A program made the position numbers and the translations under genes. This document shows positions 1 to 64,000 of a stretch of 64,000 nt of DNA, one piece after another. The notes beneath the pieces are model-generated. The model was not told where the DNA came from and made no database searches. It saw only the letters and a list, made by a program, of their open reading frames with translations. This DNA is from Tatumella ptyseos ATCC 33301 (lineage in GTDB: Bacteria > Pseudomonadota > Gammaproteobacteria > Enterobacterales > Enterobacteriaceae), in NCBI RefSeq assembly GCF_000735525.1, contig NZ_JMPR01000008.1, positions 112,298 through 176,297 of the forward strand, given 5' to 3'. Position 1 is the first letter of the stretch. Each line of letters opens with the position of its first letter.

Positions 1-15
1 ACCCCACCGGTGGGT

Positions 16-2127
16 TCAGGAGACGACACGGGACAACTCAATCACCCGGTCTGCACTGGCAATGGTTGAAGGGCGATGAGCAATAAAGATACGGGTGATT
101 TTTAATTCACGAATAGAGGCGTTGACCCTGGCTTCATTGTCGAGATCGAGATGGCTGGTCGCTTCATCGAGGAACAGTATGGCCGGGCGGCGGTAGAGAG
201 CCCTGGCAATCAGTAAACGCTGTTTCTGGCCTCCGGACAGGCTACCCCCCAGTTCACTGACCAGGGTTTCGTATCCCATCGGCATTTGCATTATTTCATC
301 ATGGATATGACTGCTTTGCGCACAAGAAATTATCCGGTCCGGGTCTCTCTGCTCACTAAAGCTGGAAATATTTTCGGCAATAGATCCGGCGAATAACTTA
401 TCCTCCTGCAACACACAGGCAATACAGTCACGATAATTATTCAGTCCGGCGCCGCTGATATCAATACCGTTAAAAAGTACATTCCCGGTATCAGATGACA
501 GTAATCCGCTCATCACTTTCATGAGTGTGGTTTTACCCGACCCCGAAGGCCCCGTGATCGCGACACTTTCTCCGGCGGCGACCAGGAAGCTGACACCTGA
601 AAAAACAGGCCGGCTCAGTTTGTCATACTGATACCCCAAGTCCCGCACCTGCAGGCTGGCCGCTTCGTCTGGCGGGCAAAGTCTTCTTGCAGGCTGGTAT
701 ACCTCGGTTTCCTGCAGGACAATATCGGCAATCCTGTCGTTATGTAATGCCAGCATTCTTAACTGCAACACCATATCTATCAGTGCCGAAGCGCGCTCAG
801 AAAACTGCCCGCGGTAGGCATTAAAGGCCACAAACATCCCCAGCGTCATCTGCCCGTCAATGACCATTGATGCACCCAGCCACAGGATGATCACCTGATC
901 AAGGGTGGAGATCAGCGCGTTAACGCCGCCAAATAACATATCAAGACGCGTCATCCGGATACCGGCGTTAGTCGTATCAATATTCAGGTTAAGCCAGAAT
1001 CTGGAACGTATTTCTGTTAATCCCAGCACCTTTAGTGTACTGATCCCGTAAAGCGTCTCCATAAAATGGGACCCGGCACGGGCCTCTTTGACAATGTGCT
1101 CTTCCTGGGCCTGGCGGTAGCGCTGATAAGTCGACAGACGTAATACCATATAGATCAACGTAAATCCCAGTACGACTGCAATTAACCAGCCACCGTATAA
1201 CAGCATCATCACGAATACGCCGACAGAAACAATAACATCGATAGTCCCGCTCACCAGACTACTGGTCAGGGTGGAGCGGATAGTATCCAGCGACGAAAAA
1301 CGGGACTGGATATCGCCGAGCTTACGTTTTTCAAAGTAGGCCAGCGGCAGCCGGAGTAAGTGATCCATCAGCCCGGTCTTCCATTGAATATCGATCAGTG
1401 ACTGCATGACCAGCGACGTCCAGGCCCGCAGCATACTGATAAAGGTGCGGAACAGGATAAATGTCAGCAGTCCGAGGCAGATCAGGCCCAGCAGATCATG
1501 ATCCCGGGCAATGATGACATGATCCATCACCAACTGGGTGCCCATCGGGATCAGGAGATTGACCGCTTCTACCAGTAACGATAAACAGAAGATCCGGATC
1601 AGAAAGCCCGGTAATCCGCTGATATTTTTCATCAGCGATCGCAGGTTCAGTTTTGAACGGGCTTTAACCGGAATAAACTCACTATCCGGCCAGACTTCCA
1701 GCGCCACACCGGAGAAATGGCGGGAGATTTCAGTAAGACCAACCATTCTGCGACCAAATGCCGGGTCATGGATAATAAAACGCCCCCGCTTCACCGCCAC
1801 CAGCACCACAAAGTGACTCATATCCCAGTGCAGCAGACAGGGTCTTTTGAGCTGGCAGATTTCATCAATATCCAGCGACAGAGGACGTGTTTTTAAGGAC
1901 AGTTGCCCGGCGATATGAATGATAGTGGCCAGGGTCGCGCCGTGCGACGAGATACCAAAGCGACGACGCATATTGAGCAGGTCGATGTCCATCCCGAAGT
2001 AACGACACACCATGACCAGACACGCCAGACCGCATTCAGAAGCCTCCGTTTGCAGAATGCGGGGAACCCGTCGCCAGGGCGACAGCTGGATCCGCCGGAT
2101 GATGTCATTAAAGAATTCATTATTCAT
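16..2127 (-). CDS. Microcin/bacteriocin processing and export ABC transporter (CvaB-like, peptidase C39)
   Basis: A 703-residue inner-membrane exporter that should cleave the leader of a double-glycine-type precursor and pump the mature peptide out through a type I channel. The N-terminal C39 peptidase domain shows the TEASECGLAC motif with catalytic Cys32, and His105 and Asp121 in the expected places. A block of membrane helices spans about residues 165-450. The ATPase follows, with Walker A GPSGSGKTT near 527, signature LSGGQKQR near 629 and Walker B ILFLDEAT near 648. It overlaps the upstream adaptor gene by 8 bases, so the two are probably translationally coupled. The gene is complete, ending 15 bases from the window edge. 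Length and domain order match the colicin V exporter family (about 700 residues). The peptide candidate at 3530-3751 is the obvious substrate. The substrate is inferred from proximity. Confidence 0.9.
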   Translation of the reverse strand: MNNEFFNDIIRRIQLSPWRRVPRILQTEASECGLACLVMVCRYFGMDIDLLNMRRRFGISSHGATLATIIHIAGQLSLKTRPLSLDIDEICQLKRPCLLHWDMSHFVVLVAVKRGRFIIHDPAFGRRMVGLTEISRHFSGVALEVWPDSEFIPVKARSKLNLRSLMKNISGLPGFLIRIFCLSLLVEAVNLLIPMGTQLVMDHVIIARDHDLLGLICLGLLTFILFRTFISMLRAWTSLVMQSLIDIQWKTGLMDHLLRLPLAYFEKRKLGDIQSRFSSLDTIRSTLTSSLVSGTIDVIVSVGVFVMMLLYGGWLIAVVLGFTLIYMVLRLSTYQRYRQAQEEHIVKEARAGSHFMETLYGISTLKVLGLTEIRSRFWLNLNIDTTNAGIRMTRLDMLFGGVNALISTLDQVIILWLGASMVIDGQMTLGMFVAFNAYRGQFSERASALIDMVLQLRMLALHNDRIADIVLQETEVYQPARRLCPPDEAASLQVRDLGYQYDKLSRPVFSGVSFLVAAGESVAITGPSGSGKTTLMKVMSGLLSSDTGNVLFNGIDISGAGLNNYRDCIACVLQEDKLFAGSIAENISSFSEQRDPDRIISCAQSSHIHDEIMQMPMGYETLVSELGGSLSGGQKQRLLIARALYRRPAILFLDEATSHLDLDNEARVNASIRELKITRIFIAHRPSTIASADRVIELSRVVS

Positions 2128-3427
2128 GTAAAGGCCCGCTCAGACTCCGCCTGATGTCATAATAAGGTGCCAGGATCCATTGATATAATGGCCGGCTTTC
2201 CAGGAACAACGTGGTCTCTGCTTTCATCCCGTTAGACCAGCTCATAGGTTTGCCCTGAAACCGGAAGTCTCCGCTTTCCAGTGCGACTATCGTCTTATAA
2301 TAGGATTGGGTTACCCCCTGGCTGATACCGGTCGCACTACTGCTATACATTGCCAGCTCTTTCTGGCCTGCCGGTATCTGTGAGACTGACCTGATTTTTC
2401 CCGGAAACTGCCCGAATTTTTCAAAAGGATAGGCTTCAAACCGAAGATTCACGCTATCGCCCGGAGAGACATACGGCAGGCTGCTGTCCGTTAGCCAGAG
2501 GATCAATGAAAAGTCCGGGTCTCCGGCCGGCATCACCTGCGCCAGACTGTCACCGGTTGAAACCATCTGCCCCACGGTATACACCATGTTTTCGATAGTC
2601 CCGTCTTCCGGGGCATTAATAATTAAGGTGCCACTGGCGTTAACTTCGGCCAGCTGGCGTTCAAGCTCGCTGCGCTTTAAGGCATACTCCGCTGACTGAT
2701 TATCGAAATCAGCAGATTTTGTAGCGATTTCCGTTTCCAGATTAATTATCTGCAGGCTCTCCTGGATTGCCTGAGTATTCAGGCTCTGCCATGCCGATTG
2801 CTGCTGGTAGAATAAATAGCGCTGGTTATTGAACTGTTCTTTATTAATTAATCCCCGCTTAAGATAATCATCATAATTACCCATGCTTTTTTTCATATCC
2901 TGCAGTCCACGGGTCGAACTGTCCATTAATGCCAGTGAGTCTTTATGCGCTTTTTTATATTTTTCCAGTTGTTGTTGCAGGTTTTCCCTGGCGGAGATTT
3001 TATTACGATTTATTTTTTTTATAATTTCATCAATCAGTACCAGTTGCTGCCTGATAGCTTCCACACCACGCAGACTTACGTTGCCGTTCAGCGTTGTTTT
3101 ACTGACATCAATCTCATATAACGGCTCCCCTTTCTTTACCTGTTGCCCGGTATCAAAATATTTCCCGGAAATAACACCCTGCCAGGGCGAGTAAATGGTT
3201 ATTGCCTGCTCCCGGGAGATAATTTCTCCCCCGACATTAACCCTGCGGGTATATTCACCAAATAAAAGCCCGCCGATAATGACAGAAAAAAAGAAGGCAG
3301 AAAAAAGCACCACCAGCCAGGCCGGACATGCTGAAATAAGCAGTGCCTTACCGAGCCACTGTGTTCTCAGATGACGGAGAGCCTCCTCCCTGAAAATCGA
3401 ATTTCCTTCCATGGGTTCCACTATCAC
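2120..3427 (-). CDS. HlyD-family membrane fusion protein (CvaA-like microcin export adaptor)
   Basis: A 435-residue periplasmic adaptor that links the inner-membrane ABC exporter to an outer-membrane channel, presumably TolC. It has a short cytoplasmic N-terminus, one membrane helix at about residues 30-52 and a biotinyl-lipoyl half motif near 75-110 (SPWQGVISGKYFDTGQQVKKGEP). A long Gln/Glu/Lys-rich coiled-coil hairpin covers about 125-260, the second lipoyl half lies near 270-295 (INAPEDGTI), and a beta-barrel C-terminus follows. This is the CvaA/HlyD layout. The first codon is GTG and no strong Shine-Dalgarno sequence is seen, so the internal ATG at 3412 is an alternative start. It lies between the peptide gene and the exporter on the same strand. 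A terminator-like hairpin separates it from the peptide gene, so its expression probably depends on read-through or its own promoter. Confidence 0.88.
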   Translation of the reverse strand: MIVEPMEGNSIFREEALRHLRTQWLGKALLISACPAWLVVLFSAFFFSVIIGGLLFGEYTRRVNVGGEIISREQAITIYSPWQGVISGKYFDTGQQVKKGEPLYEIDVSKTTLNGNVSLRGVEAIRQQLVLIDEIIKKINRNKISARENLQQQLEKYKKAHKDSLALMDSSTRGLQDMKKSMGNYDDYLKRGLINKEQFNNQRYLFYQQQSAWQSLNTQAIQESLQIINLETEIATKSADFDNQSAEYALKRSELERQLAEVNASGTLIINAPEDGTIENMVYTVGQMVSTGDSLAQVMPAGDPDFSLILWLTDSSLPYVSPGDSVNLRFEAYPFEKFGQFPGKIRSVSQIPAGQKELAMYSSSATGISQGVTQSYYKTIVALESGDFRFQGKPMSWSNGMKAETTLFLESRPLYQWILAPYYDIRRSLSGPLHE

Positions 3428-3484
3428 TTTTAAGCACTGACGGAGCCATCCCTTAAGAATGACCGATCCTGATAACCTGATCTG

Positions 3485-3512
3485 AAAAAAGGTGCCAGAT
3501 CTCTGGCACCTT
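3485..3512 (-). terminator. Intrinsic terminator behind the microcin gene
   Basis: On the minus strand GGTGCCAG-AGAT-CTGGCACC forms an 8-bp perfect stem followed by six U residues, 18 bases after the microcin stop codon. It would make the peptide transcript more abundant than the export genes behind it, a common arrangement in bacteriocin operons. Confidence 0.8.
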
Positions 3513-3529
3513 GGAGGGATAGTCAGTGA

Positions 3530-3751
3530 CTATTTATCGCGTAATAATTTAATCGCGGAGGTCACAAAGCTGAAGGCAGATTCGAGAGTCAGCCCCAGGT
3601 TAGTTCCAACGGCAGAAGCGTTTGCTACCGAGTTTTTCAGGCCCAGCACTTTCATTGCACCACCAAGAGTGCTACCGATATTACCCAGAGAATCTGCCAG
3701 TGCGCCCGCACCAGAAACGCATTCCACTTCAACGTGAGTTAATTCTTTCAT
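3530..3751 (-). CDS. Putative class II microcin precursor with double-glycine-type leader
   Basis: A 73-residue peptide not recognised as any named microcin. The first 15 residues, MKELTHVEVECVSGA, match the colicin V leader pattern (M-[RK]-x-L-T-x-x-E-x-x-x-V-S-G-G) except that the last glycine is alanine, a variant C39 peptidases tolerate. Cleavage there would release a 58-residue peptide of about +2 net charge. The mature part has no cysteine and is rich in Gly, Ala, Ser and Leu, with GxxxG-type spacing at residues 19-53 and an amphipathic C-terminal helix ending in KLLRDK. These features suit a membrane-inserting antibacterial peptide. The start is set by an AAGGA site 7 bases upstream. 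It lies directly before the adaptor and exporter genes. Family and export are well supported; target and activity are unknown. The only cysteine, Cys11, is in the leader. Confidence 0.8.
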   Translation of the reverse strand: MKELTHVEVECVSGAGALADSLGNIGSTLGGAMKVLGLKNSVANASAVGTNLGLTLESAFSFVTSAIKLLRDK

Positions 3752-4182
3752 AGATTATTCCTTTTTTATAAAAATCCCTAAGAGTATGAAACACGCAATG
3801 ACATACGTCCCCGTCAGTTATACACCGGTCCGTACCGTTATCATTTGCGTACAGGAAATATACCTGACGATTATTTTAATGCAATATATCCGCACACACA
3901 CATCCGGAAAGCAAAATACAGAGTCATTTTATAATTAAGAAATATACCGGGATAAAAAAAGGAAAACTGATTAAATACTGCCACAAAAAGGAAACTGACG
4001 TCATGATTATTTCACTCCCGAAGAGAATATCCGGAATTCAAAATCATACAGGGGTAAATTATCAGAGTATTTCACCCGAATGCATTCAATAAAAATGAAC
4101 GCCATGAATAATATACAAAGCCTTCACTATCACGTATCGATAGAAGAGCCTGCCGGTTTTCACCGCCAGGCCCGTCAGCGTA
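3752..4182. other. AT-rich gap upstream of the microcin gene; no clear immunity gene
   Basis: About 430 bases, clearly more AT-rich than the neighbouring genes, containing the microcin promoter region. In colicin V- and microcin N-type loci the immunity gene lies just before the precursor gene. Here only very short ORFs are visible. A 26-residue strongly hydrophobic minus-strand ORF (3924-4004, ATG with a GGAG about 11 bases upstream) is preceded by a 32-residue ORF ending at 4007. A 46-residue plus-strand ORF (3798-3938) has no convincing ribosome binding site. None is recognisable. The 26-residue peptide is the least poor immunity candidate, but it is below the usual size. Confidence 0.4.
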
Positions 4183-5421
4183 TTAACCAATCGCCCCCAG
4201 AGCATCATCCGTTCCCCGGGTACGGGGTAATAAAAACAGCGTTGCCAGAACATCGACCACATAGATCAGTGCCAGCAGAGTTATCGCCGCCGTGAAAGAC
4301 CATTCTGACGCAAGCGAGCCGATGACCAGGGGTCCCAGCCCTCCGACGGCGCGCCCGGCATTGAATAATACATTCTGCGCAGTCGCCCGGGCGGCGACCG
4401 GGAATGTATCAGAGATGAGAGCACCGTAACCACCGATCATGCCGTTCACGAACATCCCCATCACCGCACCGGCAAGCAGCATCAGCGAGGGGTCGGTAAG
4501 CCTTGCATACACCACCACCATAACCACCGCCCCTAATTGATACAGGATAAAGATTTTCCAGCGGGCAAAACGGTCGGCCAGTATTCCAAATAACCCGATA
4601 CCCAGTGTCATGCCTATAACGGTGACGGCTGTCCAGATCCCCGATTTTGTCAGCGTAAAACCAAAGTTCGCGGAAAGATAACCCGGCATCCAGATCATCA
4701 GCCCGTAATAGCCAAAATTTTGCACCGAACAAAGAATAAAAATACCTATGCTGGCTTTTGCCGTCATTCTGTCTTTAAAGAGTAATTTAAGACGAGACGT
4801 AAAGGCGAGAGGCGTAGGTTCGGCCGGCTGACGGGCAAATGCGTCAGGTTCACCTAATCCATGACGGATAACAAAAGAAAACAGTGCAGGAATAAGCCCC
4901 ACCAGGAACATTCCGCGCCAGCCGATATAAGGTAGCAATACTGGCGTCAGTACAGCGGCCATCAGTACACCTGCCTGCCAGCCAATACCCACCCATGCCG
5001 ATGCACGGTTACGTTTACTGGCAGGCCAGACTTCCGCAATCAGTGCCATACCTATCCCGAACTCCCCCCCGAGCCCGACACCGGCCAGTGTCCGGTAGAC
5101 CAGTAGATCCGGATAGCCTCTGGCGACAGCGCATAATCCGGTGAATACAGAAAACATCAGGATAGTCAGCGAAAGTATTTTGATCCGCCCGAAACGGTCA
5201 CTCAGATGACCAAAAATAATCCCTCCTATCACCGCCCCTATCAGAGTCCAGGTCACCAGAGAACCGGCCTGTGAATAATTGAGCGACAGAGAAAGACTGA
5301 TCGCCGGTAACATAAACCCGAGGATGAGCAGATCAAAACCATCCATCGCATAACCACTGATCGCCGCGAGCATTGCTTTCGCTGGCGTCACTCTTTTTTT
5401 CTTACGCACGTGTGTATCCAT
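4183..5421 (-). CDS. MFS transporter (metabolite:H+ symporter type)
   Basis: A 412-residue inner-membrane carrier with twelve predicted helices. The conserved loop between helices 2 and 3 reads GHLSDRFGRIK. Helices 4-5 carry the RTLAGVGLGGEFGIGMALIAE stretch seen in the aromatic-acid/sialate-type symporters of the major facilitator superfamily, and the Asp in helix 1 (GYAMDGFDLLILG) is typical of the same group. A basic N-terminal tail (RKKKR) precedes helix 1. The substrate cannot be told from sequence. It stands alone between the microcin locus and phoU with no catabolic gene beside it, so context does not help. Upstream are 115 bases separating it from the phoU stop. Confidence 0.8.
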   Translation of the reverse strand: MDTHVRKKKRVTPAKAMLAAISGYAMDGFDLLILGFMLPAISLSLSLNYSQAGSLVTWTLIGAVIGGIIFGHLSDRFGRIKILSLTILMFSVFTGLCAVARGYPDLLVYRTLAGVGLGGEFGIGMALIAEVWPASKRNRASAWVGIGWQAGVLMAAVLTPVLLPYIGWRGMFLVGLIPALFSFVIRHGLGEPDAFARQPAEPTPLAFTSRLKLLFKDRMTAKASIGIFILCSVQNFGYYGLMIWMPGYLSANFGFTLTKSGIWTAVTVIGMTLGIGLFGILADRFARWKIFILYQLGAVVMVVVYARLTDPSLMLLAGAVMGMFVNGMIGGYGALISDTFPVAARATAQNVLFNAGRAVGGLGPLVIGSLASEWSFTAAITLLALIYVVDVLATLFLLPRTRGTDDALGAIG

Positions 5422-5497
5422 TTTTACGGAAGGTATTCAGGTGGAGGAAGTATAAAAAGGATGGGGCAGACAAGCTATGGATAGATTAATACACCAG

Positions 5498-5525
5498 CCG
5501 CTGCTATCCGGGCGGATAGCAGCGG
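5498..5525 (-). terminator. Hairpin downstream of phoU
   Basis: A perfect 12-bp stem CCGCTGCTATCC / GGATAGCAGCGG with a 4-base loop lies 12 bases after the phoU stop. There is no U-run on either side, so it may be a 3'-end stabiliser or a Rho-assisted end of the pst operon rather than a classic intrinsic terminator. Confidence 0.55.
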
Positions 5526-5536
5526 GATAATGCCTG

Positions 5537-6262
5537 TTACTCCGGAAGGTTATCTCCGGCTAATAACTGGTCCAGCTTATCGCCACCCAGGTGGCGGAAA
5601 TCCTGACCTTTGACAAAATAAAAAATAATTTCGCAGATATTCTGACAACGATCGCCAATACGCTCGATAGCACGGGCACAGAAAAGTGCCGTCAGTACGC
5701 TAGGGATAGTCCGCGGATCTTCCATCATATAGGTCATCAGCTGGCGGATAATGCCTTCATACTCTTTATCCACCTTTTTATCTTCACGATAAATCTCGAT
5801 AGCCGCGTTCAGGTCCATACGTGTAAACGCATCCAGAACATCGTGCAGCATCTGTACCGCATGACGGCCGAGAGACTCCAGACTCACCAGCAGCGGCTGG
5901 TGGTTCTGACCGAATTTTTCAAGCGCAGTACGACTGATCTTTTCAGCCACATCCCCAATGCGCTCCAGTTCGGAGATAGTCTTAATGATAGCCATCACCA
6001 TACGTAAATCGCTGGCCGTCGGCTGACGTTTAGCAATAATCCGGACACAATGATCATCAATATCGACTTCCATCATATTCACTTTCTGGTCGTCATTAAT
6101 CACCCGCTGAGCCAGTTCACTGTCCATATTCTGCATGGCCGTGATGGCGTCGGTCAGTTGTTGCTCAACCAGCCCCCCCATAATCATGACCTGGGTCCGG
6201 ATATGCTCCAGCTCAGCATTAAACTGCCCGGAAATGTGTTTATTTAAATTCAGACTATCCAT
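5537..6262 (-). CDS. phoU: Phosphate signalling protein PhoU
   Basis: A 241-residue cytoplasmic all-helical protein that couples the Pst transporter to the PhoR/PhoB two-component system and represses the Pho regulon when phosphate is plentiful. It has the two repeated PhoU helical bundles (about residues 15-110 and 120-220). The metal-binding signatures are visible, for example [22 protein letters not shown] near 47-68 and [10 protein letters not shown] near 95 with its repeat [10 protein letters not shown] near 200. Length equals the E. coli protein. It is the last gene of pstSCAB-phoU, 71 bases after pstB, and is expected to be induced by PhoB together with the transporter. Confidence 0.97.
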
Positions 6263-6333
6263 GGTGTTCTCCAGTATCGCAATCGCTCTCTGTCATGCAG
6301 AGGGTGGCAAAGGGTCAGGGGCATGGCCGGGGC

Positions 6334-7113
6334 TCAGCCGTAGCGGCCTGTAATATAGTCTTCGGTTTGTTTCCGGGCCGGTTTGGTAAACAGCGTATCG
6401 GTATCACAGAATTCAATCAGTTCGCCCATATACATAAAGGCAGTATGGTCAGAACAACGCGCGGCCTGTTGCATATTATGAGTCACAATCACCACGGTAT
6501 AATCCCGTTTTAATTCACTGATCAGCTCTTCAATACGTCCGGTAGAAATCGGGTCGAGGGCTGAGCAGGGCTCATCAAGTAACAGAACTTCCGGACGAAT
6601 GGCGATACCGCGGGCAATACACAAACGTTGCTGCTGTCCCCCCGACAGACTATAGCCACTCTGATTCAGCTTATCTTTGGTTTCCGTCCACAGGGCCGCT
6701 TTGGTCAAAGCCCATTGCACACGTTCGTCCATTTCGGCACGGGACAACTTCTCAAATAAACGAACACCAAACGCGATATTATCGTAGATAGACATCGGGA
6801 AAGGTGTCGGCTTCTGAAAGACCATCCCGACACGGGCACGTAATAACGCGATATCCTGGCTATTTTCGAGAATATTTTCACCGTCCAGCAGGATCTGTCC
6901 TTCGGCACGCTGCTCCGGATAGAGCTGATACATTTTGTTCAGCGTACGCAGCAGCGTTGATTTGCCACAACCGGAAGGCCCGATAAATGCGGTCACTTCG
7001 TTGCGAGCAATATCCAGATTAATATTTTTCAGCGCGTGAAATTTACCGTAATGGAAGTTCAGGTCACGGACCTGAATTTTAGCTGCCGCTGCATTAATTT
7101 GTGCCATATTCAT
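6334..7113 (-). CDS. pstB: Phosphate ABC transporter ATP-binding protein PstB
   Basis: A 259-residue ATPase that powers phosphate import through PstA/PstC at the cytoplasmic face. It shows Walker [10 protein letters not shown] near residue 46, signature LSGGQQQR near 157, Walker B VLLLDEP near 177 and the switch histidine in IVTHNMQQA. The sequence is almost colinear with E. coli PstB, including [15 protein letters not shown] and the C-terminal [10 protein letters not shown]. It follows pstA by 46 bases and precedes phoU. The first six residues are less conserved than the rest, and Met3 could also be the start. Confidence 0.97.
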
Positions 7114-7159
7114 GCTTCGTCTCTCTTATCCCGGCGCCGCATCCGCCACGCCGTAAAAA

Positions 7160-8047
7160 TTAGTGTTTACGCTTAGTAAAAATAACCCGTGCCAGGATGT
7201 TCAGCAGCAAGACACACAGGGTAATAATCAGCACGCCCGCCCAGGCCAGACTTTGCCATTGAGGAAAAGGACTCATCGCAAATTTATAAATGGTCACCGG
7301 CAGGTTAGCCAGTGGCTGCATCATGTCGGTGCTCCAGAACTGGTTTGACAGCGCTGTAAACAGTAAGGGCGCCGTTTCGCCGGCAATACGGGCAATCGCC
7401 AGCAATACTCCGGTCATAATGCCGGAAACGGAAGCTTTCAGCGTAATGGCCAGGATCATTCGCCACTTCGGCGTCCCCAGTGCATAAGCGGCCTCGCGCA
7501 TCGTATCCGGTACCAGCTTCATCATGTTTTCTGTGGTACGGATAACAATCGGTACCTGTAACAATGCCAGCGCCAGTACACCTGCCCAACCGGAGAAATG
7601 GTGCATCTTTGCAACAACCAGCGTATAGACAAACAACCCGATCACTATCGAAGGCGCTGATAGCAGGATATCGTTAATAAAACGGATGACCTCTGCCAGA
7701 AGTGATTTACGACCATATTCGGCCAGATAAATCCCTGCCAGAATACCCAGCGGGGTACCAATGACCGTAGCCCACAGGATAAGCAGACCACTACCGGCCA
7801 GGGCATTCGCCAGGCCGCCGCCATCAGTATTTGGCGGAGGCGTTGACTGAGTAAACAGATCCAGAGACAGTCCGCCCACCCCGCGTGAAACCGTGGTCCA
7901 GAGGATCCAGACCAGCCAGAACAGACCAAAAACCATGGTGAGCAGTGAAAAAAAGATCGCTATCTTATTTTTCAGGCTACGGCGTGACTGCATTTTACGG
8001 CGGGACGCCGCAAGCGCGGCCCGGGCGCCGGGATCCAACGTCGTCAT
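7160..8047 (-). CDS. pstA: Phosphate ABC transporter permease PstA
   Basis: A 295-residue inner-membrane permease (E. coli PstA is 296), one half of the phosphate channel. It has about six membrane helices and the EAA loop [47 protein letters not shown] near residues 182-230 that docks on PstB. Its ATG overlaps the pstC stop by four bases (ATGA), so the two permease subunits are translationally coupled. Confidence 0.97.
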
Positions 8048-9006
8048 GAGCGGCCTCCTTCACTTTTAGCCAGGCGCAGTATCATCAGTTTGGAAATCGC
8101 CAGTACCACAAAAGTAATGAAGAACAGAATTAATCCCAGCTCCATCAATGCCGCTACGTGTAACCCGGAGGAGGCTTCCGCAAACTCATTCGCCAGCGCA
8201 GAGGTAATACTGTTGCCTGGCATATAGAGCGAGGCACTGTCCAGTTGATAGGTATTGCCGATAATAAAGGTGACGGCCATCGTTTCACCTAATGCGCGCC
8301 CCAGTCCGAGCATCACCCCCCCGATCACGCCGTTACGGGTAAAAGGCAGCACGATGTTCCAGATAACTTCCCACGTAGTACAGCCGAGTCCATAAGCAGA
8401 CTCTTTCATCATCACCGGGGTTTGCTCGAAGACATCCCGCATTACCGAGGCGATGTAAGGAATGATCATAATCGCCAGGATAACGCCGGCCGCCAGGATA
8501 CCGATACCGAACGCAGGACCTGAGAATAACTGACCAATAAAAGGGACAGAAGACAGCAGGTCGCCGACCGGCGTCTGAAAATAGTTGGCAAATAAGGGAG
8601 CGAAAACAAATAGCCCCCACATGCCGTAAACAATGCTTGGGATCGCCGCCAGCAATTCAATCGCGGTGCCCAAAGGACGGCGCAGCCAGCCCGGGGAAAG
8701 TTCTGTCAGAAACAGGGCAATACCGAAGCTGACCGGTACGGCAATCAGCAGAGCTATTATTGACGTGACCACCGTTCCGTAAATAGGTACCAGCGCACCG
8801 AACTGCTGGTTCGGGGCATCCCAGGTTTTATTCCAGAGGAAGGCAAAACCAAATTTATGGATGCTGGGCCAGGAGGAGATGATCAGGGAAACGATAATAC
8901 CGCCCAGAAGTAATAATACGACCAGCGCAGCCAGCCTGACCAGTGCGCTGAAGAGGATATCGCCTTGCTTTCCGGGGGCTTTAAATGTCGGCTTTCTTTC
9001 CGCCAT
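8044..9006 (-). CDS. pstC: Phosphate ABC transporter permease PstC
   Basis: A 320-residue inner-membrane permease that forms the phosphate channel with PstA. A cytoplasmic N-terminus is followed by six helices. The PstB-docking EAA loop ([47 protein letters not shown]) lies near residues 200-246. Length and sequence match E. coli PstC (319). It lies 75 bases after pstS. That gap holds a stable hairpin, in keeping with the much higher need for the binding protein than for the permease. Confidence 0.97.
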
Positions 9007-9031
9007 AAGAGTCTCTGCTTCACGATTAACA

Positions 9032-9049
9032 GGGCGGCATTAGCCGCCC
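9032..9049 (-). other. pstS-pstC intergenic hairpin
   Basis: GGGCGGC-TAAT-GCCGCCC forms a 7-bp all-GC stem 32 bases after the pstS stop with no U-run. It probably protects the pstS message from 3' decay or partly attenuates transcription, which would give more PstS than PstCAB. This is inferred from position and structure only. Confidence 0.55.
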
Positions 9050-9080
9050 ATGGGGTCACATGAGTTAACGGTATTCAGCC

Positions 9081-10124
9081 TTACTGGTACAGGGCTTTTC
9101 CGTTTTCATCAGTGATATTGGTTTTCCATGCACTACGGATTTCTTCTACAACAGACGCCGGTAAAGCCGCGTAGTCCAGGCTTTCTGCAGTCTTATCACC
9201 ATGGCTATAAGCCCAGTCGAAGAATTTTAACACCGCTGCGCCTTTAGTGGCATCTGACTGCTTTTTATAAACCAGGATAAAGGTGGTTGAAGAGATAGGC
9301 CATGCATCATCGCCTTTCTGATAAGTCAGGTCCTGAGCGAATGTCTGTTTCCAGTCAGCCCCTTTCGCAGCGTTACTGAAGTTTTTCTCAGAAGGCAGGA
9401 TAGCCTTACCATCTGCATCCACCAGTTTGGTATAGGTCAGGTTATTCTGTTTCGCATAAGCATACTCAACATAACCAATGGAGCCCGGCAGACGCTGTAC
9501 AAAAGCGGCAACGCCATCATTCCCTTTACCGCCCAGCCCGACCGGCCAGTTCACGGTATTACCTTTCCCGATTTTATCTTTCCACTCGCTGTTCACTTTA
9601 GACAGGAAGCTTGTGAAGACAAACGACGTCCCTGAGCCGTCTGCACGGCGAACAACATTAATATTCGAGGAAGGTAACTTAATGCCCGGGTTCAGCTTCT
9701 CGATCGCCGGATCATTCCATTTTTTGATTTTTCCGAGATAGATGTCACCGACGGTTTCACCGTTCAGCGTCAGCTCACCGGATTTCACTCCCGGCAGGTT
9801 GACCGCCAGAACCACACCACCGATCACCGTCGGAAACTGGAAAAGACCGTGTTTCTGCAGATCCGCATCAGAAAGTGGTGCATCAGAAGCACCGAAATCA
9901 ACGGTTTTGGCAATGATTTGATTCACACCACCGGAAGAACCAATCCCCTGATAGTTCACCTGACTACCATTCGCTTTCTGGTAATCCGCAGCCCAGCGGG
10001 CATATATCGGGGCCGGAAAGGTACCGCCCGCGCCGGTTAAATTGGTAGCTGCAAATGCAGAAACAGCGCTCAGAGACAATGTCGCTGCCAGTACCCGGGC
10101 AACAGTCTTATGCATCAGTGTCAT
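9081..10124 (-). CDS. pstS: Phosphate-binding periplasmic protein PstS
   Basis: A 347-residue high-affinity phosphate-binding protein of the periplasm. The start is placed at the ATG at 10124, because GGAGGGAAT lies directly upstream and the protein then begins with a normal Sec signal peptide ([18 protein letters not shown]...AFA, cut before [12 protein letters not shown]). A longer reading to 10181 would run into the Pho-box promoter. Phosphate-contacting stretches are present: [12 protein letters not shown] near the N-terminus, [20 protein letters not shown] and [16 protein letters not shown]. First gene of the pst operon, controlled by the two Pho boxes at 10198-10249. Confidence 0.97.
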
Positions 10125-10197
10125 ATTCCCTCCGGGGGAGTGTATTTTCAGGCTCAATGCCAGTTTAAACGGGTTAGTCATGCTGCAGGAGGCAAAA

Positions 10198-10249
10198 TAG
10201 GACAGTTTAATGACATTAAAATGTCCGAATTATGACAGTTTTATGACAG
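10198..10249 (-). promoter_or_regulatory. Tandem Pho boxes of the pst operon
   Basis: Two PhoB-binding elements on the minus strand. The distal one, CTGTCATAAAACTGTCATA (10231-10249), is a perfect pair of CTGTCAT repeats with 4-base spacing. The proximal one, ATGTCATTAAACTGTCCTA (10198-10216), matches about 16 of 19 positions of the distal box. They lie 74-125 bases before the chosen pstS ATG, as in E. coli, where PhoB-P activates pstS from tandem boxes. Confidence 0.9.
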
Positions 10250-10432
10250 CCCCACTGCTCCTTTACCGCCAGAGGGTTGCCGGCCGGCACAAAGCCCGCC
10301 GCAACACGTCGAACACCGCAGCCTCTTCAGGCTGCAACGGTCCCTTTTTTCACGAAAACGCACCGCTGATATTGGATGGCCGGCAGTCTGCTCAGGTTTG
10401 TCATACCTGAAGATAAAAATGTCCGCTGCCGG

Positions 10433-12999
<2,567 letters not shown>

Positions 13000-13053
13000 A
13001 CCGGGTTTCAGTATGATGCCCAGTCATTTCTTCATCTGTGGAGTAGCACACTT

Positions 13054-13329
13054 ATGGCACGCGTAACCGTTCAGGACGCAGTAGAAAAAGTTGGAAACCG
13101 TTTTGACCTGGTATTGGTCGCTGCACGTCGTGCACGTCAGATGCAGGTCGGAGGCAAAGATGCCCTGGTTCCGGAAGAGAACGATAAAACCACGGTTATC
13201 GCTTTACGTGAAATCGAAGAAGGGCTGATCACAAACCAGATTCTGGACGTACGTGATCGTCAGGAACAGCATGAACAGGAAGCGGCCGAACTTCAGGCTG
13301 TGACCGCGATTGCTGAAGGTCGTCGTTAA
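13054..13329 (+). CDS. rpoZ: RNA polymerase omega subunit
   Basis: A 91-residue subunit that wraps the beta-prime C-terminus, aids RNA polymerase assembly and forms one ppGpp-binding site. The sequence [20 protein letters not shown]... and length equal the E. coli protein. It lies 54 bases after gmk and 21 before spoT, so ppGpp synthesis and a ppGpp target are co-transcribed. Confidence 0.98.
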
Positions 13330-13350
13330 TCTGACTGTTGCAGGCCGCCT

Positions 13351-15468
13351 TTGTATCTGTTTGAAAGTCTTAATCAACTGATTGAAAAATATTTGCCTGA
13401 GGATCAGATTAAACGCCTCAGGCAAGCCTATCTTGTTGCTCGTGATGCCCATGAGGGTCAGACGCGTTCCAGCGGTGAGCCTTATATTACCCATCCGGTA
13501 GCCGTTGCCTGTATTCTGGCTGAAATGCGACTCGACCATGAAACTCTCATGGCCGCGTTATTGCACGATGTGATTGAGGATACCCCGGCCACCTACCAGG
13601 ATATGGAGCAACTGTTTGGTCAGAGTGTCGCAGAGCTTGTCGAAGGCGTATCCAAGCTGGATAAGCTGAAATTCCGCGATAAAAAAGAAGCTCAGGCAGA
13701 AAACTTCCGCAAGATGATCATGGCCATGGTACAGGATATCAGGGTCATATTAATCAAGCTGGCAGACCGGACACACAATATGCGGACCCTCGGTTCGCTT
13801 CGTCCGGACAAGCGGCGGCGTATCGCGCTGGAAACGCTGGAAATTTACAGCCCCCTGGCCCACCGGCTGGGTATCCATCACCTGAAAACGGAACTGGAAG
13901 AGCTCGGGTTTGAAGCGCTCTACCCTAACCGTTATCGGGTGATTAAAGAGGTGGTGAAAGCGGCCCGCGGTAACCGGAAAGAGATGATCCAGAAAATACT
14001 GGCCGAAATCGATGGCCGGTTACAGGAATCCGGTATCCCCTGCCGTGTCAGCGGACGTGAGAAACACCTCTACTCTATCTATCAGAAAATGCATCTCAAA
14101 GAGCAGCGTTTTCATTCCATTATGGATATCTATGCCTTTCGCGTGATCGTGAAAGATGTCGATACCTGTTACCGTGTCCTTGGGCAAATGCACAGTTTGT
14201 ATAAGCCTCGCCCGGGCCGGGTGAAAGATTATATTGCTATCCCCAAAGCCAACGGCTATCAGTCTCTTCATACATCCATGATTGGGCCACACGGTGTGCC
14301 TGTGGAAGTACAGATCCGTACCGAAGATATGGATCAGATGGCAGAGATGGGGGTTGCGGCACACTGGGCCTATAAAGAACATGGCGAAAGTGGTTCCACC
14401 ACCGCTCAGGTTCGCGCCCAGCGCTGGTTACAGAGTCTGCTGGAACTGCAGCAAAGTACAGGGAACTCCTTCGAATTTATCGAAAGTGTGAAATCCGATC
14501 TGTTCCCTGACGAAATCTACGTCTTTACCCCGGAAGGTCGCATTGTCGAACTGCCGGCAGGTGCAACGCCGGTCGACTTTGCCTATGCCGTCCATACGGA
14601 TATCGGCCATGCCTGTGTGGGTGCCAGGGTAGATCGCCAGCCTTATCCGTTATCACAGTCACTGTCCAGCGGACAGACCATCGAAATTATTACCGCGCCA
14701 GGTGCCCGGCCAAATGCTGCCTGGCTCAACTTTGTGGTCAGCTCAAAAGCCAGGGCTAAAATCCGTCAGTTACTGAAAAACCTGAAGCGGGAAGAGTCCG
14801 TGAGTCTCGGACGCCGTCTGCTCAGCCATGCGCTGGGCGGCAGTAAAAAGCTGGCTGAAGTTCCGCAGGAAAATATCCGCCATGAACTGGAACGGATGAA
14901 ACTGGCGTCTCTGGATGATCTGCTGGCAGAAATCGGTCTCGGTAACGCGATGAGCGTTGTTGTGGCTAAGAATTTACTGCCGGGAGAACCGACAGAGCAC
15001 TTGCCTCAGGCGACCAGTAAAAAGCATAAGCTGCCGATTAAAGGGGCTGACGGTGTACTGATCACCTTCGCAAAATGTTGCCGGCCTATTCCCGGTGACC
15101 CGATTGTAGCGCATGTCAGTCCCGGTAAAGGGCTGGTGGTGCATCATGAATCCTGTCGTAACATCCGGGGCTATCAGAAAGAAGCAGAGAAGTTTATGCC
15201 GGTCGAATGGGACAAAGAGACCGGACAGGACTTTGTGACAGAAATTAAAGTCGATATGCTCAACCATCAGGGTGCCCTGGCAAACCTGACAGCAGCGATC
15301 AACACCTGTCATTCCAATATTCAGAGCCTGAATACCGAAGAACGTGATGGCCGGGTTTATACTGCCTTTATGCGCCTCACGGTCCATGACCGTATTCATC
15401 TGGCGGATATTATGCGGAAAATTCGTGTAATGCCGGATGTGATTAAAGTACATCGGAACCGTAACTGA
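13351..15468 (+). CDS. spoT: Bifunctional (p)ppGpp synthase/hydrolase SpoT
   Basis: A 705-residue cytoplasmic enzyme that mainly degrades ppGpp and makes it under carbon, iron or fatty-acid stress. Domains in order: HD hydrolase (about 25-195, with HDVIEDT and the second HD motif LADRTHNMRTL), a RelA/SpoT synthetase domain (about 210-370, GREKHLYSIYQKM and VPVEVQIRTEDMD), TGS (about 388-447, IYVFTPEGRIVELPAGATPVDFAYAVH), and a conserved Cys/Gly-rich region and ACT domain to the end (KCCRPIPGD; ITEIKVDMLNHQGALANL). The first codon is TTG, as in E. coli. Nearly the whole length aligns with the E. coli protein. Confidence 0.98.
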   Translation: MYLFESLNQLIEKYLPEDQIKRLRQAYLVARDAHEGQTRSSGEPYITHPVAVACILAEMRLDHETLMAALLHDVIEDTPATYQDMEQLFGQSVAELVEGVSKLDKLKFRDKKEAQAENFRKMIMAMVQDIRVILIKLADRTHNMRTLGSLRPDKRRRIALETLEIYSPLAHRLGIHHLKTELEELGFEALYPNRYRVIKEVVKAARGNRKEMIQKILAEIDGRLQESGIPCRVSGREKHLYSIYQKMHLKEQRFHSIMDIYAFRVIVKDVDTCYRVLGQMHSLYKPRPGRVKDYIAIPKANGYQSLHTSMIGPHGVPVEVQIRTEDMDQMAEMGVAAHWAYKEHGESGSTTAQVRAQRWLQSLLELQQSTGNSFEFIESVKSDLFPDEIYVFTPEGRIVELPAGATPVDFAYAVHTDIGHACVGARVDRQPYPLSQSLSSGQTIEIITAPGARPNAAWLNFVVSSKARAKIRQLLKNLKREESVSLGRRLLSHALGGSKKLAEVPQENIRHELERMKLASLDDLLAEIGLGNAMSVVVAKNLLPGEPTEHLPQATSKKHKLPIKGADGVLITFAKCCRPIPGDPIVAHVSPGKGLVVHHESCRNIRGYQKEAEKFMPVEWDKETGQDFVTEIKVDMLNHQGALANLTAAINTCHSNIQSLNTEERDGRVYTAFMRLTVHDRIHLADIMRKIRVMPDVIKVHRNRN

Positions 15469-15472
15469 TCAC

Positions 15473-16183
15473 ATGAATGACCAACGTTTTTCCCGGATAG
15501 CGGAAATGCTGGCCCGTCGCCAGCATGACCTGACAGTATGCATGGAACAGGTCCATAAACCCCATAATGTTTCTGCGGTGATCCGCACGGCAGATGCGGT
15601 CGGCATTCATCATGTCCACGCCGTCTGGCCCGGGGATCGCATGCGTACCGCCGTTTCCTCCTCCGCCGGCAGTAATAGCTGGGTCAATGTCATCACGCAC
15701 CGAAGCATCGGAGAAGCCGTCAGCACGGTAAAATCTGCAGGTATGCAGGTTCTGGCGACCCATCTTTCCGATACGGCCGTAGATTTCCGTGACATCGATT
15801 ATACCCGGCCTACCTGTATTCTGATGGGCCAGGAGAAAACGGGTATCACCCGGGAAGCGCTGGACCTCGCTGACCAGGATATTATTATTCCGATGCTGGG
15901 GATGGTGCAGTCACTGAATGTTTCAGTCGCCTGCGCCCTGATCCTGTATGAAGCACAACGTCAGCGACAAATCGCCGGTATGTACGAGCGTGACCACTGT
16001 TTGCTGGACGAGGCTGAACAGCAACGTCTGTTATTCGAAGGTGGCTACCCTGTACTGGCTCGGGTCGCGCGGCAAAAAGGGCTGCCCTATCCCCGGATCA
16101 ACGATCAGGGTGAGGTAGAAGCCGATGAGCACTGGTGGTCTGCCATGCAGGCAACCGGTCATAGCCGAAAGCATAAAAAATGA
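15473..16183 (+). CDS. trmH: tRNA (guanosine(18)-2'-O)-methyltransferase TrmH
   Basis: A 236-residue SPOUT-class enzyme that methylates the 2'-hydroxyl of G18 in tRNA using S-adenosylmethionine. The catalytic Asn/Arg motif NVSAVIRTADAVG is at about 25-37. The knot-forming motifs are LMGQEKTGIT (about 115) and IPMLGMVQSLNVSVACALILYEA (about 138). A basic C-terminal extension ends in HSRKHKK. It starts four bases after spoT and its stop overlaps the recG start (ATGA), so the genes are coupled. Confidence 0.97.
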   Translation: MNDQRFSRIAEMLARRQHDLTVCMEQVHKPHNVSAVIRTADAVGIHHVHAVWPGDRMRTAVSSSAGSNSWVNVITHRSIGEAVSTVKSAGMQVLATHLSDTAVDFRDIDYTRPTCILMGQEKTGITREALDLADQDIIIPMLGMVQSLNVSVACALILYEAQRQRQIAGMYERDHCLLDEAEQQRLLFEGGYPVLARVARQKGLPYPRINDQGEVEADEHWWSAMQATGHSRKHKK

Positions 16184-18258
16184 AAGGCCGCCTGCTCGAC
16201 GCCATTCCGCTGAATACCCTGACCGGCGTTGGCGCCAGTCAGGCTGCAAAACTGGCAAAGCTTGGCCTGCATACCTTGCAGGATTTATTACTGCACCTTC
16301 CCGTTCGCTACGAAGACCGTACCCGCCTGTATCGGATCAATGACTTACTGCCCGGCCTCTTTGCCACCATAGAAGGTGAAGTCCTCTCCACGGAAGTCTC
16401 CTTCGGACGACGCCGGATGATGGTCTGCCAGATCAGTGACGGCAGTGGCATCGTCACGCTGCGCTTTTTTAACTTCAATGCCGGCATGAAAAATGCGCTG
16501 GCAAAAGGCAGCCATGTGGTTGCCTACGGCGAGATCAAACGCGGGCAACGGGGCGCTGAAATTATTCATCCCGAATACCGGATCACCGGACAACAACAGG
16601 TGACGAAATTACAGGAAACGCTGACCCCGGTCTACCCGGCTACCGAAGGTATCCGCCAGGCGACGCTGCGTAAACTGACCGACCAGGCCCTGCAATTACT
16701 GGAAAGCTGCCCGATTGATGAACTGCTGCCTGCTGAACTGCGTGGCGGCATGATGTCACTGGCCGACGCCCTGAAAACGCTACACCGTCCCCCGCCGGGG
16801 TTATTGCTCAGCGACCTGGAACAAGGGAAACATCCGGCACAGCAACGTCTGATCACCGAAGAATTACTGGCCCATAACCTGAGTATGCTGGCGGTACGGG
16901 CCGGCGCACAGCGTCATCATGCCCGCCCCATGCCGGCAGACCACCGCCTCAGCCGGCAATTTCTGGCCTCGCTACCCTTTGCCCCGACCGGAGCACAGAC
17001 GCGGGTAGTCAAAGAAATCGAGCAGGATCTGCAGCATGACTACCCGATGCTACGCCTGGTTCAGGGGGATGTCGGTTCAGGTAAAACGCTGGTGGCCGCA
17101 CTGGCAGCATTAAATGTCATTGCCCATGGCTATCAGGTCGCACTGATGGCCCCGACAGAACTACTGGCAGAACAACATGCCAGTAATTTCCGCCAGTGGC
17201 TGGCACCGTTAGGTATCGAGGTGGGCTGGCTGGCCGGCAAGCAGAAAGGTAAAGCTCGTCAGGCGCAGCAGGAAGCCATTGCCAGTGGTCAGGTTTCTAT
17301 GATTGTCGGTACACATGCATTGTTTCAGGAGCAGGTGAAATTTAACGGGCTGGCACTGGTCATTATTGATGAACAACACCGGTTCGGGGTACATCAGCGC
17401 CTGTCACTGTGGGAAAAAGGGGAGCAACAGGGCTTCCATCCGCATCAGTTAATTATGACCGCGACCCCGATCCCCCGTACGCTTGCCATGACGGCGTACG
17501 CCGATCTGGAAACCTCTACCATTGATGAGCTGCCTCCGGGCCGTACGCCGGTTACGACGGTGGCCATCCCGGATACCCGTCGTGACGACATCATTCAGCG
17601 GGTCGGGCAGGCCTGCCGGCAGGGACGTCAGGCCTACTGGGTCTGTACCCTTATCGAAGAGTCTGACCAGCTTGAGGCACAAGCCGCAGAAGCCACCTGC
17701 CAGGAACTGCAACTTGCGCTGCCTGAGATGAAAATCGGTCTGGTACACGGACGGATGAAACCTGCCGACAAGCAGGCCATCATGCAGCAGTTTAAAGCAA
17801 ACCAGTTACACCTGCTGGTCGCCACCACGGTCATTGAAGTGGGTGTCGATGTACCCAATGCCAGCCTGATGATCATCGAAAATCCTGAGCGGCTCGGGCT
17901 TGCCCAGCTGCACCAGCTGCGGGGCCGCGTCGGGCGCGGGGCCGTCGCCTCCCACTGTGTTTTACTGTATAAATCGCCGCTCAGTAAAACAGCACAGAAA
18001 CGTTTACAGGTGTTACGTGACAGTAATGACGGGTTTGTTATTGCCCAGCATGACCTGGAAATCCGTGGCCCGGGAGAATTACTGGGTACACGCCAGACAG
18101 GTAATGCGGAATTCAGAGTCGCCGATCTGCTCCGCGATCAGGCGATGATCCCGGCCATACAACGTATTGCACGCCATCTTCATGAGCAATATCCGGCGCA
18201 GTCGGTTGCACTGATTGAACGCTGGCTGCCCGCGACAGAACGTTTTTCCCACGCCTGA
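16180..18258 (+). CDS. recG: ATP-dependent DNA helicase RecG
   Basis: A 692-residue branch-migration helicase (E. coli 693) that remodels stalled forks and R-loops. The N-terminal wedge/OB domain (about 60-150) precedes the superfamily 2 motor. Motif I is QGDVGSGKTLVAALAAL (about 295), motif II IIDEQHRFGVHQR (about 393), motif III MTATPIPRTLAM, and motif VI HQLRGRVGRG (about 575). The TRG region follows (ISRHDLEIRGPGELLGTRQTG type). Last gene of the gmk-to-recG unit. In E. coli gltS lies between recG and xanP; here it is absent. Confidence 0.98.
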   Translation: MKGRLLDAIPLNTLTGVGASQAAKLAKLGLHTLQDLLLHLPVRYEDRTRLYRINDLLPGLFATIEGEVLSTEVSFGRRRMMVCQISDGSGIVTLRFFNFNAGMKNALAKGSHVVAYGEIKRGQRGAEIIHPEYRITGQQQVTKLQETLTPVYPATEGIRQATLRKLTDQALQLLESCPIDELLPAELRGGMMSLADALKTLHRPPPGLLLSDLEQGKHPAQQRLITEELLAHNLSMLAVRAGAQRHHARPMPADHRLSRQFLASLPFAPTGAQTRVVKEIEQDLQHDYPMLRLVQGDVGSGKTLVAALAALNVIAHGYQVALMAPTELLAEQHASNFRQWLAPLGIEVGWLAGKQKGKARQAQQEAIASGQVSMIVGTHALFQEQVKFNGLALVIIDEQHRFGVHQRLSLWEKGEQQGFHPHQLIMTATPIPRTLAMTAYADLETSTIDELPPGRTPVTTVAIPDTRRDDIIQRVGQACRQGRQAYWVCTLIEESDQLEAQAAEATCQELQLALPEMKIGLVHGRMKPADKQAIMQQFKANQLHLLVATTVIEVGVDVPNASLMIIENPERLGLAQLHQLRGRVGRGAVASHCVLLYKSPLSKTAQKRLQVLRDSNDGFVIAQHDLEIRGPGELLGTRQTGNAEFRVADLLRDQAMIPAIQRIARHLHEQYPAQSVALIERWLPATERFSHA

Positions 18259-18342
18259 GAGTTCCTGCCCCGTTGGCAAACGTTTGCTTTTATCCGGCGG
18301 ATAATTAAAATCGCTTTCTTTTATCTCGATCAGGATGCCTTG

Positions 18343-19731
18343 ATGTCTGCCCATGCCCCGTTTGACCGACAACCTTCCGGTTCTTCACACAGTGATCTGG
18401 TTTACCGTCTGGAAGACAAACCGCCCTTACCGCAGGCCCTGTTCGCGGCATTGCAGCATTTGCTGGCAATGTTTGTGGCTGTGATCACGCCGGCATTACT
18501 CATCTGCCATGCCCTCGGCTTACCGGCACAGGACACCCGGCATATTATCAGTATGTCGTTATTCGCGTCCGGTATCGCCTCTGTGCTGCAAATCCGCACC
18601 TGGGGGCCGGTAGGTTCGGGGCTGCTCTCCATTCAGGGCACCAGCTTTAACTTTGTCTCCCTGCTGATCATGGGCGGCCTGGCGCTGAAACATGGGGGGG
18701 CCGATGTCCCGACGATGATGGCTGCTCTGTTTGGCACCCTTATGCTGGCTTCCTGTACCGAAATGCTGTTATCCCGCATTCTGCCGTATGCCCGTAAGGT
18801 GATTACTCCCCTGGTCTCCGGTATTGTCGTGATGATCATCGGTCTGTCGTTGATCCAGGTCGGATTAACCTCCATCGGAGGGGGCTTTAGCGCCATGAGC
18901 AACCACACCTTCGGCGCTCCGGAAAATCTGCTGCTGGCCGGTGTCGTTTTACTGACGATAATCCTGCTTAACCGTCAGAAAAACCCGTATCTGCGTATTG
19001 CCTCACTGGTGATCGCAATGGCCATCGGCTACCTGCTGGCGTGGTGCCTGCATATGCTGCCGGTAACTGCCGCGGATCCGGATGCTCCGCTGATCGCAGT
19101 GCCCCGCCCTTTTTACTATGGACTGGGCATTGACTGGAATTTGTTACTGCCGCTGATGCTGGTCTTTATGGTGACCTCCCTGGAAACCATCGGCGATATT
19201 ACGGCGACCTCTGATGTCTCAGAACAACCGGTGAGTGGTCCTGTTTATATGAGACGCCTGAAGGGCGGCGTACTGGCTAACGGTATCAACTCCTGTGTGT
19301 CCGCGTTGTTTAATACCTTCCCTAACTCCTGTTTCGGGCAGAATAACGGCGTTATTCAACTGACAGGGGTCGCCAGCCGCTATGTCGGGTTCCTGGTGGC
19401 ATTAATGCTGATTGTGCTGGGGCTTTTCCCGGCAGTGAGTGCAGCCGTTCAGCATATTCCTGAACCGGTGCTGGGCGGGGCCACGCTGGTCATGTTCGGC
19501 ACGATTGCGGCCTCCGGAGTGCGTATTGTTTCCAGGCAGGCGATTGACCGGCGGGCTATCCTGATCATTGCCATTTCACTGGCCGTCGGCCTGGGCGTTT
19601 CCCAGCAACCGCAGATCCTGCAGTTTGCTCCTGACTGGCTAAAAACCCTGTTCTCTTCCGGCATTGCCGCCGGGGGGATCACGGCGATTATCCTGAATCT
19701 GATTTTTCCTGCAGACCAGGAAAGCGCATAA
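18343..19731 (+). CDS. xanP: Xanthine:H+ symporter XanP
   Basis: A 462-residue inner-membrane carrier of the NAT/NCS2 family with about 14 helices, importing xanthine with a proton. Family signatures are the first-helix [15 protein letters not shown], the QGTSFNFV segment (about 104-110), the TM8 carboxylate in [13 protein letters not shown] (about 282-294), and the NAT motif region [19 protein letters not shown] (about 331-349). Start ATG at 18343, with an AGGA about 8 bases upstream. Nearly colinear with E. coli XanP (463), so the substrate call is fairly safe. An 11-residue shift in the N-terminal tail is the only visible difference. Confidence 0.93.
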
Positions 19732-19744
19732 GGCAGAACTTCAG

Positions 19745-19777
19745 AGCAGAATGGCGGGGTAACCCCGCCATTCTGCT
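19745..19777. terminator. Strong hairpin downstream of xanP
   Basis: AGCAGAATGGCGGGG-TAA-CCCCGCCATTCTGCT is a 15-bp perfect stem, 14 bases after the xanP stop. A T-tract (TGTTTTTTTC) follows only after about 15 more bases, so it may act as a 3' end with delayed U-run. Confidence 0.6.
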
Positions 19778-19897
19778 AACCGGTTCAGGCTGTTTTTTTC
19801 GCCTTCCGGTGGACTCCGCGCATGATCACCGTTGAGGTCTGAAGCAAATTCAGGCATAACAGACCTTCGCTTACCCTCAGGACTCAGGACCGACACC

Positions 19898-21580
19898 ATG
19901 AAATTTATTGGAAAATTTTTCCTGATACTGCTGCTAATCCTTTTACTTGTGCTTATTACTGGCTATTTTTTGCTGAAAAGCGCCTGGGGAGCAGCCACGC
20001 TTAGTCGCTGGATCAGCGATGAAACCGCCTATCATTTGTCTATCGGCAGATTACACCACTCGTTCAGTACTCCGCTGGAAGTTACCTTAGACAACTTCAG
20101 TTTTGGTCATGATGGTCAGCCGGCCCTGGTCGTCGCCGATAAGGTAACACTGGATTTATCACTGCTTCAGTTCAGCTCTCCTTCCCGCTTTGATTCGATT
20201 ACCCTGACGAACGGTGAAGTTAACCTGGCGAACATCAGTCCCGGTACGGCTATCCCGTTACAGGCAAATCACCTCCGGCTGAACAACATCAGCATCGTCG
20301 AGCCGGGTACGGGTACCGATTCCGGCTTTCAAGCCAGTCAGATAGTGGCAGATATTTCGCCCTGGAACCCCGGGGAAAACAGTCTGCAAGGCAGCCAGTA
20401 TCACTTCAGTATGGGTATCGGACAGTTAACGCTAAACACACAGCAATTATCGAATATTCATGCCAACGGCCAGGTTGATCCGCAACAACTGACTCTGGAT
20501 CATCTGGATGGTCAGGCAGAACGGGGCAATTTCTCCGGTTCATTGACCCGCGATGCGCAGGGTCACTGGCAGGTACAGCAACTCTCCCTGCAGGATATCC
20601 GGTTCCAGACCGAAAAAAACTTACCTGATTTTCTGGCACCGCTGGTCCGCCACAATATTCGTCCCGCACGGATAGATATCAGCCATGCCACCATTGTCGG
20701 CCCGGACTGGGCAGTCACAGATTTCAATATGCAGCTGGCCAATCCGCAATTACCGGCCAGTGACCTGCTGACTCAGGGAGGCACACTGAAATTACAAGCC
20801 AGTGAGCTGGTCTATGATAATAATGATTTTGTGTCGCCACAGGCCGACGCCGAAGCCACCCCTGAGGGTCTGCGAATAGACAGCATCAGTACTCACTGGA
20901 AAAACGGAACCCTAAGCGCCAGTGGTGACTGGCTGCGTGCTAACCGGCAACTGGCACTGAACAACCTGACAATCTCCGGGCTGGAATATACCCTGCCGCA
21001 GGACTGGCGTCAGTGGTGGATGGCTCCGTTACCTGACTGGCTGGACTCGGTGGTCGTTCATCAGTTGGCCGTGAGTAACTCGCTGGTGATCGATATCAAT
21101 CCGGCATTTCCGTTCCAGATGACAGCATTGCATGGTACCGGCCACGAATTATTACTGGCCAGAAATCATCAGTGGGGGATTTGGTCCGGTGACAGTGAAT
21201 GGAAAGCGACCGAAGCGACATTTAACCGCCGGGATATTAATGCCCCCTGGCTGAAACTCCATGCCGATGACCGGCAAATCACTGTCAGTGATCTGAAAAT
21301 GCTGGCAGATAACGGTCCGCTGGTTGGCAGTGCTCAAATCTCACAGCAGCCGTCACGTAATTTCAGCCTCAGCTTACAAGGGCAGTCTGTTCCGACCGAC
21401 CTTTTTGCCCACTGGGGCTGGCCGGTGACTCCCGCGGGTGAAAAAGGCAGTATTACGCTCAATGTGACCGGCAAGCTGCAGGCAGATCAGCCGCTTCGTC
21501 CGACCGTTAATGGTACGTTACACCTGAGCACCCCGGCAGGGGCACAACAGCAGTCCATGCAGGACGGCGTGATCCGTTAA
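19898..21580 (+). CDS. yicH: AsmA-family protein YicH
   Basis: A 560-residue protein anchored by one N-terminal helix (MKFIGKFFLILLLILLLVLITGYFLL, residues 1-26) with a long periplasmic part. The family is now grouped with bridge-like lipid-transfer proteins related to AsmA/TamB. The body is rich in beta-strand repeats and matches E. coli YicH from the start through GLEYTLPQDWRQWWM and GWPVTPAGEKGSITLNVTGK. The start at 19898 is chosen because it gives the conserved MKFIGK beginning with AGGAC 9 bases upstream; the upstream open frame is non-coding. It follows xanP as in E. coli. Role in envelope lipid homeostasis is inferred from the family. Confidence 0.9.
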   Translation: MKFIGKFFLILLLILLLVLITGYFLLKSAWGAATLSRWISDETAYHLSIGRLHHSFSTPLEVTLDNFSFGHDGQPALVVADKVTLDLSLLQFSSPSRFDSITLTNGEVNLANISPGTAIPLQANHLRLNNISIVEPGTGTDSGFQASQIVADISPWNPGENSLQGSQYHFSMGIGQLTLNTQQLSNIHANGQVDPQQLTLDHLDGQAERGNFSGSLTRDAQGHWQVQQLSLQDIRFQTEKNLPDFLAPLVRHNIRPARIDISHATIVGPDWAVTDFNMQLANPQLPASDLLTQGGTLKLQASELVYDNNDFVSPQADAEATPEGLRIDSISTHWKNGTLSASGDWLRANRQLALNNLTISGLEYTLPQDWRQWWMAPLPDWLDSVVVHQLAVSNSLVIDINPAFPFQMTALHGTGHELLLARNHQWGIWSGDSEWKATEATFNRRDINAPWLKLHADDRQITVSDLKMLADNGPLVGSAQISQQPSRNFSLSLQGQSVPTDLFAHWGWPVTPAGEKGSITLNVTGKLQADQPLRPTVNGTLHLSTPAGAQQQSMQDGVIR

Positions 21581-21586
21581 ATACCC

Positions 21587-21606
21587 ACGGGCGCGACAGC
21601 GCCCGT
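21587..21606. terminator. Hairpin between convergent yicH and fabY
   Basis: ACGGGCGC-GACA-GCGCCCGT, an 8-bp perfect stem in the 41-base gap between two convergent genes. It lacks a U-run but is well placed to limit read-through in both directions. Confidence 0.55.
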
Positions 21607-21621
21607 CTGACCCGGCGTTGC

Positions 21622-22563
21622 TCAGTTAATTCCTGAGCCGCCTTCCTCCAGTGACCGCTGCGGATCGGCAGGCAAGACAATATAGACGCCCTCAAATACC
21701 GCACCGGTTTTTTCATCACCCTGTAGCTGTACATTCAGACGGACCCGGGCTTTCCGCCCCCGGGCCAGCCTGTCCAGGTCTCCGCGCAGTGAACCTAATT
21801 CAGCCACCGCTCCCGGCCGGCCGGTAATGGCACTGTGGTAACGGATATGGGCATCTGCCAGGACGATGGTTCCCCCCAGATGACGCTCCCGCAACAATAA
21901 CCAGATCAACCCCCAGCCGGTTAATGTCGCCAGCGAAAAGAGGCTCCCCGCAAACAACGTATGATGGGGGTTCTGATTGCCGGTTTCCGGCATCGTGGTA
22001 ATAAACTGATGCCCTGTGTATTGCTGAATACGGACCCCCATTTTTTCACTCAGGGGAATATGCTGGTACCAGGCCTGTTGCAACTGTTCACACCAGTCAG
22101 CCCGATGCAGAATATCGTCCATACTGACACTGGGCTTTATCATCAGAAAATGGCGAACCGGTGAGGTCTGTGCCGCAAGGATCTCCCCCTGATTGACATA
22201 CCCCAGTTTGACGAAAAATTCGATAGCATCTTCACGGGCACTACAGGTGATACGTTTCACACCTTCCTGACGGGCCACGGATTCCAGCGTCATGATCAAC
22301 AGTGTTCCCAGCCCTTTCCCACGCAGCGCCGGATCTACCGCGATAAACCGGATCGATGCCTCATTATCGGCATTAATATATAAACGTCCGACAGCCACCG
22401 GATGGTTATCTTCATCGACGACCATCTGATGATGCGCGGTAGCATCCCATGCTTCGCGCTCAGAGCCGACGGGCTGATTTAAAGGTTTGCGCAGCATTTC
22501 CCAGCGGAACTGAAAGTACGTTTCCAGCTCTTCCGGTGTTTCGGGCACTCGAAGGTGATACAT
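21622..22563 (-). CDS. fabY: FabY (YiiD): fused GNAT acetyltransferase and thioesterase-like domain
   Basis: A 313-residue two-domain protein. Residues 1-150 form a GNAT fold with the acetyl-CoA loop [14 protein letters not shown] (about 75-88). Residues 165-305 form a hotdog thioesterase-like domain ([24 protein letters not shown]). E. coli YiiD/FabY is reported to support fatty acid synthesis initiation when FabH is missing, and the match here is strong across both domains. E. coli has about 16 extra N-terminal residues that are not seen here; the ATG at 22563 directly begins [17 protein letters not shown]. It begins a minus-strand run fabY-dtd-yihY-yihX-typA in which transcription runs from typA toward fabY. 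Confidence 0.9.
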
Positions 22564-22622
22564 ATAAAAATTCTCCCTGCTGACCCATCAACGGTCCGGC
22601 CAGAGTACCGACATTTGTCTTA

Positions 22623-23060
22623 TTACACCTGCAGCCAGAAAGTGACCGGTCCGTCATTGACCAGGCTCACCTGCATATCTGCGGCAAATTGCCCGTTTTC
22701 AGTAGTGACACCCTGCTGACGACAACATTCACTGAAATACTGATAAAGTGCCTGTGCTTTTTCCGGCGCAGCTCCCCCGGAGAATGACGGTCTCATCCCT
22801 TTACCGGTATCTGCCGCCAGAGTAAATTGCGACACCACCAACAGACTACCTTCTGCCTGCTGTAAATTCAGATTCATTTTCCCCTGCTCGTCGCTGAAAA
22901 CACGATACCCCAGCACACGCTCAGCCAGCCGTTGCGCTTTTTTCTCGTCGTCTTCTTTTTCTACCGCCAGCAGCACCAGTAAGCCCGGGCCTATCTGGCC
23001 GACGACCCCACCGTCGACAGTGACACTGGCCTGAGTGACGCGTTGTATTAATGCAATCAT
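22623..23060 (-). CDS. dtd: D-aminoacyl-tRNA deacylase
   Basis: A 145-residue homodimeric proofreading enzyme that hydrolyses D-aminoacyl-tRNA. The family start [17 protein letters not shown] is at 23060, four bases inside the yihY end (ATGA coupling), so the longer open frame is rejected. Conserved motifs [17 protein letters not shown] (about 78-94, the adenosine site) and the C-terminal [11 protein letters not shown] containing the cross-subunit Gly-cisPro motif variant are both present. Length equals the E. coli enzyme. Confidence 0.95.
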
Positions 23061-23908
23061 GCGGTTTCCGACTCTTCTTTCTGTGATTGTTTCAGCTGCC
23101 GGTAATGCCCGATTGAGACCGTGATCTCTGCGCCCAGCAACACGATACACCAGGTCCAGTACATCCAGAGGATAAGGATCGGTATTACCGCCAACACCCC
23201 GTAGATCAGCTGATATGACGGGAACATGGTGACATACAGTGAAAATGCCTTTTTGCCCAGTTCAAACAGAATGCCGGCAAACAATGCACCGGTAAACGCA
23301 TCCCGTGAAGGCACCTCACGTGTAGGCACAATACTATACAACAACCAGAAGGCTAGTACGGAAAGCAACAGGGGGAATAAGCGCAGCACAGGGTCCAGCA
23401 AATGAGTGACCCCGGTATCATTGAGCCATTGCACAGAGAGGAGATACGAGCTCATTGCCAGGCTTGCCCCGGCCAGTAACGGCCCCAGGGTAAGCACCAT
23501 CCAGTAGACGGCAAACGAGAAAACCAGCGGCCGCTTTTTCGTACTTCGCCAGATGGTGTTCAATGCACTGTCAATCGAGTGCATCAGCAGCAGCGCTGTG
23601 ACGATAAGCCCGATGGCTCCCACCGCCGTCATCCGGTTAACATTGGAAACGAAGCGTTCCAGATAATCTTCCACCACCGTGCCCGCGGCAGGGACAAAGT
23701 TATCAAAAATAAAATGCCGCAACTGGACGCTGATGTCAGAAAATACCGGGAAGGCAGCAAACAAGGCAAACACCACCGTCGCCAAAGGTACCAGCGCCAG
23801 CAACGAGACAAATGTCAGATTGCCGGCATGGACGGTCATATTATCGTCGTCAATGCGACGCCAAAGCAGCGCCACCCAGCTGAGCAGAAATTTTATCCGC
23901 TTGATCAT
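23057..23908 (-). CDS. yihY: YihY/BrkB family inner-membrane protein
   Basis: A 283-residue integral membrane protein with about six helices. Family features are [34 protein letters not shown] near the N-terminus, [21 protein letters not shown] in the middle and [19 protein letters not shown] at the end. Members were once annotated as ribonuclease BN or virulence factor BrkB, but no enzymatic role is established. The charged C-terminus (KQSQKEESE) is cytoplasmic. It overlaps dtd by four bases, as in E. coli. Confidence 0.9.
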
Positions 23909-23956
23909 ATCGTTGAGCTCCCTGCCTATGAAATGAAAGACCCGGAGATCTGTCGG

Positions 23957-24562
23957 CTAGTGGGTCGCTACACTGGCAGAAAACCACTCTCTGAGGGTTT
24001 CAGGACCGGTGACCAGAACACTCTTGATCCCGAGGCGCTGAGCAGCCTCGATATTCTGCGGATTATCATCAAAGAAGATCGCATCCTGTGCCGTTACCCC
24101 TTCTTTTTCAAGCACAGTCTGGTAAATCTTCGCTTCAGGTTTACGCATCTGCATTTGCTGGGAGAGATAAACGGCATCGGCTGCATCAGTCACCTGCGGA
24201 TAGTGTTCCGGCCAGAATTCGCAGTGCAGATTATTGGTATTTGACAGGATGACAACCCGGTGGCCTTGCGCCCGCAGTGCATTCATTTGTGCGACGACCT
24301 CGTTGCGGGCACCCACAAAAATAGCCTGCCAGCCCGCCGCAAACTGCGCATAGCTGAGGTTAATCTCCAGCATTTTACAGAGAGAGGCAGCAAACTGCTG
24401 ATCGGTCAGCTCTCCGCGTTCATGCTGTTCAAACGCCTCGTCAAACGTAAAACGGTGCTGTAATAAAGCTAGCGGTACGCCACTCAGATGGCTCCAGACC
24501 CCCAGTGCCCGTTTGAAATCGATATCAACGATGACATTTCCTAAATCAAAGATATAGAGCAT
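23957..24562 (-). CDS. yihX: HAD phosphatase YihX (alpha-D-glucose-1-phosphate phosphatase)
   Basis: A 201-residue haloacid dehalogenase-type phosphatase. Motif I is FDLGNVIVDID with Asp6, where the second Asp of the usual DxD is replaced by Gly-Asn as in this subfamily. Motif II is ILSNTNN near 107. The motif III lysine is in RKPEAKIY near 143, and motif IV is FFDDNPQN near 166. The E. coli homologue releases glucose from glucose-1-phosphate. It lies 48 bases upstream of yihY on the same strand. Confidence 0.92.
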   Translation of the reverse strand: MLYIFDLGNVIVDIDFKRALGVWSHLSGVPLALLQHRFTFDEAFEQHERGELTDQQFAASLCKMLEINLSYAQFAAGWQAIFVGARNEVVAQMNALRAQGHRVVILSNTNNLHCEFWPEHYPQVTDAADAVYLSQQMQMRKPEAKIYQTVLEKEGVTAQDAIFFDDNPQNIEAAQRLGIKSVLVTGPETLREWFSASVATH

Positions 24563-24744
24563 AGTCGTCTCCCTGGTTGTTATCGGTCATTTCACTTTAG
24601 CGGCAAATAGTCCCGGTTAACAGAGAGGCAGACAGAGAAAAATAGCAGAGCAGGTAACAAGCCTGCCTTCGGCACAGGAAAACAAGCCACAGACCGGGGG
24701 TTACGGACAAATGTACGCAGTATCACAGGCCGGCCTGCAGACAT

Positions 24745-24773
24745 AAAAAAACCCCGGCTTGCCGGGGTTTTTT
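24745..24773 (-). terminator. Intrinsic terminator of typA
   Basis: AACCCCGGC-AA-GCCGGGGTT is a GC-rich 9-bp stem followed by TTTT on the minus strand, 19 bases after the typA stop. A matching T-run exists on the plus strand too, so it could act in both directions. Confidence 0.9.
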
Positions 24774-24791
24774 GCGTTACAGCAAGCTCAG

Positions 24792-26615
24792 TTAAGAGTC
24801 TTTGCCGCCACGGGAAGCACGTTTACGCTCATTCTCAGTCAGATGGCGCTTACGGATACGTACTGAGGTCGGAGTCACTTCAACCAGTTCATCATCATCG
24901 ATGAATTCCAGAGCCTGCTCCAGAGACATCTTGATAGCAGGAACCAGAGTAGTGGCTTCATCCGTACCGGAAGCACGCATGTTGGTCAGTTTTTTACCGG
25001 TCAGGCAGTTCACGGTCAGGTCGTTTGAACGTGAGTGAATACCGATAATCTGGCCTTCATAAACTTCAGCACCGTGACCCAGGAACAGCTTACCGCGGTC
25101 CTGCAGGCTGTACAGTGCGAACGCAACAGCTTTACCCTGACCATTAGAAATCAGTACGCCGTTCTGACGCTGACCGACTTCACCCGGACGCAGGTCACCA
25201 TAGTGGCTGAAGGTCGAATACAGCAGACCGGTACCTGAAGTCATGGTCATGAATTCGTTACGGAAGCCAATCAGACCACGGCTCGGGATTTCATAGTCAA
25301 GACGCACACGGCCTTTACCATCCGGATCCATGTTCTTCATGTCACCTTTACGCTCACCCATCGCCTGCATCACTGAACCCTGGTGCTGTTCTTCGATGTC
25401 CAGGGTCACGTTCTCGTAAGGTTCCTGCTTACGACCGTCAACTTCACGGAAGATAACTTTCGGACGGGATACCGCCAGTTCGAAACCTTCACGACGCATG
25501 TTTTCGATAAGTACAGACAGGTGAAGCTCACCACGACCAGATACACGGAAGGCATCAGCATCTTCGGTTTCTTCAACGCGCAGAGCAACGTTGTGTACCA
25601 GCTCTTTCTTCAGACGATCCAGGATCTGACGTGAAGTTACGTATTTACCTTCTTTACCACAGAATGGTGAGGTATTTACGCAGAAGTACATGCTAACGGT
25701 TGGTTCATCAACGGTCAGTGCAGGCAGCGCTTCAACATTCTGAGGATCACAGATAGTGTCAGAAATGTTCAGCTCACCCAGACCGGTGATAGCGATGATG
25801 TCTCCGGCTTCCGCCAGGTCGCTGTCGATACGTTCCAGACCCAGGTGGCCCAGGACTTTACCGACTTTACCGTTACGGGTTTTACCTTCGCTATCGATAA
25901 CAGTCACTTGCTGGTTAGGTTTTACCTTACCACGCTTGATACGACCGATCCCGATAACACCCAGGTAGTTGTTGTAGTCCAGCTGAGAAATCTGCATCTG
26001 CAGAGAACCATCCAGATCAACGTTCGGCGCAGGTACGTGCTTAACGATAGCTTCATACAGTGGCGTCATGTCTTCCGCCATTGCAGCGTGATCATCACCG
26101 GCAATACCCTGGATAGCCGATGCATAAATGATCGGGAAGTCCAGCTGTTCGTCGGTCGCGTCCAGGTTAACAAACAGGTCAAATACCTGGTCGACAACCC
26201 AGTCAGGACGTGCGCCCGGACGGTCAATTTTGTTGATTACAACGATTGGCTTCAAACCATGAGCAAATGCTTTCTTGGTTACGAAGCGCGTCTGTGGCAT
26301 CGGGCCGTCGATAGCATCAACCACCAGCAGCACAGAGTCTACCATCGACATGACACGTTCCACTTCACCACCGAAGTCGGCGTGTCCCGGAGTGTCGACG
26401 ATATTGATTCGATAATCGTTCCACTTAATCGCGGTATTTTTCGCGAGGATAGTAATCCCACGCTCTTTCTCCAAATCGTTGGAGTCCATCACACGTTCAG
26501 TTGCTTCGGTACGGGCATCAAAAGTACCGGACTGTTGTAACAGCTTATCAACCAGGGTCGTTTTTCCATGGTCAACGTGCGCGATGATGGCGATATTACG
26601 CAAATTTTCGATCAC
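24792..26615 (-). CDS. typA: Ribosome-associated GTPase TypA/BipA
   Basis: A 607-residue translational GTPase that binds the ribosome and helps 50S assembly, mainly in the cold and under stress. G1 AHVDHGKTT is at 12-20, G2 ERGIT near 52, G3 DTPGH near 74 and G4 NKID near 128. EF-G-like domains III and V follow, then the BipA-specific C-terminal domain ([21 protein letters not shown], about 530-550). The first codon is GTG with a TGAGG site upstream. It is divergent from glnA across a 453-base control region, as in E. coli. Confidence 0.97.
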
Positions 26616-26784
26616 AGCTTTGCCTCAGGCATTAGAAATAGCGAGCTATTGTACACGTATTAGGCGGAAGACTGAACATGATCACAGTATTCCGTGTAAC
26701 TTTCTCACAGTCTTTTTTAAATGGCCTGTATCCGCAGCAGATTACGTACGTTTTTAGTGCAATGGAGAGCAGACAGAGATAGCA

Positions 26785-26834
26785 TGCACCATCATAGTGC
26801 AATTCATCTCCCCTGATATCACCAAATTGGTGCA
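26785..26834 (+). promoter_or_regulatory. NtrC (GlnG) enhancer sites upstream of glnA
   Basis: Two dyads fit the NtrC consensus TGCACCN5GGTGCA: TGCACCATCATAGTGCA at 26785-26801 and CACCAAATTGGTGCA at 26820-26834, 35 bases apart. A weaker GCGCC/AGTGC dyad follows directly at about 26838-26852. They lie about 75-125 bases upstream of the sigma-54 core, the enhancer position known for E. coli glnA. Confidence 0.88.
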
Positions 26835-26906
26835 TTGCGCCAGTATAGTGCCCCGCCCATTAATGCCGGTTGCCGCTAAAACCCCGTTTTCCGGTGAAAT
26901 AAAAAG

Positions 26907-26924
26907 TTGGCACAGTTTTCGCTT
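26907..26924 (+). promoter_or_regulatory. Sigma-54 promoter of glnA
   Basis: TTGGCACAGTTTTCGCTT has GG at -24 and GC at -12 separated by 10 bases and is almost identical to E. coli glnAp2. Transcription should start about 12 bases downstream, leaving a leader of about 135 bases before the glnA ATG. The GGAGAG ribosome binding site precedes 27069. Confidence 0.92.
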
Positions 26925-27068
26925 AACCAAAGAGAAGCAACAACGACAGTTTCATAACGGTTGAAACGCTTGTCGGGAACTTTCCACCGGGAATTCACAG
27001 CGCCTCGTGAGTCATCGTCGGTTCAGTTCTCCATCCACGACAACAATGATTATTTCAGGAGAGTTAGT

Positions 27069-28478
27069 ATGTCCGTTGAACACGTTCTCTCATTGATGAA
27101 CGAACACGAAGTTAAGTTTGTTGATCTCCGTTTTACCGACAGTAAAGGTAAAGAGCAGCACGTCACCATCCCTGCTCACCAGGTCAACGAAGACTTCTTT
27201 GAAGAAGGGAAGATGTTCGATGGCTCATCCATCGGCGGCTGGAAAGGTATTAACGAATCAGACATGGTGCTGATGCCGGACCCAACCACCGCGGTACTGG
27301 ACCCGTTTTTCGAAGACCCGACCCTGATCATCCGTTGTGATATTCTGGAACCAGGCACACTGCAAGGCTACGACCGTGACCCGCGCTCTATCGCGAAACG
27401 TGCCGAAGACTTCCTGCGCACTTCAGGTATCGCTGATACTGTACTGTTCGGACCGGAACCCGAGTTCTTCCTGTTTGATGACGTACGTTTCGGTTCAACC
27501 ATGTCCGGTTCTCACGTGGCTATCGATGATATCGAAGCAGCATGGAACACCGGTAAAGCCTACGAAGGCGGTAACAAAGGCCATCGTCCTGGTGTGAAAG
27601 GCGGTTACTTCCCGGTACCTCCGGTCGACTCCTCACAGGACCTGCGTTCAGCAATGTGCCTGACGATGGAGCAGATGGGCCTGGTCGTTGAAGCACATCA
27701 CCATGAAGTTGCTACTGCAGGCCAGAACGAAGTCGCTACCCGCTTTAACACCATGGTGAAAAAAGCCGACGAAATTCAAATCTATAAGTATGTGGTACAC
27801 AACGTTGCACATGCTTACGGTAAAACTGCGACCTTTATGCCAAAACCTATGTTTGGCGATAATGGTTCAGGTATGCACTGCCATATGTCACTGTCTAAAG
27901 ACGGTACTAACCTGTTCTCAGGTGACAAATACGGCGGCCTGTCTGAAACGGCGCTGTACTACATCGGCGGTATTATCAAACACGCGAAAGCGATTAATGC
28001 CCTGACTAACCCGACGACTAACTCATACAAGCGTCTGGTCCCGGGTTATGAAGCTCCGGTTATGCTGGCCTACTCTGCCCGTAACCGTTCAGCCTCAATC
28101 CGTATCCCGGTAGTTGCCAGCCCTAAAGCTCGCCGTATCGAAGCGCGTTTCCCGGACCCGGCGGCCAACCCATACCTGGCATTCGCAGCACTGCTGATGG
28201 CAGGTCTTGACGGTATTATCAACAAAATCCATCCTGGCGATGCGATGGATAAAAACCTGTATGACCTGCCTCCTGAAGAAGAAGCAGAGATCCCGAAAGT
28301 GGCAGGTTCTCTGGAAGAAGCGCTGGACGCACTGAACGAAGACCGTAGCTTCCTGACCCGTGGTGGCGTATTCACCGATGATACTATCGATGCCTATATC
28401 GCCCTGCGTAAAGAAGATAACGACCGTGTGCGTATGACTCCGCACCCGGTAGAGTTCGAGCTTTACTACAGCGTTTAA
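27069..28478 (+). CDS. glnA: Glutamine synthetase, type I
   Basis: A 469-residue subunit of the dodecameric enzyme that condenses glutamate and ammonium with ATP, the main route of ammonium capture in low nitrogen. The start at 27069 gives [19 protein letters not shown]. Signature 1 [12 protein letters not shown] is near 50-61. The ATP-binding motif [16 protein letters not shown] lies near 260. The adenylylation loop [14 protein letters not shown] carries the regulatory Tyr near residue 397, so control by GlnE/GlnB is expected. Codon use is highly biased, as for an abundant protein. First gene of glnALG. Confidence 0.98.
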
Positions 28479-28512
28479 TCTCTGCTGCAGAGTTGTTGGC
28501 GTGGAAAAATTC

Positions 28513-28538
28513 AGCCCATCTCCGGATGGGCTTTTTTC
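28513..28538 (+). terminator. Terminator/attenuator between glnA and glnL
   Basis: AGCCCATC-TCC-GGATGGGCT followed by TTTTTT, 35 bases after the glnA stop. It should end most glnA transcripts and leave low read-through into glnLG. In E. coli the 3' end of glnA mRNA is processed to the sRNA GlnZ; the same position here could give a similar RNA, but that is only an inference from synteny. Confidence 0.9.
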
Positions 28539-28695
28539 TCAGTAATTTCAATGTGTAATAATTATTTCATGCTGGTTATACTGCCAGTTAACCGCCTTTC
28601 ATTGCCGGGCAGACAGACAACAGCCCGTATCAACTGATGTTTTAGTCCGGAATACGGCATTGACGGGCTTTATCTGGTCACGCGGAGATGGAAAA

Positions 28696-29745
28696 ATGAT
28701 AGCCAACACACAACACGATGCCGTGCAGATACTCAACTCTCTCATCAACAGTGTGTTAGTGGTCGATGATAATCTGGTCATCCATTATGCGAACCCGGCT
28801 GCATTACAATTACTGGCACAGAGTTCCCGTAAAATTTTTGGTACGCCATTACCGGAACTGACCGGATATTTCTCTCTGAATATCGATGTGATGCAGGAAA
28901 GCCTGAAATCAGGTCTGGGATTTACTGACAGTGAAGTGACGATAGTGGTGGATGGCAGAGCGCACATTATGTCCCTGACCGCACAGACGTTTCCTGATCA
29001 AAAAATCCTGCTGGAAATGGCCCCGATGGATAACCAGCGCCGCCTGAGCCAGGAACAGATTCAGCATGCACAACAGGTCGCCGCCAGAGACTTAGTCCGT
29101 GGACTGGCCCATGAAATAAAAAATCCACTGGGAGGATTACGCGGAGCAGCGCAGTTGCTTTCCAGGGCACTTCCGGACCCGTCGCTCAATGAATATACCA
29201 AAGTCATTATCGAGCAGGCTGATCGTTTACGTAACCTGGTTGACCGGTTACTGGGCCCGCAGCAGCCAGGCATGCACGTGACTCAGAGTATTCACCAGGT
29301 GGCTGAACGTATTGTCAATCTGGTGTCGATGGAACTGCCGGAGAATGTCTCTCTGGTGAGAGATTATGATCCCAGTCTGCCGGAACTGGCCCACGACCCG
29401 GATCAGATAGAACAGGTATTACTGAACGTAGTACGGAATGCTCTGCAGGCATTAGGTGAGGCGGGTGGGACCATCACCCTGCGTACCCGTACCGCATTTC
29501 AGCTCACCTTACACGGTGTGCGTTACCGTCTGGTTGCCCGTATCGATATTGAAGATGATGGCCCGGGCATACCCCAGCAACTGCAGGATACATTATTTTA
29601 TCCCATGGTGAGTGGACGTGAGGGAGGTACCGGCCTTGGATTATCCATTGCCCGTAGCCTGATTGACCAGCACTCAGGAAAAATAGAATTTAACAGTTGG
29701 CCAGGACATACCGAATTCTCGGTTTTCCTGCCTATTCGCCAGTGA
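28696..29745 (+). CDS. glnL: Nitrogen regulator sensor kinase/phosphatase NtrB
   Basis: A 349-residue cytoplasmic kinase (same length as E. coli GlnL) that phosphorylates NtrC when nitrogen is short and dephosphorylates it when GlnB is active. An N-terminal PAS domain lies at about 8-110. The H-box is [20 protein letters not shown] near 137. N-box [11 protein letters not shown]1 DDGPGIP and G2 [16 protein letters not shown] follow. Start ATG at 28696 with GGAGATGGAAAA upstream. Confidence 0.97.
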
Positions 29746-29752
29746 GGTTACC

Positions 29753-31162
29753 ATGCAACGAGGGATAGTCTGGATCGTCGATGACGATAGCTCCATCCGC
29801 TGGGTGCTTGAACGTGCGCTCACTGGAGCCGGTGTCAGCTGTACGGCGTTCGAAAACGGAAACGACGTACTGAATGCACTCGCCAGTAAAACGCCGGACG
29901 TATTATTGTCAGATATCCGCATGCCGGGTATGGATGGCCTTGAACTACTCAAGCAAATTAAAAAACGTCATCCTATGCTGCCGGTCATCATAATGACGGC
30001 ACATTCTGATCTTGATGCTGCGGTCAGTGCCTACCAGCAAGGGGCCTTTGATTACCTGCCCAAGCCTTTTGATATCGATGAAGCCGTCGCTCTCGTCGAG
30101 CGGGCCATCAGCCATTATCAGGAACAACAGCAACCCAGAAACCATCCTGACAGCGGACCGACCACCGATATTATCGGTGAAGCACCCGCCATGCAGGACG
30201 TCTTCCGTATTATCGGTCGTCTGTCACGTTCATCGATCAGTGTACTGATCAACGGGGAATCCGGTACGGGGAAAGAACTGGTGGCGCATGCCTTACACCG
30301 TCATAGTCCGCGGGCAAAGTCACCGTTTATCGCACTGAATATGGCCGCTATCCCGAAAGACCTGATTGAATCAGAACTTTTCGGACATGAAAAAGGGGCA
30401 TTTACCGGAGCGAATCAGGTTCGTCAGGGGCGCTTTGAGCAGGCGGACGGCGGTACGCTGTTCCTGGATGAAATTGGTGATATGCCACTGGACGTGCAGA
30501 CCCGGTTATTACGCGTACTCGCTGATGGTCAGTTTTATCGGGTCGGGGGATATGCCCCGGTCAAAGTGGATGTCCGTATTATTGCCGCGACCCACCAGAA
30601 TCTGGAATTACGGGTTCAGGAAGGGAAATTCCGTGAAGATTTATTCCACCGTCTGAACGTGATCCGTATCCACCTCCCGCCGCTGCGTGAACGCCGGGAG
30701 GACATTCCGCGTCTGGCACACTACTTCCTGCAAGTGGCTGCCAGGGAGCTTGGGGTGGAAACAAAGATCCTGCATCCGGAAACCGAAGCGGCACTGACAC
30801 GCCTGCACTGGTCAGGGAACGTCAGGCAACTGGAAAACACCTGCCGCTGGCTGACCGTCATGGCTGCCGGACAGGAAGTGCTGATTCAGGATCTGCCTCC
30901 GGAGTTATTTGAAACAACACCGGCGGAGACTCCGGTCACCTCGTCACCGGATAACTGGGCAACGTTGCTGGCGCAATGGGCTGACCGGGCATTACGTTCC
31001 GGTCATCAAAACCTGTTATCCGATGCTCAGCCGGAAATGGAAAGAACGCTGCTGACGACAGCCCTGCGCTTTACCCAGGGGCATAAGCAGGAGGCCGCGC
31101 GTCTGTTAGGCTGGGGAAGGAATACTCTGACCAGGAAACTGAAGGAACTGGGGATGGAATAA
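29753..31162 (+). CDS. glnG: Nitrogen response regulator NtrC
   Basis: A 469-residue sigma-54 activator. The receiver domain (1-120) has phosphoacceptor Asp54 in [12 protein letters not shown]. The AAA+ domain (about 140-370) has Walker A GESGTGKE, the sigma-54-contact loop GAFTGA and Walker [13 protein letters not shown] Fis-type helix-turn-helix closes the protein ([22 protein letters not shown]). It sits 7 bases after glnL. Predicted targets inside the window are glnA (26785-26924) and the nas operon (62544-62635). Confidence 0.98.
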
Positions 31163-31177
31163 TCCCCCTCTTCTGAA

Positions 31178-31200
31178 AACCGGCAGCCAGACTGCCGGTT
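31178..31200. terminator. Shared terminator between convergent glnG and hemN
   Basis: AACCGGCAG-CCAGA-CTGCCGGTT, a 9-bp perfect stem in the 41-base gap between convergent stops, followed by GTTTC on the plus strand and TTTTC on the minus strand. It could serve both transcripts. Confidence 0.75.
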
Positions 31201-31203
31201 GTT

Positions 31204-32577
31204 TCAGATAACACGTGAGAAGTGCTGCTGCCGGACGGTATTACGCAGATACCGGTCAAAGCACATACAGATATTACGGATCAGTAACCGCCCCCGGGCA
31301 GTCACCCGCAGACAATCCCCTTCCCTGATGACCATACCATCGCGGATAAAAGGCGTTAATAACTGCAAATCTTCTGAGAAATAGTCACTGAAATCGATCC
31401 CCCATTGCTGTTCCGTCTGGCGAATATCCAGCGAGAACTGGCAGATAAGGGCTTTAATCACTTCCCTGCGCAGACAATCATCGGTATCCAGGCTGACTCC
31501 GCGCCAGAGCCCCGTCCCCTGTTCTGAAACACTCTGGTGCCACTGATTAAGCACTTTATGATTCTGCGCATAAGTATCCCCGATCATACTGATGGCCGAG
31601 ACGCCCAGACCCAGTAAATCGGTATTTCCCTGTGTCGTGTATCCCTGGAAGTTCCGGTGTAATACTCCCTCCCGCTGCGCTATCGCCAGTTCATCTTCCG
31701 GTAAGGCAAAATGATCCATGCCGATAAACTGATAGCCCCCCTCCGTCAGGGTGGTAATACTCTGCTGCAGAATAGCCAGTTTCTGAGCGGCATCAGGAAG
31801 ATCAGCCGTTTTTATCTTTCGCTGAGCGGCAAACAGCTCCGGCATATGGGCGTAATTAAAGACACTCAGGCGATCCGGACGTAATTCCAGGACCTTTTGC
31901 AGGGTATAGGCAAAACTTTCCGGGGTTTGTTTCGGCAATCCATAAATTAAGTCAATGTTTCCGGACACAAAACCCAGTGCTTTTGCCCGTGCCATCAGGG
32001 CAAAAATAAAGTCTTCATCCTGCTCGCGGTTAACCAGTTTCTGGACCTGCTTATTGAAATCCTGAACCCCCATGCTCAGCCGGTTGAAACCTTCCTGTTT
32101 CAGGTGATCGAGCATATCCAGTTCAATTTCGCGCGGGTCCAGCTCGAGAGAAATTTCAGCATCCGGAGAGAAACAAAAGTTCGCTTTCAGGCAGGCCGTC
32201 AGACGTGAGACCTGAGCAGTATTCAGAAATGTCGGTGTTCCCCCGCCCCAGTGCATCTGTGTCACTGTCCTGTCACGAAACAGAGGTGCGCGTTTCAGGA
32301 TCTCAGCTTCCAGCGTATCCAGATACTGATCCGCTTTATGCCCTTGCCGGGTGATCTGCTTATTGCACCCACAGAAATAACATAGTCGATGGCAGAACGG
32401 GATATGGAGATAGAGAGACAGCGGACGTTGCGGATAGCGACCGACCGCCTGCAAAAAGTCCTGTTCGGTGTAGCGTTGATCAAACTCAAGAGCAGTGGGA
32501 TACGATGTATAGCGCGGCCCGGAATAATTATATTTTTCGATTAATGGCTGATCCCATTCAATCTGAGGTACAGACAT
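31204..32577 (-). CDS. hemN: Oxygen-independent coproporphyrinogen III oxidase HemN
   Basis: A 457-residue radical-SAM enzyme (E. coli 457) that decarboxylates coproporphyrinogen III to protoporphyrinogen IX without oxygen. The [4Fe-4S] motif CHRLCYFCGCNK is near residues 62-73, followed by the SAM-binding GGGTPTFL near 113. The C-terminal HemN domain runs from about 365. The start ATG at 32577 has an AAGGAG site 5 bases upstream. That site lies within the last codons of the small ORF 32580-32750, which suggests coupling. Confidence 0.97.
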   Translation of the reverse strand: MSVPQIEWDQPLIEKYNYSGPRYTSYPTALEFDQRYTEQDFLQAVGRYPQRPLSLYLHIPFCHRLCYFCGCNKQITRQGHKADQYLDTLEAEILKRAPLFRDRTVTQMHWGGGTPTFLNTAQVSRLTACLKANFCFSPDAEISLELDPREIELDMLDHLKQEGFNRLSMGVQDFNKQVQKLVNREQDEDFIFALMARAKALGFVSGNIDLIYGLPKQTPESFAYTLQKVLELRPDRLSVFNYAHMPELFAAQRKIKTADLPDAAQKLAILQQSITTLTEGGYQFIGMDHFALPEDELAIAQREGVLHRNFQGYTTQGNTDLLGLGVSAISMIGDTYAQNHKVLNQWHQSVSEQGTGLWRGVSLDTDDCLRREVIKALICQFSLDIRQTEQQWGIDFSDYFSEDLQLLTPFIRDGMVIREGDCLRVTARGRLLIRNICMCFDRYLRNTVRQQHFSRVI

Positions 32578-32579
32578 AC

Positions 32580-32750
32580 TTACTCCTTCCGGTGGCGGGC
32601 TCTGAAAGAAGATCGCGCAACTCCGGGAGAAGGGGGCCGGTATCGGCGACGCACCCGCGATTTCAATCGTGACAGACGCCGTAGTTTACCGAAGAAGAAC
32701 AGGAGAAAACACGCATACAACAGCGCTAAAATTGATCCTGGCCAAAGCAT
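32580..32750 (-). CDS. Candidate small membrane protein upstream of hemN
   Basis: A 56-residue ORF not recognised as a named family. Residues 3-20 form a hydrophobic helix (WPGSILALLYACFLLFFF). A very basic tail follows, with 15 Arg or Lys in residues 22-55, which would put the C-terminus in the cytoplasm. Its stop is two bases before the hemN ATG and its final codons AAG GAG form the hemN ribosome binding site. No strong Shine-Dalgarno sequence precedes its own ATG (GAGAA is about 10 bases away). It lies on the same strand in the gap between yihI and hemN. The architecture resembles leader-like small membrane proteins of enterobacteria, but it could also be chance coding in a hemN leader. 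Confidence 0.45.
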   Translation of the reverse strand: MLWPGSILALLYACFLLFFFGKLRRLSRLKSRVRRRYRPPSPGVARSSFRARHRKE

Positions 32751-32805
32751 GATTAACTATTCTCAGTAAAGGGTACAAAATTCACTCTGCACCCCGGAAA
32801 ACTGA

Positions 32806-33318
32806 TTAGTTACCCTTAAGTAACCTGTACATATCTTCTTCTGCTTCAGGATCCTGCGTTTCGCTGTCTTCATCCAGATCGATACCCAGTTTTTCCATCA
32901 GGACTTCAATACGGTCCAGCGTCGTATCCAGCCAGGTCTGTTCTTCTGCAGATAATTTTACGCCATTCTCCAGCTGATCCAGCAACGTATCCAGACGCTC
33001 ATTACTTTCGAGCGCGGCCAGTTCTTCACGGGCACTGAGGGCAGGTGCCGCTTCGCGACGTTTAACCACCGGTTTTGCGGCCACAGCACCTTCAGCGACC
33101 AGAGGAACCGGCTTTTTACTGCCCAGACGCGGGTCGTTCAGCGCTTTGTCTTTCCCTTTACCCTTGCCCTGATCATTCGCAGGATTTGCACGGTTACCGG
33201 CTGTCAGACCTTTTTGTTTTTTCTGCCGCTGACGGTCACGGCCTTCCATATTCAGTTCGGCGCGCGTCTTACGCTGAGGTGCGGATTTACCGCGCGGTGC
33301 TTTGGCAGGTTGTTTCAT
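32806..33318 (-). CDS. yihI: Der GTPase-activating protein YihI
   Basis: A 170-residue protein that stimulates GTP hydrolysis by Der (EngA) and so tunes 50S ribosome assembly. The N-terminal half is disordered and strongly basic (PRGKSAPQRKTRAELNMEGRDRQRQKKQK). The C-terminal half is acidic and helical (NERLDTLLDQLENG...TWLDTTLDRIEVLMEKLGIDLDED). It ends in MYRLLKGN, as the E. coli protein ends in MMRLLRGN. The start is set at 33318 to match the family beginning MKQP. Same strand and order yihI-hemN as in E. coli. Confidence 0.92.
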   Translation of the reverse strand: MKQPAKAPRGKSAPQRKTRAELNMEGRDRQRQKKQKGLTAGNRANPANDQGKGKGKDKALNDPRLGSKKPVPLVAEGAVAAKPVVKRREAAPALSAREELAALESNERLDTLLDQLENGVKLSAEEQTWLDTTLDRIEVLMEKLGIDLDEDSETQDPEAEEDMYRLLKGN

Positions 33319-33384
33319 GGTGTTCAGTCTCAATGGTTTTTCTTTAGTATAGAATTGCGGCGGAATCTAGCAGAAACCAGCACA

Positions 33385-33735
33385 ATTAAAAAGCGACAGC
33401 TGCGGGTATCGCACATTTATCAGAACCAGGTGCTCCCATGCTGATACCCGAAGCCGGTTTTGTCGCCCGGTAACCGGTATTTATTCCCCCGCAGATCAGC
33501 ACTGAGTAAACCGCAAGGCTGTTCACCTGTTCCGTAACAATAGCAGGAAAAACTCACAGGGTCAGGGGATTACACACCCGTGTGAGCTGGATTCCAGGCC
33601 AATAACAGGGCGAAAACAGGGTAACGGATATCCCCCGTTCACTGATGACCGATCCTGCCGGGCGCCACCCGCGATCAAATCGGGTGCGGATCACATTGTA
33701 TACAGGCACTTTGCCGCCATAACAGGTATACTCCC
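33385..33735 (-). ncRNA. Possible CsrC-type regulatory RNA in the engB-yihI gap
   Basis: In E. coli the CsrA-sequestering RNA CsrC lies exactly between yihA (engB) and yihI, in yihI orientation. Here the 437-base gap (33334-33770) is free of genes, and its minus strand has features that would fit. At least seven GGA motifs are present, one in a hairpin loop (AACGG-GGGATAT-CCGTT near 33620). Other hairpins are CTCACA/TGTGAG and an 8-bp CGGGTATC/GATACCCG arm. A terminal GCGATA/UGUCGC stem followed by UUUUU lies near 33389-33413. The plus strand also has GGA motifs and direct sequence likeness to E. coli CsrC is weak, so this rests mainly on synteny. Confidence 0.35.
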
Positions 33736-33770
33736 GTTATTACCCTGACCTTATTATGCGGAGTTTGACC

Positions 33771-34403
33771 TTGTCTGGATGGAATTATCACGTTACCCAC
33801 TTTGTTACCAGTGCCCCGGACATTCGCCATCTGCCTGTCGATAGTGGTGTGGAGGTGGCTTTTGCCGGACGTTCTAACGCAGGTAAATCCAGTGCGTTAA
33901 ATACGTTAACCAATCAGAAGTCGCTGGCACGTACCAGTAAAACCCCCGGCAGGACCCAGCTGATTAACCTGTTTGAAGTTGCTGACGGCTATCGGCTGGT
34001 GGATTTACCGGGTTATGGTTACGCGGAAGTCCCGGAAGAGATGAAACTGAAGTGGCAACGCGCGCTGGCTGAATATCTGCAAAAGCGGGATTCATTAAAA
34101 GGACTGGTCATTCTTATGGATATCCGCCATCCGATGAAAGATCTCGATCAGCAAATGGTGCAATGGGCCGTTAACAGCCATATTCCGGTGCTGGTATTAC
34201 TGACCAAAGCCGATAAGCTGGCTTCTGGCGCCAGAAAAAAACAGCTGAATCTGGTACGTGAGCACAGCCAATCCTTTGAAGGCGACGTTCAGGTAGAGAT
34301 GTTTTCTTCACTGAAGAAAATTGGCGTTGATAAATTAAAAAATAAACTGGACGAGTGGTTCAGTACTTATTCGATCAGTGCCGGAGATAACGCCGAAGTT
34401 TAA
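33771..34403 (+). CDS. engB: Ribosome biogenesis GTP-binding protein EngB (YihA/YsxC)
   Basis: A 210-residue essential GTPase for 50S subunit maturation and cell division. The start is taken as TTG at 33771. GGAG lies at a suitable distance upstream, and the resulting beginning ([22 protein letters not shown]) lines up residue for residue with E. coli MTNLNYQQTHFV; an ATG five codons earlier at 33756 is the alternative. G1 is [13 protein letters not shown]3 [14 protein letters not shown]4 LTKADKL and G5 FSSLKK. It faces the sRNA gene spf, its usual neighbour. Confidence 0.95.
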
Positions 34404-34447
34404 TTCCCGCATATGGCTTCCTGACGGTACTTTCGCACTATCTTCCA

Positions 34448-34556
34448 TAAAAAACGCCCCGATCACCGAAATGACCGGGGCGGCTAATATTCAGCCAAAT
34501 CCGATTACGTGAAGTAAAAGGTCTGAAAGATAGAACATCTTACCTCTGTACCCTAC
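34448..34556 (-). ncRNA. spf: Spot 42 small regulatory RNA
   Basis: On the minus strand a 109-base segment starts GTAGGGTACAGAGGTAAGAT and continues almost unchanged from E. coli Spot 42 through its single-stranded region (CUUUUACUUCACGUAAUCGG). It ends in a GC-rich terminator hairpin CGCCCCGGTCA/TGATCGGGGCG with six U. Spot 42 is an Hfq-dependent RNA repressed by cAMP-CRP that blocks translation of galK, gltA, sthA and other catabolic genes. It lies convergent to engB as in E. coli, but polA, its usual upstream neighbour, is not present on the other side. Confidence 0.95.
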
Positions 34557-35261
34557 GTCTGAAAATGTACCTGATTTTCCGGACCCAATAAAGCACTTTC
34601 TTGCTCTTTTTTTAATACTTTTGACGCCTTATTAATCAGAAAATATAAAATAAAAAAATATCGCGGGCTATCCGCATAATAAACACCTGTCACGTAATAA
34701 AGATAATATTTCTTCTGTTTCCCTCAGGTTTTCATTTCTTATTCGTGAATTATCGCGTTTATTTACCCCTGCCCCCTGAAAACGGCCTGCTCCCCCGGAA
34801 ACCGGAAAAACACAACCCATTGAAAATAATAACTTTCCTTAAGAATAGTGTGAAAAACAGTACATTTTTATATGTTCCGAAAATATGATCCCTTTTCCTT
34901 CCTTGAAAATACAACACCACGATCCATTTATAAAACATTAAGAACAAAACAAATCAACAATTAATTAACTTATGCAGATTTTACTGTATAGTAGCCCCCG
35001 CCTTTCCCCGGCAGGCGTCGCCACAAATAGTGAGCTTTCGCCATCCTCCGTCGGCAAAACGGAATACAGGATAAAGCAGCCCCCCTGCTGGCCGGCAAAG
35101 ACAAAAACATGGGATACGCGGATCGGCTTTTTAATATAACGATAGATATTGGTGCACCTTCTCTGAATTTTAAATAATAAAATTCTTCTGAGCACGATAT
35201 TCATAAAAAGGCAATCACACCCATAAAGTAAGAAAATACCTTTTTTATAAGAATTATTATC
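34557..35261. other. AT-rich intergenic stretch between spf and the OprB porin gene
   Basis: About 705 bases with many A/T runs, clearly richer in AT than the flanking genes. It contains the spf promoter at its left end and presumably the porin promoter at its right end. Minus-strand open frames at 34759-34947 and 34965-35294 lack family likeness and sensible ribosome binding sites, so they are not called. In most enterobacteria polA would start here; its absence together with the base composition suggests an insertion or rearrangement point. Confidence 0.5.
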
Positions 35262-36605
35262 ATGAAAAAAAAAGCAATGCACAGGCTCTCTCATAACACT
35301 CTTATCTTCAGTCTGGCGCTGCTGAGCACATCAGTATTTCCGTCCGTCAGTTCAGCAGCCGATGCCCTGAGTAATGGCTCGCCCTGGATGTCCGGTGACT
35401 GGGGCGGGACACGCACCCAACTGAAACAGAAAGGCGTAGATTTCCAGGTTAACTACACCATGGAAAATGCGGCGAACCTGGCAGGAGGCTATAACACCTC
35501 AACTACCGCCCGTTACAGTGACCAGTGGGGGTTCGGAGTCGACCTCGATTTGCAAAAACTCCTCAACTGGCAGGATACCGAATTCCGGTTCACCGTCACC
35601 AATCGTGACGGGCAAAACCTGGGCGATCATATCAGTGATCCGCAGGCGGGCATGTTGTCATCTCCTCAGGAAGTCTGGGGACGGGGCCAGACCTGGCGTC
35701 TGACCCAGTTCTGGTTGAGAAAAGGCTTTTTCGATCATCGTCTGGATATCAAGGCCGGTCGTCTCACTGTCGCAGAAGACTTTGATGTGATCGACAGTCA
35801 GTTCCAGAACCTGGCTTTCGGAAATGGCCAGGCCGGTAACTGGCGTGGTGATCACTGGTTTAACTGGCCGGTTTCCCAATGGGGTAGCCGGGTTAAGCTG
35901 AATATTACGCCGGACGTTTTTATGCAGGTCGGTTTGTATAATCAGACCCCTTACAACACCGAACGCGGTGACGGTTTCCGTCTGGAGTTCAGCCCGACGA
36001 CCGGCAATATGGTGCCGGTAGAGCTGGGCTGGAAGCCGGCATTGGGTCCGGATCACTTACCTGGCAACTATCGTCTGGGTTATTACTACTCGTCAGCCAG
36101 TGACAATGTTTACAGCTCATGGCACAACACAGGGTATAGCGATACCGCCCATGCTTATGGCGGTTACCTGGTGGCTCAACAGCAACTGACCACCTGGCAT
36201 GGCAGCGCAGATCGTGGGTTAACACTGACATTACAGGCTGTGATGAATGACCATCGGACGTCGAAAACCGATAATTACGAGGCCGTTTCATTCACCTGGA
36301 AAGGTCCTTTTGATGCCCGCCCGGAAGATGAAATCGGGGTCGGTGCTGCCCGTATCCACGTGAACTCAAGCTACTCCCGCATGTTGCGTGATGAAAACCG
36401 TGCTGAGGGCGTGAATAGCGATACCCGTCCGACCTATCTGCCTGTACAGAGCGGTTCGGAAGATGATTATGAAGTCTATTACAACGTCCGGGTCACGAAA
36501 TGGCTACAGGTACGTCCGAATCTGCAGTTGGTCGCCGCCCCCGGCGCGGTCAGCCAGGTACAGAATGCCTTTATTGGTGGCCTGAGCGCGAACGTCAATT
36601 TCTAA
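35262..36605 (+). CDS. OprB-family carbohydrate-selective porin
   Basis: A 447-residue outer-membrane beta-barrel that admits sugars into the periplasm. A Sec signal peptide covers about residues 1-32 (ending VSSAA). The OprB hallmark LSNGSPWMSGDWGGTRTQLKQKGVDFQVNYTMENAANLAGG follows at about 36-76. The rest shows alternating aromatic strands and ends in the barrel signal SANVNF with a terminal Phe. It lies upstream of a membrane-bound dehydrogenase cluster on the same strand, matching the known pairing of OprB porins with periplasmic sugar oxidation in Pseudomonas, Gluconobacter and Pantoea/Tatumella relatives. A terminator follows, so it is probably transcribed alone. A degraded copy of its last ~50 codons is at 40669-40830. 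Confidence 0.88.
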   Translation: MKKKAMHRLSHNTLIFSLALLSTSVFPSVSSAADALSNGSPWMSGDWGGTRTQLKQKGVDFQVNYTMENAANLAGGYNTSTTARYSDQWGFGVDLDLQKLLNWQDTEFRFTVTNRDGQNLGDHISDPQAGMLSSPQEVWGRGQTWRLTQFWLRKGFFDHRLDIKAGRLTVAEDFDVIDSQFQNLAFGNGQAGNWRGDHWFNWPVSQWGSRVKLNITPDVFMQVGLYNQTPYNTERGDGFRLEFSPTTGNMVPVELGWKPALGPDHLPGNYRLGYYYSSASDNVYSSWHNTGYSDTAHAYGGYLVAQQQLTTWHGSADRGLTLTLQAVMNDHRTSKTDNYEAVSFTWKGPFDARPEDEIGVGAARIHVNSSYSRMLRDENRAEGVNSDTRPTYLPVQSGSEDDYEVYYNVRVTKWLQVRPNLQLVAAPGAVSQVQNAFIGGLSANVNF

Positions 36606-36622
36606 AATATCCACCGGCATCA

Positions 36623-36646
36623 AAGGCAGCTCCGGCTGCCTTTTTT
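36623..36646 (+). terminator. Intrinsic terminator of the OprB porin gene
   Basis: AAGGCAGC-TCCG-GCTGCCTT followed by TTTT, 18 bases after the porin stop: an 8-bp stem, tetraloop and U-run. Confidence 0.9.
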
Positions 36647-36986
36647 ATGGCATGCCCCCTCTGCCAGCGAGACCCCGCATCGTCTGGCAGGGGTATATCA
36701 CCGGTTACAATATTATTCCCCCCTGTAGATTTTGCGATTAAATTAACAAATTGTTAATAATATTCGTTGCAAACATTAGCGTGATGACTATTTTTAAGGT
36801 AATTACCTCGCCGGATAACCTGTTCAATGGCTTATCCCCGGGTTTGGCCGGGACCTGAGAGTACGCATTATTTTTCTTATCACGAAGGATGCTTTTTTCA
36901 CTTCCCTCTACGGCGCTGGCCGCGGGATCGGCGGTCCCGGTGTTCGGGGCAGTGATTGATAACTTAGTCATGTGCAGGAGTGTAAA
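36647..36986. promoter_or_regulatory. Control region of the GMC dehydrogenase operon with a 17-bp dyad
   Basis: A 340-base gap with no convincing gene. At 36742-36758 ATTAACAAATTGTTAAT is a perfect dyad around a central A, a good candidate operator for an unknown dimeric regulator. A long imperfect inverted repeat (CTGCCAG/CTGGCAG with C-runs outside) lies at 36656-36693. A 31-codon open frame from 36890 with a transmembrane-like sequence has no visible Shine-Dalgarno sequence and is probably incidental. The AGGAG used by the first dehydrogenase gene is at the right edge. Confidence 0.5.
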
Positions 36987-38378
36987 TTGAGACGATCGAG
37001 TCTGGCTCTGATTCTCAGCCTATTGATGCTGGCAGGTAAAGCGGCACAAGCTGCAGATACCCCGGCCGCAGCATCAGTCATTGAGCAGGGAAAATATCTG
37101 TCAATTGCTGCCGACTGTGGTGCCTGTCATAACTCACCCGGACCTTCAGGGGCACCGATGGCCGGCGGGTATGCTGTCTCATCGCCCATGGGAAATATTA
37201 TCGCCAGCAATATTACTCCATCAAAGATCTTCGGCATCGGTAATTACAGTGAGGCAGACTTTGCCCGGGCCGTACGCGAAGGGGTGAATGCCAAAGGGGA
37301 ATACCTCTATCCGGCGATGCCTTATACCTCTTACAGTAAAATGACTGATAGCGATATAAGCGCGCTTTATCAGTATTTTATGCATGATGTTAACCCCGTC
37401 AATAAAGCCGCTCCGGCGACACACCTGCCTTTCCCGTTCTCAATACGTAGCACCATGGCGCTATGGGACCTGTTATTTGCTGATAATCAGCGTTTTACTC
37501 CCGATACTCAGGGATCGGCGCAGCTCAACCGGGGTTACTATCTGGTCAATGCTCTGGAGCACTGTGATACCTGTCATACGCCACGTAATTTTATGATGGG
37601 GCAGAAAAACAGTGAAGCGCTGTCTGGCAGTCAACTGGGGAGCTGGTATGCCCCGAATATCACCTCTGATAAAACCGCCGGCATCGGTAGCTGGAGCAAT
37701 GATGAGCTATATCGTTATCTGAAAACCGGCCATGTTAATGGTAAGGCGCAGGCCGCTGGCCCGATGGCTGAAGCCATTGATCATAGCCTGCAATATCTTA
37801 GCGATGATGATTTGCATGCCATCGTCGCCTGGCTCCGCCAGGTGCCCCCCTCCGGAGCAGCGGCGACGGTATCACGCTTTGATCAGGGGAAACCGTCAGA
37901 GACTGAAAACACATTACGTTCGGTGGCTCATCCGGATGCTGGCTGGCAAATCTATAGCAGCACCTGTGCCAGCTGCCATCAGGCAAACGGCGAAGGAAGT
38001 CAGTTCTATCCTTCTCTGTTTCATAACAGCGCCACCGGTGCAACAACACCGGACAATCTGATCGCTACGATCCTGTTTGGCGTACATCGCCATGCGGATG
38101 GGCAGTACATCGCGATGCCAGCTTTTGGCCCCGCAGGGGCTTTTTCTGAACGACTGAATGATCAACAGGTCGCTGATGTCGCTAACTATGTACTGAAACA
38201 CTACGGTAATGCCGCACTGTCCGTGACGGCAGATCAGGTCAAAACGGTGCGGGAAGGCGGTCCGACGCCGATCATTGTCCGGCTGGCTAACCCGGCAGTA
38301 CTGGCAGGCGGCGTGATAGTGATCCTCGTGCTGATCCTGCTGGCTCTGCGTAAAAGGAGGAAACATGTCCGTAAATAA
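36987..38378 (+). CDS. Triheme cytochrome c subunit of a membrane-bound GMC dehydrogenase
   Basis: A 463-residue periplasmic cytochrome that passes electrons from the FAD subunit to ubiquinone. The start is TTG at 36987, six bases after AGGAG, giving a signal peptide MRRSSLALILSLLMLAGKAAQA. Three heme sites are seen: CGACH (about 44), CDTCH (about 193) and CASCH (about 327). A C-terminal helix (PAVLAGGVIVILVLILLALRKRRK) anchors it in the inner membrane. This is the gluconate/2-ketogluconate/fructose/sorbitol dehydrogenase cytochrome family. It overlaps the next gene by 14 bases. In most gluconate 2-dehydrogenase operons the cytochrome gene comes last; here it comes first. Confidence 0.92.
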   Translation: MRRSSLALILSLLMLAGKAAQAADTPAAASVIEQGKYLSIAADCGACHNSPGPSGAPMAGGYAVSSPMGNIIASNITPSKIFGIGNYSEADFARAVREGVNAKGEYLYPAMPYTSYSKMTDSDISALYQYFMHDVNPVNKAAPATHLPFPFSIRSTMALWDLLFADNQRFTPDTQGSAQLNRGYYLVNALEHCDTCHTPRNFMMGQKNSEALSGSQLGSWYAPNITSDKTAGIGSWSNDELYRYLKTGHVNGKAQAAGPMAEAIDHSLQYLSDDDLHAIVAWLRQVPPSGAAATVSRFDQGKPSETENTLRSVAHPDAGWQIYSSTCASCHQANGEGSQFYPSLFHNSATGATTPDNLIATILFGVHRHADGQYIAMPAFGPAGAFSERLNDQQVADVANYVLKHYGNAALSVTADQVKTVREGGPTPIIVRLANPAVLAGGVIVILVLILLALRKRRKHVRK

Positions 38379-38898
38379 TCCCCCCCCTTCCGGTATTTCC
38401 CGCCGGCATTTATTACAAGGGATTGGAGTACTTTCGGTTGCCGGATTATGCGGTTCTCTGTTCCCTGCGTATCGTGCCGCGGCTGCCGGTTTACATGACA
38501 GCGGTTTTATTCCGCTGTCGGAATTCCTGGTAAACCGGCGGGTAAATCCTGTGCTGGCACAACGTTATTTTGATGGCCTGCATCGTCATGATGCTAATTT
38601 TGATCAGAAACTGTCCCTGTTACAGCAGGATATCCGGCCGGGAAAATACCGGAATATTGATAATTTTCTGCAGAATAATCCTGTGAATTCTGATCTCCGT
38701 CAGGCAGCCTCACAAGTTATCTCAGCCTGGTACCGGGGAGTTGTAGGGAATGACGATAAACTGGAGCTAATCGCCTATGCAGAAGCCATGATGTACCTGC
38801 CAACACAGGGCATTCTTGTGGTTCCCACGTATGGCAGTGGCCCGATTTCCTGGGCTGCCGTTGATAATAAACCCGCACATCAGGGGCCGGAAGTATGA
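38365..38898 (+). CDS. Small (gamma) subunit of membrane-bound dehydrogenase, Tat-exported
   Basis: A 177-residue member of the gluconate 2-dehydrogenase subunit 3 family. A twin-arginine signal, SRRHLLQGIGVLSVAGLCG at about residues 9-27, is followed by a region resembling known small subunits (FIPLSEFLVNRRVNPVLAQRYFDGL). The small subunit is the export escort of the cofactor-loaded FAD subunit, which lacks its own signal peptide; the folded pair crosses via Tat. It overlaps the cytochrome gene by 14 bases and the FAD gene by 4. Confidence 0.88.
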   Translation: MSVNNPPPSGISRRHLLQGIGVLSVAGLCGSLFPAYRAAAAGLHDSGFIPLSEFLVNRRVNPVLAQRYFDGLHRHDANFDQKLSLLQQDIRPGKYRNIDNFLQNNPVNSDLRQAASQVISAWYRGVVGNDDKLELIAYAEAMMYLPTQGILVVPTYGSGPISWAAVDNKPAHQGPEV

Positions 38899-40535
38899 GT
38901 CAGACGACGACAGATGCAGATGTTATTATTATCGGGTCAGGTGTCATGGGCGGATTACTGGCAACACGGCTGCTGCAGGCCGGTAAATCCGTCATTATTG
39001 TCGAGGCTGGCCCGAGGGTCACCCGACAGGAGATTGTGGAACGCTTCCGTAACTCACCGTTTAAAATGTCTCTGACTAATATGAAACTGCAAGGTGTCGG
39101 GTCACCTTATCCTGACCTGCCCTATGTGCCTTCGACCTATGGCGATTATTTACAGCAGGTCGGCCCGGTCAAATATCCTACCAAGTATTTGCGGGTGGTG
39201 GGCGGAACGACCTGGCATTTTGGTTCAGCCCTGTGGCGAATGATCCCAAATGATTTCCGGTTACAAAGCCTGTACGGCCATGGCCGTGACTGGCCTCTGA
39301 GCTATGATGACCTGGAGCCCTGGTACTGCGATGCAGAATATGAGCTTGGTGTATCCGGCGTCGATGGGCAGGATGAGAGCGGACATGGGGGTAAAGCCTG
39401 GCCGCCGCGCTCAAAACCGTTTCCGATGCCCGGGCTACCCACCAGTTATATGTTTGACCGCCTCAGTGAATTACTGGGAAAGGGAGGCTACAACCCGGTG
39501 CTTGAACCAAATGGCAGGGCCACCCGTCCATGGGGGAATCGTCCGGTATGTGCCGGAAATAATAATTGTAACCCGGTCTGCCCAATCGGAGCCAAATATG
39601 ACGGTACCCGTCACATCGATGAAGCAGAACGCCTGGGAGCGAAATTACTGGATAACTCGGTCGTTTATAACATTGAAGCCGATGACAGCGGTAAAATTAC
39701 CCGTATCTGGTACAGGAAGCCGGACCGGTCAGAGCACTCCCTGACGGCAAATGTCTTTATTGTCGCGGCTTACGGGATTGAATCGCCAAAACTTCTGCTG
39801 ATGTCTGTCTCTGAAAAATACCCTAAAGGTATCGCTAACTCCTCAGATCAGGTAGGACGGAACCTGATGGGACATACCGGCATCAGTATGAATTTTATGA
39901 TGGATGAGGATGTCTGGCCCGGGCAGGGACCGACAGAATTACTGGTGTATCTGAATAACCGTGACGGGGAATTCAGGAAACAGTTTCCAAGTTACAAAAT
40001 CAAAGTACGTAATACCGTGCCTACGGCAGACTATGCAGCTTCGCTGATCAGCAAAGGGATTTTGGGATCAGAACTGGATGCTGAGCTGCGCAGACAATCT
40101 GCACGTTCACTTAACTTTGCTATCGATTTTGAAACAGTACCGCTGCCAGAGAACCGCATCGTACCGAGTAAAACCAAAACAGATGCTATTGGTATTCCCC
40201 TGCCGGAACTCTCTTATAGTGTCACCGATTACTGGCAAGCGGGTAAAAATGAAGGGCTGAAAGATTTTGCTAACTTTGCAAAACTACTCGGCGGAAAAAT
40301 ACTGAAAATTGATACCAGCTATCAGGATCGTCAGCACATCATGGGAACCACAATCATGGGTGATGATCCTAAGAATTCGGTCGTCAATTCAGATTGCCGG
40401 ACTCATGACCATCCGAACCTCTATATCGCCGGAACCAGTGTGATGCCTTCCACCTCCTGTATGAATCCAACCCTGACCGGGGCGGCGTTAACGCTGAGGC
40501 TGGCAGATCACCTGCTCAAAAACAACCTGGTATAA
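38895..40535 (+). CDS. FAD-dependent GMC dehydrogenase large subunit (gluconate 2-dehydrogenase-like)
   Basis: A 546-residue catalytic subunit expected to oxidise a sugar or sugar acid in the periplasm. The Rossmann FAD motif IIIGSGVMGGLLATRLLQAG is at 11-30. Cys219, Cys225 and Cys229 (CAGNNNCNPVC) lie where membrane-bound GMC dehydrogenases hold a [3Fe-4S] cluster. The C-terminal signature HIMGTTIMGDDPKNSVV and IAGTSVMPSTSCMNPTLTGAALTLRLADHL holds the catalytic His/Asn region. Substrate cannot be fixed from sequence; gluconate, 2-ketogluconate, fructose and sorbitol enzymes all share this plan. It has no signal peptide and should travel with the Tat-bearing small subunit. Confidence 0.88.
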   Translation: MSQTTTDADVIIIGSGVMGGLLATRLLQAGKSVIIVEAGPRVTRQEIVERFRNSPFKMSLTNMKLQGVGSPYPDLPYVPSTYGDYLQQVGPVKYPTKYLRVVGGTTWHFGSALWRMIPNDFRLQSLYGHGRDWPLSYDDLEPWYCDAEYELGVSGVDGQDESGHGGKAWPPRSKPFPMPGLPTSYMFDRLSELLGKGGYNPVLEPNGRATRPWGNRPVCAGNNNCNPVCPIGAKYDGTRHIDEAERLGAKLLDNSVVYNIEADDSGKITRIWYRKPDRSEHSLTANVFIVAAYGIESPKLLLMSVSEKYPKGIANSSDQVGRNLMGHTGISMNFMMDEDVWPGQGPTELLVYLNNRDGEFRKQFPSYKIKVRNTVPTADYAASLISKGILGSELDAELRRQSARSLNFAIDFETVPLPENRIVPSKTKTDAIGIPLPELSYSVTDYWQAGKNEGLKDFANFAKLLGGKILKIDTSYQDRQHIMGTTIMGDDPKNSVVNSDCRTHDHPNLYIAGTSVMPSTSCMNPTLTGAALTLRLADHLLKNNLV

Positions 40536-40539
40536 CGCT

Positions 40540-40571
40540 CAGATACCGGGCCGGTGAAGGCCCGGTATCTG
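40540..40571 (+). terminator. Hairpin after the dehydrogenase operon
   Basis: CAGATACCGGGCC and GGCCCGGTATCTG form a 13-bp perfect stem around a 6-base loop, starting 5 bases after the FAD-subunit stop. There is no U-run. Confidence 0.6.
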
Positions 40572-40668
40572 TACAGCCCGGGGTCATCTGCGGAGGCAAA
40601 ACCGCTTGTTCCGGTCATATAAGATCCAGGTATTCCGGAGGCAGCCGCGGGTTAGCGCAGCAGAACTC

Positions 40669-40830
40669 TCTGCCTGTACAGAACAGTTGGCCTATGATGA
40701 TGGAACCTATTGCAACGTCCGGGCCATGAAATGGCTACAGGTATGTCCGAATCTCCGGTTTGTCACCCCCCACGGCGCTGCCATCCGGGTACAAAACGTC
40801 TTTTATAATGACATTTTCCCCCTCCCCGCT
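40669..40830 (+). pseudogene. Remnant of an OprB porin 3' end
   Basis: This stretch clearly resembles the last ~165 bases of the intact porin gene at about 36440-36605. Shared blocks include CTGCCTGTACAGA, CAACGTCCGGG and ATGAAATGGCTACAGGTA-GTCCGAATCT. In translation the remnant reads CNVRAMKWLQVCPNLRFVTPHGAAIRVQNVF against the intact YNVRVTKWLQVRPNLQLVAAPGAVSQVQNAF. The frame has no porin start, the barrel-closing strand is lost and several conserved residues have changed, so it is decayed. It lies in the same orientation on the other side of the dehydrogenase operon, making the operon flanked by two direct porin copies. Confidence 0.8.
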
Positions 40831-40903
40831 ACACTGATTGCCTGTAAAAAGTACAGAATGACGGGGTTATTTTCCCGGCAAACCACCCGATGGAGGCCAT
40901 ACA

Positions 40904-41506
40904 GTGAAATCACCGAATGACAGAGTCCGGATAGTCGATGTCAGAACGCTTTCTGATGACTGGTATCTGCTGGAGAAATATACCTTTGATTTTCAGCGCC
41001 ATGACGGTTCGTGGCAGCGGTTAAATCGTGAAGCCTATGATCACGGTGACGGTGCGGCCGTGTTACTTTTCAACCGCGAGAAAGGCACCGTAATACTGAC
41101 CCGCCAATTCAGGTTGCCCGCGTATATTAATGGCGGCGAAGGCATGCTGATTGAGGTCGCTGCCGGATTGCTGGAAGCAAAAGACCCTGAGTCCCGTGTA
41201 CGTCAGGAGGCTGAAGAGGAAACCGGTTACCGGATAAGTCACGTCAGGAAAGTCTTTGAGGCCTGGATGAGTCCCGGATCGGTCACCGAAAAGTTACACC
41301 TGTTTGTCGCGGAATATCACCCGGAAGACCGGGTTTCGCGGGGAGGCGGACTGAAAGAGGAAGGCGAAGATTTGGAAGTGCTTGAAATGCCTTTTACCGA
41401 GGCTATGCAGGCCATGAATAACGGTACCATCAATGACGGGAAAACTATTATGCTGCTGCAGTACGCGGCCCTGAATCAGTTAATGTCACCCTCTATTGAC
41501 CAGTAA
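40904..41506 (+). CDS. nudK: GDP-mannose pyrophosphatase NudK (Nudix hydrolase)
   Basis: A 200-residue Nudix enzyme that splits GDP-mannose to GMP and mannose-1-phosphate. The Nudix box is GLLEAKDPESRVRQEAEEETGY at about 87-108, with the catalytic REAEEE-type segment reading RQEAEEE. The NudK-type beginning (VRIVDVRTLSDDWYLLEKYTFDF) and the GGEGMLIEVAAG segment match E. coli NudK. The first codon is GTG, with TGGAGG 7 bases upstream. Stands alone between the dehydrogenase island and the acid phosphatase. Confidence 0.9.
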   Translation: MKSPNDRVRIVDVRTLSDDWYLLEKYTFDFQRHDGSWQRLNREAYDHGDGAAVLLFNREKGTVILTRQFRLPAYINGGEGMLIEVAAGLLEAKDPESRVRQEAEEETGYRISHVRKVFEAWMSPGSVTEKLHLFVAEYHPEDRVSRGGGLKEEGEDLEVLEMPFTEAMQAMNNGTINDGKTIMLLQYAALNQLMSPSIDQ

Positions 41507-41674
41507 TCATGCCTGCCCCCCTGAAATCAGGCAAGAGGGACAGGGTAAGCGGGAAAATTTTATGAAAGACCGGCCAGAAAAGGTATCGGATACCGGTCGT
41601 AGCACCGGTACATTCTTTACTTCACATGGGGATCCCGGTCAGTCTGTGATAAATAAAGTATCGACCTTATGCCC

Positions 41675-42424
41675 TCATTGTTTCCAGGGGGTCAATGTGG
41701 CATCCGTCCAGGAACCATAGGCCGCATTCGGTAACACAATCCAGTCATCCGCAAAATGTGCTTCATTCTCTGCGACCAGCTGACGCTGCTGCTCGGTTGT
41801 TTTTTTATTCTTAAATTGCGCTGAGAGATCCGGCAGGCTGTCACCGAATAACATAATGATGGAGTAGTGCTGACGGATGGTGGCGCGTCTGACCTGCTTA
41901 GATGCGGTATCCAGCATAACATTATCTTCTGATACCTGAGGTAACCCCAGCGAACGGAGTAATGCCAGAGTCTGTGCTTTATTCGCCTGACTGCGATCGG
42001 AGACATAAAAAATATGCACCTTTTTCGCATTCACGGCCTGCAGAAACGCTTTTGCGCCGGGGATAAGCCCGGGATGTCCCGATTTCTCCCATGCATCCCA
42101 CGTATCCCAGCGGGTGAAATCGTGGCAATTTTCGATATCCCTGACCATTAACGGCGTATTGTCCAGCACGGTTTCATCTAAATCCATCACCACTGCCGCT
42201 TTTTCCGGGTCCGCCAGTCGGGCGACTTTTGCCTGAAAGGTCTGCTGTGCAAATTTATAGGTCTGCAACTGCAGAGCCATAATTTCTGCAGATTTCTGCT
42301 GATAACGGAGTGCCATTTCATAGGTTTTCGGGGCACAGACTGAAGGGACATCAGCACTTCGGGAAGAAAAACTTACCAGCGGGAGTAAAATGAGGGGCAG
42401 GATTTTTAACTTATTTTTCATCAT
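41675..42424 (-). CDS. Periplasmic HAD-type acid phosphatase (subfamily IIIB)
   Basis: A 249-residue secreted phosphomonoesterase. The N-terminus MMKNKLKILPLILLPLVSFSSRSA looks like a cleavable signal; no lipobox precedes a cysteine, so it is not clearly a P4-type lipoprotein. The HAD motif I DLDETVLDN with nucleophile Asp is near residue 81. FYVSDRS (motif II) is near 140 and LFGDSLPDL (motif IV) near 192. Related enzymes hydrolyse nucleotides and other phosphate esters. A Pho-box-like site lies 43-61 bases before the ATG, so induction in low phosphate together with pstSCAB is likely. Convergent with nudK. Confidence 0.85.
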   Translation of the reverse strand: MMKNKLKILPLILLPLVSFSSRSADVPSVCAPKTYEMALRYQQKSAEIMALQLQTYKFAQQTFQAKVARLADPEKAAVVMDLDETVLDNTPLMVRDIENCHDFTRWDTWDAWEKSGHPGLIPGAKAFLQAVNAKKVHIFYVSDRSQANKAQTLALLRSLGLPQVSEDNVMLDTASKQVRRATIRQHYSIIMLFGDSLPDLSAQFKNKKTTEQQRQLVAENEAHFADDWIVLPNAAYGSWTDATLTPWKQ

Positions 42425-42466
42425 GTTCGCTCTCTCTGAATATTTTCGGGCAGACTACACTGACGG

Positions 42467-42485
42467 TATGACAATTTTATGACCA
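42467..42485 (-). promoter_or_regulatory. Putative Pho box of the acid phosphatase gene
   Basis: On the minus strand TGGTCATAAAATTGTCATA agrees with the distal pstS Pho box at 16 of 19 positions. A TAGTCT element 9 bases downstream could be the -10 hexamer at the spacing used by PhoB-activated promoters. Confidence 0.7.
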
Positions 42486-42540
42486 ACGCAAATCACCGGG
42501 GCTATCCCCCGCCAGGATAAATGTATCCCGTCATTGAAAT

Positions 42541-42559
42541 GATAACTATTCTCATATTA
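42541..42559 (+). promoter_or_regulatory. Weak Fur-box-like site before fecI
   Basis: GATAACTATTCTCATATTA matches about 12 of 19 positions of the Fur consensus and lies about 38 bases before the chosen fecI start, in the place of the Fur-controlled fecI promoter of E. coli. Confidence 0.5.
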
Positions 42560-42596
42560 ATATGCAGCCTGATCTTAACCTGTGACGCCTGATGCC

Positions 42597-43118
42597 ATGA
42601 CTGACTCCGCCATTTCTTCTGCTGCCCTGACGCTGGATAAACTCTATCATTCACATCATGGCTGGTTAACGGTCTGGCTTACCCGGAAATTACACTCCGC
42701 TTTTGATGCCGAAGACGTTGCGCATGACACTTTTTTACGGCTTTTCGGGAAAGATACAATACCCACTATCCGCGACCCGAAATCTTTTCTTTGTACCGTA
42801 GCGAAACGGGTAATGGTTGACCTTTTCCGCCGCCAGGCACTGGAACAAAGCTATTTACAGATGCTGGCCTCTCTGCCGGAAGCGCAGCAACCGTCAGAAG
42901 AAATCCGCCAGATCCAGCTGGAGACCCTGCAACAGGTCGATCGCATGCTGGATACTCTCAGTGAAAAAAGCCGTAAGGCTTTTCTGCTCTCTCAGCTGGA
43001 CGGCATGCAATATCGCGATATTGCAGAAGTCCTGGGCGTATCGGTCAGTTCAGTGAAGAAATATATCGCCAAAGCCACTGAGCACTGTCTGCTCTTCCGG
43101 CTGGAGAATGGGCTGTAA
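42597..43118 (+). CDS. fecI: Extracytoplasmic-function sigma factor FecI
   Basis: A 173-residue ECF sigma factor that directs RNA polymerase to the fecA promoter when ferric citrate is sensed. Start at the ATG 42597, which lines up with E. coli FecI (LTLDKLYHSHHGWLTVWLTRKL after ten residues); an earlier GTG at 42582 is possible. Region 2 is DAEDVAHDTFLRLFGK...RDPKSFLCTVAKRVMVDLFRR and region 4 is LSQLDGMQYRDIAEVLGVSVSSVKKYIAKATEHCLLF. Its stop overlaps the fecR ATG by one base. Confidence 0.95.
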   Translation: MTDSAISSAALTLDKLYHSHHGWLTVWLTRKLHSAFDAEDVAHDTFLRLFGKDTIPTIRDPKSFLCTVAKRVMVDLFRRQALEQSYLQMLASLPEAQQPSEEIRQIQLETLQQVDRMLDTLSEKSRKAFLLSQLDGMQYRDIAEVLGVSVSSVKKYIAKATEHCLLFRLENGL

Positions 43119-44077
43119 TGCAGAGTTCGCTGACAGAGGCCAGACGGCGGGCACTACGCTCGGCATCCCATTGGTATGCTCAGCTCAATGATCCGCAGGT
43201 GACCCCACAGCAGACCCGTCAATGGCAGCAGTGGGTGAACGGTCATACCGACCATCAGTGGGCATGGCAACAGGTTGAAGCGCTGCGTCAGCAAATCACC
43301 GATCTGCCCGCCGGAACCGGTCGTTTTTTACTGAAAGACCCACCAGCCACACGTCGTTCGGTGCTGAAAGGCCTCCTTCTGCTCTTCGGTGGTGCTGCCA
43401 CCGGCTGGCCGTTATGGCGCTCAGAGATGGCTGAAGGTCTGCGGGCCGATTACCATACGGCGAAAGGACAGATGATGCAGCAGCAACTGGCTGACGGCTC
43501 GACTCTGATGCTGAATACCGGAAGTGCAGTCAATGTTCGTTTTGACCAGCAGCAACGTCTGATCCGGCTGCTGTATGGTGATATTGCCATTACCACCGGT
43601 AAAGACAGCCTGCACCGTCCGTTCCGGGTGCTGACCCGCCAGGGGCTGCTGACGGCTCTCGGGACAATCTTTTCCGTCCGGGAAGACGAGGAGAGTACAC
43701 TACTGACGGTCAGTGAGCATGCGGTGAAGGTCCGGTTACCGGATGCCCCCGGTCAGTTCAGGCTGGTATGTGCAGGGGAAAGTCTGCGCTTTACCCGCCA
43801 CGCTTTTTCAGCGATTCAACCGGCAGATCCGCAAGAAACCGGATGGCAACGGGGTACCCTCAGTTTCAGTGATCAACCGCTGAGTGAGGTGGTGGCGACA
43901 CTCTCCCGTTATCATCGCGGACTGATCCGCTGTACAGGCACCGCAGGGGAGTTTCGTCTGAGCGGTACCTTCCCGGCAGTCAATCTTAAAGCCACCCTGG
44001 CGGCCATTTCGGCAACACTGCCGGTGACTATCCATACCCTGACACAGTACGTTATCGTCATCAGCAACAAAAGCTGA
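43118..44077 (+). CDS. fecR: FecR anti-sigma/signal transducer
   Basis: A 319-residue inner-membrane regulator. The cytoplasmic N-terminal domain (DUF4880-like, about 8-50, with WQQWVNGHTDHQWAWQQVE) binds FecI. One membrane helix lies at about 84-104 (RRSVLKGLLLLFGGAATGWPL). The periplasmic FecR domain follows (VNVRFDQQQRLIRLLYGDIAITTGKD...FRVLTRQGLLTALGTIFSV) and contacts the N-terminal domain of FecA. Loaded FecA signals through FecR to release active FecI. Confidence 0.95.
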   Translation: MQSSLTEARRRALRSASHWYAQLNDPQVTPQQTRQWQQWVNGHTDHQWAWQQVEALRQQITDLPAGTGRFLLKDPPATRRSVLKGLLLLFGGAATGWPLWRSEMAEGLRADYHTAKGQMMQQQLADGSTLMLNTGSAVNVRFDQQQRLIRLLYGDIAITTGKDSLHRPFRVLTRQGLLTALGTIFSVREDEESTLLTVSEHAVKVRLPDAPGQFRLVCAGESLRFTRHAFSAIQPADPQETGWQRGTLSFSDQPLSEVVATLSRYHRGLIRCTGTAGEFRLSGTFPAVNLKATLAAISATLPVTIHTLTQYVIVISNKS

Positions 44078-44079
44078 AC

Positions 44080-44098
44080 GATAATAATAAAAATTATC
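44080..44098 (+). promoter_or_regulatory. Fur-box-like dyad before fecA
   Basis: GATAATAATAAAAATTATC matches 16 of 19 positions of the classic Fur box and is a near-perfect inverted repeat, 72 bases before the fecA ATG. In E. coli fecA itself is driven by FecI and Fur acts at fecI, so a good Fur box here suggests an added direct iron control. Confidence 0.7.
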
Positions 44099-44169
44099 AT
44101 TTCCTTTTGTCCTTTTGACGTTCTCATACGACTTCATCAGTGAATACTAAAAATTATGATGGAGAGAGT

Positions 44170-46533
44170 ATGACGACCTCAGACAGCGCATCCGTAAGAA
44201 GATCGCGGCAATCACCTTCTCTGGCTCTTTGGCTGCGCATGAGCCTGTTCAGCGGGATGGGCCTGTTCAGTACCGGTAGCTTCGCGGCTTCTCCCCCGCT
44301 AACGCATCACTATCAGCTTGCGGCGGGTTCTCTGGATAACACGCTGAACCAGTATGCCGCGCAGAGCGGAATTACTTTATCCGTGAAGGCAGAACTAACC
44401 CGCGGCAAGCAAAGTCATGGTCTGCAGGGTGACTACACGGTCGCAGACGGCCTGCAGGCACTGCTGACCGGAAGCCAGTTACAGGCCAAAGCATTAGGTC
44501 CCGGCAGCTGGACGCTGGAGCCTGTTCCCGCTATTCAGGGTAACTCAATGACCGTGGTGGGTGACTGGCTCGGAGAGGCCCGTGAAAGTGATGTCTTTGA
44601 ACATCCCGGTGCCCGCGATGTTATCCGCCGACAGGATTTTGCTAAAACCGGAGCAACCACAATACGCGATGTCATAAACCGTATCCCGGGCGTGAATGCA
44701 CCTGACAATAACGGGACCGGAAGCGATGACCTGGCGATGAATTTTGGTATTCGCGGATTAAATCCGCGTCTCGCAACACGTTCAACCATACTGATGGATG
44801 GCATTCCTGTGCCATATGCCCCGTATGGGCAGCCGCAACTGTCTCTGGCACCGGTATCTCTGGGGAACATGGATGCAGTCGACGTGGTACGGGATGGCGG
44901 TGCAGTGCGGTACGGACCGCAAAGTGTCGGCGGGGTCGTCAACTATGTCACCCGGGCTATCCCGAAAACCTTCGGGATAGAAGCCGGAGTCGAGGGTATG
45001 CTCAGCCCGACCTCATCACAGAACAGCCCGAAAGAAACCCATAACCTGATGGTCGGCGGCACCGCTGATAACGGTTTCGGCAGTGCCCTGCTCTATTCCG
45101 GGACCCGGGGCAGCGACTGGCGCCAGCATAGTGCGACCCGTATCGATGATATTATGCTCAAGAGCCGCTACGCGCCTGACGGTGTCAATACGTTTAACAG
45201 CCTGCTGCAATATTACGATGGCCGGGCCGACATGCCGGGAGGCCTCAGCCGGGCCGACTACCAGGCCAATCGCTGGCAGTCCACCCGTCCTTACGATCAG
45301 TTCTGGGGACGCAGAGAACTTGCCAGTCTCGGTTATCAGTACCAGCCGGATACGCAGCATAAATTTAATGTGCAGGGGTTCCTCACGCATACACTGCGAA
45401 GCGGCTATCTTGAACAGGGTAAGAAGATCACCCTTTCCCCCCGGGAGTACTGGGTAAGAGGTATTGAGCCACGCTACAGTCAGAGTTTCCTGTCTGATGG
45501 CGGCGTTGCTCAGGAAATCAGTGTCGGTTACCGCTATATCAGCGAATCCAGCCATGAAATGCGTTACTACACACCCACGACCGGTGGGGTCGTACCGACC
45601 GCCTATAGCCCGTACGACCGGGATACGCGCTCAGGCACAGAAGCCCATGCATTCTATGCCGATGACCGTATTGATATGGGTAACTGGACGATTACCCCGG
45701 GAATGCGTTTTGAGCATATCGAGTCGTTTCAGAATAATGCTCTGACTCATACACACCAGCAAATCAGCTATAACGCACCGTTACCGGCGCTGAGCGTACT
45801 CTATCATCTTACCGATAGCTGGAACCTGTATGCCAATACCGAAGGCTCGTTCGGTACTGTGCAATATAGTCAGATTGGTAAAGCGGTCAGCAGCGGGAGT
45901 ATCGGGCCGGAAAAAGCACGGACCTGGGAAACCGGAACCCGATACGATGATGGTTATCTGAGTGCTGAAGCCGGGATCTTCCTGATTAATTTCAATAATC
46001 AGTATGACTCAGACCAGATTACTGACTCTGTCACGGCCCGCGGAAAAACCCGTCACAGCGGGCTGGAATCTCAGGTCCGTTATGATATGTCAGCGCTGTC
46101 TCCGGCACTGGATGATCTTTCGGTCTATGCCAGCTACGCCTATGTGAATGCTGTGATCCTTGAACATGGGGAGACTTACGGTAATCAGGTGCCCTTTTCC
46201 CCGAAACATAAAGGGGTCGTGGGCCTCGATTACACTCCGGGGCAATGGCGTTTTAATCTGAACGGTGAGTATCAGTCGTCACAATTCGCCGATAACGCCA
46301 ATACCGTGGCAGAAAGTGCCGATGGCAGTACCGGGCGTATTGCCGGTTATATGCTGTGGGGCGCTCGTGTCGGATATGATTTTGGCCCGCGTTATTCAAA
46401 TCTGAAGGTGGGCTTCGGGGTCAAAAATATGTTCGATCAGCCGTATTTTGTCCGTTCTTATGACGATAACAATAAAGGGCTGTATGCCGGTGAGCCGCGC
46501 ACATTCTACATGCAGGCTTCAGTGAAACTATAA
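44170..46533 (+). CDS. fecA: TonB-dependent ferric citrate receptor FecA
   Basis: A 787-residue outer-membrane receptor. The start is the ATG at 44170 with a GGAGAG site. A signal peptide ends near SFAA (residue about 41). The N-terminal STN signalling domain ([42 protein letters not shown]) is present, so it can signal to FecR. The TonB box region is MTVVGDWLG. The plug holds [36 protein letters not shown], and the 22-strand barrel ends in QASVKL. Very close to E. coli FecA across its length, which supports the citrate substrate. No fecBCDE genes follow. Confidence 0.95.
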
Positions 46534-46564
46534 TCTCCTGGCAGGAAAAAGAGTCGGTGACTTT

Positions 46565-46592
46565 CCCCCGTGGGCGATGATGCCCGCGGGGG
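46565..46592. terminator. Hairpin between convergent fecA and the hydrolase gene
   Basis: CCCCCGTGGGC-GATGAT-GCCCGCGGGGG, an 11-bp stem with one G-T pair, in the 66-base gap between convergent genes. No strong U-run. Confidence 0.6.
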
Positions 46593-46599
46593 AGCAATA

Positions 46600-47319
46600 T
46601 CAGAAGACTTCAGCTAATAAAGCAAACATCGCTTTAAAAGCACGGTCACTGACATCCGCATTGTATTCGGCAACGCCTTCAACATTCGCGTTCACATCCG
46701 TGAAGGAGTGAACAGCACCTTTATAGCTGTGCAGTTTCCAGTCGACGTTAGCAGACAGCATTTCCTGCGCAAAGGCCGGAAGCTGTTCGCGAGGTACCAG
46801 CGGATCGCCGGCCCCATCCAGCACCAGGACGGACCCCTGGATCTTCTTCGCATCATACTGACCGCAGGTATCCAGTCCGCCGTGGAAAGAAACGGCCGCT
46901 TTAATATCCGCGCCACTGCGTGCCAGTTCCAGGACATTGTGTCCGCCTAAACAAAAACCGAAGGCCGCAATTTTCTCAGCAATGACAGGTGCCTCGGTCT
47001 GTGCTTTCAGGGCATCAATCGCCAGCGCCATACGTCCGACTTCCTGCGGGGTATTTTTAACTGTCATCATAATTTCACCGGCCTCTTCTGCGGAAGACGG
47101 ACGTTTGCCCTGCCCGTACAGGTCGGCAATCAGCACAACATACCCCTGAGCCACCGCTTTCTCTGCCAGTGAGACAGAAGCATCGGTGACACCCATCCAG
47201 TTAGGGGCCATTACTAAGCCTGGTGCCGCAACTTTGCTGCTGGCATCAAATACCAGGATACCTTCTAAGTCGGTGCTGTTGTCACGATAAACGATTTTTT
47301 TCGATTGAATATGGCTCAT
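46600..47319 (-). CDS. Dienelactone hydrolase family protein
   Basis: A 239-residue alpha/beta hydrolase. The nucleophile motif is FGFCLGGHNV with Cys near 122, the Cys-type elbow of dienelactone hydrolases. The acid is expected near VLDGAGDPLVP (about 172) and the histidine in SYKGAVHSFTD (about 205). The natural substrate is unknown; many bacterial members have no proven role in chlorocatechol breakdown. It stands alone, convergent with fecA and divergent from dctA. Confidence 0.85.
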   Translation of the reverse strand: MSHIQSKKIVYRDNSTDLEGILVFDASSKVAAPGLVMAPNWMGVTDASVSLAEKAVAQGYVVLIADLYGQGKRPSSAEEAGEIMMTVKNTPQEVGRMALAIDALKAQTEAPVIAEKIAAFGFCLGGHNVLELARSGADIKAAVSFHGGLDTCGQYDAKKIQGSVLVLDGAGDPLVPREQLPAFAQEMLSANVDWKLHSYKGAVHSFTDVNANVEGVAEYNADVSDRAFKAMFALLAEVF

Positions 47320-47684
47320 ATGTTTTCCTGATCAGGTGAATAAACGTAAAAATGGTTCTGTCACGCGGTACAGGCGCTCTGCCGTGCACACACCATGACT
47401 GATAATCGCTTCCGGTGCAAAAATTCCCGTTATAAGCATCTGTGCTGTTTTAATAATATGCCACAGACAGAAAATTCCCGTTTCATCCCCATTGCGGATT
47501 ATAGATACCGGTAAACGGTATGATCCCCGAATGAACACACTGAAGCGAGTCAGTTCATAAAACTACCAATTTTTACTTTAACACTGTGATGATATTTGCT
47601 TTTAATTAACATGCTGTTACTTTTTAGCGCGTAGTTGATAGCGACTATAAAAATAAACGTCATACTTATAAGACTGGAATCATT
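47320..47684. other. Divergent control region between the hydrolase gene and dctA
   Basis: 365 bases without a credible gene. An open frame at 47332-47538 on the minus strand lacks a recognisable product. The dctA-proximal 110 bases are AT-rich and must hold its promoter; no operator could be assigned with confidence. Confidence 0.4.
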
Positions 47685-48938
47685 ATGAAAAAAACGCTGT
47701 TCAGCAGCCTCTATATCCAGGTGATCATCGCCATTGCATTGGGTATTTCATTGGGTCATTTTTATCCGGACATCGGAACACAGATGAAGCCTTTCGGGGA
47801 TGGCTTTATCAAACTGATTAAAATGGTAATAGCACCGGTGATTTTCTGTACTGTCGTGACAGGCATTGCCGGAATGGAGAGTATGAAAGCCGTCGGCCGG
47901 ACAGGGGCGATTGCACTGCTCTATTTTGAAATTGTCAGCACCCTGGCACTGATTATCGGGCTGATTATCGTCAATATTGCCAATCCCGGTGGTGGTATGA
48001 ATATTAACCCCGCCAGTCTGGATGCCTCGGCCATCGCCACCTATGCCGAACAGGCAAAGAGTCAGGGAGTCGTGCCTTTCCTGCTTGATATCATTCCAAA
48101 CAGCGTTATCGGAGCCTTTGCCAGCGGTAATATTCTGCAGATCCTGATGTTCGCCATTTTATTCGGTTTTGCCCTCCATCGCCTGGGGAATACCGGTCAG
48201 TTAGTGTTCAATGTCATTGAACACTTTTCTAAGGTGATTTTCGGCATCATCAATATGATCATGCGCCTCGCGCCGATAGGGGCCTTCGGGGCAATGGCAT
48301 TTACTATCGGTAAATATGGCATCAGCTCTCTGTTACAGCTGGGCCAGTTGATTATCTGCTTCTACATTACCTGTGTTCTGTTTGTCGTGATCGTCCTCGG
48401 GGCGATTGCCCGCTACACAGGTTTCAATATTTTTAAATTTATCAGCTACATCAAAGATGAACTGCTGATCGTGCTGGGAACGTCCTCCTCCGAATCCGTC
48501 CTGCCGCGCATGCTGGATAAAATGGAAGCGCTGGGCTGTAAGAAGTCTGTGGTAGGTCTGGTGATCCCGACGGGGTACTCGTTTAATCTCGATGGCACCT
48601 CGATTTATCTGACGATGGCGGCGGTCTTTATTGCCCAGGCGACCAACACGCATATGGATATTTTCCATCAGATAACCTTGCTGGTGATCCTGCTGTTGTC
48701 ATCGAAAGGGGCTGCGGGCGTGACCGGCAGTGGTTTTATCGTTCTGGCAGCCACACTTTCTGCCGTGGGTACACTCCCGGTCGCCGGTCTGGCACTGATT
48801 CTGGGCATTGACCGTTTTATGTCTGAAGCCCGTGCTCTGACTAACCTGATTGGTAACGGCGTAGCGACAATTTTCGTGGCTAAGCGCGTGGGTGAGCTGG
48901 ACGAGCAAAAAATGCATGACACCCTGAACGGTAAATAA
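47685..48938 (+). CDS. dctA: C4-dicarboxylate:proton/sodium symporter DctA
   Basis: A 417-residue inner-membrane DAACS-family carrier importing succinate, fumarate, malate and aspartate aerobically. Family hallmarks are [17 protein letters not shown]-like [18 protein letters not shown] (about 47-64), the serine-rich reentrant loop [17 protein letters not shown] (about 266-282), [25 protein letters not shown] (about 297-321) and the second loop [20 protein letters not shown] (about 344-363). Closely follows E. coli DctA, with a C-terminal tail about ten residues shorter. Confidence 0.95.
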
Positions 48939-48944
48939 TGTCTG

Positions 48945-48977
48945 CACTGTTCATCCCCGGAAAAGGGGTGAACAGTG
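48945..48977 (+). terminator. Hairpin after dctA
   Basis: CACTGTTCATCCCC and GGGGTGAACAGTG pair in a 13-bp stem with a short loop, starting 7 bases after the dctA stop. No U-run follows. Confidence 0.6.
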
Positions 48978-49106
48978 TCTCCCGGCAAGGCTTCCTGACA
49001 CTCTGTCTGACATTTCCCGGGTCCCTTTCTGCCATCACCTCTGTTAAATTGGACCCCTTCCCGGGATGACGGGACTCCTTAGCTAACAGACAGGCAGACA
49101 ACTGAA

Positions 49107-50225
49107 ATGAAATTTGCAAAAAAAATCATTTTTACATTAGCCATGATGGTGATACCGGTCGCGCCGACCCTGGCAGAGACAGTGACCGACCTGCTTAACA
49201 GACAAGTCAATATTCCGGACGTGCCCCATCATATTATGCTGGCAGATGCCCGTGCGATTGAGGCCATGAGCATCATCTTTAACGGCGACCCTTCGTCCAG
49301 CATCGCTGCCTGGGATGACTCCTTAAAGAAGAAATCACCGGACATTATGACGGCGTTTGCTTCCAACTTTCCTGCTCTGAAGAAGATCCCTACGTTTGGT
49401 AACCCTTACACCACCACCTTTGACGTCGAGAATGCCGTTGCCCGGAAAACGGACCTGGTCATTTTTGATATCGGTCTGGTCAGTAAGCTAAAGGATGAAG
49501 GGGTGATGGATAAGCTTAACAGCCTGCATATCCCGTATATTTTTATCGATTTCCGGCAGAAACCGTTACAGAACAGTGCAAAAAGCATCGAGCTACTGGG
49601 TGAAGTCTTCCATCAGCAGGAAAATACAACACGCTATCTGGATTTCTATCGTCAGAGAATGTCGCTGATTGAGAAACGCGTCGCTACCCTCAGCCCCCAA
49701 CAGCGCCCGACGGTGTTTATCGAGCGTAGTGCCGGCATCCTCGGTGATTTCTGTTGCAGCACTTTCGGTCAGGGCAGCATGGGCGAATTTGTCCAGGCGG
49801 CAGGGGGAATTAACCTGGGCGGTAAGCTGTTTGACGGGATGGGCGGCGATGTCACCCTGGAAAAAATTATTACCCTCAATCCGGACTTCTATTTGCTGAC
49901 CGGTGCAGACTGGCAGGGAAATCGCAAAGCATCGGCGTCAATTCCACTGGGCTACGGTCTCCCGTCCGGTGCCGCCAAAGAGAAACTGGCAGCACTGATG
50001 AACCGGACCGGATTTAACGTCCTGCAGGCAACGCAGAATCATCATGTGCTGGCCATTTACCATCAGTTCTATGATCTGCCTTCCAATGTGGTCGCGGTAG
50101 AAGCTATCGCTAAATTCCTGCATCCACAGTTATTTAAGGATATTGATCCGCAGGCAGACCTGGAAAATATTCATCAGAACTATATGGGTCTGAAGACCTC
50201 CGGAACCTTCTGGGTTTCTCAGTAA
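49107..50225 (+). CDS. Solitary iron/cobalamin-type ABC solute-binding protein
   Basis: A 372-residue periplasmic protein with a Sec signal (MKFAKKIIFTLAMMVIPVAPTLA). It has a type III (FecB/BtuF-like) binding fold seen in the pattern VTDLLNRQVNIPDVPHHIML, a TDLVIFDIG central segment and a C-terminal LTGADW...GYGLPSGAAKEKLAALMNRTGFNVLQATQNHHVLAIYHQFYDLPSNVVAVE. Ligand cannot be fixed; iron-chelate is the commonest for this family. No permease or ATPase gene is beside it. It lies 2.6 kb from fecA, which lacks its own FecB, but the length and divergence do not identify it as FecB. Confidence 0.8.
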   Translation: MKFAKKIIFTLAMMVIPVAPTLAETVTDLLNRQVNIPDVPHHIMLADARAIEAMSIIFNGDPSSSIAAWDDSLKKKSPDIMTAFASNFPALKKIPTFGNPYTTTFDVENAVARKTDLVIFDIGLVSKLKDEGVMDKLNSLHIPYIFIDFRQKPLQNSAKSIELLGEVFHQQENTTRYLDFYRQRMSLIEKRVATLSPQQRPTVFIERSAGILGDFCCSTFGQGSMGEFVQAAGGINLGGKLFDGMGGDVTLEKIITLNPDFYLLTGADWQGNRKASASIPLGYGLPSGAAKEKLAALMNRTGFNVLQATQNHHVLAIYHQFYDLPSNVVAVEAIAKFLHPQLFKDIDPQADLENIHQNYMGLKTSGTFWVSQ

Positions 50226-50230
50226 GGCAG

Positions 50231-50264
50231 CACCCCGTGGCTTTAGCTTCCCCGCCACGGGGTG
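50231..50264. terminator. Hairpin after the solute-binding protein gene
   Basis: CACCCCGTGGC and GCCACGGGGTG form an 11-bp perfect stem starting 5 bases after the stop, with a 12-base loop and no U-run. A second C/G-rich hairpin (50385-50412) lies near the end of the convergent lipoprotein gene. Confidence 0.55.
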
Positions 50265-50424
50265 ATCCGCCAGCTACCTGTTTTATTCGTTCGTGAGATC
50301 TTCGCCGGGCCAGGGACACCTTCGAAGAGGCAGGCAGCAGATGCATCAGGCTGTTGCCGGGGGACAGGAAATCAGGGAGGAGACGCCCCCCTGCCGCCAT
50401 GCGACAGGGGGATAACGCTCGAAA

Positions 50425-51225
50425 TTACCAGGCTTTAATCACATCACCTTTATAAATTTCATTCGCTTTATCCAGAACTTCCTGAGACTGAAAAGCTTCT
50501 TTCAGTTCCTGAAGTTTCTTGTCGTTAATATTATCTTTACGTACCACCAGCACATTCAGGTAAGGCGATGCCTTCCCTTCCATAAACAGACCATCACGTG
50601 ACGCAGATAACCCAGCCAGCGAGGCAAAGTTATTGTTAATCACCGACAGATAGACTTTCGGGTCATCCAGCGTACGGGCAAGCTGTGGCGTATCCACCTG
50701 CAGGATATTCAGATGTTTCGGGTTAGAGGTGATATCCAGTAACGTCGGCAATAAACCGGCTTCCGGTTTTACCTTCAGCAGTCCCTGAGCCTGTAACAGC
50801 AGCAGGCTGCGTCCCAGAGTGGTAGCTTCATTCGATAACGTGATCGTCGCGCCATCAGGAAGCTGACTGATATTTTTAATCTTTTTAGAATAGGCTGCGA
50901 TTGGGAAGATAAAGGTTTTACCTAAAATTGCGAATGGATAACCGCGCTCTTTCTCCTGCATTTCCAGATAAGGTACGCTCTGGAAGGCATTGGCATCCAC
51001 ATCTTTATTCAGCAGGGCTTCATTCGGCTGTACATAATCATTAAATGCAATGACCTGAACATCCAGATGATATTTCTGCTTAGCCACCTGTTTTACGGTG
51101 TCCCAGAGTTGCTGGTCCGGCCCGGTGTTAATTGCGACTTTTACGCTGTCCTGATCGTTTTGCTTGCAGGCATTCAGTAATAAGGCAGACAGAACGATGG
51201 CCGACGTCAGTAATATCTTTTTCAT
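50425..51225 (-). CDS. MetQ/NlpA-family substrate-binding lipoprotein
   Basis: A 266-residue lipoprotein. The start is at 51225 (GGGAGAG upstream). The signal ends in the lipobox LLNAC with acylated Cys20. The NlpA family pattern is seen in VKVAINTGPDQQLWDTVKQVAKQKYHLDVQVIAFNDYVQPNEALLNKDVDANAFQSVPYLEMQEKERGY. Family members bind methionine or related amino acids for a MetNI transporter. No metN or metI is next to it, so it is either an NlpA-like orphan or works with a distant transporter. It lies downstream of the nas operon on the same strand, separated by a long hairpin. Confidence 0.88.
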   Translation of the reverse strand: MKKILLTSAIVLSALLLNACKQNDQDSVKVAINTGPDQQLWDTVKQVAKQKYHLDVQVIAFNDYVQPNEALLNKDVDANAFQSVPYLEMQEKERGYPFAILGKTFIFPIAAYSKKIKNISQLPDGATITLSNEATTLGRSLLLLQAQGLLKVKPEAGLLPTLLDITSNPKHLNILQVDTPQLARTLDDPKVYLSVINNNFASLAGLSASRDGLFMEGKASPYLNVLVVRKDNINDKKLQELKEAFQSQEVLDKANEIYKGDVIKAW

Positions 51226-51306
51226 TGGAAACTCTCCCTGTATCAGTTTACTGGCACTATAAAGGAAGTCTGGACGTCTGTACATCTAAAAATTTGCCCG
51301 TGTTTT

Positions 51307-51362
51307 TTAGCTCAGCCTGCTCCTCATTTCGTCCGGTGAACGACGGAGCAGGTATGAGCTAA
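51307..51362 (-). terminator. Long inverted repeat at the end of the nas operon
   Basis: TTAGCTCA and CCTGCTCC arms pair with GGAGCAGG and TGAGCTAA, giving two 8-bp stems broken by a small internal loop, 15 bases after the nasA stop. On the minus strand A, not U, residues follow, so it is a structured 3' end rather than a classic intrinsic terminator. Confidence 0.55.
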
Positions 51363-51376
51363 TAGCGGTCTGTGAC

Positions 51377-54300
51377 TCAGTAAATATCACGCAGGTACCG
51401 TTTTTCGTGTGTCATTTTTGCCAGCCACTCTGTTGCCTCCGCTGCGGTCATCTTTCCCTGTGTGGCGATAATCTGCAGCAGGGTTTGGTGGACATCTTTC
51501 GCCATTCGGCTGGCATCCCCGCAGACACAGACACTGGCTCCCGCCTGTAACCAGCGCCAGAATTCCTCGCCCTGTTCCAGCATACGTTGCTGTACGTAGA
51601 TCTTTTCCGGTTGATCCCGTGAAAATGCGGTATCCAGCCGATGCAGGATGCCCTCCCGGCGAAAGACTTCCAGTTCCTGACGATAATAGAAGTCACTTTC
51701 TTCATGCTGCTCACCAAAAAACAGCCAGTTCTTTCCATCAGCACCCAGAGCCTGCCGGTGTTGTAAGAAGGCCCGGAAAGGCGCAATTCCGGTGCCCGGT
51801 CCGATCATGATCAAAGGCAAATGGTCATCCGCCGGCGGACGGAACCAGGCCGATTTCTGGACAAATATCGGGACTTCACCACCGGCCGGTATATCCGCAA
51901 GAAACGTCGAGCAGACCCCGTTATTCAGGGGGGTCGTTGGGTCACGGATCACCGACACCGTCAGGTGTACCTCCCCCGGGAAAAAGTCCGGAGAGGACGA
52001 AATGGAGTACAGACGCGGACGTAACGGACTGAGTAACGCGACAAACTGTTCGGGCGGTATCCTGGCCGGAAACGCACGCAGCAGATCGAGAACACGATGC
52101 TGTTTCTGCCAGTCACTGGATCCGGCAGACAGAAGTTGCTGTAATGAGTCCGGGAACCGGTCCGCCAGCGTGTGTTCACCGGCAGCCTGCGCCAGTTCAC
52201 GACTGACTACCGATAAGTCTGTATGCCATGTCAGCGCCGTTTTAAGCGTAACACGGCCCCCGCGCTCCGTATTCACCAGAGTGTCCGGCCCGGCCTGCAG
52301 CGCCAGGATCACGGCATCAACCAGCGGCTCGCTGTTTTGTGGCCATACGCCCAGAGCATCTCCGGCCTGATAGCTGAATTCTGCGTCATCCACAGAAAAA
52401 ATCAGTTGCCGGGTCTCCTTGTCTGACCCCTCACCACTGAGTAAGCGGTTGGCCATCACCCTGGCCGGGTAAGGATGATGCCGGTGGTATTTCTCCGTAA
52501 CCGTGTTCACCGGCTTTACCGGTACCATAGCCCCCGCGGCCTGCGGCTCTCCCGGTCGGGCAAGACGCTCACAGATCCCCGCAAGCCATTGACTGGCCGG
52601 GGCCAGATCTGCCCCGTCACACTCGGCATGAGGCAAAAGCCGTGTCGCCCCCAGCGCTGATAATCGCTCATCCAGTGAACGGCCGAACCCGCAGAACTGA
52701 TCATAACTGCTGTCACCTAACGCCAGCACCGAAAAGTGCAGAGACTCCAGCCGTGGAGCCGACTCCGAGGCAAGTACCTGCCAGAAAGCCGATCCATTAT
52801 CGGGAGGATCTCCGTCCCCGAAGGTACTGGCCACCAGCAACACATACTCTGCAGCGACTAACTGCGAGACTTCCGTTCCGGCCATACAACTGGCTTCGGC
52901 CGGGATCCCGGCGTCTGTCAGTTGCCCGACACAGCGTGCCGCCAGAGACTCCGCATTACCGGTCGTTGAACACCACAACACCCTAACCCCGGCACGTTGA
53001 CTGGCGGAGGTACGTGGTTTCGTCTCCTCTGCGGCCCGTGAATATAACCCCGCCAGCAGGCCATTTACCCACTGTAATTTTCCGGGGTCCAGCGGTGAAC
53101 TGGCAGGCAGGCGCGGGATACTTCCCCCGGCTTCTGTCGGGGCCAGGCGCAGACCCGCCAGAAAACCCTGCAGGTAACGCTGTTCTTCAGGGTCCCATTC
53201 TATGGCCGGTGCGCGGGATAAGCCCAGCTCACCGGCAAAAAGTTCTGCGGTGAGATCACTGACGGAACGGGTAACATTTCCGGCCGGTTCTGCTTCTGCG
53301 GTGTTGCTGTCATCATCCATACGGTTCTCTTCTGCCACAGGAACTAACGATACTGCGCATTGTTTCAGTGCCGGCTGTAAGGACAACGGATCGACACTGT
53401 CGCTGGTGACGGCATTGATCGCGCAGTGTTCGCCGAAAAGGTCATTCCAGTGAAACGGTGCAAAACAGTGCCCCGGTAAAACCCGGTGACTGATACTCGC
53501 CGGGAGTCGCGCATACCCCCGACGGGAGCGGATTTCAACCGGTTGCTGAGGCCGGATCTGCAGGCGTTCCGCATCCTGAGGATGAATTTCGATAAAAGGT
53601 GCCGGGTTTAGCTGATTCAGCGCCGGAATACGGCCTGTTTTGGTCATCGTATGCCACTGATGCTGTAACCGGCCGGTATTCAGGATGAACGGAAACTCAC
53701 TGTCTGCCTGCTCGGGAGCCACAAGATCCCGGAAGCAGTGGAACCTGGCTTTACCGGAGGGCGTCGGGAAAAATATCGCGGGCGCGGCAGACAGGTCAGC
53801 GACCGCCACTTCGCCCCGCAGGTAACGAACAGGATGGCGCGAGACGCTGTCTCCGGCCGGGGACGGCCACTGGACAGGGCTGCTACTGAGCCGCGGATAG
53901 CTCACCCCCTGCAAGGTGTACCCGGTCGCCGGATTGGCAAATTGCTGAAGCTCGCAAAAAACCTCTTCGGCAGACTGATAATCAAAGTCCTGCTGATATC
54001 CCATTTCACAGGCCACCCGGGCGATAATCTGCCAGTCAGGCAGCGACTCTCCGGGGGGCGTCACGGCTTTCTGCATCAGCGTCAGATTACGCTCTGAGTT
54101 GATCATCACTCCTTCTCCCTCCGCCCAGAGCGCCCCCGGTAGCAGAATATCTGCATAGCGGTTGGTTTCTGTGTCCAGGAAGGCATCCTGTGTGATCACC
54201 AGTTCGGCACGTTCTAACGCCTGAATCACATGCCGGCGATCGGCCATACTGGCGACAGGGTTGGTACAGATGATCCAGCAGGCCTTTATCTCCCCGGCAG

Positions 54301-55477
54301 CCATCTGCTTAAACATCTCTACCGTGCCTTCTCCGCCCAGAGGACGTAATGTCCCGGGGGCTAACCGCCAGACATTTTCCGTAAAACGGCGATCATTTTC
54401 TGCCAGTAAAGAACGCTGACCCGGCAATCCCGGCCCCATGTAGCCCATTTCCCTGCCGCCCATCGCATTCGGCTGCCCCGTCAGCGAAAAAGGACCGCAT
54501 CCCGGGCGGCACAATGTGCCGGTCGCAAGATGCAGGTTACAGAGTGCACTGGTGTTCTGAGTCCCCTGCACACTCTGGTTCAGCCCCATCGTCCAGCAAC
54601 TCATCCAGGCCCCGGCCTCACCTATCCACTGTGCCGCCTGGCAAATCGCTTCTTCAGGCAGCCCGGTCACCGCGGCTACCTGTTCCGGCGGGAACGCTGA
54701 AAGGTATTCCGGCATGTCGTGCCAGCCTTCCGTATAACGCTCAATAAAGTCGTTATCGGTATGTCCATGACGGTACAGAAGGTTAAGTAAGCCGTTAAGC
54801 AGCACCAGATCCTGACCGGGTTTGATCTGCAGGAAAAGTGAGGCTTTCTCTGCCGTCGCGGTACGCCGGGTATCGACCACAATCAGCCTGGCCCCGGCCT
54901 TGACCCGGGCCATCATGCGTAAGAATAAAATCGGATGGCAGTCTGCCATATTTGAACCGATGACCAGGAACAGATCGGCCTGTTCAAAATCGTCATAAGA
55001 TCCGGGCGGGCCATCAGCTCCCAGTGACTGTTTGTAACCGCTTCCGGCACTGGCCATACATAACCGGGAGTTAGACTCAATATGCCGGGTCGTAATAAAA
55101 CCTTTCGCCAGCTTATTCGCCAGATACTGGGCTTCCAGTGACATCTGCCCGGAAACATACAGGGATACCGCATCCGGCCCATGGGTATCAATAATCTGTC
55201 GTAAACGGCGGCCCGTTTCCCGCAGTGCAAGGTCCAGAGCAGTCTGCACCGGCTCCTGCTGCCGGTTATCGCGCATAAAAGCCTGCTGCAGGCGCCCGGG
55301 AGCCGTGACTGCGCCGGCGCAGGTCAGCCCTTTGGTACAGAGTTTCCCCCGGTTCGCCGGATGTGATTTATCGCCGGTGACGTTAATAATCCGGTCGTTT
55401 TCGACCTGCATCACAATACCGCAGCCCACCCCGCAATAAGGGCAGACGCTTTTAACCTGCTTCACGTCATGACTCAT
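51377..55477 (-). CDS. nasA: Assimilatory nitrate reductase fused to a CysJ-like flavoprotein reductase
   Basis: A 1366-residue cytoplasmic fusion predicted to reduce nitrate to nitrite with NADPH electrons in one chain. Residues 1-715 are a molybdopterin oxidoreductase with the [4Fe-4S] motif CPYCGVGC...GKLCTKG, Moco/bis-MGD contacts and a molydopterin dinucleotide-binding C-terminal barrel. A linker (about 715-830) holds two CysJ-like helices, QRYLQGFLAGL (about 765) and LQWVNGLLAGLY (about 802). A flavodoxin domain (about 833-975, STTGNAES) follows, then an FAD domain (RLYSISSSP near 1154) and an NADP domain (GPGTGIAPFRAF near 1226; CVCGDASRMAKDV; YLRDIY end). Start at 55477 (second Met) fits GGGGAAG spacing. 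It replaces the separate reductase NasC of Klebsiella. Last gene of the operon. Confidence 0.92.
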   Translation of the reverse strand: MSHDVKQVKSVCPYCGVGCGIVMQVENDRIINVTGDKSHPANRGKLCTKGLTCAGAVTAPGRLQQAFMRDNRQQEPVQTALDLALRETGRRLRQIIDTHGPDAVSLYVSGQMSLEAQYLANKLAKGFITTRHIESNSRLCMASAGSGYKQSLGADGPPGSYDDFEQADLFLVIGSNMADCHPILFLRMMARVKAGARLIVVDTRRTATAEKASLFLQIKPGQDLVLLNGLLNLLYRHGHTDNDFIERYTEGWHDMPEYLSAFPPEQVAAVTGLPEEAICQAAQWIGEAGAWMSCWTMGLNQSVQGTQNTSALCNLHLATGTLCRPGCGPFSLTGQPNAMGGREMGYMGPGLPGQRSLLAENDRRFTENVWRLAPGTLRPLGGEGTVEMFKQMAAGEIKACWIICTNPVASMADRRHVIQALERAELVITQDAFLDTETNRYADILLPGALWAEGEGVMINSERNLTLMQKAVTPPGESLPDWQIIARVACEMGYQQDFDYQSAEEVFCELQQFANPATGYTLQGVSYPRLSSSPVQWPSPAGDSVSRHPVRYLRGEVAVADLSAAPAIFFPTPSGKARFHCFRDLVAPEQADSEFPFILNTGRLQHQWHTMTKTGRIPALNQLNPAPFIEIHPQDAERLQIRPQQPVEIRSRRGYARLPASISHRVLPGHCFAPFHWNDLFGEHCAINAVTSDSVDPLSLQPALKQCAVSLVPVAEENRMDDDSNTAEAEPAGNVTRSVSDLTAELFAGELGLSRAPAIEWDPEEQRYLQGFLAGLRLAPTEAGGSIPRLPASSPLDPGKLQWVNGLLAGLYSRAAEETKPRTSASQRAGVRVLWCSTTGNAESLAARCVGQLTDAGIPAEASCMAGTEVSQLVAAEYVLLVASTFGDGDPPDNGSAFWQVLASESAPRLESLHFSVLALGDSSYDQFCGFGRSLDERLSALGATRLLPHAECDGADLAPASQWLAGICERLARPGEPQAAGAMVPVKPVNTVTEKYHRHHPYPARVMANRLLSGEGSDKETRQLIFSVDDAEFSYQAGDALGVWPQNSEPLVDAVILALQAGPDTLVNTERGGRVTLKTALTWHTDLSVVSRELAQAAGEHTLADRFPDSLQQLLSAGSSDWQKQHRVLDLLRAFPARIPPEQFVALLSPLRPRLYSISSSPDFFPGEVHLTVSVIRDPTTPLNNGVCSTFLADIPAGGEVPIFVQKSAWFRPPADDHLPLIMIGPGTGIAPFRAFLQHRQALGADGKNWLFFGEQHEESDFYYRQELEVFRREGILHRLDTAFSRDQPEKIYVQQRMLEQGEEFWRWLQAGASVCVCGDASRMAKDVHQTLLQIIATQGKMTAAEATEWLAKMTHEKRYLRDIY

Positions 55478-55506
55478 GCGCATCTTCCCCGGTCACTGAG
55501 CCGCTA

Positions 55507-56343
55507 TCAGGCAGCCGCATCGCTTACCGCGTGCTTTCCGGCTGCCGCTGTGTTATCCACCCGCAGCGCAGGTTCACGACAATAATTGACCACGTCACCA
55601 ATAATCAGTAACCCGGGTGACTGAGGCTGATAACGTGCCAGCAGTTCCGGGAGGGTTTCCAGCGTCGCTATCAGCAAACGTTGCTCCGGCCGTGTCCCAT
55701 TTTCAATGATGGCCAGCGGCGTCGTCCCCGCCAGCCCTGAGGTGATCAGCCGCTGGCAAAAACGCAGGCTATGACTTAGCCCCATATAAAAAACCAGCGT
55801 CTGTCCCGCGCGGGCCAGCGTTGCGGTCTCCGCAATATCACCGGCCGATCGGGTATATCCGGTGATAAAATGCAGCGACTGCGCGCAATCACGGTGGGTT
55901 AACGGCAAACCTGCCGCCGCGGCACACCCCGTCGCCGCGGTGATCCCGGGTATAATGTAACAGCGGATGCCTGCCTGTTGCAGGAAGACCATCTCCTCCC
56001 CGCCACGACCAAAAATAAACGGGTCACCGCCTTTCAGGCGTACTACCTTTTGTCCCGCCAGCGCCAGGTCCGCCAGTAACTGATTGATTTGTGCCTGACT
56101 GAGGCGGTGATCGCCGGGGGATTTCCCCGCATCGATACATAACGCCGTCTCAGGCACCAGCGCCATAATTTCTGCAGACACCAGGCGGTCATACACCACC
56201 ACATCCGCCTGCTGAATGACACGTAATGCTTTCAGCGTCAGCAGCTCTGCATCCCCCGGGCCTGCGCCGGTCAGCCAGACCGTGCCTTTTTCCACCGGCT
56301 GCCGGCTCTCTGCCGCCCTGATAAAATCATTAAGTTTTTTCAT
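55507..56343 (-). CDS. cobA: Uroporphyrinogen-III C-methyltransferase (CobA/SUMT)
   Basis: A 278-residue enzyme that methylates uroporphyrinogen III twice to precorrin-2, the first step toward siroheme. Motifs: GTVWLTGAGPGDAELLTLKA (about 21-40), VVYDRLVSAEI, RLKGGDPFIFGRGGEE (about 99-114), PGITAATGCAAAAGLPLTHR (about 135-154) and VFYMGLSH. It lacks the N-terminal dehydrogenase/ferrochelatase domain of CysG, so siroheme completion needs CysG from elsewhere. Its place between the nitrite and nitrate reductase genes shows it feeds siroheme supply to NasB. Confidence 0.93.
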   Translation of the reverse strand: MKKLNDFIRAAESRQPVEKGTVWLTGAGPGDAELLTLKALRVIQQADVVVYDRLVSAEIMALVPETALCIDAGKSPGDHRLSQAQINQLLADLALAGQKVVRLKGGDPFIFGRGGEEMVFLQQAGIRCYIIPGITAATGCAAAAGLPLTHRDCAQSLHFITGYTRSAGDIAETATLARAGQTLVFYMGLSHSLRFCQRLITSGLAGTTPLAIIENGTRPEQRLLIATLETLPELLARYQPQSPGLLIIGDVVNYCREPALRVDNTAAAGKHAVSDAAA

Positions 56344-56367
56344 CGGAAAATCTCCGTTGTCAGAACC

Positions 56368-59277
56368 TCAGGAAACCGGAAGCGCGGTTTGTGGCGGTGA
56401 AACGGACACCGGCCGGCGTTGCACGCTGATCATCCCGTTTTCAACGCGTACAGGCCAGCAGCGGACCCGGACCGTACTATCATCCGGACTGATACCATCG
56501 GTTAACCGCAGTCGTTTTTTGTATAACGGTGAAATCACCAGTGGGATACCGTCATCGTCGCCGAGAAGACCGCGGGCAAGGACATTTGCCCCGCTGCCTG
56601 GCTCAAGATTATCCAGTGCATAAACTTCCGGTTGTTCTTCCCCCAGACGGAAAACCGCAATCTGCTGCCGGCCCAGGCGGGCTGCCCTCCCGGTATCCGG
56701 CGGAATATCGTCAAGCCGCCCCACGGTGACCCATTCATCTGCCGGCTCTTCGGTCACCGCTACTCCCGGTTTTTCTGAAGGCTCCGCAGGGCGGATCTGT
56801 CCGCGCTCCGGCACCATCACCACCGCTTCATCCGGCTGATCACTGTTAATAAAGGCGCGGAACAGTTGTCGTGAACGGGGATCGTCGAGAGTGGTCTGCC
56901 ACTCGCATTGGTAGGTGTCGATAATCTGCTGCATTTCCTGATCCAGCGTCTCCGCCAGGCCCAGGCTGTCTTCCAGGATGACCTGGCGCAGATAGTCCAC
57001 CCCGCCGTCCATGTTATCCAGCCAGCTACTGGTTCGCTGCAGGCGATCCGCCGTTCGCAGATAAAACATCAGGGTCCGGTCAATCACGCGGATCAGCGTG
57101 TCCGTGTCCAGGTCGGATGCAAAGAGATCGGCATGCCGGGGTTTCATCCCGCCATTGCCGCAGACATAGAGGTTCCATCCCTTATCGGTGGCAATCACTC
57201 CGATATCTTTTCCCTGTGCCTCAGCACATTCCCGGGTACATCCGGAAACGGCCATTTTGATTTTGTGAGGCGAACGCAGCCCCTTGTAACGATCCTCCAG
57301 CCGGATGGCGAGCGCGGTGGAGTCCTGTACGCCATAACGGCACCAGGTCGATCCGACGCAGGACTTTACTGTACGCAGGGATTTACCGTAGGCATGACCG
57401 GTCTCAAATCCGGCTTCCAGTAACTCCTGCCAGATGGCAGGCAGTTGCTCAAGGCGTGCACCGAACAAATCCACACGCTGCCCGCCGGTAATTTTGGTGT
57501 ACAGGTTATAGCGCTGAGCCACCTGACCGAGAGTGATTAAGCCTGCCGGGGTAATTTCACCGGCCGGTATGCGCGGTACGACGGAATAGGTACCGTCTTT
57601 CTGGATATTCCCCAGAAAGCGGTCATTGGTATCCTGCAGCGACACATGCTGCGGCTGTAATACATAGTCATTCCAGCAGGAAGCCAGCAGCGAAGCGGCC
57701 AGTGGCCGGCAAATCTCACACCCTCTTCCGTGCCCGTATTGCCGGATCAGTGCATCAAAGGTCCGGATGTTATTTACCCGAATCAGGTGATAGAGTTCCT
57801 GGCGCGACCAGGCAAAGTGGCTACAGATATCCTTCTTAACTTCCACACCCAGGGCTTCCAGCTCATGTTCCATCACCTGCTTCAGTAAAGGAACACAGCC
57901 ACCACACCCGGTCCCGGCCCGGGTACAGCTTTTCAGCGCGTTCATATCGGTGCATCCGCCACGGACCGCATCAGAAATATCGCCTTTAGAGACGTTGTGG
58001 CAGGAACAAATCTGTGCACTTTCCGGCAATAATGCCACGCCGACACCGGCCGGTGCTCCGCCTTCCGATACCGGTAAAATCAGACTTTCCGGATTCGCCG
58101 GCAGAGGGATAGCATTCAGCATCCGCTGTAATAAATCGCTATAATCTGAACTGTCGCCAACCAGTACCGCACCCAGTAATGTTTTGCCATCTTCCGAAAC
58201 GACAATTTTTTTATAAATCTGCCCCGGACCATCAATCCACTGATAACTCTGACTCCCCGGCGTCGCTCCATGGGCATCACCGACAGAGGCAACTTCCACG
58301 CCTAAGAGTTTCAGTTTGGTGCTCATATCCGCGCCGGTAAAGGCTGTGGCTTTCTCTGCCAGCCGGTCGGCCAGACAACGAGCCATCTGATATCCCGGCG
58401 CGACCAGGCCAAAAATTTTGCCCTGCCAGAGAGCACACTCGCCAATGGCCGAAATCGATGGGTCTGAGGTCTGACAGTAATCATCAATCACAATGCCGCC
58501 ACGGGGACCTTTTTCCAGTCCCGCACTCGCTGCCAGCTCATCACGGGGGCGGATCCCCGCAGAGAACAACACCAAATCGGTCTCCAGCTCAGTCCCATCG
58601 GTAAAACAGAGCTTATGTTGCCGTTGCTCGCCGTCGGTAATTTCGACGGTCTGACGCGCGGTATGCACCCGGACGCCCAGTGCAGAAATTTTCTTCTGCA
58701 ACATCGACGCTCCGTCATTATCCAGCTGTACCGCCATCAGCCGCGGTGAAAACTCGACAACATGAGTTTCCAGACCGGATTGTAATAACGCGTTGGCGGC
58801 CTCCAGTCCCAGCAGTCCGCCACCGATTACGACCCCTGTGGTCGAACGGCTCGCCTGACGGCTGATAGCATCCAAATCGCTGAGCGTACGGTAGACCAGA
58901 CAACCGGGACGGTCATGGCCCGGGATGGGGGGAACAAAGGCATAGGAGCCTGTCGCCAGGACCAGTTGATCGTAGTGAAGGGTATTTCCGGCAGCATCCG
59001 TCACGGTTTTTGCCCGCGGGTCAATGGCCGTTATCTGCTGACCGGTGCGTAATTCAATGCCGGTACGGGGGAAAAAGCCCTCTTCTGCCAGGGACAGTGA
59101 CCCGGCGGTACGACCGGAAAAATACTCCGACAGGTGGACGCGATCATAGGCCGGGTATTCTTCCTCCCCGAACACAATAATCTGATACTGAGTATGCAAT
59201 TGACGCTCTGCCAGTTGCTCCAGAAAATAGTGGCTGACCATACCATGCCCGATGACCACTAATACCGGTTGATTCAT
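56368..59277 (-). CDS. nasB: Assimilatory nitrite reductase NirB-NirD fusion
   Basis: A 969-residue NAD(P)H nitrite reductase making ammonium. Order: FAD/NAD pyridine-nucleotide reductase (VVIGHGMVSHYFLEQL at 7-22; GVVIGGGLLGLEAANAL near 150), a BFD-like [2Fe-2S] domain (CSCHN near 421, CTRAGTGCGGC near 450) and a second partial one (GRGCEICRP). Nitrite/sulfite reductase halves with siroheme-[4Fe-4S] cysteines CVGSTWC (about 636) and GCTREC (about 680) follow. The C-terminal NirD-type small-subunit domain (about 862-960) reads EWVTVGRLDDIPPDTGRAARLG. As in E. coli NirD, the Rieske Cys/His ligands are not evident. Length is close to Klebsiella NasB (about 957). Confidence 0.94.
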   Translation of the reverse strand: MNQPVLVVIGHGMVSHYFLEQLAERQLHTQYQIIVFGEEEYPAYDRVHLSEYFSGRTAGSLSLAEEGFFPRTGIELRTGQQITAIDPRAKTVTDAAGNTLHYDQLVLATGSYAFVPPIPGHDRPGCLVYRTLSDLDAISRQASRSTTGVVIGGGLLGLEAANALLQSGLETHVVEFSPRLMAVQLDNDGASMLQKKISALGVRVHTARQTVEITDGEQRQHKLCFTDGTELETDLVLFSAGIRPRDELAASAGLEKGPRGGIVIDDYCQTSDPSISAIGECALWQGKIFGLVAPGYQMARCLADRLAEKATAFTGADMSTKLKLLGVEVASVGDAHGATPGSQSYQWIDGPGQIYKKIVVSEDGKTLLGAVLVGDSSDYSDLLQRMLNAIPLPANPESLILPVSEGGAPAGVGVALLPESAQICSCHNVSKGDISDAVRGGCTDMNALKSCTRAGTGCGGCVPLLKQVMEHELEALGVEVKKDICSHFAWSRQELYHLIRVNNIRTFDALIRQYGHGRGCEICRPLAASLLASCWNDYVLQPQHVSLQDTNDRFLGNIQKDGTYSVVPRIPAGEITPAGLITLGQVAQRYNLYTKITGGQRVDLFGARLEQLPAIWQELLEAGFETGHAYGKSLRTVKSCVGSTWCRYGVQDSTALAIRLEDRYKGLRSPHKIKMAVSGCTRECAEAQGKDIGVIATDKGWNLYVCGNGGMKPRHADLFASDLDTDTLIRVIDRTLMFYLRTADRLQRTSSWLDNMDGGVDYLRQVILEDSLGLAETLDQEMQQIIDTYQCEWQTTLDDPRSRQLFRAFINSDQPDEAVVMVPERGQIRPAEPSEKPGVAVTEEPADEWVTVGRLDDIPPDTGRAARLGRQQIAVFRLGEEQPEVYALDNLEPGSGANVLARGLLGDDDGIPLVISPLYKKRLRLTDGISPDDSTVRVRCWPVRVENGMISVQRRPVSVSPPQTALPVS

Positions 59278-59330
59278 ATCCCTACTCCCACAGCGACAGG
59301 CTGTTGCTTTACACGGTTAACTGCCGGAAC

Positions 59331-60125
59331 TCAGGCAGCCTTAGGTTGTTTTTCATACAGAAACTGCAATACCTGCTGACGGTATTGCTGATACCGGGGA
59401 TCGTTCGCCAGTGATACCCGTGAACGGGGCCGTTCCAGATCAACGGCCATCACTTCTCCCACCGTCGCGGCGGGACCGTTGGTCATCATAAAGACCCGAT
59501 CAGACAGCAGAACGGCTTCATCAACATCGTGCGTAATCAACACAATGGTGGTACGCAGTTGCTGCTGAATGTCCATGACAGCATCCTGCAGATGAGCACG
59601 CGTCAGTGCATCCAGTGCGCCGAAAGGTTCATCCATCAGCAATACGGAAGGTTTCATCGCCAGGGCCCTGGCGATCCCGACCCGTTGTTTCATGCCACCG
59701 GAAATTTCATCCGGTCGCTTATTCGCCGCATGATCCATATGTACCAGTCGCAGATTGTGGAGGATCCATGCTTTCATTTCGGCTTTACTCATCTGACCGC
59801 GAAAGACCTGTTGCACGGCCAGCGCAACATTCTCATAGGTCGTCAGCCAGGGCAGTAATGAATGGTTCTGAAAGACTACGGCCCGTTCCGGGCCAGGCCC
59901 TTCTATTTCACGGTTATGACAGAGCAACCCTCCCTGCGTGGGAAAGGTCAGGCCGGCAATCAGGTTCAATAGCGTCGATTTACCGCAACCGGAGTGACCG
60001 ATCAGACTGACACACTCGCCGGCGGCGATATCAAAACTCACGTTATCCAGCGCCAGAAAATCACCGCTGGCGGTTGAAAACTGCTGGCTGACTTGCTGGA
60101 CCTGAATAATTGGATTGGCAGGCAT
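59331..60125 (-). CDS. nasD: Nitrate ABC transporter ATP-binding protein NasD
   Basis: A 264-residue ATPase of the nitrate/taurine-type import family. Walker A GHSGCGKST, Q-loop VVFQNHSLLPWLTTYENV, signature ISGGMKQRV and Walker B VLLMDEPFGALD are all present, with the switch His in LITHDVDEAVLLSDRV. The start is placed at 60125 because GGGGAAGAAG lies just before it and the nasE stop is 10 bases upstream; a start eight codons earlier would overlap nasE. Powers NasE. Confidence 0.94.
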   Translation of the reverse strand: MPANPIIQVQQVSQQFSTASGDFLALDNVSFDIAAGECVSLIGHSGCGKSTLLNLIAGLTFPTQGGLLCHNREIEGPGPERAVVFQNHSLLPWLTTYENVALAVQQVFRGQMSKAEMKAWILHNLRLVHMDHAANKRPDEISGGMKQRVGIARALAMKPSVLLMDEPFGALDALTRAHLQDAVMDIQQQLRTTIVLITHDVDEAVLLSDRVFMMTNGPAATVGEVMAVDLERPRSRVSLANDPRYQQYRQQVLQFLYEKQPKAA

Positions 60126-60135
60126 CTTCTTCCCC

Positions 60136-61029
60136 TTAACGCTTTTCATAACTGAAACGACGCGCGACCCACATCAGGCACTGTTCAAGCAGTAACCCAA
60201 CCAGCCCGATAATAAAAATAGCGATGATGATGTGTTCCACATTGAGGTTGTTCCATTCATTCCAGATCCAGAACCCAATCCCCATTCCGCCGGTCAGCAT
60301 TTCAGCCGCGACAATCACCAGCCAGGCAATGCCGATAGATAAACGCATTCCCGTCAGGATGTTCGGTAATACCGCCGGAAATAAAATTTTGCGCATGACC
60401 GTCAGTTCAGAAAGCCGCAGTACCCTGGCAACGTTCAGATAGTCATCCGGGATCATCCGTACACCTTCGGCAGTATTCAGGATCATGGGCCAGACAGAAC
60501 AGATGAAAATGGTCCAGTAAGATGCCGGATCGGCTCGCTGAAAAATCAGTAAACCAATCGGTAACCAGGCCAGCGGACTGACCGGACGTAACAGTGAAAT
60601 GACCGGATTTAACATATCGGCGATAAAGCGAAAACGTCCAATCAGAAACCCGACCGGGATACCCACCAGCGCCGCCAGCCCAAACCCGATCGCCACGCGT
60701 TTTAACGACGCCAGTACATTCCAGCCGATCCCCTGGTCATTCGGGCCGGCGATATAAAACGGGTGTGCAAAGACCGGGATCGCGGCCTGCCAGGTCTGCC
60801 AGGGGGTCGGAAAATCAGAGCTGTTCAATGCGACGATTTGCCAGCCACAGAGCAACAATAAAATTCCCGAGGCGCCGGCAAACAGGCGCCTGAAAATCCG
60901 GCCTGCTACCGGATGACGGCGGCGAGGGCGCGTCAGCACCGGAGGGGGTGTTTTCGGGACGGCGGTCGCTGGCAGCGCAGCAACGCCCGGGGGCACTTCA
61001 GCCTGATGTTTCATCGTTGCCTCACTCAT
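60136..61029 (-). CDS. nasE: Nitrate ABC transporter permease NasE
   Basis: A 297-residue inner-membrane permease of the NtrB/SsuC type with about six helices. The EAA-like loop DDYLNVARVLRLSELTVMRKILFPAVLPNILTGMRLSIGIAWLVIVAAEML is near 195-245. A long basic and Pro-rich N-terminal tail (about 45 residues) precedes helix 1. Its ATG overlaps the nasF stop by four bases (ATGA). Confidence 0.94.
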   Translation of the reverse strand: MSEATMKHQAEVPPGVAALPATAVPKTPPPVLTRPRRRHPVAGRIFRRLFAGASGILLLLCGWQIVALNSSDFPTPWQTWQAAIPVFAHPFYIAGPNDQGIGWNVLASLKRVAIGFGLAALVGIPVGFLIGRFRFIADMLNPVISLLRPVSPLAWLPIGLLIFQRADPASYWTIFICSVWPMILNTAEGVRMIPDDYLNVARVLRLSELTVMRKILFPAVLPNILTGMRLSIGIAWLVIVAAEMLTGGMGIGFWIWNEWNNLNVEHIIIAIFIIGLVGLLLEQCLMWVARRFSYEKR

Positions 61030-62285
61030 TGTTTAACACTAAAGCTATTGAGATAACCGACAGGATCGCTCCCGTCCCAGCGCTTTCCGTCCATCAGTAC
61101 GCTGCTGCGCATATCACTGGCGGGTAACGGTACATTTCCGGCCGCGGCTGCAGCCTGTTTGTAGATATCGATACGATTGATTTGTTGTGCAACAGCAAGA
61201 TAATCAGGGTCAGTTTTCAGTAGTCCCCAGCGACGATGTTGCGTCAGAAACCACATGCCGTCGGAGAGCCATGGATAACTGACTTCCCCGTCATGATAGA
61301 AACGCATGGCATGCGCATCCTGCCAGCGCTGACCGAGGCCATTTTCATACTGGCCCAGCATACGTCCGGTAATGATATTGACATTAGTATTGATCACTGC
61401 CCGCCCGGCGATGACACGGGCCGTTTCGCGGCGGTTATCATCACTGGCATCTATCCAGCGGGCGGCGTCCAGGATAGCCGCAGTGAGCGCCCGGGCCGTA
61501 TGAGGATGGGCATTGACCCAATCGGCGCGGGTGCCCAGTATTTTTTCCGGATGATCGGGCCAGATATGCTGAGAGGTGGCGGCAGTAAAACCAATATTGT
61601 CGCTGATGGCGCGCTGATTCCAGGGTTCACCGACACAACAGCCCTGCATATTGCCAATCTTCATATTGACGACCATTTGCGGGGGCGGAACCACCAGACT
61701 ACGGACTTTCTGTAACGGATGGATCCCGGCACTCGCCAGCCAGTAATAGAGCCACATCGCATGGTTACCGGTAGGAAATGTCTGGGCAAAGGTGTAAGTG
61801 CCTGGCGGATGGGCATCAATATCCCGTTGCAGTGCAGCAAGATCAGTAATACCGGCATCACGCAACTGATTCGACAGGGTGATCCCCTGGCCATTCTGGT
61901 TCAGCGTCATCAGGCAAGCCATCGGGGTGGCGGGTCCGGCCAGGCCCATATGCAAACCGTATAACTCACCATACAGAATATGGGCTGCATCCAGTTCACC
62001 GGACAGGATTTTATCCCGGACGGTAGCCCAACTGGCCTGTTTCTCCGGCACAATCCGGATACCATATTTCTTATCAAACCCTTTTACCGCAGCCATAACT
62101 ACAGATGCACAATCGGTCAGGGGGATAAAACCGACCCTTAGCGTTGTTAATTCCGGCGCATCTGATCCCGCCGCATAGACGCTGTTCATCAGTCCCGGCA
62201 ACAACATACTACCGGTCAGCGCTGCCGCCCCCTGTAATAGTTTCCGGCGGGAGAATGCTCTGTCTGGTTTTGGCTGTTGGCTCAT
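61026..62285 (-). CDS. nasF: Nitrate-binding periplasmic protein NasF
   Basis: A 419-residue periplasmic nitrate/nitrite-binding protein of the NrtA family. A twin-arginine signal SRRKLLQGAAALTGSMLLPG is at about 13-32, so it is exported folded. Family stretches include LRVGFIPLTDCASVVMAAVKGFDKKYGI, GELDAAHILYGELYGLHMG, MKIGNMQGCCVGEPWNQRAI and YPWLSDGMWFLTQHRRWG. First gene of the nas operon, with a GGGGTG ribosome binding site. Its leader (about 62285-62532) carries the NasR-dependent antitermination elements. Confidence 0.95.
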   Translation of the reverse strand: MSQQPKPDRAFSRRKLLQGAAALTGSMLLPGLMNSVYAAGSDAPELTTLRVGFIPLTDCASVVMAAVKGFDKKYGIRIVPEKQASWATVRDKILSGELDAAHILYGELYGLHMGLAGPATPMACLMTLNQNGQGITLSNQLRDAGITDLAALQRDIDAHPPGTYTFAQTFPTGNHAMWLYYWLASAGIHPLQKVRSLVVPPPQMVVNMKIGNMQGCCVGEPWNQRAISDNIGFTAATSQHIWPDHPEKILGTRADWVNAHPHTARALTAAILDAARWIDASDDNRRETARVIAGRAVINTNVNIITGRMLGQYENGLGQRWQDAHAMRFYHDGEVSYPWLSDGMWFLTQHRRWGLLKTDPDYLAVAQQINRIDIYKQAAAAAGNVPLPASDMRSSVLMDGKRWDGSDPVGYLNSFSVKQ

Positions 62286-62319
62286 TCACACCCCTTTCAG
62301 TCTCCGGCGATTTCCGGGC

Positions 62320-62365
62320 AAAAAAAAACGCCCACCGCTGCGTAATACATACGCAGTGATGGACG
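62320..62365 (-). terminator. Leader terminator of the nas operon
   Basis: On the minus strand CGTCCATCACTGCGTA (62350-62365) pairs with TACGCAGCGGTGGGCG (62329-62344) over 16 bp, including three G-U pairs. A 5-base loop joins the arms and nine U residues follow (62320-62328), 35 bases before the nasF ATG. This is a very strong intrinsic terminator in front of the first gene, so operon expression needs read-through. Confidence 0.93.
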
Positions 62366-62404
62366 CCATTGTCCTGATCCTGAGCCTACAACCGCCGTTG
62401 GCCG
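62361..62404 (-). promoter_or_regulatory. Two-hexaloop ANTAR (NasR) antiterminator RNA element
   Basis: Reading the minus strand, P1 is CGGCC-AACGGC-GGTTG (62389-62404) and P2 is GGAC-AATGGC-GTCC (62361-62374). Both have six-base loops with A at position 1 and G at position 4, the hallmark of RNA bound by ANTAR proteins. The linker is 14 bases. P2 shares five bases with the 5' arm of the terminator (62350-62365), so P2 and the terminator cannot form together. This fits NasR-stabilised P1/P2 preventing termination when nitrate or nitrite is present. Confidence 0.85.
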
Positions 62405-62543
62405 GAAGCACAGGTTAAATGTTTTTCACTACTGAAGAAGCAATACCTATGCCAGTCCTGCTGATACCTTGTCTTTCCTTGAATGGTATCGCATAAAACC
62501 TTTCTGTTATCAGGGGATCACTGTCAGGGGAAAAAAATCATCC

Positions 62544-62557
62544 GCAAACACTGCCCC
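62544..62557 (-). promoter_or_regulatory. Putative sigma-54 promoter of the nas operon
   Basis: Minus-strand GGGGCAGTGTTTGC has GG and GC exactly 10 bases apart, with a good TTGC -12 element and a degenerate -24 element (GGGGC for TGGCA). Transcription would begin near 62532. The NtrC dyad about 60-90 bases upstream supports it. Confidence 0.55.
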
Positions 62558-62618
62558 TTGCCGGAAAGGTACCGGCAGGAAAGATAAAATGTGATCTGCA
62601 CCACAAATGATCAATGTA

Positions 62619-62635
62619 TGCACCTTGAGTGTGCA
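62619..62635 (-). promoter_or_regulatory. NtrC binding site upstream of the nas operon
   Basis: Minus-strand TGCACACTCAAGGTGCA carries full TGCAC and GTGCA half-sites with the NtrC spacing. A further half-site, TGGTGCA, lies at 62597-62603. It abuts the nasR stop codon and is about 90-100 bases before the predicted start, a normal enhancer distance. Confidence 0.8.
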
Positions 62636-62640
62636 GACTG

Positions 62641-63942
62641 TCACCCGCCATGAGAACCGAAAGCGCCGGCCACAGATAAAATCGCGGTCGCTATTTCAGC
62701 AATTTTTTTATTCTGATCCATCGCCATCTGTCGCAGGGTCTTATAGGCTTCATCCTCAGAGAGTTGACGATGCTGCATCAGCAACTGCTTCGCACTATCG
62801 ATAGTTTTACGCTGATGAAGTGTCTCCCGCAGGTCCGAAAGTTCCTGCGTTTGTGCATCCAGACGCCGGGATTGCTGCCGGAGCAGAGACAACAGCGATT
62901 GCCCCAGTTGCGGCTGGATCCCTTCGCTGTTTAACCAGCCGGAATGCTGCGGATGTTGTTCGCCGGTGGCCGGGTCTCTCATAAAGACAGAAAATCCACC
63001 GTCTCCTTGCGAGACGGCCTCTTTCAGACTTTCAATATCCGCCTGTTGCTCATGGCAGGCTTGTTCGGTCGCTGCAATACGTTCACGACATAATTGCATC
63101 AGGGTTTGCTGTAACCTGTCTTCCTGCAGTTTCATTTCATCAATACGCTGAGTGGCCAGCATAAACCAGTGCTGGCTGGTGCCTGAGCTACCAGTGCCCG
63201 CCGCCCGGGTGCAGGCGAGACGACGCAGGCGTTCAAACTCGCTGTCGGTGGTCATTGCTGACCAGTACTGATTATTTTTCGGGTCGCTGAACGCGGTGAA
63301 CGTTTCAAAGCACTGCTCCTGGCGTTCAATCAGGTCAATCATCGTGTCCGCATAATGCCCGTGAGTCTCCCCGGGAAGATATGCACTGAACACCCGCACA
63401 CCGATAGCCCGCTCCTGACCGGCAAGTTCTTTACCCTGCATAAAACTGAACAGGGCAATCAGAGCGCGCGAAATGACCGGATCCGCAGATGTATCCGATA
63501 CGGCAAATACCAGTGATAACAAATGGCGGAGGGTGTCATTGAATATTTCTACCGCATTGGCCAAAGGAATTGTTCGCCCGGTGACTTTCCTGCGGACTTC
63601 CGGTAAGACGCTCAGGGCATACACCACCCTGGCCGCACAACTCAATAAACGGCTCGCCTGTGACTTTGCCGGCGTCAATGCCTCCGGCTGTTCAAGATAC
63701 GCTAATAATATCCGCTGTGAACTCAGAGAGTCCTGCTCGCGCTGACGTAATTCTTCTGCCGTCTGCTGCCCTTCATTACACAAATAAAGATTAACCGCAC
63801 CGCGCTCACGCTGCAGGTAGTGGATTAACACGCTCAGCTTGCCGATCAGTTCACCGCTTTCCAGTAAATCCCGTAAACCCGCTAATTCACATTGCCGGGA
63901 TGCCAGCAGAAAACGGATCGTCATGGCCTCTTTAGCCACCAT
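62641..63942 (-). CDS. nasR: Nitrate/nitrite-responsive antiterminator NasR
   Basis: A 433-residue soluble RNA-binding regulator. The NIT sensor domain (about 35-285) is all-helical, with LSVLIHYLQRERGAVNLYLCNEG near its start, the type of arginine-containing helix that binds nitrate. The C-terminal ANTAR domain (about 370-430) reads DLRETLHQRKTIDSAKQLLMQHRQLSEDEAYKTLRQMAMDQNKKIAEIATAIL and binds paired hexaloop RNA. The start at 63942 is chosen for GGGGGATAACC just before ATG; an ATG 11 codons earlier lacks such a site. It lies directly upstream of the operon it controls, separated by the 355-base regulatory region, as in Klebsiella oxytoca. Confidence 0.93.
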   Translation of the reverse strand: MVAKEAMTIRFLLASRQCELAGLRDLLESGELIGKLSVLIHYLQRERGAVNLYLCNEGQQTAEELRQREQDSLSSQRILLAYLEQPEALTPAKSQASRLLSCAARVVYALSVLPEVRRKVTGRTIPLANAVEIFNDTLRHLLSLVFAVSDTSADPVISRALIALFSFMQGKELAGQERAIGVRVFSAYLPGETHGHYADTMIDLIERQEQCFETFTAFSDPKNNQYWSAMTTDSEFERLRRLACTRAAGTGSSGTSQHWFMLATQRIDEMKLQEDRLQQTLMQLCRERIAATEQACHEQQADIESLKEAVSQGDGGFSVFMRDPATGEQHPQHSGWLNSEGIQPQLGQSLLSLLRQQSRRLDAQTQELSDLRETLHQRKTIDSAKQLLMQHRQLSEDEAYKTLRQMAMDQNKKIAEIATAILSVAGAFGSHGG

Positions 63943-64000
63943 GGTTATCCCCCGTAAAAAAAATGAGTAATGCAAACGACACGCCAGCTTTTACGCGGGC

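Follow-up and report, generated by a model that had tools for sequence, protein, structure and literature searches.

A chromosomally inherited class II microcin-like export cassette in Tatumella, with an unlinked second precursor and no recognised adjacent immunity gene

The cassette and its precursor peptide

The window, the whole 64,000-nucleotide stretch of Tatumella ptyseos ATCC 33301 DNA that was analysed, holds an export cassette with the following features.

16..2127, (-): cvaB-like C39-peptidase ABC exporter, 703 aa (Pfam domains, motifs)
2120..3427, (-): cvaA-like membrane fusion protein, 435 aa (HlyD_3)
3489..3512, (-): intrinsic-terminator-like hairpin in the pep1/cvaA interval (10-bp stem, 4-base loop, T-run)
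3530..3751, (-): pep1, GA-leader precursor peptide gene, 73 aa (ORF list, orthologues, dN/dS)
3533-3706, (-): predicted mature part of pep1, 58 aa
3707-3751, (-): pep1 leader, MKELTHVEVECVSGA
3758-3763: likely ribosome-binding site of pep1, AAGGAA, kept in the nearest relative, JGM118
3752..4182, (-): region upstream of pep1, without any frame under evident coding selection
3871-3984, same strand as pep1: hydrophobic 37-aa frame overlapping the 26-aa ORF
3924-4004, same strand as pep1: hydrophobic 26-aa ORF
4183..5421, (-): MFS gene, aromatic acid/H+ symporter-like, flanking and outside the cassette (TIGR00895 below cut-off)

An earlier note on this DNA had proposed a 73-residue precursor with a colicin-V-type leader beside CvaA- and CvaB-like genes, all on one strand. 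The precursor is borne out by the ORF list, by orthologues and by selection, the two export genes by their Pfam domains, and all three lie on the reverse strand. As expected of a class II microcin, the genes near the precursor include one for a C39 ABC exporter that has the Cys/His/Asp triad and one for a membrane fusion protein. The cvaB-like product matches Peptidase_C39 (6e-31), ABC_membrane (4.1e-48) and ABC_tran (1.4e-29), and its motifs are all present (Cys32/His105/Asp121, Walker A at 526, LSGGQ at 630, Walker B at 650). The cvaA-like product matches HlyD_3 (1.2e-12) and scores 98.2 bits against TIGR01843, under the cut-off of 208.65. Its listed start is GTG 3427, and the alternative ATG 3412 is probably the true one; from there the protein begins MEG..., as it does in the ORF lists of three other Tatumella. 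The flanking MFS protein reaches 306.9 bits against TIGR00895, under the cut-off of 418.55. The terminator-like hairpin, with a fold of -17.5 kcal/mol (z -3.5), recurs at the equivalent place in all five Tatumella cassettes with both sides of its stem changed in sequence, and is absent from the output of a consensus scan. One promoter-like site was seen against 1.9 expected, and it lies on the opposite strand.

The leader had been called odd for ending in Ser-Gly-Ala. That description does not hold, because class II microcin leaders are stated to end in either GG or GA (available sections of PMC9746304 and PMC11494933); the latter also gives a length of 15-18 aa and hydrophobic residues at -4, -7 and -12, positions that pep1 fills with V, V and L. 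The mature part is indeed cysteine-free and glycine-rich as claimed, with 58 residues, 13.8% glycine and a charge of +2, and falls within the 12-26% glycine that the available text of PMC11494933 gives for the class. Its unlikeness to named microcins also stood up in the profile search that had been suggested. The precursor scores 13.8 bits against Pfam MccV (cut-off 27), over residues 1-32 alone, and has no NCBIfam match at E <=1; among PDB sequences there were three unrelated matches, at E 0.088 to 0.87. A class IIb (siderophore) microcin, with a serine/glycine-rich C-terminal motif and nearby modification genes, can be set aside, as mature pep1 ends SAIKLLRDK without such a motif and only the MFS gene, the cassette, nfeD and SPFH were seen between phoU and mnmE. 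The locus still appears undescribed, since no description of the cassette was found in the literature searched; in the available part of one Tatumella paper, the 9 mentions of "microcin" concern microcin C uptake and references.

Relatives of pep1 show further likenesses. All 17 members of an alignment of relatives touch MccV at E <=1, and the best, 77 residues long, scores 23.0 bits across its residues 1-73, so that neither pep1 nor any of the 17 attains the gathering cut-off of 27. Two of the 17 give a hit in the lactococcin G-alpha family, the better one at E 0.0011, and the C-terminal part of seven touches phenol-soluble modulin beta (PSMbeta, PF05480; best E 7.8e-5, 22.8 bits, cut-off 25). 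PSMbeta has no match among the five Tatumella peptides at E <=1, no member of the alignment attains its cut-off, and the family exceeds that cut-off in 2 of 392 genomes and gives a sub-threshold signal in 1 of 14 control genomes. To our knowledge, PF05480 describes no double-glycine leader and no C39 exporter. We treat the PSMbeta likeness as a lead on the family at large and nothing more.

Selection, inheritance and a second precursor

Between the window and JGM118, pep1 has dN 0.064 and dS 0.672 (dN/dS about 0.10); third codon positions hold 24 of the 35 nucleotide differences, and residue changes number 0 of 15 in the leader and 7 of 58 in the mature part. Over ten pairs of pep1 sequences, two had no dS and the other eight gave dN/dS of about 0.07 to 0.50, the distant pairs being unreliable because dS is saturated. 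With orthologues at the equivalent site and a low dN/dS, we judge that pep1 is a real gene, more than a chance reading frame. The earlier note had left room for a degraded remnant. Decay does occur among relatives: in JGM91 the cvaA gene is broken into two frames, and genome G158 retains only pieces of cvaB. In the window itself, three open genes, intact catalytic motifs and low dN/dS give that option no support; by these signs the locus is not decaying, and a non-functional remnant is hardly credible.

The cassette occupies one chromosomal site, from phoU to nfeD, in five of six Tatumella genomes (our own included) and at the same site in a second genus, g153, where two intact copies (G371, G312) and one remnant (G158) were found among the three genomes read. 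In this comparison some fetched loci were read gene by gene and others were not; phoU, pstA, pstB and mnmE were assigned by alignment to annotated E. coli K-12 genes. For the unannotated loci, the genes that we take to be nfeD, SPFH, rsmG, atpI, liv, ycjX/ycjF and mukB were named from protein starts. In a CvaB tree of seven genomes the branching order matches that of six housekeeping proteins, in whose own tree our genome covers 1158 of 1712 columns. Because the site is shared by five of six Tatumella genomes and a second genus, we regard the cassette as ancient, and at the level of sequence comparison it is vertically inherited at a fixed chromosomal site. A mobile plasmid origin was considered and rejected: the pep1 peptide occurs on none of 72,556 plasmids at E <=0.01, and the 710 plasmid records with CvaA all fall below 60% identity. 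A bacteriocin that is traded horizontally would not be expected to show such fixity and vertical inheritance, which count against the reading that we prefer below. The sequence available for the earlier note could not have revealed this fixed inherited site, or the distant second precursor described next.

This second precursor, pep2, is an unlinked GG-leader peptide gene between rsmG and atpI, and is likewise constrained against JGM118 (dN 0.031, dS 0.404). It is present in six of the seven genomes with an intact or near-intact cassette and in neither of the two that lost it (n=9 genomes, 2 losses); both exporter-loss genomes, G004 of Tatumella and G158 of g153, have neither pep1 nor pep2. 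G001 has the exporter and pep1 and is missing pep2, and a further peptide, pep3, was found only in G001, G002 and G003. Very probably the exporter of the cassette also serves pep2, and we read this co-occurrence as a single exporter shared by several microcin-like peptides that lack local immunity. G021, which has a precursor-like peptide and no CvaA match at 1e-40, counts against the reading that we prefer below. No promoter motif common to pep1 and pep2 was found: in our own genome, G005 and G002 the top shared word scored lower than the highest of 30 shuffles, and in G003 it exceeded that mark by one point.

The search for an immunity gene

By the rule stated in the available sections of PMC13101503, the immunity gene adjoins the precursor, and in verified class II microcins the cognate protein, of 51-216 aa, is encoded adjoining the microcin. 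As the earlier note had observed, no such gene of usual size was recognised at the pep1 site, and the same is true of the pep2 site, these two loci being what was searched. The five Tatumella gaps beside pep1 hold only unlike, unconserved frames. Neither the MFS gene nor the NfeD/SPFH pair goes with the cassette consistently. As an obligate efflux immunity the MFS protein fails, because G004 has the gene (locus L054) without the cassette, and the cassettes of G371 and G312 have no MFS gene alongside. The NfeD and SPFH genes are found with and without the cassette, G004 again keeping both.

An immunity protein of very small size, encoded in the 3752-4182 gap by the 26-aa ORF or the 37-aa frame, is very improbable. 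Both frames have hydrophobic products and the expected orientation, and the longer one is also open in JGM118, as 47 aa with 16 of 37 residues the same. However, the 26-aa ORF, which had been pointed to as lying in the expected place, exists but reaches a stop at its eighth codon in JGM118, leaving only 7 codons. The 37-aa frame begins with GTG in our genome, and in five further loci tblastn found nothing better than E 0.07. It shows no coding constraint, since dN (0.375) exceeds dS (0.200) and the changes are distributed 16/7/7 among codon positions; we rejected it too. This AT-rich gap has 71.7% identity between our genome and JGM118, and the suggested comparison of it across relatives turned up no frame with coding selection. 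Even so, the hydrophobic frame beside pep1 and the short frames (30-49 aa) that adjoin pep2 count against the reading that we prefer.

A broader scan applied a crude hydropathy and ribosome-site filter to 51 distinct loci (54 minus 3 repeats), mostly hand-picked from the better CvaA matches and hence non-random and often related. At its 35 GA-type CvaA loci a small hydrophobic ORF lay on the peptide strand in 4 cases and on the other strand in 3, and two of those 4 were artefacts (one inside a second peptide gene, one being the second peptide itself); among the 8 loci scored as having no peptide are L041, L112, L121 and L126, whose known peptides the filter overlooked. A conventional bacteriocin could still have its immunity encoded elsewhere in the genome or supplied by a housekeeping protein, immunity proteins being hard to recognise and often unannotated (available text of PMC9746304 and PMC13101503). 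We think this improbable, as the rule places immunity beside the precursor and neither precursor site has it.

Weapon or conserved secreted trait

The closest known systems are the class IIa microcins such as microcin V/colicin V (CvaC-CvaA-CvaB). With these the cassette shares a double-glycine-type leader, a small glycine-rich peptide, the membrane fusion protein, the C39 exporter with its Cys32/His105/Asp121 triad, the gene neighbourhood and, among pep1 relatives, the likeness to MccV. It differs in its chromosomal inherited site, its unlinked second precursor, the lack of a recognised immunity gene and the confinement of pep1's own MccV match to residues 1-32. The putative class II microcins of Serratia marcescens, likened here by description and not by sequence, also comprise several precursors per genome, some away from the exporter, and occur in 93-96% of assemblies; they differ in that 21 of the 40 tested peptides have a predicted immunity protein (available sections of PMC13101503).

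At somewhat under even odds (about 0.47), we favour an intact, inherited class II microcin-type export unit whose peptides attack envelopes and need no dedicated local immunity. In it the pep1 gene, with a putative terminator of its own, precedes the overlapping membrane fusion protein and C39 exporter genes. The exporter would remove the leader after Ser-Gly-Ala, release the 58-residue glycine-zipper peptide through TolC and also handle the unlinked GG-leader pep2. The mature peptides would then target other bacteria at the envelope, by membrane action in the style of class IIa microcins, and the producer may be protected by direct export without re-uptake, or by something encoded elsewhere. 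Antibacterial action is favoured by the MccV and lactococcin G-alpha likenesses of the relatives and by published tests of candidates of broadly this type: 17 of 40 Serratia peptides were active (available part of PMC13101503), and 12 of 23 Pantoea/Erwinia/Xanthomonas peptides showed weak self-inhibition, which their authors say could be nonspecific burden (available part of PMC13174018).

It is plausible, though somewhat less likely in our view, that the peptides are not bacteriocins and belong to a conserved secreted trait (surface, biofilm, surfactant, autolysis or signalling), in which case no immunity gene would be needed. The absence of a recognised immunity gene at either precursor locus, the fixed sites, vertical inheritance and constraint, the 72,556 plasmids without the peptide and the PSMbeta likeness of seven relatives are all consistent with this. 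Precedents exist in EbfG1-4/PteB of Synechococcus elongatus, GG-leader small proteins with a C39 transporter and a non-killing role in biofilm (available text of PMC4997328), and in the Naps of Neisseria gonorrhoeae, class II microcin-like GG peptides for which the available text of PMC11798529 reports no detectable antimicrobial activity. The former are cyanobacterial, lie on a four-gene transcript and are likened by description, not sequence; the latter differ in having the C39 peptidase NapP paired with NapF, an export channel like FapF, a horizontally acquired island and an immunity-like gene, napI. Against a non-bacteriocin role, the five Tatumella peptides lack the PSMbeta match and a control genome also signals below threshold, the MccV likeness of the relatives points to microcins, and repeated loss with a lineage-specific pep3 fits a dispensable weapon as well. 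Tentatively, and with doubt, this may extend to a core-genome system mistaken for bacteriocins, in which one C39 exporter serves several unlinked, immunity-less GG/GA peptides that do not kill, in at least two genera, and which is discarded as a set with its exporter. The intact genes, their selection, location and inheritance, and the loss of peptides with the exporter do not separate killing from signalling or a surface role.

What is new here is a cassette fixed at phoU-nfeD across Tatumella and a second genus, with an unlinked pep2 tied to the presence of the exporter. It resembles a class II microcin system, but the adjacent immunity gene was looked for and not recognised. The lack of a recognisable self-protection gene beside the cassette, together with the restriction of pep2 to exporter-bearing genomes, raises the question of whether such peptides are weapons. 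Genome surveys tend to call double-glycine peptides near CvaB-like exporters microcins, i.e. weapons, and the Tatumella cassette offers a small, clean system for testing that label, with G004 and G158 as natural nulls. If the peptides kill, it would need explaining how the producer is spared when no dedicated immunity gene lies nearby; if they do not, a widespread class of Enterobacterales secreted peptides would need a new function.

The cassette and its chromosomal site

The earlier note described a precursor with CvaA- and CvaB-like genes on one strand, and this core observation holds: in the source genome (3.53 Mb, 88 contigs), positions 16-3751 of the window carry three open minus-strand genes that all run in the same direction.

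3530-3751, minus strand: pep1, precursor of 73 residues
2120-3427, start more likely at 3412, minus strand: cvaA, membrane fusion protein (Pfam)
16-2127, minus strand: cvaB, C39-peptidase ABC exporter (Pfam)

The cvaA and cvaB genes overlap by 8 bases, the exporter parts are clearly named by Pfam, and Cys32, His105, Asp121, Walker A, LSGGQ and Walker B are present in the exporter. In the profile search proposed for the precursor, MccV was touched at residues 1-32, below threshold and as the sole Pfam match, and NCBIfam returned no match. The predicted mature part comprises 58 residues (glycine 13.8%, cysteine-free, net charge +2) and contains the GxxxG motif twice. The Ser-Gly-Ala leader of the precursor, previously called odd, is of the normal type for class II microcins, for which GG or GA is the rule in the relevant passages of Cole et al. 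2022 (PMC9746304) and Kulikova et al. 2024 (PMC11494933); the figure 2 legend of PMC4997328 likewise has "double-glycine or glycine-alanine" shaded in peptides, microcins among them.

The pep1 precursor occurs in five of six Tatumella genomes (identity 100, 90, 58, 53 and 46%) and cvaB in the same five, with no pep1 precursor found in the sixth, G004. There, an MFS gene is followed after ~160 bases by an NfeD-like gene with no cassette, and the MFS, NfeD and SPFH genes are therefore independent of it. Two genomes of a second genus, g153 (G371 and G312), show phoU, then one or two GA peptides, cvaA, cvaB, nfeD, SPFH and mnmE, which equals the Tatumella order except for the MFS gene, the cassette adjoining phoU without it. 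In a third g153 genome, G158, cvaB pieces alone are left between phoU and nfeD (L147:4190-5638), the rest of the cassette being gone. The CvaB tree (7 genomes) branches in the same order as one built from six housekeeping proteins; the position of G004 is ambiguous (support 78/85), within the remaining Tatumella or next to them. The cassette site is ancient, and the simplest account of these sequences would be a cassette in the common ancestor that was lost in G004 and decayed in G158. In Tatumella JGM91, cvaA is split into two frames that overlap (L042:6001-7286), either by a genuine break or through faulty assembly, with the peptide and cvaB open.

Comparison with the nearest relative, JGM118, indicates that the locus is under selection. 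pep1 (dN 0.064, dS 0.672) is constrained yet evolving faster than the exporter, because dN/dS is 0.037/0.459 for cvaA and 0.015/0.453 for cvaB, and because all 6 differences in the leader are silent while 7 of 58 residues of the mature part are changed. The MFS gene gives 0.030/0.702. For remoter pep1 pairs dS is saturated, with ratios of about 0.07 to 0.50 in those pairs, 8 of 10, for which a value was obtained. A terminator-like hairpin lies between pep1 and cvaA in all five Tatumella cassettes, its stem altered on both sides between species, and we infer a design giving plenty of peptide but little exporter. The hairpin was missed by the automatic scan for terminators, we think because the scan carries the stem on into the T-run.

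Unlinked precursors

Searching with a profile of 17 relatives (alignment A1) found additional precursors in Tatumella genomes.

Source genome contig C10, 21596-21889 (L179:5097-5390), minus strand: pep2, 97 aa, GG leader, between rsmG (gidB) and atpI
L056:5938-6234, L184:4969-5265 and L183:4967-5263: pep3, 98 aa, GA leader

No exporter was found near pep2, and apart from one frame antisense to it, nothing else in its interval of the source genome is open for 50 aa or more; shorter frames (30-49 aa) occur there, some alike in the source genome and JGM118. pep2 is present in the source genome, JGM118, T. morbirosei, JGM91, G371 and G312 (four of six Tatumella and two of three g153 genomes) and absent from the rsmG-atpI interval of G004, G158 and the Tatumella genome G001, which measures 654, 658 and 1165 bases, respectively, against 874 to 1594 with pep2. 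It thus accompanies the cassette in six of seven genomes, JGM91 being counted despite its split cvaA, and is absent from both genomes that lost the cassette. Its dN/dS between source genome and JGM118 is 0.031/0.404. pep3 was found in G001, T. morbirosei and JGM91 only, with liv-like transport genes adjoining in the first two. On the basis of 9 genomes and 2 losses, we read this as one exporter that would serve several unlinked client peptides.

The search for an immunity gene

Frames and flanking genes compared across Tatumella and g153 revealed no recognisable immunity gene beside the cassette, in agreement with the earlier note, which had seen only a 26-residue hydrophobic ORF (3924-4004) in the expected place. 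That ORF fails as an immunity gene, being cut after 7 codons in JGM118. A 37-aa hydrophobic frame overlapping it upstream of pep1 (3871-3984, minus strand) has an open counterpart of 47 aa in JGM118, with 16 of 37 residues alike. We rejected it as a coding gene for want of any sign of coding constraint: dN (0.375) exceeds dS (0.200), changes by codon position (16/7/7) are not concentrated in third positions, and tblastn against the T. morbirosei, JGM91, G001, G371, G312 and G004 loci gave nothing better than E 0.07. The remaining frames in the upstream gap and after cvaB showed no correspondence between species, and the proposed comparison of the 3752-4182 gap in relatives yielded no small ORF conserved with coding constraint.

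As a check on the method's ability to see immunity genes, a locus of another genus with a GG-leader peptide (L132) shows a two-helix ORF of 78 aa immediately upstream. In a crude scan of a non-random sample of 51 distinct CvaA loci (54 entered), GA-type peptides occur in 35, and a small hydrophobic ORF lies on the peptide strand in 4 of these 35 vs. 3 on the other strand; two of those four are spurious, the first lying within another peptide gene and the second being a further peptide itself. Among loci with other leaders (n=8), the corresponding numbers are 3 and 0. The filter left 8 of the 51 loci without a peptide, at least four of these calls being wrong.

The wider family

At E up to 1, the pep1 precursor matched, mostly weakly, in 59 of 246 genomes of the family-level group, and CvaA relatives were found at 1e-40 in 87 of 392 genomes. 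Genome G021 argues against a fixed pairing of peptide with exporter, having a precursor-like peptide and no CvaA match at 1e-40. Several loci are compact, with peptide(s), cvaA and cvaB within one intergenic spot. A 63-aa GA peptide with cvaAB and a near-identical start occupies nine loci (L109, L110, L113-L117, L119, L120), and L121 has a related peptide; the same two upstream genes, which we take to be ycjX/ycjF-like, adjoin in each of the seven of these ten loci whose neighbours were covered. This ~63-aa peptide is strongly conserved (start MKQLTE.DIEMVNGAG) and lies divergent from a cvaAB pair in several genomes (L110, L113-L117, L119-L121).

Beyond the family, 394 genomes of the order were searched with the A1 profile at 0.001 and 13 matched, the source genome included; three of these belong to a small-genome genus (g194, 2.6-2.9 Mb) of another family, where the frame beside the peptides (L158, L159, L160) is presumably the end of mukB. 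Each of the 17 A1 members has an MccV match in Pfam at an E limit of 1, reaching at best 23.0 of 27 bits (L063). Their NCBIfam matches were weak and scattered: lactococcin G-alpha in two of 17 (best 0.0011), bacteriocin_sig in one, E492 microcin in one (0.055) and glycine-zipper lipoproteins in six. PSMbeta was touched, below cut-off, by the C-terminal segment of 7 of the 17 (best E 7.8e-5, L057:6668-6892), with no match from the five Tatumella peptides. A PSMbeta (PF05480) search at E up to 0.1 matched 26 of 392 genomes; the best four matches fall within peptides with a GA leader, the next one coincides in part with a weak pep1 precursor match, and many others sit in long frames that are unrelated (controls: 1 of 14 genomes, below cut-off). 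The PSMbeta likeness may be convergent.

The cassette is like a class II microcin system in architecture but, in contrast to it, has no adjacent immunity gene that our test could find, and for this reason it is not filed as one. In published work, a Serratia screen of generally similar peptides reports some activity in 17 of 40 tested (PMC13101503), a Pantoea, Erwinia and Xanthomonas screen reports weak self-inhibition in 12 of 23 tested peptides (PMC13174018), and GG-peptide systems with non-killing roles are described (PMC4997328; PMC11798529). What is new is an inherited site, a conserved terminator and a second, unlinked precursor lost together with the exporter.
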